Shown here: positions 1-34,710 of the stretch, piece after piece
Layout: the number at the start of each line of letters is the position of its first letter
Numbering within the stretch: position 1 is the first letter of the stretch
DNA from: a virus
Length of the DNA: 34,710 bases
Virus record (IMG/VR): IMGVR_UViG_3300034072_000067
Span: 1 to 34,710 of that record
Reading direction: 5' to 3' (one strand)
Made by a program: the position numbers and the translations under genes
Notes under the pieces: model-generated
What the model was told of the DNA's origin: nothing
Seen by the model: only the letters and a program-made list of their open reading frames with translations
Databases searched by the model: none

Positions 1-1437
1 AGTGATGTTGTTGCCGTTCAAACCAGTCGTGAAGGCATCGGTGTCGATGATGGTGACTTCAACGATCACGTCAACAGCGCTTGAAATGCTCGGCAGCTCC
101 ATCTTGTGCATCCATGTGATGTTGTCCCGCTGCGGCATCAACAAGCCCTGTACGGTCGCCTGATCAATGGCGATGAGATTTGTTTCCTCAATTTTTTGCC
201 GATACACCTTGATTTCGTAAGTGATAAATGCATCAACAAAGGTGCTGCCAACACCAGCGGCATAGTTAAACAAACCGTTGGACAGATTGAACGCAACGTT
301 AAAGTTTTCGCGTTGTGCGTTCAGACGCGGAATGCTGGCGGTAACGCTGGACGAATTGCTTCCAGTCGCAAGGATGTTGACAGTGGCATTCGAGGCGGCT
401 GGCTGTGTAGTCCTGACCTGAGTTGTTACATAGGTTGGAGCCAGCAACCCAGATCCGGGCGTCAATGCGCTGGTCAGCACCTTTTGCGGGCGGCCATAAA
501 TGGGAAACCCTGCATATGTTTGTCCTGTCGCCTTACGCACTACAGAGAACTTGCTGTTCAGCCTTGTAACCATTGGCTGGATGGCATTCGTTACGTTCTG
601 CGTAGATGAGATTTTGCCATCACTGGAAAACACAGTCTTGTCTGGATAAACGCGCCGCACAACAGCACCAGACACGTCGGAGAACGTCGTTGTCAGCTTC
701 TCGCCGCCAATTAAAAACGTATCTGGTCCGGGCTTCTTGATGCTGTTCAGCGGCGGGTCAGACTCATCGGCCACTTCGACCTTGGAGCGCAGCAGATGGC
801 TACCGACCAGCACACGGCCATACGCCAGCGGCACCGTGGCACCAATGCCAACAGTGTTTGCAGCACCTGTGTACGCATACGACTGTGTGCCTTCAGCGCC
901 ACGGGTGACATTGGTCGCTCCACCTGTTCTGTTGCGGCTGCCAAAGCGATCATTCGTCAGCGTTGGGATTGTTGGCTGAGGCGACAACATGCTTGCCACG
1001 CCGCCTAGCACCAACGATGCGCCAATGCCAAATAATGCGTTACTCAAAAATGGAACTGCGCCAGCGGCAGCGCCGCCAAAAATGCCGCCAGCAGCAGCAA
1101 CGCCAGCTAATGCACCACCAAAACTGATAAATGACAGAGCGATCAGACCAATGCCCGCAAGGATCTTGCCGAAGTCACCACTACCAGTAACGACCGGAAC
1201 AATCGTTAGCTCGTGTTGACCAAACGGCAGCAGCAGTTCGTCGTAGTCCATATCCTCGCCACCTTGGATGACGCGGAACCCGATGCCGTTCTGCTCAGAC
1301 TCAAGCAGGTAATTCTTGAAGTCCGGCCTGTTGATGCACAACAACTTGATCGCGTCTGCCGGATGACGCAAGTTGTGGTAGGTGTACTCAGCGCCGAATC
1401 GTTCGCCCAGCTCACCCAGCAGACGAACCCGCTGCAT
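1..1437 (-). CDS. Tail assembly protein (lambda gpI-like) with long C-terminal extension, partial
   Basis: This is the first 479 codons of an ORF that is still open at the window's left edge. Residues 1-95 match the lambda tail assembly protein I pattern: an N-terminal MQRVRLLGELGERFG segment, then a HPADAIKLLCINRPDF-type segment. Residues 88-155 are a Gly/Ala-rich hydrophobic stretch typical of the family, followed by a VPLAYGRVLVGS-type end. The usual family length is about 200 residues, but here at least 270 more follow without a stop, so this is an extended or fused version. The ATG lies 26 bases inside the end of the NlpC/P60 gene. GpI helps assemble the tail tip with gpK and gpJ. Identity of the first 210 residues is fairly sure; the extension is unrecognised. 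Confidence 0.75.
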   Translation of the reverse strand, partial: MQRVRLLGELGERFGAEYTYHNLRHPADAIKLLCINRPDFKNYLLESEQNGIGFRVIQGGEDMDYDELLLPFGQHELTIVPVVTGSGDFGKILAGIGLIALSFISFGGALAGVAAAGGIFGGAAAGAVPFLSNALFGIGASLVLGGVASMLSPQPTIPTLTNDRFGSRNRTGGATNVTRGAEGTQSYAYTGAANTVGIGATVPLAYGRVLVGSHLLRSKVEVADESDPPLNSIKKPGPDTFLIGGEKLTTTFSDVSGAVVRRVYPDKTVFSSDGKISSTQNVTNAIQPMVTRLNSKFSVVRKATGQTYAGFPIYGRPQKVLTSALTPGSGLLAPTYVTTQVRTTQPAASNATVNILATGSNSSSVTASIPRLNAQRENFNVAFNLSNGLFNYAAGVGSTFVDAFITYEIKVYRQKIEETNLIAIDQATVQGLLMPQRDNITWMHKMELPSISSAVDVIVEVTIIDTDAFTTGLNGNNIT

Positions 1438-1801
1438 AGCGATACACCGCAGCAATGCTTCTCACATAATAACTGGACAGCCACTCCACGGCACTGGGCG
1501 CATCACGCTTCTGGTGCAGGATCTGCCACGGTTCCACAAAGACCGCAGCGTGCATCGGTTCGGCAGTGCCCAATTTCATGATTGCCACATCACCAGCACG
1601 GCGATCCTCAAAATCAATGCGCTCAAAGCCCAATGCCACCGCCTCGCGTAGGTAGATGCTAGGCGTCAGCTCCAGATCGGCAGGCCGCTCGAAATCAGGC
1701 AGCACAATGCCCTGCAGCGCAAAGTAGTCACGGATAATCGTGTAGCAGTCCTGCTTGCCGTAGTCCCAGCTACGACCGATCAAGGTTCGATAGTCAGCCA
1801 T
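1412..1801 (-). CDS. NlpC/P60 family tail-tip peptidase (lambda gpK C-terminal half)
   Basis: A 129-residue protein with the NlpC/P60 cysteine peptidase layout: the catalytic Cys is likely C19 in KQDCYTIIRDY, and the His is likely H84 in PMHAAVFV, with H96 possible as the third polar residue. In lambda-type tails this domain cuts peptidoglycan or processes tail-tip protein during DNA entry. In lambda it is the second half of gpK; here it is a separate gene just after the JAB gene. I chose the ATG at 1801 rather than the upstream 1852 because AGGA sits 5 bases before it and the start then overlaps the JAB gene by 22 bases. It overlaps the following gpI-like gene by 26 bases. Confidence 0.8.
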   Translation of the reverse strand: MADYRTLIGRSWDYGKQDCYTIIRDYFALQGIVLPDFERPADLELTPSIYLREAVALGFERIDFEDRRAGDVAIMKLGTAEPMHAAVFVEPWQILHQKRDAPSAVEWLSSYYVRSIAAVYRYAAGSSAG

Positions 1802-2115
1802 TGATCCTGCGGCACCTGATAAATGAACCACGGCACATCGCTTTGTGTACATGCCATGCGATCCAGCCCACTCGGCTCTTGACCTTTGGGATGGCTGTGC
1901 ACAATGCCAACAATCTCACCGTTCAGACTGGCGCGGCAATAATCACGCGGGTCCAACACGAAATGCCGCTCTGGCTCATCGCATAAATTCCTGCAAGGCC
2001 AGTAGATCTGTTTGCCATTGCTGATCACCAGCAGCCCACACGCCTCAAGCGGTGCATCGCGCTTGGCATGATCTTCGGCGTCAGATCTGGATGCGGGATC
2101 CAGGGAAACCGCCAT
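1780..2115 (-). CDS. JAB/MPN (Mov34) metallopeptidase tail-tip protein (lambda gpK N-terminal half)
   Basis: The sequence shows a JAMM-type zinc peptidase site: EACGLL for the first glutamate, then VHSHPKGQEPSGLD (HxHP, then S and D), followed by a QSDVPWFIY segment like lambda gpK. Such domains accompany NlpC/P60 in the tail tip. The ORF is open up to 2208, but the upstream part overlaps the coding end of the gpL-like gene, so I place the start at the ATG at 2115 (111 residues); there is no strong ribosome binding site. It overlaps the preceding gene by 35 bases and the next by 22, consistent with translational coupling. Confidence 0.75.
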   Translation of the reverse strand: MAVSLDPASRSDAEDHAKRDAPLEACGLLVISNGKQIYWPCRNLCDEPERHFVLDPRDYCRASLNGEIVGIVHSHPKGQEPSGLDRMACTQSDVPWFIYQVPQDQWLTIEP

Positions 2116-2794
2116 GAGGTAAATCTCTGATGCCCTGTGAGTTGAATCTAATTCTGCAACTGTTGTACCGCTTGCCGCATACGTCCTGATCTGCGGAATT
2201 GACCACATTGTCGTTCACATCAAAGTACGCCGTGCCGCGATAGCCGCATTCAGCACCGCGATAACGCCATGGGCAATACTCCATGATCTGCCGTCCAGGC
2301 AGCGCAAGGTTGGTCAGGTCTAGTTTGCTGGTCAGTTCAAACTCGACAAGCTGGATGTTTTCCTTGCTCACACGGTCGATGTAGTACACCTCATCGGCAA
2401 AGCGTGCCGTTGGATCTGCTGTTGGGTTGCCGCCTGAGAAGTTGACAGCATCAAGGAACTTCTTGCAGGTACGGATGCGCGTGACTTTGGCCTGCAGCGG
2501 GTTGTACGCCAGCAGCAATGCCGAGATGGCACCAGTGGCGTTTGCAACGCGCATCGTTGGCCGTGGCAGCGTGCCCTTGGAAGACATCTCAAAGCCTTCC
2601 ATCTCGATCGGCGTTGCAGCGTAGGTGATGCCACCAAACACCACGTCAGCGGTCAGGTTGTTGGTGCCAGCGTGATAATAAAAAACGGCATCGACGCCAT
2701 TGATGGCAGCAGTCAACTGCATCTGATACAGATCAATGATCGCTGACGGCTCAAGCGATTGGATCTGTTCTTGAATTGACGTTGGGATCGTCAT
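2081..2794 (-). CDS. Minor tail protein, lambda gpL-like
   Basis: A 237-residue protein with the C-terminal cysteine-rich domain of lambda gpL: CPWRYRGAECGYRG near residue 174, then DVCGKRYNSCRIRFN and HGGFPG. In lambda this domain binds an iron-sulfur cluster through four cysteines, and four are present here in the same spacing pattern. The protein sits at the distal end of the tail tube between gpM and gpK. Its ATG overlaps the stop of the gpM-like gene (ATGA), indicating coupled translation. The gene order M-L-K-I supports the assignment. Confidence 0.88.
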   Translation of the reverse strand: MTIPTSIQEQIQSLEPSAIIDLYQMQLTAAINGVDAVFYYHAGTNNLTADVVFGGITYAATPIEMEGFEMSSKGTLPRPTMRVANATGAISALLLAYNPLQAKVTRIRTCKKFLDAVNFSGGNPTADPTARFADEVYYIDRVSKENIQLVEFELTSKLDLTNLALPGRQIMEYCPWRYRGAECGYRGTAYFDVNDNVVNSADQDVCGKRYNSCRIRFNSQGIRDLPHGGFPGSRIQI

Positions 2795-3132
2795 GCTTCA
2801 AATACTTGCCTGAACTGCGCCGTAATCGTTGCGCGGCCTGTGTAGTTAATCTGCTTGTCCCACTGCTGGCAGACCCACTTGTAGCTGGTGCTTTCAGCAG
2901 GCGGCGTCCAGTCGAATGCCTCTTGACCGGCGCGTGCATCAAGGAATGCTTCGATGGTATCGGCGTTGGCTTCGGTGATGTTGTTCCAGCTCAGCTCCCA
3001 TACCTTTGGATTCTGGTTGATGCCAAATACAACCCGCTGTTCATAGCCAGAGCCGAACTGCACAGCATTAACCTTTGGCTCGCTGCGCTTGATGGCGCCA
3101 TAGCTCGGCGTAATCGACGGGAATGTGGCCAT
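2791..3132 (-). CDS. Minor tail protein, lambda gpM-like
   Basis: A 113-residue protein of the Phage_min_tail type. The middle carries QFGSGYEQRVVFGINQNP and a VWELSW strand, and the C-terminal half has an EAFLDARAGQEAFDW segment, all usual for gpM, which connects the tail tube to the tip complex. The start codon shares one base with the tape measure stop (TGATG), and the stop overlaps the next ATG by four bases. Length and position between tape measure and gpL fit the family. Confidence 0.88.
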   Translation of the reverse strand: MATFPSITPSYGAIKRSEPKVNAVQFGSGYEQRVVFGINQNPKVWELSWNNITEANADTIEAFLDARAGQEAFDWTPPAESTSYKWVCQQWDKQINYTGRATITAQFRQVFEA

Positions 3133-5321
3133 CAGTACAGCAAGCCTCCGGGACGCTTCTGCTTGACCAATTCTGCCTGCACCGCTGCACCGATGACAGC
3201 ACCCAGCGCCTTGGCCTGAGCGCCATCACCTTGGACGTTGCTGCCACTGGCGTCTACGTTGACCACCACATTGGCACCACCGCCAAAGCTGCCAGTCGGT
3301 GCAATGCCACCGCTACGTCCCGGCATGAACAGCTCAGGACCACGCTCGCCAACGATGTATGGCTGACCGCTGCGGACACTACCGCCGTTGGCACGGAACC
3401 CCAGCCCAACTGTGCTGAACGGAACCGAAGTAAAACCTCCGGAAATCATCGACGAACTTAAAGCACTGCCTGATACGCCTGCGTAAGAAAACCCGCCAAT
3501 ACCGCCACCACCACCACCAAACAATCCGCTGATGGCATTGATGGCTTTTTGGATAACAAATACTTGCAGCAGTTGGTTGGCGATGTCGATCAATACGCCA
3601 GAAGCGATACGCCGGAGACTGCTACCAAAATCTTCGCTGCCTTGGATCAAAGCATTAAACGCGCTGGTCATGCCTTCGCCAACTGTGTTGGCAATGCCAT
3701 CGGCTAGCACCTGCTGCTGCTTTTGTTGGTCTGTCAATGTATTTTGCAAGCCGATAATGCTTTCTAGAGCAGCAATTTGAGCTTTAGCGCTTTCGTTCTC
3801 TTCTTTGGCAAGCTCTCGCTGCATATCGCGTTGATTTGCAACAAAATCATTTTGTGCAGCAAAGATGATTGCCTGCTGAGCGCGGACATTAGTTTCCTTC
3901 GCAAGCTCTTGTGCGTAGCGATATTGCAAATCCAGTTCGCGCTGTTGACTTTGCAACCTAGCCACTTGCATTTTGTCGCCTTTCATTTCAGCAGCAGCAA
4001 TTCTGTCCTTTAGCTCTGAATTGAGCCTAGTGATTTGCCCCTCTGCCAGCCTGCTACGAATTACTTCAGCAACTCGATCAGCCTCTCTTCTTGCAGCTTC
4101 CGCGGCACGCTCAGCCTCGCGGGCTGCTTTGCCTTTGGCAGCAGTAGTGCCAGTTGGCGCAGTTGTGGTTCTAAGCGTCTGATTATTACGCTGCATAAAA
4201 TCGACTTGTTCCGATCCGGGAATATACCGACCGAACCTATCATTCATCGCTCGCTGGCGATTTGCGCCGCCACGAATAATGCTAGTGCCAAGATTGGTGG
4301 CGCCTCGAACCACTTGCATAGCCCAGCCTGGTGGCGTAAGGTTTGCAAAGTACCATTGCAGTTGCTCTAAACCGTTTAGCAATGGTGCTAACTTGCCCGC
4401 CATAAACTCGAATGCCAATGCAACATCTCTAATGTTTTGACTGCCATCTTGCAAAGACCGTGTAAGTGCTTTTATGCTTTCAATAACCACAGGCATCAAT
4501 GCTTCAGATATTGCAACTTGGAACTCTTCAAAAGCATTTTGCAGGTTTTTAACTTGCTGAGCTGGACCTTGCATTGCCGCCTCAAGCTGCCCAGCGCCAT
4601 CAGTTGCAGCACGTTGAAGCGCACGAATAACCACATCGCTGGTGATCTTGCCCTCTTCGGCAAGCTCGCGAATTTGGCTGACAGGAGCATTTAACTCTTT
4701 GGTCAGAGCAACAACAAGTCCGGGTGCCTGTTCAAGAACAGAATTAAGTTCTTGTCCGCGTAGCACGCCAGATCCAAGCGCTTGAGTTAACTGCAGCAAT
4801 GCGCCTGCTGACTCAGCGGTCGTTGTTCCACTAACTTTGGCGGCAGTATTGAAGCCAACAAATGCAGACTCAATGTCTTGCAGGCTGACGTTCAAAGGTC
4901 GTAAACGCCCGTAGAGCTGCGCGAATTGTTGGTTCGATTCAGTAGCACTTAAGCCAAATTGTCTTCCGGTGCGCGCCGCTGCTTCTTGAGCCTGAGCGAC
5001 TTCGTTGTAACCTTTAGCAAGAAAAGTCAATCGACGCGATGATTCTTCGCGCTGAATGCCAACATCAACCGCTTGCTGTGCAATGCGCAAAGCGCCATAA
5101 GCTGCGGCAACTTTTGCTACGGAATTAGCCAGTCCGACAAGACTAGATGCCGCTTGTCCGGCATTAGCCCTTGTTCTGCCTAATGCCGAATTGGTGCCAT
5201 TTACGGCTTGTGTTAATTGTTGCGTAGAAGAACTGGCGCGTCCAGACGCATTATTAACTTGCTGCAAGGCTTGTATAGCCTGCCGCGCATCAACCCTAAG
5301 CTCGACGTTAGAGACTGCCAT
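3132..5321 (-). CDS. Tail tape measure protein
   Basis: At 729 residues this is the longest tail gene. Residues about 70-250 match the tape-measure N-terminal domain: SSRRLTFLAKGYNEV, then LTQALGSGVLRGQELNSVLEQ and EEGKITSDVVIRAL. A long charged Ala/Gln/Arg-rich coiled-coil segment follows (about 400-530), and the C-terminus carries the common GGSVRSGQPYIVGERGPELF motif. It sets tail length and is ejected with the DNA. It follows the G/GT chaperone by 9 bases, as in lambda. By eye the DNA from about 3780 to 5320 is richer in A/T-ending codons than its neighbours, which may mean it was exchanged as a block. Confidence 0.93.
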   Translation of the reverse strand: MAVSNVELRVDARQAIQALQQVNNASGRASSSTQQLTQAVNGTNSALGRTRANAGQAASSLVGLANSVAKVAAAYGALRIAQQAVDVGIQREESSRRLTFLAKGYNEVAQAQEAAARTGRQFGLSATESNQQFAQLYGRLRPLNVSLQDIESAFVGFNTAAKVSGTTTAESAGALLQLTQALGSGVLRGQELNSVLEQAPGLVVALTKELNAPVSQIRELAEEGKITSDVVIRALQRAATDGAGQLEAAMQGPAQQVKNLQNAFEEFQVAISEALMPVVIESIKALTRSLQDGSQNIRDVALAFEFMAGKLAPLLNGLEQLQWYFANLTPPGWAMQVVRGATNLGTSIIRGGANRQRAMNDRFGRYIPGSEQVDFMQRNNQTLRTTTAPTGTTAAKGKAAREAERAAEAARREADRVAEVIRSRLAEGQITRLNSELKDRIAAAEMKGDKMQVARLQSQQRELDLQYRYAQELAKETNVRAQQAIIFAAQNDFVANQRDMQRELAKEENESAKAQIAALESIIGLQNTLTDQQKQQQVLADGIANTVGEGMTSAFNALIQGSEDFGSSLRRIASGVLIDIANQLLQVFVIQKAINAISGLFGGGGGGIGGFSYAGVSGSALSSSMISGGFTSVPFSTVGLGFRANGGSVRSGQPYIVGERGPELFMPGRSGGIAPTGSFGGGANVVVNVDASGSNVQGDGAQAKALGAVIGAAVQAELVKQKRPGGLLY

Positions 5322-5330
5322 AGCGCCAGT

Positions 5331-5507
5331 TTACTTGCGTCTGGCTTTGTCCATAGCCTCCTTCTCGCGTTCGCCTTTCAGCTCGTAGTACGCAGCAAAG
5401 TGCATGAACTCTGCATCGGTCAGTTCAGTCCGCAACCGGCTGATTGTCATGCCAAGCTCAGATGCCAGGAAGAACTCAAAGAAGAGCCAGTTATCCTGGC
5501 TCAGTCT
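5331..5507 (-). CDS. Tail assembly chaperone, -1 frame extension (gpT part of gpGT)
   Basis: This ORF is read only by a -1 shift at the end of gpG. The product would be 117 residues of G plus 58 residues of T, 175 in all. The extension includes ASELGMTISRLRTELTDAEF and FAAYYELKGEREKEA, the pattern commonly seen in T-type extensions of siphophage chaperones. It has no start of its own near the beginning. It ends at TAA (5331-5333), 9 bases before the tape measure start. In lambda the T part recruits the tail tube protein to the chaperoned tape measure. Confidence 0.85.
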   Translation of the reverse strand, partial: RLSQDNWLFFEFFLASELGMTISRLRTELTDAEFMHFAAYYELKGEREKEAMDKARRK

Positions 5508-5513
5508 TTTTTT
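5484..5513 (-). promoter_or_regulatory. Programmed -1 ribosomal frameshift site with stem-loop
   Basis: Read on the minus strand, seven A residues (5513-5507) followed by G give the X XXY YYZ heptamer A AAA AAA in the G frame. Four bases later comes a perfect 7-bp hairpin: GAGCCAG (5502-5496), loop GATAA, CTGGCTC (5490-5484). The zero-frame stop overlaps the start of the stem. Slippery heptamer, short spacer and hairpin are the three classical elements of a -1 frameshift signal. Confidence 0.85.
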
Positions 5514-5857
5514 GCTTCTTCTAGGCTCTCGTCGCCGCCAAGGCCAAACAGGAACAATTCAAGCTCATTCAGCACGCTCTCAGGCAGCTCGCGTTGCAGC
5601 TTGGCGGCATCAGCAGGTGCAAATGCTTTCTTGCCGTCTTCCAGCTCTGCCATCTGGCACAGCATCTGTGTACTGATCTCCAGAGCCTCGTCGCTACCGG
5701 CCAGCGTGGTGGCACGCTTGCGGTCGGCGCGTGTGATCGGCTTGAAATACAGATCCAACACCGCTTCGCCTGCAGCATTCTTGATGCTGAACTTACGGCG
5801 CTGGTTAAGGTCAAAAGCCCCAGTGAGCAGGTCAACGGGGCGCTGTGAGGCTGGCAT
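5501..5857 (-). CDS. Tail assembly chaperone, short form (gpG-like)
   Basis: A 118-residue acidic protein located between the tail tube genes and the tape measure, where lambda-type phages encode gpG. It contains KRATTLAGSDEALEISTQML and ends in EEAKKD. Its last codons contain the slippery sequence A AAA AAG, preceding an in-frame TGA at 5501-5503. The protein is expected to coat the tape measure protein during tail assembly and not to remain in the virion. The start overlaps the preceding tail-tube stop by one base (TGATG). Position, length and the frameshift site together identify it. Confidence 0.85.
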   Translation of the reverse strand: MPASQRPVDLLTGAFDLNQRRKFSIKNAAGEAVLDLYFKPITRADRKRATTLAGSDEALEISTQMLCQMAELEDGKKAFAPADAAKLQRELPESVLNELELFLFGLGGDESLEEAKKD

Positions 5858-6276
5858 CAGATGCTCAGGGTGAGAGTACCGCTAGAGACGAAATTGATAG
5901 TCACAATCTCGATCTCGCCAACAGTAGCGGAGTATTCGGTACTTGTCACCACAATGGTGCCGGTGATCTTTTTGCCGCCGGTTTCGTCCAAATACAGCTC
6001 AACCGCTGCATCAGCTTCGTCGGTGACTTGGTTGGCATCTTTGATCAGGTCCAGCTTGTCGCCAGCGCTGGGCGCGTCGTACATCACCTCGATGGTGCCG
6101 GTGCCGCTGATCAAGCCGCCGATGTTGGCACGGTAGGTGTCGCCGTGAGCGGTGGCATCATAGGACTCCTTTTCGACGGTCATCGACCACGACCGCACTG
6201 CAGCGATCTCGGAAAGACCACCGCTGCCAGCCTTGTCAAAGAAGACTGTGCCTTGCTGCCCGCGATAAAAAGCCAT
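5857..6276 (-). CDS. Tail tube protein, copy 2
   Basis: A 139-residue protein that aligns along its whole length with the upstream gene at 6279-6695. Shared blocks are MAFYRGQQG, RSWSMTVEKES, GDTYRAN, GGLISG and EYSATVGEIE. It is compact and beta-rich in appearance, as expected for a gpV-type tail tube subunit, and lies directly before the G/GT chaperone. It starts two bases after the stop of its paralogue. Which of the two copies is the bulk tube subunit cannot be told from sequence; one could be a minor or decorating tube protein. Confidence 0.78.
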   Translation of the reverse strand: MAFYRGQQGTVFFDKAGSGGLSEIAAVRSWSMTVEKESYDATAHGDTYRANIGGLISGTGTIEVMYDAPSAGDKLDLIKDANQVTDEADAAVELYLDETGGKKITGTIVVTSTEYSATVGEIEIVTINFVSSGTLTLSI

Positions 6277-6278
6277 GA

Positions 6279-6695
6279 TCAGATGTCCAGAGTGATGGCG
6301 CCGTTGGTGACGAAGTTGACGGTGATCACTTCGATCTCACCAACGGTAGCCGAGTATTCAGCCGAGGTAATCACGCCGTCAAAGCTGATCTTCTTGGTGC
6401 CGCCGGTATCAAGGTACAGCTCAAACAGGGCAGCGCCTGCATCGTTGGCAGTGTTGACATGCTCGATGAACACGTTGGTTTCATCGGCGCTGCTGGCGGT
6501 GTACATCAGCTCGCAAGTGCCGCTGCCGCTGATCAAGCCACCTACGTTGGCGCGATAGGTATCACCCAGTGCAGTGGTATCGAGCGATTCTTTCTCGACG
6601 GTCATCGACCACGAGCGAGTGCTGGTGATTGCTGCAGCGGCGGAGCCAGCGTCGTCGAACTTAACGCTGCCTTGCTGCCCTCGGTAAAAAGCCAT
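6279..6695 (-). CDS. Tail tube protein, copy 1
   Basis: A 138-residue paralogue of the following gene, sharing the N-terminal MAFYRGQQG and the central SWSMTVEKES and GDTYRANVGGLISGSGT blocks. The region around residues 70-90 and the extreme C-terminus diverge. The gene follows the tail terminator by only two bases. In lambda order the gene after gpU is gpV, the tail tube, so this copy occupies the canonical place. An intact frame and even conservation suggest it is expressed and not decaying. Confidence 0.78.
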   Translation of the reverse strand: MAFYRGQQGSVKFDDAGSAAAAITSTRSWSMTVEKESLDTTALGDTYRANVGGLISGSGTCELMYTASSADETNVFIEHVNTANDAGAALFELYLDTGGTKKISFDGVITSAEYSATVGEIEVITVNFVTNGAITLDI

Positions 6696-6697
6696 GG

Positions 6698-7123
6698 TTA
6701 GAGATCCTCGAAGGTTTCAAAGGTCAATCTGACCTGTGTTTGGAAGAAACCCTCTGGCGCCGGCGTAGCCACTACCTCGGGTCCGATCGGCGGGTCAAAA
6801 TGAACACCGCTGACTATGACCCTATTGTATAGATCCCTGATGCGCTTGCCGATCGTTAAGTTAGCGCCCGGACCAACGCCAAGTGGCGTAAAGATGTTGA
6901 TGGCAACAACGCCAATGATGCTGTTGTTGCTGCCAGTGGTGCCGCCTTGGGTCAGGTATTCATTAGCGCCAAAGCTGACAAGGCATTGCACCCATGAGCT
7001 GTTAGGCGTCGGCACATAGGGTTGATTGTGGAACACCACCGGAATAGCAGGCGACAGCGCCAGCTCTGTTGCAAGCCTGCCTTCAACGGTGGCGCGGATC
7101 GTGTTGAGGTTTGCAGCAGCCAT
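6698..7123 (-). CDS. Tail terminator-like protein (DUF4128 type)
   Basis: A 141-residue protein starting MAAANLNTIRATVEGRL, with PVVFHNQPYVPTPNSSWVQ in the middle and EGFFQTQVRLTFETFEDL at the end. This layout resembles DUF4128 and tail terminator (gpU-like) proteins that cap the tail tube and join it to the head. It lies between the gp10-like connector and the tail tube genes, as expected. The ATG overlaps the preceding stop by one base (TGATG). Family call is from recalled sequence pattern and position. Confidence 0.7.
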   Translation of the reverse strand: MAAANLNTIRATVEGRLATELALSPAIPVVFHNQPYVPTPNSSWVQCLVSFGANEYLTQGGTTGSNNSIIGVVAINIFTPLGVGPGANLTIGKRIRDLYNRVIVSGVHFDPPIGPEVVATPAPEGFFQTQVRLTFETFEDL

Positions 7124-7527
7124 CAGCCTTGCCTCTTAATGCGTTCCCAGTTGGTGTTGACAAAATTCTGCATCTCACGGGCTGTGCGATCTACCCAGCC
7201 GGCAGGCGCTTGTTTGCTGCTGCCCTGCGCCAATGATTCAGCGTAGGGCAGGTTGTTGTGAACGCTGTAATAGTTGCCGAGCTTTTCTTGTCCAGCTTGA
7301 TAATTGTCGCCCTTAGGCGGCGTAATGGCAGCGCCGTATTGACCGTCAGGCGCAGGCGTACTGGCCGCGGCATTCTCGCCAATCTGCCAGCTAAAACGAA
7401 ATCGGCCAGTGTCAACAGGGCTTTGCTGCTTAAGCCTGCTATCCGTTTCTAGCACCGTCACGCGCAACAGCTTCTCAAGCTGATCGCCCATGTAGTTACC
7501 GATCTGGCTGATGGGCAGGTTGCTCAT
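7123..7527 (-). CDS. HK97 gp10-like neck/tail-completion protein
   Basis: A 134-residue protein with the hallmark SPVDTGRFRFSW near residue 40 and NLPYAESLAQGSSKQAPAGWV near residue 94. These are the two conserved blocks of the HK97 gp10 (gpZ-like) family that acts in head-tail joining. It overlaps the preceding connector gene by four bases (ATGA) and the tail terminator by one. Position between head closure and tail terminator agrees. Confidence 0.85.
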   Translation of the reverse strand: MSNLPISQIGNYMGDQLEKLLRVTVLETDSRLKQQSPVDTGRFRFSWQIGENAAASTPAPDGQYGAAITPPKGDNYQAGQEKLGNYYSVHNNLPYAESLAQGSSKQAPAGWVDRTAREMQNFVNTNWERIKRQG

Positions 7528-7883
7528 GCCCTCAGGATAAGCTCGTAGGTGATGGCTGTATTGTCTTGCTCAATCGTCTGGATGCGGATGATCTGATGCA
7601 CGACTGAGTTGATCAGCACCTTGTCAACCGTCGTAGGCGTCGTACCGTTTAAGTCCTTGGCTGCAACGATTAGCTTCTTGTCACCTGCCTGCACTAACTC
7701 ATTCACTTCACGAATGTTGACATTTTCTAAGACACCTTTGACTCCTATGTCGGTAGCCGTCTCGGTAACAGCGCCAGTTGTCGTGTTGTAGCTGCTTAGC
7801 GCAATGCTGCGGATTGTGACATCGCCGCCCAGCTTGGCAAGCACCTTGCTGGCAACATTCTGCAGCGATAATGCCAGTGACAT
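7524..7883 (-). CDS. Head closure / head-tail joining protein (probable)
   Basis: A 119-residue protein beginning MSLALSLQNVASKVLAKLGG and ending in TYELILRA. Its size, Thr/Val-rich beta pattern (KVLINSVVHQIIRIQ near the end) and place between the adaptor and the gp10-like gene match head-closure (stopper) proteins such as lambda gpFII or SPP1 gp16 analogues. No single motif proves this, so the call rests mostly on order and size. Start and stop overlap the neighbouring genes by one and four bases. Confidence 0.6.
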   Translation of the reverse strand: MSLALSLQNVASKVLAKLGGDVTIRSIALSSYNTTTGAVTETATDIGVKGVLENVNIREVNELVQAGDKKLIVAAKDLNGTTPTTVDKVLINSVVHQIIRIQTIEQDNTAITYELILRA

Positions 7884-8110
7884 CAGAGTTTGTAGGCAAC
7901 AACCGAACCAGATGCAAGGTCGATGCTGGTAAACACGCCTTCCAGTTCGCAGCTTGCGTTCAGCGTCACACTGGTCAGCGCATTGCCCGTGTAGTCCTGC
8001 GCAGTCAGCGCCGCAATTACGGTGTTCTCAAGTGCCACAATCTTGCCGAAGCGGCCAGTGTGCTCAGCTTGATCGTTGATGTATTCAGCGGCGGGGTACT
8101 TGTAACTCAT
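7883..8110 (-). CDS. Small conserved structural-region protein, unknown function
   Basis: A 75-residue protein. The second half (LENTVIAALTAQDYTG, then SCELEGVFTSIDLASGSVVAYKL) resembles a very common type of small phage protein in head or neck clusters that ends in 'GxFTxIxLxSGxVIAY'. Its role is unknown to me; a decoration or fibre role is possible. An AGGAG ribosome binding site lies 9 bases before the ATG, and the stop overlaps the next start by one base. Confidence 0.65.
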   Translation of the reverse strand: MSYKYPAAEYINDQAEHTGRFGKIVALENTVIAALTAQDYTGNALTSVTLNASCELEGVFTSIDLASGSVVAYKL

Positions 8111-8112
8111 GT

Positions 8113-8676
8113 TCAGCTCCTGCGGATTGAGAAGTTTCCAGGTCCACTAATTCTAAGCCCTGTCAGGTAACGCTCCATCAAGGGCGGCACCTTATCGGCG
8201 CCGACAGCGCCATAGCCAAGATTAGGCGTCACGTCAAGGCTGCCGATCTTGACGTTCTTGTAGTCCTCAAGCCCGCTAAGCCCTAACGCGCTGGTGTTGT
8301 TGTGCAAGAACACCGCCAACACGACCTGTGCGTATTTGATTTGCGTCGGAATCTCGGTATCGGTGAAATAGTCCGTCGTGATACGGAACGGGAACCCTAC
8401 GGCGTAAGTGTTGATGTAGGTATCAGGCTTGCGCACGCCCGTACGCGGCCACTGCAACGCCTGCGTATCGGTTGCCCTTGCGCCTAAATACCGTTCACGG
8501 TCTAGCCGTTGCGTCGCCGTAAACAAAGCACGGTTGCGGCTATCGGTGTTGCCACTGCCCCAGTGCTGAACATCTGCATCTTGGACAAAGCCATCAATAA
8601 TGGCAGTCGCTTCTGCAAGCGTCACATAAGTATTGGCCGCGGCGCCACCAACGGTTGCATCAAGGACAATCGCCAT
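8113..8676 (-). CDS. Head-tail adaptor protein (DnaT-like / gp6-type connector)
   Basis: A 187-residue protein. The N-terminus contains NTYVTLAEATAIID, the typical opening of the so-called DnaT-like phage adaptor family, followed by RALFTATQRLDRERYLGAR and QALQWPRTG. This pattern is found in the ring of adaptor proteins that docks on the portal. The name DnaT-like reflects an old database label and does not imply DNA replication. It lies downstream of the capsid gene and before other connectors. The start is inside the end of the 53-residue upstream ORF. Confidence 0.75.
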   Translation of the reverse strand: MAIVLDATVGGAAANTYVTLAEATAIIDGFVQDADVQHWGSGNTDSRNRALFTATQRLDRERYLGARATDTQALQWPRTGVRKPDTYINTYAVGFPFRITTDYFTDTEIPTQIKYAQVVLAVFLHNNTSALGLSGLEDYKNVKIGSLDVTPNLGYGAVGADKVPPLMERYLTGLRISGPGNFSIRRS

Positions 8677-8821
8677 CAGCCTGCTCCAGCTTGGGCTTTA
8701 CAGTCCGCCGCCGTTTCGGCTTTGGTTCTTCCTGAATTGTAAGCTCTGGCATAGAAATAGAGGCCACCTCCGAAGAGGCAGCCTCACGTTCACGCAGTCG
8801 CCGGAAAGCGAACAGACCCAT
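8660..8821 (-). CDS. Small basic protein (53 aa) between decoration and adaptor genes
   Basis: This short ORF fills the only gap between two structural genes. It starts with an ATG sharing a base with the preceding stop (TGATG) and ends 17 bases inside the next gene, the coupling style seen throughout this operon. The product begins MGLFAFRRLRERE, has an acidic/Ser middle and a very basic segment EPKPKRRRTVKPKLEQ. No family recognised. Small lysine/arginine-rich proteins in this position may bind DNA or capsid, but that is speculation. Confidence 0.6.
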   Translation of the reverse strand: MGLFAFRRLREREAASSEVASISMPELTIQEEPKPKRRRTVKPKLEQADGDCP

Positions 8822-9222
8822 CAGACGCGCTTGAGCAGCACGGTCAGGATCACACCAGCTAGAGCGGTGGTGGTGCCGGTGACATCCAGAGACAGGCGAT
8901 CGCCAGCCTCAAGGGTCAGATTGGCGGTGGTCGCGGTCAACGCAGGGGTCTGCTCAGTAAGAGCAGTGCCCTTGAAGTCGATCTTGGTGTCGCCCAGCAG
9001 GTCATCACCAGCAGTTGCGGCTTCGGTGCCTTGGCAACGACGAATCGTGCCAGAAACAGCGGAGCCATCAGTGCCAGCGGTGACATGGACTTCACGCACT
9101 GCAACCACTTCGCAATCAACAGGAGCGGTCCAGAACTGCACATCAGCAACAGTGCCGCTGATGTAGTGGGTGGCAGTCAGGTACTGCTCGGTACTCAGTT
9201 CAAACTGGGAAGGTTGTGCCAT
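8821..9222 (-). CDS. Probable capsid decoration/auxiliary head protein
   Basis: A 133-residue Thr/Ala/Val-rich protein directly downstream of the major capsid gene. It shows a beta-strand pattern (VDCEVVAVREVHVTAG, and LTLEAGDRLSLDV near the end). Decoration proteins are often encoded beside the major capsid gene and have this size and composition. I do not recognise a specific family. A GAGGT ribosome binding site lies about 10 bases before the ATG, a better signal than most genes here have, which fits high expression. Confidence 0.5.
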   Translation of the reverse strand: MAQPSQFELSTEQYLTATHYISGTVADVQFWTAPVDCEVVAVREVHVTAGTDGSAVSGTIRRCQGTEAATAGDDLLGDTKIDFKGTALTEQTPALTATTANLTLEAGDRLSLDVTGTTTALAGVILTVLLKRV

Positions 9223-9233
9223 GATCAGTTACC

Positions 9234-10256
9234 TCAATCCATATTGGACAGGTTAGTGGCGCGCACGATGCCGAGGTTTTTCAGCTCGTACACCTTCGAC
9301 CAGTTGCCAACCGTTTCGAGCTGAGCACGAGTCGGATTAGCGGTGGTCACTGCCCACTTGGCACCAACAGGGTGGTAGCAGTAGTGCAGGTCGATCGACA
9401 TGGCATCGCTCTTGGCGAGGATGTCACGATCGGTTTCGGTCTGCATTGCCATCTGCTCACCAGAGGCAACAGCGCCAGCGGTGAAGAAGTAGGTGGCGTA
9501 CTCGGTATTGGAACCACTCTCAGCGGTTTGCACGTCATCAGAGACGATCACGCGCAGACCCATGAAAGTAGGAACTGCAACCGAACCAAAGGCAGTAGCG
9601 GTCGAACCTTGCGATGCGCTGGTGTCAGCGGCACCGGTGTTGTCGTAGATGTAGTCGATCGCTTTGCGCTCAACAAGGTCGTAGTAGACCTTGCTGTGGC
9701 AGCACATAGCGGTCAGCTTGTCACCTTGATCACCCAGCAGTGCGCGAGCCTCTGCAACGTGGCGGGGGCTAAGCACAGTGGGGCTATCGCCAGACCCACC
9801 GTCGATGGTCAGGTCGAAGAAAGCAGCGCTGCTAGTGGTGGTGTTGACAGAGCCAAACACGCCGCCAAGGCAGGACAGCAGGTCCTTCTGACGCTGGTTA
9901 GCAACGTAGTCAGCGATCTTGGCGCCAATGGCAGCCATCGGGTCGGCACCAGCAGCCAGAGCTGCCAGATCACGAGCCTCGAAAGCACGACCACGGTGCA
10001 GGATCACGCCAACTTGCTTATCAGCAGTGATTTTGCCGGGGGTCAGCGAAGAGCTGTCAGACAGCACCTCGAAGTCGCCAGACAGGTTGGCCTTCCAGAA
10101 AGGCACGTTGATAAAATCACCACCCTCAGCAGCATTTAGCTCCGCCATGGGCTGCACCACGCCGCTAGCCAAAAAGGCATCACGCTGCGTGGTTTGCTCA
10201 ATGACGTAAGGCGTAAATACCTCGGGGATGATGATGTCAGAGCGAAGAGTCGCCAT
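9234..10256 (-). CDS. Major capsid protein (HK97 fold)
   Basis: A 340-residue protein starting MATLRSDIIIPEVFTPYVIE, with GGDFINVPFWKANLSGD near residue 64 and a HRGRAFEARDLAALAAGADPM segment. These resemble the major capsid group whose members begin with 'IIPEVF' and carry a 'PFW' block. It follows the scaffold gene and precedes the head-tail genes, the standard order. AGGA lies about 8 bases before the ATG. No N-terminal cleavage domain is apparent, since a separate scaffold is encoded. The intergenic stretch before it (10257-10327) shows nothing further. Confidence 0.88.
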   Translation of the reverse strand: MATLRSDIIIPEVFTPYVIEQTTQRDAFLASGVVQPMAELNAAEGGDFINVPFWKANLSGDFEVLSDSSSLTPGKITADKQVGVILHRGRAFEARDLAALAAGADPMAAIGAKIADYVANQRQKDLLSCLGGVFGSVNTTTSSAAFFDLTIDGGSGDSPTVLSPRHVAEARALLGDQGDKLTAMCCHSKVYYDLVERKAIDYIYDNTGAADTSASQGSTATAFGSVAVPTFMGLRVIVSDDVQTAESGSNTEYATYFFTAGAVASGEQMAMQTETDRDILAKSDAMSIDLHYCYHPVGAKWAVTTANPTRAQLETVGNWSKVYELKNLGIVRATNLSNMD

Positions 10257-10327
10257 GAGTCATCCTCAGAATTGGTTTACGGTGTGGGCGCAGCCCTAAA
10301 TCACCAGCGCAGCCGGTTGGCAATAGC

Positions 10328-11008
10328 TTAACGGTTCGCCATTGCTTTCATCCGATCATACATGTCACGGTCTGTTCTAAACAGACGTGCTTGCTCAGTC
10401 AGATTGAATGTTTCCTTGTTGAACGGATTGGTCATACCGGGCGGAATGCTGTTGCTGGTAACACCAGCAGCCGGCGCACCACTGCCTTGCGGCTTGGGTT
10501 GCTTTTGCATCCAGCTAGGCAGCGTCTGCTTAGCCCATTCGCTAACAGGTGTGCGCTGGTAGCCGTCAACAACAACCACGGTGCCATCAGCTTCGCGCTC
10601 GATCTTGTCGGCACTCAGTTTGGTCTTGAGCACCATATCAGGATCGTGCACAATGTCAGCCAATGCCGTGACCGCTGGCGTAATCAGCTCTAGCTCTCGG
10701 ACACGGGCTTCAAGGTCGCTGATGCGCTGGTCCTTTTCTGCCGTCGCCTCACGGAACTGCTGCTCCAAAGCCTGTCTGGCTTCGGTGTATTTGCCTTGGG
10801 ATTCAAGCTGCTGCTGCTCGTAATTGCGCTTGAACTCAAGCAGTTCTTCAACATTGACACCATCAGGCAACTTCTTTGACTTGGCTTGCCGTAGCTCAGC
10901 GATTAGTTCTTGATTTTTGCGCTCAAGTGCCTCGACGCTGCGCTGCAACGCTTCGGTATTTTCAACCCCAGTAGCCGCAAGCTCCTGAGTTTGTGTTTCG
11001 TCAGACAT
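10328..11008 (-). CDS. Capsid scaffold protein
   Basis: A 226-residue, highly charged protein. Residues about 15-115 form a long predicted coiled coil (for example ALERKNQELIAELRQAKSK and REATAEKDQRISDLEARVRE). A C-terminal region FNKETFNLTEQARLFRTDRD resembles the capsid-binding helices of phage scaffolds. It immediately precedes the capsid gene. A sigma-70-like promoter (11038-11066) and a small hairpin just before the ATG may control its expression. Scaffolds guide procapsid assembly and leave before packaging. Confidence 0.8.
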   Translation of the reverse strand: MSDETQTQELAATGVENTEALQRSVEALERKNQELIAELRQAKSKKLPDGVNVEELLEFKRNYEQQQLESQGKYTEARQALEQQFREATAEKDQRISDLEARVRELELITPAVTALADIVHDPDMVLKTKLSADKIEREADGTVVVVDGYQRTPVSEWAKQTLPSWMQKQPKPQGSGAPAAGVTSNSIPPGMTNPFNKETFNLTEQARLFRTDRDMYDRMKAMANR

Positions 11009-11011
11009 GGA

Positions 11012-11026
11012 TAAGCCGCAGGCTTA
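11012..11026 (-). promoter_or_regulatory. Small hairpin directly upstream of the scaffold start codon
   Basis: On the minus strand TAAGCC, a 3-base loop TGC and GGCTTA form a perfect 6-bp hairpin ending three bases before the scaffold ATG. It occupies the position where a ribosome binding site would sit, and none is visible. It could modulate translation of scaffold, but chance is possible for such a short stem. Confidence 0.4.
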
Positions 11027-11037
11027 ATTACGCTGTC

Positions 11038-11066
11038 ATCGTAACGGCGCGGCACGATCGTGTCAA
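11038..11066 (-). promoter_or_regulatory. Sigma-70-type promoter for scaffold and capsid genes
   Basis: On the minus strand there is a perfect -35 TTGACA (11066-11061), a 17-base spacer, and a -10 TACGAT (11043-11038, 4 of 6 matches). Transcription would start near 11031 and run into the scaffold gene at 11008. The -35 overlaps the first codons of the opposite-strand gene at 11060. Confidence 0.65.
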
Positions 11067-11287
11067 AGCGTGAATGGGATACGCCTGTCCGTCAGCCGTG
11101 GAATCCGCTCATCAAGCAATGCCTTGATGCGGTAGATCGGCATGAGCATCTGTATCGCACCACTGGCAATGGCTGGCACGCTGCCAAAGCTCAGGATCTG
11201 CGGTGGTACATAGCTGAGCTGAAAACGTGGATTCACGCGCAGGAGCGTGTCACCACTTCGTCTTGCTTGACCACCACGCAGCACTGA
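11060..11287 (+). CDS. Small opposite-strand protein, unknown function
   Basis: A 75-residue ORF on the plus strand inside the leftward structural operon. It starts with GTG, since no ATG is available and a TAA stop lies 18 bases before it. The product looks like a real protein: MSKREWDTPVRQPWNPL, then CLDAVDRHEHLYRTTGNGWH and LRWYIAELKTWIH, with five tryptophans in 75 residues. The minus strand has no convincing gene here and would otherwise leave a 240-base gap. It converges with the gene at 11250-11522 and overlaps its end by 38 bases. No family recognised and no ribosome binding site seen. Confidence 0.6.
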   Translation: MSKREWDTPVRQPWNPLIKQCLDAVDRHEHLYRTTGNGWHAAKAQDLRWYIAELKTWIHAQERVTTSSCLTTTQH

Positions 11288-11522
11288 GTTTACCTTTAGC
11301 GATGTTGGCCGCGTGCCGAGCTTTAAACGATGCCCTTCTGGCTTTGTCCGCTGCTGATTCTCCTTTTCGTGCTGGTGAGCCAGATACGCCTTGCTGACCG
11401 AATCTGATCAGCTTGACGGTATCACCCTCCTTGGCGAGCACCGCATGGGATTTTGTCGGATGCTTCGGCGTCCGCTTCGGCTTGTTGTAGCCGTCAAACT
11501 GCTCGCCGCGGTAGGTGATCAT
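11250..11522 (-). CDS. Conserved phage protein (DUF6321-like), unknown function
   Basis: A 90-residue basic protein. The pattern GYNKPKRTPKHPTKSHAVLA, then VKLIRFGQQG, and KARRASFKARHAANIAKGK followed by AAWWSSKTKW resembles a small conserved protein family of marine and freshwater phages, which I recall as DUF6321. Its function is unknown; the strong positive charge suggests nucleic-acid contact. The ATG overlaps the preceding stop by four bases (ATGA). Confidence 0.75.
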   Translation of the reverse strand: MITYRGEQFDGYNKPKRTPKHPTKSHAVLAKEGDTVKLIRFGQQGVSGSPARKGESAADKARRASFKARHAANIAKGKLSAAWWSSKTKW

Positions 11523-11740
11523 CGCTTTGGTGCCCGCTTCAGTTCTGACCGTTTCTTGATGACCGAATTACCAGTTGACTCAGACTTGATCCGCACGATC
11601 GGATCGTCCATGCTGCCAACGCGGGTGACGCTACCACCGCCCTGCGTGGGTATGGTCGCCCGCTCGCCGCCAATGCTGGTGATAACGCCAAAGGTGCGGG
11701 TGCCTTGGTAGTTCCAGCTAACCCGGTCGCCGCGTTTCAT
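11519..11740 (-). CDS. Small tudor-like protein (DUF2945/HVA1 type)
   Basis: A 73-residue protein starting MKRGDRVSWNYQGTRTFGVI, with a second part MDDPIVRIKSESTGNSVIKK. GDxVSW followed by G-x-V and a DNPxxxV-type strand is the pattern of the HVA1/DUF2945 tudor-like domain. An ideal ribosome binding site, AAAGGAGG, lies about 10 bases before the ATG and is inside the preceding 22-residue ORF. Function in the phage is unknown. Confidence 0.65.
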   Translation of the reverse strand: MKRGDRVSWNYQGTRTFGVITSIGGERATIPTQGGGSVTRVGSMDDPIVRIKSESTGNSVIKKRSELKRAPKR

Positions 11741-11805
11741 TTCTTTTTGCCTCCTTTCTTGGGCATGGGCTTTTGAGGCTTAGCAGGTCCGGTGTACTTA
11801 GGCAT
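11737..11805 (-). CDS. Very short basic peptide (22 aa)
   Basis: An ATG four bases after the preceding stop opens a 22-codon ORF that is almost entirely Lys, Pro and Gly, including PKYTGPAKPQKPMPKKGG. Its stop overlaps the next ATG (ATGA), and it carries the next gene's ribosome binding site. It may be a real micro-protein or a leader for coupled translation. Confidence 0.4.
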   Translation of the reverse strand: MPKYTGPAKPQKPMPKKGGKKK

Positions 11806-11809
11806 GGCT

Positions 11810-11953
11810 TTAGCGCTTGGGTTTACGTTTGCGGCTTTTGCCGGCTTTTGCGTACGCGATTGCTGCCGCCTGAGCTGGTGTCTTGCCTGCCTTGATCTCG
11901 CGCCGGATGTTTTCGGAGATCACCTCTTGAGACTTACCGCGCTTTAGGGGCAC
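11810..11953 (-). CDS. Small basic phage protein of the 'PLKRGKSxxxISxNI' type (47 aa)
   Basis: A GTG-started ORF overlapping the end of the head-morphogenesis gene by 20 bases. The product begins MPLKRGKSQEVISENIRREI, followed by KAGKTPAQAAAIAYAKAGKS and a basic tail. This is a short protein type found widely in phage genomes, usually near structural genes, with no assigned function known to me. The pattern match makes it more than a chance ORF. Confidence 0.7.
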   Translation of the reverse strand: MPLKRGKSQEVISENIRREIKAGKTPAQAAAIAYAKAGKSRKRKPKR

Positions 11954-13133
11954 CGTATCGAGCACGCAACTGATCCAAGGTTAGCTCTGACCCGTCGTCG
12001 CGGACCAGCTTGGCGATGGCAGCTTTGGGTCCATATTTAGCCGACAGCCGATCGAAGTAAGCAACCTTGCTGGCGCCTAACGCTTTGGCTTTGACTGGCA
12101 GTGGTTGCTTTGCAAGCCACTCGCCGTAAGATTGATCTGCAGGCACCTGTCCCGCAGCACTGGCACGGGTGCCTGTTGGTGGCGGTGTAAAGCCCAGCTC
12201 GTCGTAGTCGATCACCGGCACTGTCGTCGAGCGGCAGTTGAAATGTTGCGGCGGAGTTGGACCTTTGCCGTATTCAAACTCTCGACCATCCAATGCACGA
12301 CAAATGCTGCTGGTGCGGGTATCCAGTGTTGCCACATAGCGATACTTCTTTGTAATGTCTTGATTAGCTTCATAAACCTGCTGGCTGGCGGTATTTGCCA
12401 CTTGGTTGACGCTAGTGCGGATCAGCGTCAGCACCTGATTGTCTGCTACTGCCGTTGCCTGTCCGCCTGCTGCGATGAGTTGCGGCACCGTGCGCGCTTC
12501 TTCGCCGAACTGCAATCTGCCGATCAACCGCCTAGCGATTTCTGACGTCGGCTCGCCGGTAAGGAGTCCTTGCCTTACTACTTGCGAAAACCGCTCAGCT
12601 TGATCGACGGCAATGCCTCGAAATGCCTTTGCGACCACCTCGCCATTTGGCAGCGTAATAGTCGCACCTTGGGCAGCGGTCAGCGAAAACGTAGTCGGGG
12701 CGCCCTGTACAGCAGCAAAAAGGTCATCAGAAAGTGCGACCACGTTGAGCTGCGTCGGGTCGGTTGTAACCACCGACTGCGCAAACTGCGGGCTGATTTC
12801 AACGGTGCGCACTGCATCACGAGCACCGGCAGGTAGCGCGCGTGCTAACTGATCGGTGACAAACTCCGACTGCAACTGCGCGATGCCTTGCAGCTCTAGC
12901 GCGGTCAGCTCAGTCGCATCACCTGCCCAAGTAGCAAGGCTGTCTTTCAGTTGCGCCAAGATCGCGCGTAGTCTGGCCGCCTTGACTGGTGCCGCCAGCT
13001 CATCAATGACCCGCAACTGGTTGACGCTATCAATGATGATGTCGTTGTAAGCATTGATGATCCGCCGCGCGACGCTGTTGCTGTAGCGGTTCAGGTCAAT
13101 CGCATTGCGGTATAGCGCCTCTGGTGTGCTCAT
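11934..13133 (-). CDS. Minor head protein, SPP1 gp7/Mu F-like
   Basis: A 399-residue protein placed directly after the portal cluster. The C-terminal half carries the conserved core of the SPP1 gp7 (Phage_Mu_F) family: YVATLDTRTSSICRALDGRE, then PPQHFNCRSTTVPVI. These proteins bind the portal and are thought to act during capsid assembly and DNA exit. The ATG overlaps the preceding stop by four bases. The N-terminal 230 residues are helical and less conserved. Confidence 0.87.
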   Translation of the reverse strand: MSTPEALYRNAIDLNRYSNSVARRIINAYNDIIIDSVNQLRVIDELAAPVKAARLRAILAQLKDSLATWAGDATELTALELQGIAQLQSEFVTDQLARALPAGARDAVRTVEISPQFAQSVVTTDPTQLNVVALSDDLFAAVQGAPTTFSLTAAQGATITLPNGEVVAKAFRGIAVDQAERFSQVVRQGLLTGEPTSEIARRLIGRLQFGEEARTVPQLIAAGGQATAVADNQVLTLIRTSVNQVANTASQQVYEANQDITKKYRYVATLDTRTSSICRALDGREFEYGKGPTPPQHFNCRSTTVPVIDYDELGFTPPPTGTRASAAGQVPADQSYGEWLAKQPLPVKAKALGASKVAYFDRLSAKYGPKAAIAKLVRDDGSELTLDQLRARYGAPKAR

Positions 13134-13450
13134 GAAAGGATGCCAAGCTGCTCTGGTTTGTACTGCGATCTGATGCTGACGTTGGCGCCACGGGTCAATG
13201 CTGTACGTACAACAGCCGCAAATGCGTCATAGCCGTTCTGCCCATCTTCAAGTAGCACGATCTCGTCCACTTCGTCAGCTTTGCCCTGTTTGTACCACGT
13301 TGTGCGCACGATTGCCAGAATCTCATCCGGCAGTTTGCACATGGTGTAGTCAAGCTCCTGCCTGCGCGGCTTCTTCGGCTCCACTGCGATCATCACCGCT
13401 ACCAGCCAGTCTGTCAGCCAGTCCAGTAGACGGTAGATCCATGCCCGCAT
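13130..13450 (-). CDS. Hypothetical protein between portal and head-morphogenesis genes
   Basis: A 106-residue product if the ATG at 13450 is used. The N-terminus MRAWIYRLLDWLTDWLVAVM is a Trp-rich amphipathic or membrane-associated helix; the remainder includes CKLPDEILAIVRTTW and VLLEDGQNGYDAFAAVVRTA. This start overlaps the portal gene by 101 bases. A shorter form could start at the ATG at 13342, just after the portal stop (AGGAG lies 12 bases upstream). I cannot decide between them. No family recognised. Confidence 0.55.
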   Translation of the reverse strand: MRAWIYRLLDWLTDWLVAVMIAVEPKKPRRQELDYTMCKLPDEILAIVRTTWYKQGKADEVDEIVLLEDGQNGYDAFAAVVRTALTRGANVSIRSQYKPEQLGILS

Positions 13451-14795
13451 TGGAGGTCGCCTCAAGCTCTTCGTCTACATCAAAATTATCGCCAAGGACA
13501 TCGCCTTCGGCCAGCTCACGCAGCAGGGTTTCTTGGCTGATCGTGCCAGCGGTGTACAGCGACAGCAGGGCGGTAATGTCCTGCGGCTCAAGGCGTGCAC
13601 CAAGGAAATCGCGGTTGACGTAGCTGCTGCCGGCAGCGGTGGCATTGCCAAGGTACTGCGCATGGAACTGCAGGCTGTTGTCGATCATGTCCTGCATGTT
13701 TTGCGCGATCACCATCATGGTGCTGTCGCCTTGACTGCGGTCGATGCGCTTTGCCTCGGCGGTCTCGGCACTCAGCTTCTGACCTAGCACTGCCGATAAG
13801 CCCAGCTCGTTGATCTGCATGGCAAGCTGCTCTAGGCGCTTGAACTGCGCCTCAAAGCTGCGACCCGCTGGCTCGATGTATTCAGCACGCCCTTCGGCTG
13901 GAAATGCGATCGCCTCACCGGGTCCGGCTGATACTTCTTCAGCAGCAGACGGGAATCCATAAAACGCCAGCATCGGCACGGCGCTGATGTGCAGTTGGTT
14001 ATCAAGGTCCGACTGCACCTGATAGGTCTTTAGGTTCAGCTCTGCGATGTCTTCCAGCGGTGGGCGTGACTCCATAAACGCGCTGCGTTGCGCGTAGGCA
14101 ATGCTGAACGGGATCTCGCTAAGGCTCGTGCGGCCTTCATCGACGATGGTGTATTCGCCGCTGTCATTTTTGCGGTGGATGCGGTATTCACCTGGCGTCA
14201 GCACACGCACTTGCTCGACTGCCTTCTCGCCAAACTCACCATCAGGCACGGTGACAACTTCGCTAAGCCTTAGCTGCGTTAGGACCTGTTTGCCCTCTTG
14301 CTGCTCAGTACGCCAGCCAAGGATCTGACGCGGCGTATAGGTCACCCAATAAGGTCTACCCCCATCAGCAGGCGCATCCACCAAAGTACCAATGTGGCCA
14401 TAACGGACCATCTTGCGGGCTGCTTCATAGGTCCAGACGTTGAGGTCATTGCCTTGCAGGTCTACATCAAACAGTTGCTCGCGGATGACATCAGCGGTGT
14501 CATCCAGCCTTACAGGCTTGCGGGTCAGCATGCCAGCCAACATGCGCTCTAGGCGGATGTAATACGGCGGGCAGACGCTACGTGCTAGGCGGTTGTCGTA
14601 GGACTCGTCCAGTTCGCGCGGCTCCTGCGGCAGGTAACGGCGATGCTTTTTGCGCATCCCGTAGGTGCCTTGCAACAGATCTTCGATCAGAACCCAATGC
14701 GGCTCTTGCGCATACCAACTGGTGTTGGGGTCGTTGACTTTGGTGACGGTGCGCTCTGCCAGCGGCCTGTCATAGAAGTTGTAACCGCTATACAC
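13350..14795 (-). CDS. Portal protein (DUF4055 type)
   Basis: A 481-residue protein with the DUF4055 portal pattern: an N-terminal GTYGMRKKHRRYLPQEPRE, then YYIRLERMLAGMLTRKPV, a central WVTYTPRQILGWR, and FEAQFKRLEQLAMQINELG followed by AEAKRIDRSQGDS. It forms the dodecameric ring through which DNA is packaged. The only in-frame start is a GTG at 14795, with a stop codon not far upstream. It is downstream of terminase, separated by two small ORFs. The Asp/Glu/Ala-rich last 40 residues overlap the following ORF. Confidence 0.88.
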   Translation of the reverse strand: MYSGYNFYDRPLAERTVTKVNDPNTSWYAQEPHWVLIEDLLQGTYGMRKKHRRYLPQEPRELDESYDNRLARSVCPPYYIRLERMLAGMLTRKPVRLDDTADVIREQLFDVDLQGNDLNVWTYEAARKMVRYGHIGTLVDAPADGGRPYWVTYTPRQILGWRTEQQEGKQVLTQLRLSEVVTVPDGEFGEKAVEQVRVLTPGEYRIHRKNDSGEYTIVDEGRTSLSEIPFSIAYAQRSAFMESRPPLEDIAELNLKTYQVQSDLDNQLHISAVPMLAFYGFPSAAEEVSAGPGEAIAFPAEGRAEYIEPAGRSFEAQFKRLEQLAMQINELGLSAVLGQKLSAETAEAKRIDRSQGDSTMMVIAQNMQDMIDNSLQFHAQYLGNATAAGSSYVNRDFLGARLEPQDITALLSLYTAGTISQETLLRELAEGDVLGDNFDVDEELEATSNAGMDLPSTGLADRLAGSGDDRSGAEEAAQAGA

Positions 14796-14819
14796 AGCGC
14801 ACCAATGCCGACAATGCCG

Positions 14820-14957
14820 TCAGTTTAGGCGCTGGCACGCTGGCTGATTCTGATGTGCTTCAGCAGCACGTTCGCGGCCTGCGTCAACGCCAGCGATGTA
14901 GACGCACAGCAGCAGCACGATAGCGGCTGCGCGGTTGATCCAAGGGTTGTTGATCAT
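14820..14957 (-). CDS. Small single-pass membrane protein (45 aa)
   Basis: This ORF starts three bases after the preceding stop codon's T and encodes 45 residues with one clear membrane helix (AAAIVLLLCVYIAGVDAG, about residues 10-27) followed by a charged/polar tail. It fills the space between the small gene at 14959 and the portal. A role in lysis or at the membrane is possible, but no family is recognised. Confidence 0.5.
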   Translation of the reverse strand: MINNPWINRAAAIVLLLCVYIAGVDAGRERAAEAHQNQPACQRLN

Positions 14958-14958
14958 C

Positions 14959-15132
14959 TCACTCGTTGATAAAGGCTTGAACTTGGCGACGGTCGTACCA
15001 CAAGGTGCCGTTGCCAGATTTTTCGACGATCAGCAGGCTGCCCCAGAAATTGACAAACTCGTCAAGGGTGTAGCCAGCTTTTTCGAGCGTGTAGAGGATG
15101 TCGGCGGTGAGGTGTGCGGGACTGGTTGCCAT
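14959..15132 (-). CDS. Small hypothetical protein (57 aa)
   Basis: The ORF is open from 15168, but I prefer the ATG at 15132 because the predicted promoter -10 and transcription start lie between the two starts. The product reads MATSPAHLTADILYTLEKAG, then VNFWGSLLIVEKSGNGTLWY. It may be a small winged or wHTH-like fold, but I see no diagnostic motif. Confidence 0.55.
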   Translation of the reverse strand: MATSPAHLTADILYTLEKAGYTLDEFVNFWGSLLIVEKSGNGTLWYDRRQVQAFINE

Positions 15133-15158
15133 GGGTGAAATCCGTTTGGGATGACCTA

Positions 15159-15187
15159 AGTATGGCACCCTATGCCGCCGTGGTCAA
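15159..15187 (-). promoter_or_regulatory. Sigma-70-type promoter upstream of the portal group
   Basis: Minus strand: -35 TTGACC (15187-15182), a 17-base spacer, and -10 CATACT (15164-15159). It lies in the only noncoding gap (15169-15202) between terminase and the portal group and would start transcription near 15152, just before the ATG at 15132. Confidence 0.55.
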
Positions 15188-15202
15188 CCCCCGTTACACT
15201 TG

Positions 15203-16552
15203 TTAATAAAGGCGCACTCCTGTGCCGCGGCCAGCGCCGGCGTGCAGCGGGTTGAACTCACGCCAGACCAGATAGCCCAAGGCGTCGTTCATGTGGTCAA
15301 AGCCGGCATCCTTGTCCGGTTCGCCCTTGTCGTTGTAGCACTGCAGCTCAAGGCACTCGATCACGCGCTTGCACTGTGCTGCTACCTGCAACCGCACCTG
15401 ACCCTTGCCGTTCTCCAGCAAAGCCTGAACAGCAGCCACCCGATCACGGACGGGAGGATTGCTCCGCGATGACTGGTTGCTGAAGCCATAGCCCTCAAGA
15501 ATCTGGATGTCAGTCTGGCTTGCGTTGGTGCTCCGGTTGCCGCCGCTGGCATCTGGGTAGACGTACACCTGCTGCTGCGGGTAACGTCTGCGGATCTCCT
15601 GTGCTAGGGCATCGGTGTCATGCGCGCCGGCGATCTCGTCGATCACGGTCAGCCCATTACCAAGCCGCACCGCGATGACGGCTGACATATTGCCAATGTT
15701 GAAGTCCACGCCAATACGAAGCGGCTCTGATGCAGTATCTGGTGGCTCCGCGATGCAGTGTTTGTCGCGGCTGAACCTGTCATACACCTGCCCTGTTGTC
15801 AGGTTGACAAACTCGCCGTCAAGGTACGCCCGCAGCAGGCTGGGGTCATAGTTGGCCTCTAGCCGCTCGATGAAGTCCGGCGGCAAGTGCGGGTTGTCAG
15901 CGGTGCGCATCTTGATCAGATGTCGGTCACTGCGCTGCTTGGCCTCATCGGTGCCGAACGTGTTCCACATCCACCGGAACCCTTCAGGCGTTGATGCCGC
16001 ACCAAACTGCCGCACATTGCCACTGCGCAGGCGACCAAGGATTTTCGGAAATGCCTTATTAGCAATGCTTGGCGTCACGGTGTCGATCTCGTCCGCCAGC
16101 ACCCATGCAAGGTTCAAGCCGATAATGCGTGACCAATTCTCAAAGCTGCGGCACAGGATTTTTGTATCACCGCCTGGCAGGTGCAACATGTACTCAGGCA
16201 ACGGGCTAGCCCTGAACGTGTACGGAATGTCATACGCCTCAAGGAATGCCTCAAAGTCCGTCTGCCAGATGTCCCTAATCAGCGGTCCAGTTGGCTCCAT
16301 CACCGCACCGATGAACCCTTGATTGGCCGCGGCCAGCATCACGGCCTTAGCGCATAGCGCCCGTGTCTTGCCGGCGCCATAGCCGGCGCTGATGCCTAGG
16401 ATCTGCGTGCTGCTGTCATCTACAAACGCAAGTTGGCCGGGATGCAGGTCAGCACGTATGCGGTCCAGCAGTTCGCCGGTATCCTCAGGCGTCTGCTGCT
16501 GCATGAACGCCAGCAACGGCTGCGGCTCACAGATGCCGGTAACGAGGCTCAC
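15203..16552 (-). CDS. Terminase large subunit
   Basis: A 449-residue packaging motor. Walker A is GYGAGKT at residues 57-63, Walker B is VLADEID at 151-157, and the coupling region AASTPEGF follows near 186. The C-terminal nuclease domain shows metal-binding aspartates in RIGVDFN (D283) and VYPDASG (D334), and a third in DHMNDALGY near 425. It cuts concatemeric DNA and pumps it through the portal. The start is a GTG overlapping the small-subunit stop (GTGA). Length is usual for the family. Confidence 0.93.
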   Translation of the reverse strand: MSLVTGICEPQPLLAFMQQQTPEDTGELLDRIRADLHPGQLAFVDDSSTQILGISAGYGAGKTRALCAKAVMLAAANQGFIGAVMEPTGPLIRDIWQTDFEAFLEAYDIPYTFRASPLPEYMLHLPGGDTKILCRSFENWSRIIGLNLAWVLADEIDTVTPSIANKAFPKILGRLRSGNVRQFGAASTPEGFRWMWNTFGTDEAKQRSDRHLIKMRTADNPHLPPDFIERLEANYDPSLLRAYLDGEFVNLTTGQVYDRFSRDKHCIAEPPDTASEPLRIGVDFNIGNMSAVIAVRLGNGLTVIDEIAGAHDTDALAQEIRRRYPQQQVYVYPDASGGNRSTNASQTDIQILEGYGFSNQSSRSNPPVRDRVAAVQALLENGKGQVRLQVAAQCKRVIECLELQCYNDKGEPDKDAGFDHMNDALGYLVWREFNPLHAGAGRGTGVRLY

Positions 16553-16872
16553 GACATTTCAAATCGAAGCAGCCTTGCTTGCTTATCAAGCGCCATCAGT
16601 GCCGTACCTAGTTGATTGTTGTCTGCCGCTCGGCGTTCATATTCCTGCAACCGCGCAAGGGCAGCCTCAAGCCATTGCGGGCGCGCAAGCTCTGCATCTA
16701 GCGCGAGGAGTTGGCGAGCACGAGCGATGTAAGCATCAGCTTGACGCTCACCAACCCCCCAGTTTTCTGACGCAAATTGTATAATTTGCCTTCTACTATG
16801 TGCACGCAATAGCAAGCTGTACACAGCATTTACACGCTGGTCAGATTCGGTATTGTTGCACTTGCGCGCCAT
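16549..16872 (-). CDS. Terminase small subunit (probable)
   Basis: A 107-residue basic protein immediately upstream of the large terminase and overlapping it by four bases. The first half looks like a helix-turn-helix DNA-binding segment (RVNAVYSLLLRAHSRRQIIQ, then WGVGERQADAYIARARQL), and the second half is helical (ALARLQEYERRAADNNQLG), suitable for ring formation. Small terminase subunits recognise the packaging site. Family assignment is by pattern and position. Confidence 0.75.
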   Translation of the reverse strand: MARKCNNTESDQRVNAVYSLLLRAHSRRQIIQFASENWGVGERQADAYIARARQLLALDAELARPQWLEAALARLQEYERRAADNNQLGTALMALDKQARLLRFEMS

Positions 16873-16877
16873 TGGTA

Positions 16878-17900
16878 TCAGTTACGGATTTGCACTGGCA
16901 TAACTAAGTATGTCATATCCATGCTACTCGGCGTCAACACGACCGGAGCCGTCTGCGCATTGGCGGACAGTGTAACCGTTTCGGAATCACGCATCGCCTT
17001 GAGGCCATCCAGCAGGTAATGCACGTTGAAGCCCCAGTGGCCTTTAGCGGTGCCGTCGTAGGCGATGATTTCAGTGCCGTTGTTGGCATCGGCCTCAGCG
17101 GTGATGGTCAACTGCTTGCCAGCGGTCAGCTTGACGACATCCGCAAGGAGCGCCACACGCTCCAGCGCACGAGCAAAGCGGTGCCGGTCCAGCGTGATGG
17201 TGTGCTCAAAGCTGGCAGGCACCAATGCGGCCACATCGGGGTACTTGCCATCAAAGATGCGGCTGTAGATGGTGATGCCATCACCGGCATCGATGACGGC
17301 CTGACCAGTGGCGGTAGCAACCGTGACGCTGCGATCCTGCAGCAGCTTCATTGTGGTGGCCGGTAGCACAAGGTCGATGCCATCAGGCAGCTCTACCGGC
17401 ACGCGCATGAGTCTATGACCATCGGTTGACTCCATGACGCCTGCTGCTAGGTGGATGCCTTGCAAGATCTGCTTGCTGGCATCGGTGCTGACGGCTGCCA
17501 TGCAGGCGCGCACGCCAGCGGTCAGGTCCAACTCAGCGCTAGGAGCCTCTACAACAGGCAGAGCGGGGTAATCGGCTGCATCACACGCAGCAAGCCCATA
17601 AGAGCCGCTAGAGGCGCTTACAGAGCCATCTGAGAGGGTTACAGGCTCACCATCGTCCATGCGGCTAATCAAACCAGCCAGCAAGCGGTACGGCAATGCC
17701 ACGGCGCCAGCGGTATCAACAGCAGCAGGCACGCGGACGGTGATGCCTAGCTCCAAGTTGAAACCGGTCACGGTCATGGCGCCGCCGTCGGCGGTGATGA
17801 GGCAACAGTCAAGGATCGGATGCGAGCTGCGCACGCCGATCGCTGGTGCAATGGTGCGCAAGGCGTGACTGAGGTCAGCCTGCGTTGTGATGAGTTTCAT
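16878..17900 (-). CDS. dnaN: DnaN-type beta sliding clamp
   Basis: A 340-residue homologue of the bacterial DNA polymerase III beta clamp (about 366 in E. coli). Visible features are the N-terminal LSHALRTIAPAIGVRSSHPI (cf. the usual 'PILsnil' segment), LQGIHLAA with STDGHRLM (the strongly conserved 'aTDghRLa' motif), IFDGKYPDV ('g.yPdy'), and the terminal YLVMPVQIRN ('YlimPmrl'). Three clamp domains can be laid out along it. It would tether a polymerase to DNA. No DNA polymerase gene is seen in this window, so it may recruit the host replicase or one encoded outside. It is coupled by ATGA to the ORF upstream. Confidence 0.92.
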   Translation of the reverse strand: MKLITTQADLSHALRTIAPAIGVRSSHPILDCCLITADGGAMTVTGFNLELGITVRVPAAVDTAGAVALPYRLLAGLISRMDDGEPVTLSDGSVSASSGSYGLAACDAADYPALPVVEAPSAELDLTAGVRACMAAVSTDASKQILQGIHLAAGVMESTDGHRLMRVPVELPDGIDLVLPATTMKLLQDRSVTVATATGQAVIDAGDGITIYSRIFDGKYPDVAALVPASFEHTITLDRHRFARALERVALLADVVKLTAGKQLTITAEADANNGTEIIAYDGTAKGHWGFNVHYLLDGLKAMRDSETVTLSANAQTAPVVLTPSSMDMTYLVMPVQIRN

Positions 17901-18097
17901 GAGGCGGCTTCGGTAAGGATGGAAATGAGCCGGTGATAGTCGGCTTCAAACGAGCTGACCAGTTCAGCCGGTATTGGCTGCTGATCATCCTGCGCATTGT
18001 CGCGGATAGCCGCGGCATACGCAAGCGCTTGGGTCATGCAGTCATGGAGTCGGTTGATGACCGGTTGCTGCTTGACGGAGATGTTGATGCGATCCAT
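17897..18097 (-). CDS. Small hypothetical protein (66 aa)
   Basis: A 66-residue helical, acidic protein containing HDCMTQALAYAAAIRDNAQD and LVSSFEADYHRLISILTEA. The stop overlaps the dnaN start by four bases, and the gene starts inside the end of the RHH gene (64-base overlap). No family recognised; the translational coupling suggests it is expressed. Confidence 0.55.
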   Translation of the reverse strand: MDRINISVKQQPVINRLHDCMTQALAYAAAIRDNAQDDQQPIPAELVSSFEADYHRLISILTEAAS

Positions 18098-18330
18098 GTG
18101 ATAACAAACGCGACGATGTGCTCCACCATGCGCCGTGGAATGTCACCACGGACGCAGGTAAGCGCTTCGGACACTAGTCGGTGATAGCCGGCAACGCTGA
18201 GTCCTGCGTCACAGTTCGCAACAAGCGCCCGCGACCGGATCAGCTCCGACCGGCTGACGCCCGCCATGGCTGCGTGGTGGTCTAGCACTGCAAGGTCTGC
18301 AGGCGTGAACCGGACTTTGATTTCCTTCAT
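18034..18330 (-). CDS. Ribbon-helix-helix DNA-binding protein
   Basis: A 98-residue protein whose first 35 residues fit the RHH (Arc/CopG) fold: a beta strand KEIKVRFTPADLAVLDHHA, then AGVSRSELIRSRAL, with the GVSRSE turn. The C-terminal Ser/Thr-rich end lies in the overlap with the next ORF and may be poorly constrained. The gene begins five bases before the first 12-bp repeat of the array at 18336, so it is a natural candidate to bind those repeats and regulate itself or replication; that link is inference. Confidence 0.75.
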   Translation of the reverse strand: MKEIKVRFTPADLAVLDHHAAMAGVSRSELIRSRALVANCDAGLSVAGYHRLVSEALTCVRGDIPRRMVEHIVAFVITWIASTSPSSSNRSSTDSMTA

Positions 18331-18335
18331 TCGGT

Positions 18336-18695
18336 GGCGGACGCAAAGAATGCAGTGTACAACAGCGTTTTCAGCGATGGCGGACGCAAGTAGGTCATAG
18401 GCGGACGCAAAAAACCTAGTCGTAGCAAGGGAGGACGCAAAATCGCGGTTTTTCCTTACCCCCTATATGTTTCACGTTTCTTCCCCCTTCTCGTTTTTCT
18501 ATACACGTTATTTATCCCCTATTTGCGTCCGCCAAGGTAAAAAGATAGATATAGACAGGGTTTTTGCGTCCGCCATTTGCGTCCGCCTAGCGTCCGCCGT
18601 GACGCAAGTTGCGTCCGCCAACCGTCTCACCATGCGTCCATCTTGAGACCCTCGATAAGACGGTCTCTGGATTTGCCGCCTCGGGCGGACGCAAG
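18336..18695 (+). repeat. 12-bp iteron-like repeat array, two opposed blocks (candidate replication origin)
   Basis: Consensus GGCGGACGCAAA (reverse complement TTTGCGTCCGCC). Forward-orientation copies: 18336-18347, 18379-18390, 18400-18411, and a one-mismatch copy at 18430-18441. Reverse-orientation copies: 18522-18533, 18563-18574, 18576-18587, a partial copy 18588-18598, and 18609-18619. One more forward copy (18684-18695) lies inside the 3' end of the primase gene. Copies at 18601-18619 also form a GACGCAA/TTGCGTC palindrome. The array fills the 296-base gap between the RHH gene and the primase-helicase. Clustered short repeats around an easily melted core beside a primase are typical of iteron origins. 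Confidence 0.85.
18442..18521. other. Pyrimidine-rich, low-GC core between the two repeat blocks
   Basis: About 80 bases without any repeat or ORF, strongly biased to C and T on the plus strand with T-rich and TA-rich patches (for example CTATATG near 18473 and TTATTTAT near 18508). It sits centrally between the opposed repeat blocks and is the likeliest unwinding element if the array is an origin. Confidence 0.55.
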
Positions 18696-20984
18696 TTTCG
18701 GGAAGATTTGGCGTAGCGCCGGCACCAGCAGCCGTGGCGCCTTGACCGTGCGGTCGCTCGGCGGGTCCATAAGCCAGCGGTCATTCTTATCTAGATAGCC
18801 CTCATCTCTGTACCAAGTTTGCAATGCATCCCAAACGCGCTTTACGGCCACCGATGAACCTTCTTCATAGTGCAATCCAATAGCGTCACAAAACTCCCAG
18901 ATGTGACAACTTGCACGCCTTACATCTTCCATTGCCTGCCGGCCTGAGCTGTAATCAATGCCATGCTCAATGGACAGAGACAATCCCTCTAGCAGCCAAT
19001 TTAAGAACGCTGGGCATATCTGCTGCTGGATAAAGTCTGGGTCATCCTTTAATCGTGGGTCGGCTTGAATGTGGCTTGATTCTGTAGGCGTTGCCATGAA
19101 CGTCTTGCAAAACTTAAACACATGAAACCGCGTCTCAATGGCCACCTGATCGCCTGCTAGCGATGGGTCTTTGTTCAGGTTGAACACGAAGAGCGATGAG
19201 GGTACAAACTGCGATTCCTGTACACCTTTCAGCTCGTAAGACAGCTCTTCGCCGCTGATAGCAGCCTTGAGGGATTGCAGGTTGTCAATGTGTACAAACT
19301 GGCTGTTTTCAGATGACCAGTTGACCGATGCACCACGCAGCGGAGCGATCGGGAACTTGCGGCCTTGGTCGTACTGGCGGAAGTCAGCCAAGGTGCAGGA
19401 CGTGAAATTGCGGCTGCCAAGGGTGTCGCGCAGGGCGGTGCGGATGGTGTCTTTGCCGTTGCTGCCTTCACCGATCATGAGCACGGCCCGTGGCCTGCCG
19501 CGTGTGGCGCGGTATTTGGTTAGGTCAAGACCACTGCCAAGGATGCGCTGCAGCGTGTCGCGGTCGGTCGGTTCAACAGCTTCGAGCAGCCGCCATAGGT
19601 GTTGCGGGTTTGCTTCGGGGTCGTAGGCATAGGCGGTGACGTATGTGAACGCCGTGTCTGGGTCGTGTGGCGTAAAGCTGTAGTTGAGCTTGCGGCCATT
19701 CCATGACCACGACACCACGCCATTGGCGCAGTTGATCGCATTTGATGGGTTGACTGGTACTGGGTCCAGCAGCCGCCGCATCCACACCAGCGCCTCATCG
19801 ACGTATTTAGGGCGCTTCCATGGGTAGGAGTGCTCGCCAGTTTTGGCATCAACGACATGCATTTGCGACAGCAGCGCTGCAATGCTGGGCGCCAGCTCTT
19901 CATCGGTGATGGGCTTGTAATGGGTGCCGCACCAGTAATGGAGCACGTTGTCAACGCAGATCCAGCGTGGCGACTGTGACTGGAAAACGTGCTGGACCAC
20001 AAGATCTAGCCATTCGGTATCGGTTTTGCTGTAGAGGCGCAGGTTGATGACCTCTGGCTCTACGGCTTGACGCTTACCACGAGCAACGGGAACTGGCGGC
20101 TTCCAGCCGTGATGCCGCGCCCAGTACCAAAAGGTGCCAGCACTGATCTGGTCGCCACCTGAGCTGGCGATCTGTTGCAACCCCTTCCATTCAGGGCTGT
20201 GCTGCTGCATGAGGCTGATGGCTTGATCTACGTCGCCGCAGGCTTTGATCAGACCCCAGAAAATGTTGCGGTAAATGTGGTAGGTGCCGGTACCCGGCTG
20301 CCGTGGCGGTATGCAGGCAAGCGCCTCGCGCACTTCATCAATGCTGCGCTCGATCGGTTCGGCATGGGACTGCGCTGGCTTTTCGTGCTTGTAATAGGTC
20401 TCAGACGGCAGCGCTGCTTCGATGTCTGCAACGCTATAGCGGTGCCCTGTATGGGACACCATTTGGCACATCTCGCCTAGCCCGCCATCAGCACCGACGT
20501 GGTAGGTGCCCGGCAATCGCATGACACGAGCAGGATTTTTGATGCTGCGATCTGCATCGGCGTAATCAAGCAAGCGAGCTTGCAGCAATCGCCAGTGCTC
20601 AATGGTGATCGGCTCGGACAGAACCCAGTAATTATGTATCGACTTGCCGCCGGTTGAGACCTGCATAGTCGGCTCTGGCAGCCGCAGTTCTTTCCATGCG
20701 GTGAGCTGCCAATCGGTTGGCCGGTTGTCCCATTCGCAGAAGAATGCGCGGCAAGTGGTGATGTCTGCATCCTTGTCGCCGCCGTCGTTGATGACCACAT
20801 AAACGCCGCGGCCTTCGCGCTGCCATTCGTTAATGCGGATGCGCGAAAAACCGCCTTTGCGGCCAGCGTCATCAGCTTTCTTAGGATTCTCCGCGTGATA
20901 AAACGCCCGCAGGCGAATCTCTCCGGCAGGCTTGCCAAGCGCATGGACAAACTGCCTGCCCAGCTCAAAGTCAATTTTCTTCAT
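18627..20984 (-). CDS. Primase-helicase (AEP primase plus D5-like SF3 helicase)
   Basis: A 785-residue replication protein. The N-terminal part (to about residue 165) resembles archaeo-eukaryotic-type primases: FFCEWDNRPTDWQ, STGGKSIHNYWVLSEPI and NPARVMRLPGTYHV. A middle region including FWYWARHHGWKPP looks like a PriCT-type linker. The helicase has Walker A GEGSNGKDT at about 505-513, followed by NWSSENSQF and VFNLNKDPSL, as in phage D5-like SF3 ATPases. The ORF is open to 21182, but I chose the ATG at 20984: GGGAG lies 7 bases upstream and it overlaps the RHH gene stop (ATGA). Iteron-like repeats follow immediately downstream, one inside the gene. Confidence 0.9.
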   Translation of the reverse strand: MKKIDFELGRQFVHALGKPAGEIRLRAFYHAENPKKADDAGRKGGFSRIRINEWQREGRGVYVVINDGGDKDADITTCRAFFCEWDNRPTDWQLTAWKELRLPEPTMQVSTGGKSIHNYWVLSEPITIEHWRLLQARLLDYADADRSIKNPARVMRLPGTYHVGADGGLGEMCQMVSHTGHRYSVADIEAALPSETYYKHEKPAQSHAEPIERSIDEVREALACIPPRQPGTGTYHIYRNIFWGLIKACGDVDQAISLMQQHSPEWKGLQQIASSGGDQISAGTFWYWARHHGWKPPVPVARGKRQAVEPEVINLRLYSKTDTEWLDLVVQHVFQSQSPRWICVDNVLHYWCGTHYKPITDEELAPSIAALLSQMHVVDAKTGEHSYPWKRPKYVDEALVWMRRLLDPVPVNPSNAINCANGVVSWSWNGRKLNYSFTPHDPDTAFTYVTAYAYDPEANPQHLWRLLEAVEPTDRDTLQRILGSGLDLTKYRATRGRPRAVLMIGEGSNGKDTIRTALRDTLGSRNFTSCTLADFRQYDQGRKFPIAPLRGASVNWSSENSQFVHIDNLQSLKAAISGEELSYELKGVQESQFVPSSLFVFNLNKDPSLAGDQVAIETRFHVFKFCKTFMATPTESSHIQADPRLKDDPDFIQQQICPAFLNWLLEGLSLSIEHGIDYSSGRQAMEDVRRASCHIWEFCDAIGLHYEEGSSVAVKRVWDALQTWYRDEGYLDKNDRWLMDPPSDRTVKAPRLLVPALRQIFPKLASARGGKSRDRLIEGLKMDAW

Positions 20985-21157
20985 GCCTGCTCCCTGTATC
21001 CAGTGGCGGGCAACAGACCTTGGCCGTGCAGCCGTATGGCCTGCTGGAGCAGCAGCCTGATCGCGGCGCTGCGGGAAATGGTCTGACCACGCCAAGAGTC
21101 CAGCCATTGCAACTGGTCTGGCGACAGGCGTAGCGGTATTGGTCTGGCAAGCGGCAT
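20981..21157 (-). CDS. Small ribbon-helix-helix protein (58 aa)
   Basis: The ORF starts at the ATG at 21157, reads in a different frame from the primase's upstream open region, and ends in an ATGA overlap with the primase start. The product begins MPLARPIPLRLSPDQLQWLD and continues SRSAAIRLLLQQAIRL, a good RHH pattern (strand, helix, turn, helix). It is the first gene of the leftward primase transcript and sits next to the divergent promoters, so an autoregulatory role is plausible. Confidence 0.7.
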   Translation of the reverse strand: MPLARPIPLRLSPDQLQWLDSWRGQTISRSAAIRLLLQQAIRLHGQGLLPATGYREQA

Positions 21158-21175
21158 CGGCTTCCGGCTGGGTGC

Positions 21176-21204
21176 TTGACAAGCGTATACGATTAGTCTA
21201 CGGT
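21176..21204 (+). promoter_or_regulatory. Rightward promoter of the divergent pair
   Basis: Plus strand: -35 TTGACA (21176-21181), 17-base spacer, -10 TACGGT (21199-21204, keeping TA and the final T). Transcription would begin near 21211 and enter the rightward gene block starting at 21228. Confidence 0.5.
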
Positions 21205-21209
21205 GTCAA
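21182..21209 (-). promoter_or_regulatory. Leftward promoter of the divergent pair
   Basis: Minus strand: -35 TTGACA (21209-21204), 16-base spacer, -10 TACGCT (21187-21182). It would serve the RHH and primase genes. The two promoters overlap almost completely and their -35 elements form the inverted repeat CTTGACA (21175-21181) / TGTCAAG (21204-21210), so only one could be occupied at a time. Confidence 0.5.
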
Positions 21210-21227
21210 GGCCAAACAGTTCATGAC

Positions 21228-21422
21228 ATGGACAAGCAATGTTGTAAATGCCGACATTCGCACGCCAAAAGTAATTCATTGTTTGAATGCCGGTTTCACG
21301 CGCCTACGACTCAAATTGTTGGCGTAGTTCGCGACCTTGAGGATCAAGGATACGCATTGGCAATTTGGCCTGTTGTTGAGGCAGATGATTGGTGTTCTGA
21401 ATTTCATTGGGACAACAGATAA
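21228..21422 (+). CDS. Small Cys-rich (zinc-finger-like) protein
   Basis: A 64-residue protein: MDKQCCKCRHSHAKSNSLFE, then CRFHAPTT, and an end with AIWPVVEADDWCSEFHWDN. Four or five cysteines (C-C-x-C, ECRF and DWCSEF) fit a small zinc-binding knuckle, a layout seen in short phage and bacterial proteins with a 'WCGEF' ending. It is the first gene of the rightward block. No ribosome binding site is visible; the predicted leader would be only about 17 bases. Confidence 0.65.
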   Translation: MDKQCCKCRHSHAKSNSLFECRFHAPTTQIVGVVRDLEDQGYALAIWPVVEADDWCSEFHWDNR

Positions 21423-21435
21423 ACATTGAAATCAA

Positions 21436-23694
21436 ATGACCTACAAAGACTTCCTAGCCTCAAAATCCACAGCCTGCGCGCCTGCAGGTTTTGACCCGCC
21501 TAGCTTCACCGCGCCGCTGTTCCCTTTTCAGCGGGACATCGTGACCATGGCTTGCCGTGTCGGCAAGTTCTGCATCTGGGCTGACTGCGGCATGGGCAAA
21601 ACGGCCATGCAGCTTGAGTGGGCGCATCAAGTGCATCAGCACACCGGCGGCAATGTGCTGGTCCTAGCGCCGCTGGCCGTGGCGCATCAGACCGTGAGAG
21701 AGGGTGCCAAATTCGGCATCCCGTGCGCGTTCGCTGCGACGCAAGCCGACGTGCAGCCCGGCATCACGATCACCAACTACGAGAAGCTCAGTCATTTTGA
21801 TCCAGCAGCTTTTGACGGCGTGGTGCTCGATGAGAGCAGCATTCTCAAGGCGTACACCGGCAAGATCCGCAACCAGATCATTGAGTCGTTCAGCCAGACA
21901 CCGTTCAGGCTGGCCTGTTCAGCCACACCAGCGCCCAACGATCACATGGAGCTTGGCAATCATGCTGAGTTCATCGGCGTGATGACCCGCACCGAAATGC
22001 TGGCCATGTTCTTTGTGCATGATGGGGGCGACACGAGCAAATGGCGCCTCAAGGGTCACGCCAAGGACAAGTTCTGGGAGTGGGTCTGCAGTTGGGCGGT
22101 TACCATCCGCAAACCATCGGACCTTGGCTACGAGGATGGCAACTTCATCCTGCCTGAGCTGCGGATCCAAGACTGCACAGTTGAGACACCGCGCGAGGCT
22201 ATGGCAGATGATGCTGTCCAGATGGCACTGTTTGCTATGGAAGCCCGTACGTTGAGCGATCAGCGGCAAGTGCGTAAGGCGTCACTGCAGATGAGGGTCG
22301 ATGCCGCTGCGGCGCTGGCCAACGACAGCACTGAGCAATGGCTGATCTGGTGCGATCTCAACGATGAGTCAAAGGCACTCACTGCTGCCATTGATGGCGC
22401 GGTCGAGGTATGTGGTAGCGATAGCGATGACCACAAGCGCAAAGCCGCGATTGATTTCCAAGACGGCAAAATCCGCGTACTGGTCAGCAAGCCCAGCATC
22501 TTTGGCTTTGGCTTGAACTTTCAAGGTTGCCACAATGTCGCCTTTGTTGGTTTGTCACACAGCTACGAGGCGTTCTATCAAGCGATCCGGCGTTGCTGGC
22601 GTTTTGGTCAGCAGCATCCGGTCAATGCACACATCATCTACGACGTGGCTGAAGGGCGCGTGATTGAAAACATCCGCCGTAAAGAGGCGGACAGCATCGC
22701 AATGGCTGAATCAATGGTCACCATCATGAAACAAACCACTATGGAACAACTCAAGAAGATCCAGCGTCAAGTGGCGCCGCATGTCACTGAGCACAAGTCC
22801 GGCGACAATTGGGATCTGTACATGGGCGATTGCGTCGAGAGCATCAAGCAACTCGATTCCGATAGCATCCACTACAGCATTTTCAGCCCGCCCTTTGCGT
22901 CGCTGTACACCTATTCAAACAGCGACCGTGACATGGGCAACAGCCGTAATGATCAGGAGTTTTTCGATCACTTTGTCTATCTAGCCAAGGATCTGCATCG
23001 GGTGATGATGCCCGGCAGGCTGATCAGTTTCCATTGCATGAACCTGCCCAGCAGCAAAGAGCGTGATGGCTTTATCGGCGTCAAGGATTTCCGCGGTGAC
23101 ATGCTGCGCATCTTCCAGTCGGCTGGATTTGTGTTCCATTCAGAAGTATGCATCTGGAAAGATCCAGTGACTGCGATGCAACGCACCAAAGCGATCGGGT
23201 TACTACACAAGCAAGTGCGCAAGGATTCAGCCCTTAGCCGCCAAGGCATCCCTGACTATTTGGTCACGGTACGCAAGCTGGGCGACAATCCTGAGCCATG
23301 TGAAGGACCATTTACGAAGTTTGCCGGCGAGAATCCACCCGCCAAAACTGGCGACGCGATCAAAGACAGCATCAACATCTGGCAGCGGTATGCCAGCCCT
23401 GTATGGATGGACATCAATCCATCTGACACGCTGCAATACCGCAGCGCCCGCGCCAATGAGGATGAGCGACACATTTGCCCGCTGCAGCTTGAGGTGATCC
23501 GCCGCGGACTGCAGCTTTGGAGCAATCCAGGCGATCTGGTGCTCAGTCCATTTGCCGGCATCGGCAGCGAGGGATACGTCAGCCTGCAGATGCAGCGGCG
23601 CTTCGTTGGCTTCGAGTTGAAGCCCAGCTATTTCAACTGCGCGGTCAAGAACCTGAAGCAGGTTGAGGCACACAAGCAAGGGGAGTTGGTGTGA
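21436..23694 (+). CDS. SNF2-type helicase fused to a DNA methyltransferase
   Basis: A 752-residue two-domain protein. Residues about 25-435 are an SF2/SNF2 ATPase: Walker A CGMGKT (51-56), motif II DESS (132-135), motif III SAT (162-164), and motif VI QAIRRCWRFGQQ (382-393). Residues about 455-745 are a DNA methyltransferase in beta-class order: catalytic SPPF (484-487) first and the SAM-binding SPFAGIGSEG (704-713) last. SPP(Y/F) is more usual in N4-cytosine enzymes, so m4C is the better guess, with m6A possible. The linker (435-455) is short. It could modify phage DNA while translocating, protecting it from restriction. The next gene starts on its stop codon (TGATG). Confidence 0.88.
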   Translation: MTYKDFLASKSTACAPAGFDPPSFTAPLFPFQRDIVTMACRVGKFCIWADCGMGKTAMQLEWAHQVHQHTGGNVLVLAPLAVAHQTVREGAKFGIPCAFAATQADVQPGITITNYEKLSHFDPAAFDGVVLDESSILKAYTGKIRNQIIESFSQTPFRLACSATPAPNDHMELGNHAEFIGVMTRTEMLAMFFVHDGGDTSKWRLKGHAKDKFWEWVCSWAVTIRKPSDLGYEDGNFILPELRIQDCTVETPREAMADDAVQMALFAMEARTLSDQRQVRKASLQMRVDAAAALANDSTEQWLIWCDLNDESKALTAAIDGAVEVCGSDSDDHKRKAAIDFQDGKIRVLVSKPSIFGFGLNFQGCHNVAFVGLSHSYEAFYQAIRRCWRFGQQHPVNAHIIYDVAEGRVIENIRRKEADSIAMAESMVTIMKQTTMEQLKKIQRQVAPHVTEHKSGDNWDLYMGDCVESIKQLDSDSIHYSIFSPPFASLYTYSNSDRDMGNSRNDQEFFDHFVYLAKDLHRVMMPGRLISFHCMNLPSSKERDGFIGVKDFRGDMLRIFQSAGFVFHSEVCIWKDPVTAMQRTKAIGLLHKQVRKDSALSRQGIPDYLVTVRKLGDNPEPCEGPFTKFAGENPPAKTGDAIKDSINIWQRYASPVWMDINPSDTLQYRSARANEDERHICPLQLEVIRRGLQLWSNPGDLVLSPFAGIGSEGYVSLQMQRRFVGFELKPSYFNCAVKNLKQVEAHKQGELV

Positions 23695-24236
23695 TGCAAA
23701 TCGTCTTAGATACTTGGACCTTTGAGGAATGCAGATTGTGCGCACTTCAAAGAGATTCCAACAGATTGAACTCAACGGATTACAGCAGCGACAAAACCGA
23801 TGACAAAAGCATCTGGAGCTTTTGCGGCGTTGTAGGAGAGGTTGCATTGTTGACTTATTTCAATCTCAAACCAGATTGGAAGTACCTCTCTACTGATGAG
23901 GGCTTTTGTGGCGTTGATGTTGGAGAGCTATGGGAGGCTAGGTCAATGATGAAAGGGAGCAACAGACTGTTTTTGTGGTCTGATGAAATTCGCAAAGATT
24001 CAAAGCTTTCATGCGCTTGGAGCAAAATAATTGTCAATCTAGAAAGCAGAAGCTGCGAGATAGCAGGCTGGGCTATGGGTTATGAAATTGCTGATTCAGG
24101 CGTACACGCCAAATACGATTGCAAGCGCAGCTCGTATTTCCTGTCTAATTCTAACCTAAGGAATCATGTTGACCCAACAATTGATAATGACACAGCCATT
24201 TATCTGCATCATGATTTTTTAAACAAAGCTGCTTGA
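23694..24236 (+). CDS. Hypothetical protein, possible PD-(D/E)XK-like nuclease fold
   Basis: A 180-residue protein. The ATG at 23694 shares a base with the preceding stop; GTG at 23691 is less likely. The sequence has WSFCGVVGEVALLTYF, then GFCGVDVGELWEARSM, a strand WSKIIVNLE and CEIAGWAMGYEIA. I recall a broad group of phage proteins with GE, then D-x-G, E-V/A-K/R and a final 'GW' strand that resemble PD-(D/E)XK nucleases; here the expected Lys would be Arg. This is a weak structural guess. The DNA is visibly richer in A and T than its neighbours. Position between two helicase genes favours a DNA-metabolism role. Confidence 0.6.
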   Translation: MQIVLDTWTFEECRLCALQRDSNRLNSTDYSSDKTDDKSIWSFCGVVGEVALLTYFNLKPDWKYLSTDEGFCGVDVGELWEARSMMKGSNRLFLWSDEIRKDSKLSCAWSKIIVNLESRSCEIAGWAMGYEIADSGVHAKYDCKRSSYFLSNSNLRNHVDPTIDNDTAIYLHHDFLNKAA

Positions 24237-24241
24237 TCGTC

Positions 24242-25609
24242 ATGAACCTCCGCCCTTACCAAAGCCAACTAATCACCGACATCCGCCTGCAGTACCAGCT
24301 CGGCAAACGCACGGTGCTGGCGGTGCTACCAACCGGCGGCGGCAAGACGGTGTGCTTCAGCTACATCGCCCAGTCAGCCGCCAAGAAGGGCAACCGCGTG
24401 TGCATTTTGGTGCACCGCGCTGAGCTACTGGACCAAGCCAGCCGCAGTCTCACGGCGATGGGCGTGACACATGGTCGCATCCAATCCAGCCGCAGCATGG
24501 ACCTAAGCCACGCGGTGCAAGTTGCATCGGTGCAGACCCTTGCGCGCAGGCTGCACAAGCTGCCGCCGGAGTTTTTCAACCTGCTCGTGGTTGACGAGGC
24601 GCACCACACCAGTGCTGGCCAGTGGTCCAAAGTGCTGCAGCATTTCCACAAGGCGCATGTGCTTGGCGTGACGGCTACCCCATGCCGAGGCGACGGGCGC
24701 GGCCTTGGCGACCACTACGAGACCATGGTGCTAGGACCATCAGCCCAGTGGCTAACAGATAACGGCTATCTAGCCAATGCCCGTGTGCTGGCGCCGCCGG
24801 GCTTCAACGCTGACGGCCTGCGCAAAAAGATGGGTGACTTTGACACCAAGCAAGCAGAAGAGCGCGTCACCACGATCATGGGCGATTGCGTAAGCCACTA
24901 CCGCAAGCACCTGTCAGGCCAGACGGCAATTGCGTTCTGCTGCTCTGTGGCACATGCCGAAGCCGTAGCACGCTTGTTCATGTCCCAAGGCATCGCCGCA
25001 GCCAGCATTGATGGCAGCATGACAACAGACCAGCGCAGCGACCTATTAACAGCACTGGGATCTGGCAGGCTCAAGGTGCTGACATCCTGCTCACTTATTG
25101 GCGAAGGCGTGGACGTGCCAAGCGTCGGCGGTTGCATCCTGCTTAGGCCAACGCAGTCGGTGAGCTTGCACCTCCAGATGATCGGTCGTTGCCTGCGCCC
25201 CAATGGCAACAAGACTGCTGTGGTGCTTGATCATGTTGGCAACACGCTGCGGCTAGGCCATCACCTAGAAGAACGCGACTGGACCCTAGACGGCGCCCGC
25301 AAACGCGACCGCGATCAAGCACCATCGGTCAAGGTGTGTCCCGTGTGCTTCAGTACCAGCCCCAGCGCTGCACAGATCTGCCGCGAGTGCGGGCATGTGT
25401 TCGCACCACAAGAGCAACGCGAGCTGAAGGTGGTCGAAGGCGAACTGCAGGAGCTGCAACGCCAGCAACGCCGCGAGCAAGGTAGCGCGCAGACACTGCA
25501 ACAACTCATTGCGCTTGGGCACCAAAGAGGCTACAAAAATCCTGTGGCTTGGGCAAAGCATGTCTTAGCCGCCCGTCAAACCAAAGGCCAATGGAGCAAA
25601 GTCAAATGA
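24242..25609 (+). CDS. SF2 DEAD/DEAH-box helicase with C-terminal zinc ribbon
   Basis: A 455-residue helicase. Motif Q-like LRPYQSQLI at the N-terminus, Walker A LPTGGGKT (about 30-37), DEAH box VVDEAHHTS (about 115), motif III VTATPCRGDG, and motif VI QMIGRCLRP near 310. Near residue 365 a zinc ribbon is formed by CPVC and CRECGHVF. The type resembles phage and RecQ/Ssl2-like DNA helicases used in recombination or fork remodelling. The ATG at 24242 is preferred over TTG at 24233, which overlaps the previous stop. Downstream genes are coupled (ATGA). Confidence 0.9.
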   Translation: MNLRPYQSQLITDIRLQYQLGKRTVLAVLPTGGGKTVCFSYIAQSAAKKGNRVCILVHRAELLDQASRSLTAMGVTHGRIQSSRSMDLSHAVQVASVQTLARRLHKLPPEFFNLLVVDEAHHTSAGQWSKVLQHFHKAHVLGVTATPCRGDGRGLGDHYETMVLGPSAQWLTDNGYLANARVLAPPGFNADGLRKKMGDFDTKQAEERVTTIMGDCVSHYRKHLSGQTAIAFCCSVAHAEAVARLFMSQGIAAASIDGSMTTDQRSDLLTALGSGRLKVLTSCSLIGEGVDVPSVGGCILLRPTQSVSLHLQMIGRCLRPNGNKTAVVLDHVGNTLRLGHHLEERDWTLDGARKRDRDQAPSVKVCPVCFSTSPSAAQICRECGHVFAPQEQRELKVVEGELQELQRQQRREQGSAQTLQQLIALGHQRGYKNPVAWAKHVLAARQTKGQWSKVK

Positions 25610-26073
25610 GCAAGTTTTGTATTGAGTTAAAGGGCATGATGCTGCCCGATGCCATCGCGGCAGTTGTAATTGCATGGCATGACGCGCAAGACACTGAACC
25701 GATAAATATTGATGATGAATGGCATGAAAGGGTGCGCAGCGAGATCAGAAGGCAGCATGGCAGAGGTTGGGTTTTAAGAAGTGTTGGAAAAAGTCGATTT
25801 AGACCGCAAGGGATGGCGCAACTTATCCACAGAAAATCAGATAACACCAAAAGTACTACTGTTTTGCCTTATGAATACAGTCATGAAAATGAAAACAAAA
25901 TACTTAAATGCGCTCTGCATTTGTGTGAACAGGTCGCAATGTGTGAAGGCAATGTATCGTTGCAAGAGGCAGCCAAGGTAGTGCTCCCCTTTTATGCAGA
26001 TGAGCGAACAACGCATCCAGCAGGAGATCCGCCTTGCCATCAGCAAAGGCGACTGCCGAGTGTTCCGCAATAA
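25606..26073 (+). CDS. Hypothetical protein (155 aa)
   Basis: The start codon overlaps the helicase stop (ATGA), which decides the start over the longer open frame from 25549. The product starts MSKFCIELKGMMLPDAIAAV and includes WHERVRSEIRRQHGRGWVLR and HLCEQVAMCEGNVSLQEAAK. No family recognised. The last 25 codons overlap the VRR-NUC gene in another frame and are probably less constrained. The DNA of 25610-25980 is A/T-richer than its neighbours, as in the gene at 23694. Confidence 0.6.
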   Translation: MSKFCIELKGMMLPDAIAAVVIAWHDAQDTEPINIDDEWHERVRSEIRRQHGRGWVLRSVGKSRFRPQGMAQLIHRKSDNTKSTTVLPYEYSHENENKILKCALHLCEQVAMCEGNVSLQEAAKVVLPFYADERTTHPAGDPPCHQQRRLPSVPQ

Positions 26074-26392
26074 CACCGGCACGCTGCGTGATGCCAATGG
26101 TCGCCCAGTGCAGTTCGGTCTATGCAAGGGCAGTGCTGATCTGATTGGCTGGCGTACGGTCACCATCACACCAGAGATGGTCGGCCAGCGGATCGCTGTA
26201 TTCACCAGCATCGAGGTCAAGACGCCAACCGGAAGGGTGCAGCCAGAGCAGAAGCAGTGGCTTGAGGCGGTGCAAGCAGCAGGCGGCATTGCTGGTATTG
26301 CGCGCAGTGTTGAGGATGCCAAGGCGCTGCTAGCGGCACAACCAGATGGCGTGCCAAGTGCCAGCCATCAGCAGCAAGCCGAGCAGCCCTGA
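26000..26392 (+). CDS. VRR-NUC domain nuclease
   Basis: A 130-residue protein with the complete VRR-NUC pattern: FRNNTGTLRDANGRPVQFGL, then KGSADLIGWR (catalytic Asp), IEVKTPTGR (E-x-K) and QKQWLEAVQAAGGIAGIA. These are PD-(D/E)XK nucleases of phages that cut branched or structured DNA, or act with helicases. Start may also be the ATG at 25994, six bases earlier. The gene follows helicase genes and precedes the RecE/Bet pair, so it is likely part of the recombination system. Confidence 0.88.
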   Translation: MSEQRIQQEIRLAISKGDCRVFRNNTGTLRDANGRPVQFGLCKGSADLIGWRTVTITPEMVGQRIAVFTSIEVKTPTGRVQPEQKQWLEAVQAAGGIAGIARSVEDAKALLAAQPDGVPSASHQQQAEQP

Positions 26393-26464
26393 CCACAATG
26401 CCACGCGCAGCTCATGCTCGCGGATGGCGCGGTCAATCAGTGCTTGGATCTCCTGCTGGCTCAT
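26330..26464 (-). CDS. Small antisense membrane protein (44 aa)
   Basis: A minus-strand ORF converging on the VRR-NUC gene and overlapping its end by 63 bases. The product is amphipathic then hydrophobic: MSQQEIQALIDRAIREHELR followed by a helix LWSGLLGLLLMAGTWHAIW. The clear division into a charged helix and a membrane segment makes it look like a genuine protein, similar in style to other tiny phage membrane proteins. There is no clear ribosome binding site. Confidence 0.45.
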   Translation of the reverse strand: MSQQEIQALIDRAIREHELRVALWSGLLGLLLMAGTWHAIWLCR

Positions 26465-26531
26465 GCGCGCAAGGTAGGCACGCCGCAACTGGACAGCCGT
26501 ATTGGTTGTAACGGCATGTGACTAACCACAC

Positions 26532-26559
26532 TTGACCAAGGCGGAGCATGGTGTACCAT
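26532..26559 (+). promoter_or_regulatory. Sigma-70-type promoter, rightward
   Basis: Plus strand: -35 TTGACC (26532-26537), 16-base spacer, -10 TACCAT (26554-26559, 4 of 6). It lies in the noncoding gap 26465-26599 and would drive the small membrane-HTH gene at 26600 and the recombination genes behind it. Confidence 0.55.
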
Positions 26560-26599
26560 TGACGCACGCAGGCACCGACCTGCACTGCAAATCCCAACC

Positions 26600-26779
26600 A
26601 TGACCACAACACTGAGCCTGATCGTCGCCCTCCTGCTGCTACCACTGCTGGTGCTGCTATGGGCAACCGAGTCAACCGAGCAACGCGCCAAGCGACTGCA
26701 CAGCTACGGCTGGTCGCAGCGACGCATTGCGGAGCATATGCGCATCACGCGCTACCGCGTCCGCGTTGCATTGGCGTAA
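26600..26779 (+). CDS. Small membrane-anchored helix-turn-helix protein (59 aa)
   Basis: The ORF encodes MTTTLSLIVALLLLPLLVLL, a strong membrane helix, followed by a soluble part with AKRLHSYGWSQRRIAEHMRI and TRYRVRVALA, which fits a compact helix-turn-helix of the homeodomain-like/Sigma-70 region 4 type. A single membrane anchor joined to a DNA-binding motif in 59 residues is unusual but coherent. It starts about 35 bases after the predicted transcription start and ends on the A-run of the terminator-like hairpin. Confidence 0.6.
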   Translation: MTTTLSLIVALLLLPLLVLLWATESTEQRAKRLHSYGWSQRRIAEHMRITRYRVRVALA

Positions 26780-26805
26780 AAAAAACGGGGGCAACCACGC
26801 CCCCG
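26778..26805 (-). terminator. Rho-independent terminator, minus-strand polarity
   Basis: On the minus strand CGGGGGC, loop GTGGTT, GCCCCCG and then eight T residues: a 7-bp GC stem directly followed by a U-run. The plus strand has the A-run before the stem and no U-run after it, so it would stop leftward, not rightward, transcription. Confidence 0.75.
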
Positions 26806-26828
26806 CCCTTCCTTACCACGACAATTCT

Positions 26829-27029
26829 ATGACTGATCACGACATCTACTGGACACTGGCGACCGCTTGCCAATACGGCGGCAGCTTTTATCAGGCATTG
26901 GCGTATGCAGGTCTCAAGGCAGACCCCAGCAACAAGCGGCGCATCCTTGATGCGTTCCCCGAGATGGTCGCCACCTACGGCACCGCCAGCCGCTTGCATC
27001 AAGGACTGCGTAGCGGAGCAGTGGCATGA
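26829..27029 (+). CDS. Conserved-looking hypothetical protein (66 aa)
   Basis: The ORF is open from 26727, but the upstream part is the shadow of the HTH gene and terminator, so I use the ATG at 26829. The product includes MTDHDIYWTLATACQYGGSF and AGLKADPSNKRRILDAFPEM. No family known to me. It overlaps the next start by four bases (ATGA) and belongs to the recombination operon by position. Confidence 0.6.
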   Translation: MTDHDIYWTLATACQYGGSFYQALAYAGLKADPSNKRRILDAFPEMVATYGTASRLHQGLRSGAVA

Positions 27030-27244
27030 CCAGCTATGTAACAGGTAACAGCAAAGAAATAGCAGGATTGCTAGCGGCCTTTGGTATTGAATGCAAAGGC
27101 GTTACGGCATTTCGCTTAAATGTTGAGCCAGAAAGCGTTGTCCGACTTGAGCTAGAGCGATGCGTTACCGACGATGAAGCATTAGAGATGACTCAATGGG
27201 TACTAGCAAACAACATCAAAGCGGAGCAACTTAATGACCTCTAA
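27026..27244 (+). CDS. Hypothetical protein (72 aa)
   Basis: The start overlaps the previous stop (ATGA), and the end overlaps the exonuclease gene by 11 bases. The product reads MTSYVTGNSKEIAGLLAAFG, then VTAFRLNVEPESVVRLELER and DDEALEMTQWVLANN: a beta-alpha mixed small protein that may bind another protein. The DNA is A/T-richer than its neighbours. No family recognised. Confidence 0.6.
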   Translation: MTSYVTGNSKEIAGLLAAFGIECKGVTAFRLNVEPESVVRLELERCVTDDEALEMTQWVLANNIKAEQLNDL

Positions 27245-28016
27245 CTCTGACTACCACGCCGACCCAGCCGTCAGCGCCAGCCACTTCAAAGCGGTAATGC
27301 AATCGCCTTACCACTACTGGAGCCGGTACGTTGACCCTGACCGCAAGCCTGTCGAGCCAACGGCTGCGATGAAGCTGGGCAGCCTTGCCCATTGCGCCAT
27401 CCTTGAGCCTGACGAGCTGCTGCAGCGCTACGGCGTCTGCGCATCACGCACCACCAAGGCTGGCAAAGAGCAAGCCGCAGCCATGGAAGCCGAAGGCATT
27501 GAAGCTGTCACCAGCAGCGACATGGCACTGGCGCTCAGCATGGCAGCAGCAGTCCGCAACCATCCGGCTGCATCAGCGCTGCTAGCTGACGGCAAAGCAG
27601 AGCAGAGCTTTTGGTGGGATGACCCATCCAGTGGCCTGCGTTGCAAGTGCCGCCCTGACTGGTACTTCGGCTCAACCGTGGTTGACATCAAGACCACTAC
27701 GGACGCCAGCCCGCAGGCATTTGCCCGCAGCGTGGCGACCTTTGCTTACCACATCCAAGCGGCGCATTACCTAGCCGGCTTGCACGGCGCTGAGCGCTTT
27801 GTATTCGTCGCGGTTGAGAAAACCTACCCGCACGCTGTTGCGGTGTATGAACTCGACGCTGATGCGCTTGCATTAGGGCGAACCACGCGCGACAATGCAC
27901 TTGACGTGATCGCTGGTTGCAGGGCTGCCGATGTGTGGCCGGGCTACAGCGACACGGTGCAAACCCTAAGCCTGCCTCGGTGGGCAACAAATCCCATTCA
28001 AACAGAGACATTCTGA
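27234..28016 (+). CDS. RecE-like exonuclease (exonuclease VIII / PD-(D/E)XK type)
   Basis: A 260-residue nuclease. The N-terminal [20 protein letters not shown] and [15 protein letters not shown] are typical of phage exonuclease VIII domains. The active site is CRPDWYFG (Asp), VVDIKTT (D-x-K), and the QAAHY motif (about residue 180). It degrades one strand of double-stranded ends to give a 3' overhang for the annealing protein encoded next. GGAG lies 10 bases before the ATG. The Bet gene begins on its stop codon (TGATG). Confidence 0.9.
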
Positions 28017-28774
28017 TGACCAGCAATTTGACCATTACCACTTGGACACCTGACCAAGTGCAACTGATCAGCAGCACCATCGCTCCGGGCTGCACCAATG
28101 ACGAGCTGAGGCTGTTTGCCTATGCCTGCCAACGCACTGGGCTTGATCCGTTCAGCAAGCAGATCTATGCCATCAAGCGTGGCGGCAAAATGACCATCCA
28201 AGCCGGCATTGACGGCCTGCGTGCCATTGCCGAGCGCACCGGACAACTGGACGGTAGCGAGACCTACTGGTGCGGCGAAGAGGGCGATTGGCGTGACGTA
28301 TGGCTCTCGGCTAAGCCGCCTGCCGCGGCCAAGACCATCGTGCATCGCAAAGGTAGTCAGCATCCATTTGTCGGTGTTGCTCGCTTTGCCGACTACAACG
28401 CAGGCCAAGGATTGTGGTCCAAAATGCCAGCCGCGATGATTGCCAAATGTTCTGAAGCGCTGGCACTGCGCAAGGCATTCCCTGCTGACATGTCCGGCGT
28501 GTACACCACCGACGAGATGGACCAAGCCACTGAGTCTGTAACAGTGACCACCGAGGCCGCTCCGGCGTTGCCTGCGGTCAAGGCCAAGGACACCAGCAAA
28601 ACCTTTACCGCTGGTGCTGCTGCCATCGCCAAAGCCAAGAGCCTTGCAGACCTTGAAGAACTGCAACCGCGAATGACGAAACGGCTAGAAGATGGCGACC
28701 TGACGCAGGAGCAACACGACAAGCTCTTGCAGCAGATGCTTGAAAAGGAGGCGGAACTTGTATCTGACGACTGA
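28016..28774 (+). CDS. bet: Bet-type single-strand annealing protein
   Basis: A 252-residue recombinase of the lambda Bet family. Characteristic blocks: [71 protein letters not shown], and [20 protein letters not shown]. The start at 28016 is preferred over the longer open frame because it overlaps the RecE-like stop by one base. It anneals complementary single strands made by the exonuclease. The C-terminal 70 residues are less conserved. Confidence 0.94.
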
Positions 28775-28961
28775 ACAACTAGCAGAGCGTTGGGGCTTGA
28801 AACCTAGTACGATCAAGTCCCAGCGGCTTCGCGGTCAGGGTCCGCCCTACTACACAGTGCCGCGGTTTGGCTTGCCACTGGGCGAGTCACGGGTCAGGTA
28901 TCCATTACCGGATCTCTTGGCCTTTGAAGAAACACATTCCATCACTCCAATCAACCCATGA
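28758..28961 (+). CDS. Helix-turn-helix protein (excisionase/HTH_17 type)
   Basis: A 67-residue protein: [20 protein letters not shown], then [16 protein letters not shown], and [14 protein letters not shown]. This is the winged-helix (MerR-like HTH_17) layout of excisionases and small phage regulators. An ideal ribosome binding site, AAGGAGG (28745-28751), lies six bases before a TTG at 28758, which I take as the start over TTG at 28740, which would place the site inside the gene. No integrase is seen here, so a regulatory role is more likely than excision. Confidence 0.78.
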
Positions 28962-29305
28962 GTCTTTACGCATCCGGCGTTGTTCGTATCATCAGCGAAC
29001 CGCAAATCAAGTTCTTTGATTCCGGCACCAGTGTTTGCACGTTTGGTGGCGGCATCAGCGAAGGCAAAGACAAAGACGGCAACTACATCAACAACGCCAT
29101 CGACGTTGAGGTGTGGGGCAAAGGCGGCGAAACCATTGCTGACAACTGCAAAAAAGGCGACAGCATTATGGTGACCGGCTCTGTCCGCCGCCAGGACTGG
29201 ACCGACAAGGAAACCGGCGGCAAGCGCAGCAAGCATGTGCTGAGCGTGCAACGGTTTGAGTATCTCCCACGCGCTAAGGCAACCGAAGTGGAGCCTGCCT
29301 TCTAA
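28958..29305 (+). CDS. ssb: Single-stranded DNA-binding protein
   Basis: A 115-residue SSB with one OB fold: [57 protein letters not shown] and KHVLSVQRFEYLP. It lacks the long flexible linker of host SSB and ends in EVEPAF, only a short approximation of the usual acidic DDDIPF tip. It follows the Bet annealase and HTH genes (ATGA overlap) and would protect single strands during replication and recombination. Confidence 0.9.
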   Translation: MSLYASGVVRIISEPQIKFFDSGTSVCTFGGGISEGKDKDGNYINNAIDVEVWGKGGETIADNCKKGDSIMVTGSVRRQDWTDKETGGKRSKHVLSVQRFEYLPRAKATEVEPAF

Positions 29306-29457
29306 TGGATGAAGCCACCCTCAAAGCAGCCTTTGAGGAATGGTGGCGTGACAGTTATGGGGTGCCTCCGGGCACCCATGCTGTTATGACGCACACCGCC
29401 TTCGCTGCATACATTTTGCAACTGATGGAGCTGATGCAGGATGACCGATCTAGTTAA
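29305..29457 (+). CDS. Small hypothetical protein (50 aa)
   Basis: This ORF fits between SSB and DUF3310 with a one-base overlap (TAATG) at its start and a 17-base overlap at its end. The product includes EATLKAAFEEWWRDSYGVPP and AAYILQLMELMQDD, a helical acidic peptide of a type often seen in phage replication regions. No function assigned. Confidence 0.6.
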   Translation: MDEATLKAAFEEWWRDSYGVPPGTHAVMTHTAFAAYILQLMELMQDDRSS

Positions 29458-29647
29458 TCACCCGCCACATTACACGCAAGGCGACATCGAGTGCATTGAT
29501 GCCATCCGCGCTGCATTAACGGCGGAAGAATTTAAGGGTTATTGCAAAGGTCAAGTGTTTAAGTACATCTGGAGGTCTGAGCACAAGGGTGCTTATGACC
29601 AAGACATGCGCAAAGCTAATTGGTATATGCAATGGCTGATCGGTTAG
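29441..29647 (+). CDS. DUF3310 protein
   Basis: A 68-residue protein with the DUF3310 signature: VNHPPHYTQGDIECIDAI, EEFKGYCKGQVFKYIWR and KGAYDQDMRKANWYMQWL. DUF3310 is widespread in phages and is often called nucleotide-kinase-like without proof. The length is about that of the bare domain. It lies upstream of dCTP deaminase, which fits a nucleotide-related role. Confidence 0.9.
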   Translation: MTDLVNHPPHYTQGDIECIDAIRAALTAEEFKGYCKGQVFKYIWRSEHKGAYDQDMRKANWYMQWLIG

Positions 29648-29874
29648 CCAAAGGCAAAGGCCGCAACTTTACGGTCAACATCCGCATGAGCCGTGAGGAG
29701 ATCGAAGCCGCTCGCAAGCTAGGCGACGGTAACATTTCAATGGGCTTTCGGCAGGCCATCCGCTATGCCTGCTGGAAAGAGATGAAGCCGATCACGCTGA
29801 GCACTATGCTGCGCAGCGCGGCTGTTATGGCGCAAACCCTCGAAAATGCCACTCGTTCAAGTTCCATGCCCTAA
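29632..29874 (+). CDS. Small RHH-like protein (80 aa)
   Basis: I use the ATG at 29632 (ATGGCTGAT) over the GTG-type opening at 29620. The product contains GRNFTVNIRMSREEIEAARK and GNISMGFRQAIRYACW, which resemble a ribbon-helix-helix strand-helix-helix. It overlaps the DUF3310 end by 16 bases and the zinc-ribbon gene by 29. A DNA-binding role is likely but unproved. Confidence 0.6.
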   Translation: MADRLAKGKGRNFTVNIRMSREEIEAARKLGDGNISMGFRQAIRYACWKEMKPITLSTMLRSAAVMAQTLENATRSSSMP

Positions 29875-30181
29875 GTGTGGTAGCCGCCGCAATTATGTAG
29901 CAGCCACCAATAGCACTAAAGAGGCCATCATCCGCCGCCGCAAATGCAATGCTTGTGACCATTACTGGTACACACGGCAAGAGCATGAGCAGTTGGTTTC
30001 ACGCTACGACATCACCTACATCGGAAAAAAACCGATTATGAAACTCGATTGCGACCCCAAGGAACAGCAGCAGCGCCAAGACGAGCTAGAGGCGCGCTAC
30101 GCCGCTGATGGGCGGCACGACAAAGACCATCCCATGCACGCCCTGTACACCGGACTAGCAGAGACCAATGATTCTGTGTGA
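29846..30181 (+). CDS. Zinc-ribbon protein with C-terminal cyanobacterial-type motif
   Basis: A 111-residue protein. Residues 7-45 form a zinc ribbon (PCPKCGSRRNYV, then RRRKCNACDHYWYTRQ) similar to the NrdR-type ribbon. The C-terminus is ARYAADGRHDKDHPMHALYT followed by GL, a pattern I recall from small proteins of picocyanobacteria and their phages. Function is unknown; NrdR-like ribbons act in transcription control. It overlaps dCTP deaminase by 14 bases. Confidence 0.75.
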   Translation: MPLVQVPCPKCGSRRNYVAATNSTKEAIIRRRKCNACDHYWYTRQEHEQLVSRYDITYIGKKPIMKLDCDPKEQQQRQDELEARYAADGRHDKDHPMHALYTGLAETNDSV

Positions 30182-30731
30182 CTTCGAGATCCAAGAGCTG
30201 ATCTGCAACGAAGGCATGGTACAAAACCATGATCCTGAGCTGGTTAACCCTGCCAGTCTTGATCTGCGGCTAGGTGATCTGATCCTGCTGGAATCCGTGC
30301 AATCGCACGAAATGATCCCGCTTTCGATCAAACACTACACGCCAGAGCACCCATACGAGCTGGTGCCGGGACAGTTTATCCTTGCGCAGACGGTTGAGAC
30401 CTTCAACATGCCCGAGGATGTTGCTGGTTTGTTCTTCCTGAAGTCAAGCCGCGCGCGTGAAGGATACGAAAACCTACACGCCGGCTATGCCGATCCGGGA
30501 TGGCATGGCAGCAGCCTGACGTTGGAACTGAAAAACCAGCGGCAGCTACAACCGTTGCCGATCTATCCGGGCTTGAAGATCGGGCAAATGGTGTTCTTCC
30601 GCATGAGTCAGCGCCCTGCGCTTAGCTATGCCGCTGTAGGGCATTACAACAACGACAAGCTAGTCACGGCCAGTAAGGTCAGCGAGCAGGTCTTTGGCCG
30701 CGTCAAGATGCCACGGCTCAACGCTGCATGA
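30168..30731 (+). CDS. dcd: dCTP deaminase (dCTP deaminase/dUTPase family)
   Basis: A 187-residue enzyme converting dCTP to dUTP, or a bifunctional relative. Conserved blocks: NPASLDLRLGD, the substrate loop FFLKSSRAREGYENLHAGYA, DPGWHG, and LTLELKN (the catalytic Glu lies in this strand in dCTP deaminases). A flexible C-terminal segment GHYNNDKLVTASKV closes over the site in the family. It supplies dTMP precursors. It overlaps the zinc-ribbon gene at its start and the antisense gene 30660-30911 at its end. Confidence 0.9.
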   Translation: MILCDFEIQELICNEGMVQNHDPELVNPASLDLRLGDLILLESVQSHEMIPLSIKHYTPEHPYELVPGQFILAQTVETFNMPEDVAGLFFLKSSRAREGYENLHAGYADPGWHGSSLTLELKNQRQLQPLPIYPGLKIGQMVFFRMSQRPALSYAAVGHYNNDKLVTASKVSEQVFGRVKMPRLNAA

Positions 30732-30911
30732 TCGCATCGCTTCTGCTGCCAGCCATTTGATCTGTGATCGCTGGCTAGCTTCCTGCTCTGCCAGCAGCAG
30801 GCCGTACTCCAGCAAGGCGTTGTAATCCTTGGCGGCATGTAGCTGGCGCAACATGTTAGCGTTGGCAGCGCCATGAAATTGTGCTTCCATTGTGTGAACA
30901 AAAGGATTCAT
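30660..30911 (-). CDS. Antisense small protein beside the sigma gene (83 aa)
   Basis: A minus-strand ORF filling the gap between dCTP deaminase and the sigma factor. The product, MNPFVHTMEAQFHGAANANM and ALLEYGLLLAEQEASQRSQI with EPWHLDAAKDLLADL, is helical and well composed, so it looks real. An ATG three bases further upstream (30914) would overlap the sigma ATG on the other strand. Its end overlaps dCTP deaminase by 72 bases. No family recognised; its place beside the sigma gene invites the idea of a regulator, with no direct evidence. Confidence 0.6.
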   Translation of the reverse strand: MNPFVHTMEAQFHGAANANMLRQLHAAKDYNALLEYGLLLAEQEASQRSQIKWLAAEAMRSCSVEPWHLDAAKDLLADLTGRD

Positions 30912-30912
30912 C

Positions 30913-31812
30913 ATGTCTGACAGCATCAAAGACTATCTCAACAGTATTGCTAGACATCCACTGTTGACAGCGCAGCAAGAGATACAACTTGGCCGTCGTG
31001 TCGTCAGATGGAGAGAACTGCGCGACAAGGAGCAGTTAACCCCAGACGAGCGGCGCGAGCTGCGCAGCGGTGAACGCGCCCGTCAACGGTTTATTCAATC
31101 CAATCTGCAACTGGTCGTTCATGTAGCGCGCAAGTACGACCGCAGGCAGAACAAGACGCTAGAGCTGATGGATCTGATCCAAGAGGGCAATATCGGTCTT
31201 GCGCGTGCTGTTGAGTTGTTTGACCCCGCTCGGGGGTACAAGTTTTCGACTTATGCCTATTGGTGGATACGTCAAGGCATCACACGGGCGCTGATCATGC
31301 AGGATTCGATGATCAGACTGCCATCATCGCTGCATGAGCAGTTGTACAAGATTAACCGCACAGCACAAGATCTAACGCATAAGTTGTGCCGCCAGCCAAC
31401 ACTGATGGAGCTGGCTGATGCTACTGAGATGGATGCCAAAGATTTATCAATGATGCTGAAGCGTGCCTACAAGGTAACTAGCTTAGACCAAAAAGTGCAA
31501 GATGCCGAAAGCGGATCAATTTGCGACACCATTGCAGATCCATCTTGTCTTGAAGAAGATGTTGCAAGATCACAGGAAATAAACAGCATGATGAGATATT
31601 TTTGCAAGTATCTTGACCCGATTACGCAACAAGTAATACAGGCCAGAAACCTAGCCGTACCAGTCACTTGGACCGCTTTGGAAGATCAGATGAATATGAA
31701 CAAAACCAGACTGCAAAACATCGAACGTCGTGGCATGAATCGGCTGCGTATGCTGATGAGTAACCCTTTGGACGATACGCCGCTTGGACATGTCACCACC
31801 AACAATCCATAA
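30913..31812 (+). CDS. Sigma-70 family RNA polymerase sigma factor (group 2-like)
   Basis: A 299-residue sigma factor. Region 1.2: DSIKDYLNSIARHPLLTAQQ. Region 2: LVVHVARKYDRR, LMDLIQEGNIGLARAVELFD and GYKFSTYAYWWIRQGITRA (2.3-2.4). Region 3: SSLHEQLYKINRTAQDL and RQPTLMELADAT. Region 4 (about 235-285) is present but diverged, ending in TRLQNIERRGMNRLRML in place of the usual HTH 'RVRQIE'. The N-terminal part resembles cyanobacterial group 2 sigma factors. AAAGGA lies 7 bases before the ATG. It likely redirects host polymerase to phage promoters. The 3' half is A/T-rich. Confidence 0.92.
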   Translation: MSDSIKDYLNSIARHPLLTAQQEIQLGRRVVRWRELRDKEQLTPDERRELRSGERARQRFIQSNLQLVVHVARKYDRRQNKTLELMDLIQEGNIGLARAVELFDPARGYKFSTYAYWWIRQGITRALIMQDSMIRLPSSLHEQLYKINRTAQDLTHKLCRQPTLMELADATEMDAKDLSMMLKRAYKVTSLDQKVQDAESGSICDTIADPSCLEEDVARSQEINSMMRYFCKYLDPITQQVIQARNLAVPVTWTALEDQMNMNKTRLQNIERRGMNRLRMLMSNPLDDTPLGHVTTNNP

Positions 31813-31966
31813 AGTCGGAGATATATACAGGGTATGCCTCAACGGCATGTGTAAAGATCATCGCCAAGCATGGCAGGCACTGGTTTTTTATCACCAGATG
31901 CTTAATCAGTCAACCAATCCTGAATCTTTAACGCGCGATCTTCTGTCCAAGAAGTTTGACGGCTGA
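31790..31966 (+). CDS. Small hypothetical protein (58 aa) after the sigma gene
   Basis: Starting at the ATG at 31790 (overlapping the sigma gene by 23 bases), this gives MSPPTIHKVGDIYRVCLNGM, then CKDHRQAWQALVFYHQML. The composition looks protein-like. Its last 65 bases overlap the HNH gene on the other strand. It is the last gene of the rightward block. No family recognised. Confidence 0.5.
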   Translation: MSPPTIHKVGDIYRVCLNGMCKDHRQAWQALVFYHQMLNQSTNPESLTRDLLSKKFDG

Positions 31967-32201
31967 ACCATTCACGCCACTCGTTGCTGCCCTTTTTGCG
32001 GTTGCAGTTTTTGCAAGCAGGCACAAGATTAGATGCCACCGTAGCACCGCCCTTGTGCCGTGGTTTGACATGATCTAGCGTGTCAGCAGGTACACCACAG
32101 TAGGCGCATTCGTGGTTCCATGCCTCGAATAGTTGTTTTCTGAATAAATGCTTCGCATTGCGTTTCGTAATAAGGCTTGAGCCATCAATCAGATGATCCA
32201 C
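31902..32201 (-). CDS. HNH endonuclease
   Basis: A 99-residue GTG-started protein with a typical HNH domain: CAYCGVPADTLDHVKPRHKG (zinc Cys pair and the catalytic DH), then NLVPACKNCNRKKG (second Cys pair and Asn). HNH enzymes of this size in phages are often packaging-associated nucleases or small homing-type nucleases. It lies at the end of the leftward lysis group, away from terminase. The start overlaps the preceding gene by 17 bases. Confidence 0.88.
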   Translation of the reverse strand: MDHLIDGSSLITKRNAKHLFRKQLFEAWNHECAYCGVPADTLDHVKPRHKGGATVASNLVPACKNCNRKKGSNEWREWFSRQTSWTEDRALKIQDWLTD

Positions 32202-32367
32202 GCAATTCAGGGATAGGTAACACTTGGACCGCTAAGCCCAAGATGTGATCGTTTGACGGCGCTAACTCAGTGAGCCGCGCCACAAAGTCATCTGATACCT
32301 CTTGCGGATCCTCATTGTCGCTCTCAACGACGATGGTGTATTCAACCTCAAGGACGTACTGCCTCAT
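32185..32367 (-). CDS. Small hypothetical protein (60 aa)
   Basis: The ATG at 32367 overlaps the phosphoesterase stop (ATGA), which selects it over the upstream 32382 start. The product is acidic and beta-rich: MRQYVLEVEYTIVVESDNED, PQEVSDDFVARLTEL. No family recognised. It is translationally coupled between phosphoesterase and HNH genes. Confidence 0.6.
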   Translation of the reverse strand: MRQYVLEVEYTIVVESDNEDPQEVSDDFVARLTELAPSNDHILGLAVQVLPIPELRGSSD

Positions 32368-33215
32368 ACCGTCGGTCTGCATGTGATGTCAACACCACCG
32401 CGCTCTCTTGGTCTTAGCGTCATCCAGATACCACCTAGGGACTTTGGCATCACGATACGCTCGATCGCCCAACCGCCAGTAGCACCAAACTCTTGCTTGT
32501 AGGTGCCGGTTTGCAGGTGCCAGCGTTGCTCAACCCATGCCTTGCCATTTTCCGCGATGCGGTAACACGGGTGCGCAACGATGCTGCGCTCGTGGTTGTG
32601 ACCATTCACCATGATGTCAGCATCAGGCGCGATCTGCGCATAACGACCGCCCCCCATGGTGCCTTTGGTGACGATGCCGCCCCATGCGCCATGATGGAAG
32701 AACAGCGTGCAGCGGCGTGTTCTGCCTGCTTCTTGCCTGAACGCAAACCGCACAAAGCCTTGATAGCCCATGTGCTCGGTGACGGCACCATCGTTGCGCA
32801 TCAGCCGCACCACGTTCTCCAGCGGGTCGATCTCTTGATTGTTGAGCACAGCAGTTTCGTGATTGCCATCGCCCATCATCAGGATCATGTCGCCGTAAGG
32901 CTTGAGCAGATCGGCTGATTCGCGGAATACCAAGTCAAAGTAGTTACCGCCTAGGTGTTCTGGTCTGATGTCGCCTTTGCTGCCGCGACGGTCTTTCTTG
33001 CCTTGCATCAGGCACAACACATCACCAAACATCAATGCATGACCGCCAAGGGCTTTGCATTCTTCAAGGTGCTGCAGCAGCAGCCTGCGGTCGCATTTTG
33101 GGTTGTCGAGGTGAATGTCTGACAGCAGCAGGAACGTTGCCTCTTCCTTGTGGCTGTGATACGGTATGCGTATCTCTAGAAGCTCTGGCGATACTCGCGT
33201 CGATGTGATCGCCAT
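32364..33215 (-). CDS. Calcineurin-like metallophosphoesterase
   Basis: A 283-residue enzyme with the complete set of metal-binding motifs: SDIHLDNP (D33, H35), FGDVL (D65), GDGNHE (115-120), FFHHG (174-175) and VNGHNHER (205-208). Members cut phosphodiesters in nucleic acids, nucleotides or other compounds. In phages this family is common near DNA metabolism genes; the target here cannot be told. It is separated from the endolysin gene by 28 bases. Confidence 0.9.
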   Translation of the reverse strand: MAITSTRVSPELLEIRIPYHSHKEEATFLLLSDIHLDNPKCDRRLLLQHLEECKALGGHALMFGDVLCLMQGKKDRRGSKGDIRPEHLGGNYFDLVFRESADLLKPYGDMILMMGDGNHETAVLNNQEIDPLENVVRLMRNDGAVTEHMGYQGFVRFAFRQEAGRTRRCTLFFHHGAWGGIVTKGTMGGGRYAQIAPDADIMVNGHNHERSIVAHPCYRIAENGKAWVEQRWHLQTGTYKQEFGATGGWAIERIVMPKSLGGIWMTLRPRERGGVDITCRPTV

Positions 33216-33243
33216 GCCGTCTGTAGCGGCTTACACAGAAAGT

Positions 33244-34326
33244 CTAATAGTCCCATCTGACTCTTGGCCTGCCTTGACGTATCCCAAGATGCACGAAGCC
33301 TTTAGGCGCGCCATAACCGAGTGAATACGGCCATTGCTTATCGCACCAGCTCTGGACGGCTTTAATGTCAACGCCTTTGACGTAGAAGTCCACCGCACCG
33401 ACGCTGGGAGCGTTGTACAGGTGCTCTGATGCACTGGCACCACCTACTGAGCGATTGATTGCTGGCGGTCGATAGCCGCTGGTGATCACAATGGGCTTAC
33501 CGCCAAATGCGCTGCGCACACGCTCAAGGAATGCAGCCAGCTCAGCAGCCGTGTCAATTTGATGCTGATGGTCAAATCTGCGCGGTTCTTGATCAAGCGC
33601 AAACTCACCGATGCGGATATGTGGCGTGATGCGTGCGCTGAATGGGCTTTTGGGCGACAGCTTGGCAGGTTGCTGCTGGATCTCGACGCGGCTGCCAGAC
33701 CATAGTTTGCCTTCGGCTTCACGACGACGCCTAAGGCCAGCCTCGAAGCTGCTGCCGGGATTGCGATATAACAGCATCGCCTCAGGCACCGCAGGCCAGT
33801 CACGCTCACGCAGCCGCTTGCTGATCGTTTCAAAACCAGCAGCACCATAGAAGCCACTGCCGAGGTTGTAGGCAAAACTGATCAATGCAGATTTCTGATA
33901 ATCTTCCATCTCTTGCCAATGCGGCACGGTGGTGCGCAACCGCTCAGCAATGCTGTCAACCTCTTGCCGCAGAAGCATGTCAGCCTCGACGCGGTTGATC
34001 TTGTCGCCTTGCTTGACCCTGCGACCATCGGTGTAGCGCGTCGTACCCCAGCCGATTGTCCACACGCCAGCAGGGCACTTGTACGCCTCAAGGTGGCAGC
34101 CCTCGAACTGCTGGATTATCTTGAGCGCAGCGCTTAGGTCAGCCTGCTTGCCCGACTGGCTCCAAGTGCTAAACCACGGCTGATCCCTATTTAACAGATC
34201 AGGCGCAACCTTTAATAGCTGCTGCTCTAATTCAACGATGGCGGCAGCCTGATGCGGCAGCCCACGCCAGTACTTAAACAGCGCCTCAAGTCTGACTGGT
34301 GTCTTTGTCACGTTTCCATGGTGCAT
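33244..34326 (-). CDS. Bifunctional endolysin: GH24 muramidase plus M15 peptidase
   Basis: A 360-residue lysis enzyme. Residues 1-60 include LPHQAAAIVELEQQLLKVAP, an unassigned N-terminal segment. The GH24 lysozyme follows with an E-8-C-5-T catalytic motif: E75 in FEGCHLEAY, C84 and T90 in KCPAGVWTIGWGT. This is the accepted 'D/C' variant of the T4-lysozyme motif. The C-terminal domain resembles M15 peptidases: TSGYRPP, SEHLYN (H302) with VDF (D313), and GFVHLGI (H346). It would cut both glycan and peptide bonds in the cell wall. The start overlaps the frameshift extension of the preceding gene. Confidence 0.88.
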   Translation of the reverse strand: MHHGNVTKTPVRLEALFKYWRGLPHQAAAIVELEQQLLKVAPDLLNRDQPWFSTWSQSGKQADLSAALKIIQQFEGCHLEAYKCPAGVWTIGWGTTRYTDGRRVKQGDKINRVEADMLLRQEVDSIAERLRTTVPHWQEMEDYQKSALISFAYNLGSGFYGAAGFETISKRLRERDWPAVPEAMLLYRNPGSSFEAGLRRRREAEGKLWSGSRVEIQQQPAKLSPKSPFSARITPHIRIGEFALDQEPRRFDHQHQIDTAAELAAFLERVRSAFGGKPIVITSGYRPPAINRSVGGASASEHLYNAPSVGAVDFYVKGVDIKAVQSWCDKQWPYSLGYGAPKGFVHLGIRQGRPRVRWDY

Positions 34327-34546
34327 GAATGGACATGGCGCCGCCTAGCAATCGGCTATCGCCAGTTTGCAGCTCTGGATCTATCGGATGCTCTACTACT
34401 ACAGGCTCCGGCTCGGTAGGCTGTGCCGCGTGCCAATCAGCCTCAGCTTTGTCAAGCTTGGCAGGCAGCGTCAGCTCAAACCACCATTGCCTGATGGCTT
34501 GCTCTAGACGCCGCTCCCAAGCTGGCTTGCCGAAGCGGATCAGCCC
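34286..34546 (-). CDS. -1 frame extension of the holin-like gene (86 codons without own start)
   Basis: This ORF has no ATG, GTG or TTG near its beginning and directly continues the holin-like gene when ribosomes slip back one base at A AAA AAG. The joined product would be 45 plus 86 residues, 131 in all. The extension is soluble: GLIRFGKPAWERRLEQAIRQ, then WWFELTLPAKLDKAEADWHA and a Pro/Glu/Val-rich tail. The only alternative start is a CTG immediately after the slippery site. No family is recognised. It overlaps the endolysin start by 41 bases. Confidence 0.55.
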   Translation of the reverse strand, partial: GLIRFGKPAWERRLEQAIRQWWFELTLPAKLDKAEADWHAAQPTEPEPVVVEHPIDPELQTGDSRLLGGAMSIHAPWKRDKDTSQT

Positions 34547-34680
34547 TTTTTTGCTTTGATGGCACGCAGGGCGTGAAACACCAGTTGGATGATGCTGTTG
34601 TCACGCAGCGGCGACAGTGCGATCAGCTCAGACGCAGCAGCAACAACGATCCAAAAAGCAGGATGAGACAGAAATTCCAT
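34540..34680 (-). CDS. Holin-like small membrane protein (46 aa)
   Basis: The ORF starts at the ATG at 34680 and gives a membrane helix, HPAFWIVVAAASELIALSPL, followed by a charged end with LVFHALRAIKAKKG. A small membrane protein directly upstream of the endolysin is the classical position of a holin, which opens the inner membrane for the endolysin. The final codons form the dnaX-type slippery heptamer. A stop for a preceding leftward ORF is visible at 34682-34684; too little of that ORF is in the window to name. Confidence 0.6.
   Translation of the reverse strand: MEFLSHPAFWIVVAAASELIALSPLRDNSIIQLVFHALRAIKAKKG
34546..34552 (-). promoter_or_regulatory. Predicted -1 frameshift slippery heptamer in the holin-like gene
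   Basis: Minus strand A AAA AAG in the holin frame (codons GCA AAA AAG GGC TGA), the same heptamer as in E. coli dnaX. The stop follows after one codon. A -1 shift enters the open frame 34286-34546. No clear upstream Shine-Dalgarno stimulator and only weak downstream pairing (GCTT/AAGC around 34530) are visible. Confidence 0.5.
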
Positions 34681-34710
34681 GTCAGCACATAGGTGGCCGT
34701 GCTTCCAGCA

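Follow-up and report, generated by a model that had tools for sequence, protein, structure and literature searches.

A conserved tandem pair of diverged tail-tube protein genes in a group of phages that includes Synechococcus phage S-H1

The window analyzed here is a complete stretch of 34,710 bases, a virus record with its head and tail genes on the minus strand. Among these are two adjacent genes for tail-tube (major tail) proteins, which we call A and B. Judging from their sequences, it is likely that A and B descend from an old duplication and are functional, specialized subunits that together build the tail tube of one virion. Most descriptions of siphophage tail tubes show identical rings stacked on one another.

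The two tube genes and their surroundings

Gene A (6279–6695, minus strand) starts with ATG and encodes 138 amino acids; gene B (5857–6276, minus strand) also starts with ATG and encodes 139. An earlier note on this DNA had called them tandem duplicates with intact reading frames that align end to end, and all of this was confirmed. Both frames were intact, and the genes lie 2 bases apart on the same strand. BLASTP aligned the two proteins over their whole lengths with 85 of 139 positions identical (61%, E 8e-57), a likeness far above chance. A search of the full 34,710-base record with A found A and B only, with no third copy.

Both proteins matched the major tail protein family phrog_10528 (A, E 1.6e-23; B, E 4.2e-19). 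A had no Pfam match at E ≤ 1, and B matched Phage_tail_2 with E 0.003 and 18 bits, under the gathering cutoff of 23.8; for A and B this low score weakens membership of that Pfam family only. The AF2 models of A (pLDDT 78.2, pTM 0.72) and B (pLDDT 75.0, pTM 0.70) both had the beta sandwich, long loop and peripheral helix of the tube fold, the long loop being the weakest region of each model (pLDDT about 50). When these models were submitted to Foldseek, the best solved matches included the tube proteins of RcGTA, monocin, Sf11, R4C and lambda. The top matches, which were tube proteins or particles holding them, had probabilities of 1.00 and E values from 3.3e-5, with modest TM scores of 0.42–0.53. 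For both models the top entry was 6toa_G, from the neck of the GTA; the RcGTA tube protein Rcc01691 (PDB 6tba/6toa) gave a weak profile match (E 0.002). The best solved relative by sequence was the tube protein of R4C (vB_DshS-R4C, PDB 8gtb; profile A1, E 6.3e-16).

In order of transcription, the capsid (phrog_247), head-tail adaptor (phrog_477), head-closure (phrog_161) and Neck1-type (phrog_169) genes are followed by the tail terminator. The terminator (6698–7123, minus strand) lies directly upstream of A and matched Pfam Phage_tail_terminator_5 above its cutoff and phrog_179 with E 2.3e-15. A and B follow, and directly downstream of B is a candidate tail assembly chaperone (5501–5857, minus strand), which matched phrog_20784 (function unknown; E 1.1e-38) and, weakly, the chaperone family phrog_344 (E 0.032). 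A tape-measure candidate of 729 residues (3132–5321, minus strand), assigned by size and position, comes next, and beyond it lie genes for minor tail proteins of the lambda type, M and L, together with two K-like pieces (JAB, NlpC/P60). A and B thus sit between the terminator and the tape-measure candidate, the usual slot of a tube gene. Family, fold and gene order support their identification as siphophage-type tail-tube proteins, and the trees described below agree, as the earlier note had proposed. In the head part, the product of 8113–8676 (minus strand) matched Pfam PF20557 (putative DnaT-like ssDNA-binding), a name that may mislead, since phrog_477 and position identify it as head-tail adaptor Ad1.

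Distribution, junction and age of the pair

Relatives were sorted into group F, the window's own (subgroups F1 and F2), and group S, which is S-H1-like; the labels imply no habitat. Membership of F2 was decided by Lys48 in A; for A this residue is therefore a matter of definition, which does not hold for the residues of B. One locus, L396, had first been placed in S and was reassigned to F2 once its residues had been inspected. The only phage in F or S with a named host is Synechococcus phage S-H1 (host Synechococcus WH 7803, a marine cyanobacterium).

Scans of IMG/VR returned the best 80 of 340 related stretches for A, of 382 for B and of 186 for S-H1; further scans returned the best 80 each from 264, 106 and 176 related stretches. 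Separate scans often landed on the same contig, so the loci are not independent, whereas the distinct pairs are. Among the best 80 from each of the A and B scans, 152 of 158 different loci had two copies and the other six were cut by a contig end. The S-H1 scan added 79 new loci among its best 80, of which 78 had two copies and one was cut by a contig end (the cut loci in these scans were L015, L016, L047, L089, L118, L121 and L200). Over all scans, at least 280 loci had two fully readable copies, representing 190 distinct pairs from the IMG/VR loci and S-H1; the duplication seen in the window therefore extends to many relatives, where the earlier note had suggested looking for it. Neither copy was ever absent from the sampled F and S loci except at contig ends.

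Other relatives had a single gene in the tube slot. This was the case in all 80 sampled loci of group P (P-HS2, MED4-184 and relatives), all 80 of group D (DSL-LC06-like) and all 18 of group T. A scan with the B gene of L243 gave, among the best 80 loci, 59 with two matches, 20 with one and 1 with three. Group T accounted for 18 of the single-match loci; the other two, L371 and L402, lie near a contig edge. The three-match locus (L347) contained one gene matched in two pieces. The A copy of L347 (L347:1059–1613, plus strand, 184 aa) has about 45 extra Gly/Ala/Thr-rich residues near its start.

Searches of 39 whole records gave exactly two copies in each of 24 two-copy records (including S-H1) and one copy in each of six group P and three group D records. 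Four of six group T records had one or two extra tube-domain matches about 8 kb away, and the remaining two were short contigs. Group T was therefore dropped as an example of plain single-copy phages, and the claim for it is limited to one copy in the tube slot. In L486 the further tube-domain proteins (9089–9523 and 9520–10389, both plus strand) have 144 and 289 residues; the tail-tip region that holds them is rearranged, and a minor-tail-like gene adjoins them. L487 and L488 have like genes. Three other loci, L243, L327 and L328, have an S-type A beside a T-type second tube gene, so that the second slot would once have been filled by, or been the source of, a group T tube protein. The L328 contig differs from the examined group T contigs in having M-, L- and K-like genes downstream of its tape measure. 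A phage search placed A at two positions in MED4-117, one at the low end, and the other may be an end repeat. A scan of genome contigs for prophage relatives gave 16 pattern matches and no relatives.

The junction of A and B is invariant in spacing. In the window it reads TGA-TC-ATG (A stop, 2 bases, B start; 6274–6281, minus strand), and the 2-base gap was found in 190 of 190 distinct pairs. A ribosome-site-like motif (GAGG, GGAG or AGGA) was present just upstream of A in 183 of the 190 and of B in none, which suggests that B is probably translated by re-initiation. In two pairs a contig end truncates A, whose reading frame was taken from an internal start (75 and 108 aa), and these pairs may account for some of the seven A genes without the motif. 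Because the motif before A falls within the final codons of the terminator, coding constraint may be what keeps it. Terminator and A are separated by two bases in the window and in most two-copy pairs, unlike P-HS2, in which an annotated 153-base ORF (L004:7819–7971, plus strand) separates the terminator from the tube gene.

Strong purifying selection acts on both copies. In group F, the median dN/dS for distinct sequences was 0.059 for A and 0.057 for B; the corresponding group S medians were 0.081 and 0.070. All these values were obtained with synonymous sites close to saturation (median dS 1.0–1.2). The earlier note's expectation that both proteins are made gains indirect support from these low ratios and from the retention of both genes in uncut F and S loci.

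In a FastTree tree of 265 proteins, A formed one clade (0.78) and B another (0.92), each holding both F and S; the exception in the B clade was one single-hit-set row, presumably L118, the B of a cut contig. The duplication, which the earlier note had wished to see dated by a tree, therefore predates the split of F and S. In later trees with more groups A was still a single clade (92 in one, 89/91 in the other). B was not monophyletic in these trees, in which the root on the long outgroup branch falls within B; T and the L243 type lay on B's side, and the best tree joined P to A (86/81). The AU test rejected none of the arrangements compared: P outside A+B+T (p 0.42), B+T (0.30), A+B alone (0.45) and A+T (0.29). 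A tree of terminator and chaperone-candidate sequences put P outside (100/100) and T among the S phages, with open forks. By the trees, A and B would stem from one old tandem duplication of a tube gene of the lambda/RcGTA type.

Differences and joint change between A and B

The earlier note had described shared ends and a different middle. Mean identity between A and B over 97 distinct group F pairs, taken per 20 alignment columns, was 75, 62, 82, 35, 51, 65 and 66%. The ends are indeed alike, but the divergent part is columns 61–80, around the predicted helix, and columns 41–60, the long-loop segment just N-terminal to it, are the most similar of all. Within columns 61–80, A and B of one genome were 35% alike in F and 32% in S; between groups F and S, A was 63% alike and B 72%. 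The column comparison used 142 of 144 distinct pairs, leaving out L186 and L243. The net charges of A and B were similar in F1 and S and less so in F2 (−7.4 vs −11.0).

A second difference lies in the long loop, which spans residues 32–57 of A (6525–6602, minus strand) and 33–58 of B (6103–6180, minus strand). By sequence alignment, on which all mapping to R4C residues relies, Leu43 of A and His44 of B in the window correspond to Met38 of R4C, whose side chain inserts into a hydrophobic pocket in the adjoining ring (PMC10276861). In all of the 187 pairs compared (L186 and the two pairs with an end-cut A were dropped by length), A has Leu or Met at this plug position and B has His or Gln. Among the single-slot relatives, the plug was Phe, Met or Leu in 12 of 12 distinct group T sequences, Met in 55 of 55 from group D, and Gln in 42 of 46 from group P. 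A polar plug can evidently work alone, and the rule that a lone tube protein requires a hydrophobic plug is too simple. Differences at fixed positions suggest that A and B are specialized copies.

Between F1 and F2 the two copies have changed together. Within a genome, the long loops of A and B were 84 and 85% alike in the two subgroups, versus 69% for A with A and 62% for B with B across subgroups. At residues 36, 37, 39 and 48, 97 of 98 F1 genomes had ESDR in both proteins, and all 40 F2 genomes had DVEK in both; L396, initially counted in S, has DVEK in both genes. The sole F1 exception, L093, has EAER in the A loop and ESDR in the B loop and is possibly an intermediate.

At an 80% consensus threshold, 12 differences between F1 and F2 in A and 14 in B shared eight sites out of 90 eligible (overlap p 1.5e-5, from a simple model that ignores phylogeny), and at seven of these (A positions 7, 36, 37, 39, 48, 113 and 121) the substitution was identical in A and B. 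Because F1/F2 is a single evolutionary split, this p shows only that change in A and change in B were not independent there. Control comparisons gave one identical change for F1–S (p 0.53), three for F2–S (p 0.0098), one for S–243 (p 0.11) and three for F1–243 (p 0.30). These are not flat, and some shared tolerance of the sites is therefore part of the signal. Three of the positions, 37, 48 and 113, align to E32, E43 and E103 of R4C, which contact the neighbor in the same ring (PMC10276861). Joint change of this kind indicates that contact surfaces may be shared by A and B.

Codon use bears on whether gene conversion produced the likeness. At shared loop residues, codons matched about equally within and between genomes in F1 (0.510 and 0.492) and F2 (0.464 and 0.460), so recent gene conversion is not the cause there and was rejected for these subgroups. 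In group S, where the A and B loops are only 49% alike, matching was 0.598 within genomes vs 0.498 between them, and recent conversion is possible in that loop. Our preferred reading of the F1/F2 pattern is selection on a shared contact surface, and its serious rival is old gene conversion between the neighboring genes, by which the loops could have become alike with no need for contact between A and B. The adjacency and similarity of the genes and the codon matching in S speak for conversion, and the equal matching in F1 and F2 counts against recent events rather than old ones. However, the jointly changed sites are scattered (7, 36–48, 113 and 121) with the A- or B-specific sites 43 and 64–81 between them, so that several tracts would be needed, and we regard old conversion as possible but lean against it.

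Possible arrangements of the two subunits

The model that we favor is as follows. Translation of A would begin at its own ribosome site and that of B by re-initiation at the A stop. Each protein would form or join hexameric rings stacked around the tape measure, and the docking loops of both would reach largely identical acceptor surfaces, which would allow the two to co-assemble. A would be told from B, and each assigned its place, by the plug residue and the helix region. The earlier note's suggestion of a mixed tube, or of a tube with different parts, is one that we also infer, from copies that appear specialized and yet change together. An arrangement in which both proteins make up the bulk of the tube, either sharing rings or alternating ring by ring, has in our estimate about an even chance, and is ranked above one in which a single copy forms the bulk while the second is restricted to a special end ring. 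A stricter version is offered tentatively, namely an obligate two-component tube in which a heterotypic ring-to-ring joint, with a Leu/Met plug set against a His/Gln plug on shared acceptors, would program the order of subunits. One point against the favored model is that the P, D and T relatives have a single gene in the tube slot.

If one copy were instead confined to the ring or rings at one end of the tube, it would serve as an adaptor joining the tube to the terminator or to the tail tip. Tube-fold initiator layers are known from AlgoCIS, where Alg5 and Alg7 lie below the Alg1 tube (PMC8894135). The consistent plug and helix-region differences would suit such a division of labor, as would the lack of a ribosome-site-like motif before B (0 of 190), which may then be made in smaller amounts. 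Four of the six T records, which have no A in the slot, carry one or two extra tube-domain genes, and in the three T records read these fall in the tail-tip region. On the F1/F2 split, however, both loops changed together, and a tip ring with another partner would not be expected to track the bulk loop. An end ring, which we consider rather doubtful overall, would thus fit better on the head side than at the tip.

Two further explanations appear less probable still. Tube proteins are required in large numbers, and most residues are common to A and B, so interchangeable copies might simply raise the supply of tube protein, for example for a longer tail. This is improbable, because fixed plug and helix-region differences are unexpected for interchangeable copies, and because the tape-measure candidates of two-copy phages (medians 726 aa in 124 F loci and 663 in 14 S loci) were not longer than those of single-slot phages (771 aa in 55 P loci and 725 in 9 T loci); with sizes so similar across groups, tail length is not an evident reason for the pair. 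It is also conceivable that one protein is absent from the virion or being lost, as relatives with a single tube-slot gene exist and one B (L186) shifts into another frame near its end. With dN/dS of 0.06–0.08 for both genes, and no absence in the sampled F and S loci except at contig ends, we judge this very improbable.

Comparison with known systems sets the favored model of a tube built from both A and B in context. In T5 the tube domain of pb6 is duplicated and fused within one chain, whereas A and B are separate chains. SPP1 also has two subunits in one tube, gp17.1 and an extended form at 3:1; a single gene yields both, a frameshift appending an FN3 domain to the extended form (PMC8718954). 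A and B do not follow that scheme, being two separate ORFs of 138 and 139 residues with no added domain; inspection of the junction by eye noticed no slippery site for a fusion of A and B. R4C resembles A and B in fold class and in alignable contact residues, but one tube protein is described for it, with the Met38 plug (PMC10276861). RcGTA likewise differs in having one tube protein, in five rings (PMC7296036). AlgoCIS has several tube-fold proteins, Alg1 with Alg5 and Alg7, in separate layers of one tube; unlike A and B, it is contractile, and its initiator layers lie by the spike and are not tandem paralogs of near-equal length (PMC8894135).

The closest parallel is in actinophages, where two related tube genes have been reported, their purpose unexplained (PMC12859696). 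The feature is listed for Damascus (cluster EL) and for clusters AM, AU, AW, BI, CC and DJ in PMC11080557. According to PMC12859696, the actinophage pair is 43% identical, lies one gene apart and has one copy 51 residues longer, and the authors think that this longer copy was horizontally acquired. A and B, by contrast, are adjacent, near-equal in length and 61% identical, and by the trees would reflect an old duplication. What is new relative to the actinophage pairs is the adjacency, the fixed junction, the old duplication, and the apparent residue-level specialization combined with joint change. For cyanophages, including S-H1 and MED4-117, no report of such a pair was found in the open-licence literature, which is weak evidence of absence.

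A widely sampled phage group, with an isolate of known host in S-H1, thus retains two distinct tube subunits. The pair makes it possible to test directly whether two subunits can form a patterned heteropolymer in a long non-contractile tube, and what purpose the second one serves, a question that these phages have in common with the actinophages.

Follow-up and report, generated by a model that had tools for sequence, protein, structure and literature searches.

A mirrored iteron array next to a PrimPol-helicase gene as the probable replication origin of a cyanobacterial phage, with related arrays on cyanobacterial plasmids

The repeat array at positions 18336-18695 of the virus record IMGVR_UViG_3300034072_000067 (IMG/VR; all 34,710 nucleotides, positions 1-34,710, were analysed and are called the window here) is best explained as the replication origin of a cyanobacterial phage, bound and opened by the primase-helicase (Rep) encoded beside it through the steps proposed below, and we give this whole explanation a probability of roughly 85%. 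That the array is a phage replication origin is well supported by the comparison of related loci, and we further suggest that Rep itself is likely to be the protein that binds the repeats.

The repeats, their orientations and the pyrimidine-rich core described in a previous sequence-only reading of this DNA were all recovered. The word TTTGCGTCCGCC occurs in 18336-18695 five times exactly, nine times with at most one mismatch and ten times with at most two, and the remainder of the window contains no exact copy, none with one mismatch and three with up to two. Dinucleotide shuffling of the local 360 bp (300 shuffles) gave no copy at 0 or 1 mismatch, and a word-free scan of the whole window for opposed clusters of 8-mers returned the array as its sole match. 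The copies form two opposed blocks that flank the core, with one more copy in the 3' end of the primase gene. The Rep-proximal block lies on the plus strand and consists, from the Rep side inwards, of GTTGCGTCCGCC (18608-18619), whose spacing is conserved in relatives, of CTAGCGTCCGCC with two mismatches (18587-18598) and of three exact copies (18576-18587, 18563-18574 and, innermost, 18522-18533). A partial reversed copy (18600-18608, minus strand, read as TGACGCAAG on the plus strand) abuts the outermost iteron and forms a palindrome with it; this palindrome had been overlooked, and in the alignment many relatives have a full reversed copy at this position (palindrome GGCGGACGCAACTTGCGTCCGC). 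The distal block, on the minus strand, starts at the core with TTTGCGTCCTCC (18430-18441), whose CTCC ending is retained by part of the phages, and continues with an exact copy (18400-18411), a third site (18379-18390) and a second exact copy (18336-18347) located 5 bp from the start codon of a ribbon-helix-helix (RHH) protein gene. The core, presumed to be the melting region (18442-18521, 80 bases), is 78% pyrimidine on the plus strand and therefore purine-rich on the Rep strand, with 41% GC; its stability is in the lowest 1% of the window, yet some other stretches of the window are less stable. Runs of the type AGGGGG recur on the Rep strand within the core, both in the window and in its phage relatives.

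The copy inside the Rep gene (18684-18695, minus strand, oriented opposite to the adjacent block) is conserved at its synonymous positions. Its codons AAA, GCG and TCC are invariant across 52 phages while neighbouring codons vary synonymously, and its leucine, where present, is written CTT in every case. Since these synonymous positions are frozen, the DNA word itself is under selection, a feature which the sequence-only reading did not pick up. A scan for promoters and terminators found no site of either kind, and the GC skew, recommended earlier as a check, has no clear switch and was uninformative for the origin.

The window, a tailed-phage contig, encodes terminase, portal, capsid, tape-measure and endolysin proteins, and the array is placed between the minus-strand Rep gene (18627-21182) and a series of RHH, DnaN and terminase genes on the same strand. 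The RHH protein (NikA-like/RHH_1; 18034-18330, minus strand) is encoded by the first gene past the array, followed by DnaN, a phage-encoded DNA polymerase sliding clamp with three DnaN domains (16878-17900, minus strand), whose gene is absent from several relatives. Elsewhere, the phage encodes a sigma-70-type factor with regions 1.2, 2 and 3 (30913-31812) and, divergently from Rep, an SF2 helicase fused to an N6/N4 DNA methylase (21436-23694), for which the matched part and the identity differ between relatives. Because all 75 of the 75 relatives found in a collection of bacterial and archaeal genomes belong to Cyanobacteria, the host of the phage is very probably a cyanobacterium.

Rep combines a PrimPol domain, an SF3 helicase (D5/P4-type, DUF5906) and a C-terminal winged helix, and the start codon used by the family is likely the ATG that begins at 20984. 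Profile matches were obtained with DUF5906, D5_N and TIGR01613, the last below cutoff, and the N-terminal part is 44% identical to the PrimPol of cyanophage S-2L. The model of the helicase with the C-terminal domain is confident (mean pLDDT 88.4, pTM 0.81), and its structural matches are SF3 rings that include the SaPI5 primase-helicase and the AsfvPrimPol hexamer and dodecamer. The C-terminal domain, encoded at 18630-18950 (minus strand), is modelled with the helix and hairpin order of a winged helix. Taken in isolation it gives weak structural matches (best E 0.036), the nearest informative one being the RFX DNA-binding domain on DNA (TM 0.71 by target, E 0.056). The structure and the covariation described below lead us to propose this domain as the reader of the iterons.

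A blastn search with the array region recovered no array from phage or plasmid records. A pattern of three GCGTCCGCC words led to many further phage contigs in which the repeats are opposed in the same way, and the same Rep gene adjoins the array wherever the contig extends that far. Thus the cluster is present beside the same primase in close relatives, where the sequence-only reading had proposed to look for it. The spacings are nearly identical from phage to phage: <43<21<125>41>13>11>21>73< in the window and <42<21<29<106>40>12>32>73< in a relative (L030). The words are less stable than the layout; other phages (such as L018 and L012) keep the layout with most copies altered to TTGCGTCCGA, and further phage words are CGAAGGCA and CGGAGGCA.

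The same opposed arrays, with other words, were found on cyanobacterial plasmids that encode a homologous helicase, among them small plasmids of 4.4-4.6 kb. Their words include GACTCAC on a 4.6-kb plasmid of Cyanobacterium aponinum and TTAACCC, CGACCCA and CCGCACC on Nostoc plasmids, and the array frequently sits within the rep ORF, beyond the conserved domain. The N-terminal part of Rep differs in these plasmids (in the alignment it looks, by eye, zinc-finger and Toprim-like), and the helicase and C-terminal domain are common to both groups. To quantify this linkage, 80 viral and 75 genome loci were added and duplicates removed, which gave 152 distinct Rep loci from phages, cyanobacterial plasmids and genomes, and we considered an array as linked when an opposed 8-mer cluster with a score of at least 5 occurred within -100 to +800 bp, counted from the conserved FPK motif close to the end of Rep. 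Such a cluster was detected at 135 of these loci, and the same procedure applied as a control to the other sequence of the same loci gave 9 clusters in 1,287 kb; the earlier placement of an origin beside the primase-helicase is therefore supported by comparison. The best words comprise 39 different 8-mers, or about 28 distinct iterons after merging of shifted registers. The 152 loci are related to one another and do not represent 152 independent events; even so, the diversity of words points to many changes that were independent. The 8-mer scan found no array at the remaining 17 loci, and in several loci lacking an exact-word array a spacing-template scan had its top match at the expected place. 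One locus (L251) has a broken frame.

Several plasmids depart from the common arrangement. The 4586-bp plasmid of Cyanobacterium aponinum (L088) has a rep ORF that spans the start of the record and was missing from the gene table used, with the array in the 3' part of this ORF, and it also encodes a CopG-type RHH protein. Two plasmids bear two opposed arrays each (L095 at 4931-5543 and 5900-6475; L098 at 4870-5244 and 5565-5891), with different words in the two arrays of L095 (CACCCCAA and AAACCACA), and initiation may there be separated from control. In L205, an inside-out array begins 98 bp past the Rep FPK motif, with the spacing 9-31-12-11-21, then 65, then 21-11-12-32-9 and with reversed words, as though the blocks had traded places. 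A short-core variant (9-30-12, about 18, 12-30-9) is found in Oscillatoriales (L233-L242), where the word differs in nearly each replicon.

Measured from one iteron start to the next, the spacings of arrays with different words agree almost to the nucleotide. The common plasmid pattern is mirrored, 21-11-12-31-9, then about 105 across the core, then 9-31-12-11-21, with six sites per block, which is also the commonest size of plasmid blocks. The Rep-side spacing of the phages, 21-11-13-41, corresponds to the plasmid block minus the 9-bp site, and the far side reads 30-21-43 or 30-11-10-31. Counted from the innermost site as 0, the positions 40-42, 51-54, 63-65 and 84-86 are common to the plasmid blocks and the phage Rep-side blocks, and position 9 is found in plasmids only. 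The blocks of the window have 5 and 4 recognisable sites and are imperfect mirrors. The sequence-only reading held a mirror layout to be less common than direct iterons, but in this Rep family the mirror is the rule. Within blocks, phase coherence is highest at a period of 10.5-10.75 bp (0.78; random spacings gave a null mean of 0.42 and a maximum of 0.47), and the iterons thus face one side of the helix. When the spacing-template scan was run with permuted orders it also recovered the arrays, because these orders share pair distances; the scan did not discriminate the order of spacings, and the claim on order is carried by the direct spacing counts. In block orientation, 35 of the 39 words have a conserved CA at the core-facing end, which is given as a description. 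Plasmids that have the same PrimPol and a DUF3987-type Rep either lack an array or have a mirrored one with another spacing (9-12-12-66-9-9 in L256), and the geometry therefore goes with the helicase part. The mirrored arrays of two such records are within the rep 3' end (L256 at 7059-7441 and L257 at 5013-5490, words TGTCAGC and TGTTGAC).

Iterons control copy number in many plasmids, and the array could be mainly a copy-number, incompatibility or partition element, a Rep-binding sink or a centromere, with strand opening elsewhere. A ParM gene near rep in several related plasmids would agree with this possibility. We consider it quite improbable, since the array is also carried by phages, which do not depend on partition, since most arrays have a GC-poor core between the blocks (the core has less GC than its locus in 93% of 117 cases), and since the mirrored geometry is more in keeping with two rings being loaded than with a sink.

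The sequence-only reading named either the RHH protein or the primase-helicase as binder of the repeats, and the second half of this proposal is the one favoured by the data. The array stays beside the Rep gene where RHH and DnaN are absent, and it is retained in plasmids despite their different Rep N-terminal region. Mantel tests were performed on 55 representatives picked by the core-facing CA register. Iteron distance was correlated with the distance of the C-terminal domain when the helicase was controlled for (partial r 0.41, permutation p 0.0005), and with helicase distance when the C-terminal domain was controlled for (partial r 0.16, p 0.001); the helicase, too, diverges together with the iterons (r 0.64), which makes the attribution to the C-terminal domain a statistical one. 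For the RHH protein, 46 phages were used that have RHH and DnaN and fall into three word classes. The word followed the Rep C-terminus given RHH (partial r 0.77) and was independent of RHH given the Rep C-terminus (partial r 0.03). Nearest neighbours predicted the word correctly for 39 of the 46 phages with the Rep helicase, 32 with the Rep C-terminus and 19 with RHH, and since this favours the helicase over the C-terminus, the attribution to one domain relies on the Mantel tests. Rep is accordingly graded as the likely binder, and RHH is not likely to be one because the word diverges with the Rep C-terminal domain and not with RHH.

These data also bear on the possibility that the array is an operator, at which RHH would repress its own promoter, that of the downstream RHH-DnaN-terminase operon. 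RHH/CopG proteins usually bind short repeats, the distal iteron lies 5 bp before the RHH start and RHH genes occur near related Rep genes in two plasmids. Repeats of such an operator would co-occur and co-vary with the RHH gene, and those of the array do neither. An RHH homologue is detectable in 51 of 65 distinct phage loci with sufficient sequence and not in the other 14, of which 13 have the array in the same layout; the phage L012 has neither RHH nor DnaN beside the array and carries instead a phosphoesterase and a ParB/methylase-like gene, both named by eye from their translations. Together with the frequent location of plasmid arrays within rep, the word's independence of RHH and the lack of a promoter-like site in the scan, this makes an operator very improbable. 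Finally, a pac or cos site recognised by the phage terminase, whose large subunit gene is 1.8 kb away, is extremely improbable, as the same architecture occurs on small plasmids and around rep in cyanobacterial contigs, and the TerS-like gene of L010/L012-type phages lies about 2.5 kb beyond the array.

Considering the array as an origin, we propose the following course of initiation. Each iteron would be bound by the winged helix of one Rep C-terminus, and each block, whose iterons share almost the same face of the helix, would thereby gather the subunits of one Rep ring. The facing blocks would set two rings around the weak core, consistent with the loading of a double hexamer; ATP-driven Rep would then open the DNA at the core, PrimPol would prime forks that presumably run in both directions, and the primers would probably be extended by the host polymerase on the phage clamp. 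The six sites of a plasmid block equal the number of subunits in an SF3 ring, which suggests one iteron per Rep subunit, but as the phage blocks show five and four sites, this step is only a proposal. A broader idea, which we consider as likely as not, is that the block spacing reflects how a single Rep hexamer sits on the DNA, each iteron taking up one winged helix, so that a block is the footprint of one ring, that facing footprints load a double hexamer, and that winged helix and word co-evolve into new compatibility groups across cyanobacterial phages and plasmids with the geometry unchanged.

The way in which SF3 initiators, among them P4 alpha, SaPI Rep and viral relatives, come together on origin DNA is hard to make out where the sites are few and irregular. 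The roughly 28 natural word changes at fixed spacing, opposition and phase offer a table from which a recognition code of the winged helix could be derived, and the same variation allows the block to be tested as the footprint of one ring. The arrays also predict the origins of many cyanobacterial plasmids for which we found no origin description, which may be useful for vectors. In addition, an architecture that was described in 2018 as restricted to PICIs would be extended to cyanobacterial phages and plasmids. A description of this array was not found in the open-access literature, and two papers on cyanobacterial Rep proteins mention neither iterons nor DUF5906.

Among known origins, those of P4 and of PICIs and SaPIs come closest to the present one. 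PICI origins have two sets of iterons flanking an AT-rich region 3' of rep (PMC6092414). As in PICIs and SaPIs, the candidate origin is immediately 3' of a primase/helicase Rep gene, and the present helicase model resembles the solved SaPI5 primase-helicase; the SF3/D5-type helicase is followed by a C-terminal DNA-binding domain, with a modest winged-helix match. The differences are that the primase is of the PrimPol type, the plasmid relatives having a different N-terminal region, that the array can be within the rep ORF, and that the carriers are phages and cyanobacterial plasmids and not satellites, the window having the virion genes whose full set a satellite lacks. The spacing code was measured for the present arrays. 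A stretch of E. coli CFT073 considered as a PICI origin for comparison belongs to a lambdoid prophage and was thus unused. With P4, the shared features are a Rep of the P4 primase-helicase family (the TIGR01613 match, below cutoff) and repeats placed behind its gene: in P4 the crr immediately follows alpha, and its type 1 repeats, some 9 bp apart, point both ways; P4 differs by its Toprim primase and by cis sites split into crr and ori about 5 kb apart, whereas a single array was found here. In pRN1, the origin is a 100-nt stem-loop downstream of the gene for a PrimPol-SF3-winged-helix protein (ORF904; PMC4234260); the three parts in one protein and the downstream origin are shared, but pRN1 has a large stem-loop and no iterons where the window has an iteron array. 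The SCCmec Cch2 protein binds, by its C-terminal domain, iterons downstream of its gene (PMC7581432), and in the putative Cch2/CCPol-MP origin the iterons likewise follow the operon and are bound by a helicase C-terminal domain; there, primase and helicase are separate, and three short direct repeats are described without mirrored blocks. Cyanophage S-2L shares the PrimPol domain and its helicase part is unaligned; no clear opposed array was seen downstream of its PrimPol, and none with the Vibrio phage primases. On the basis of covariation, Rep would bind the iterons and drive replication from them. The present system would work like a P4/PICI origin; it differs from one in its carrier, its type of primase, its partly in-gene position and a spacing code that is kept while the words change.
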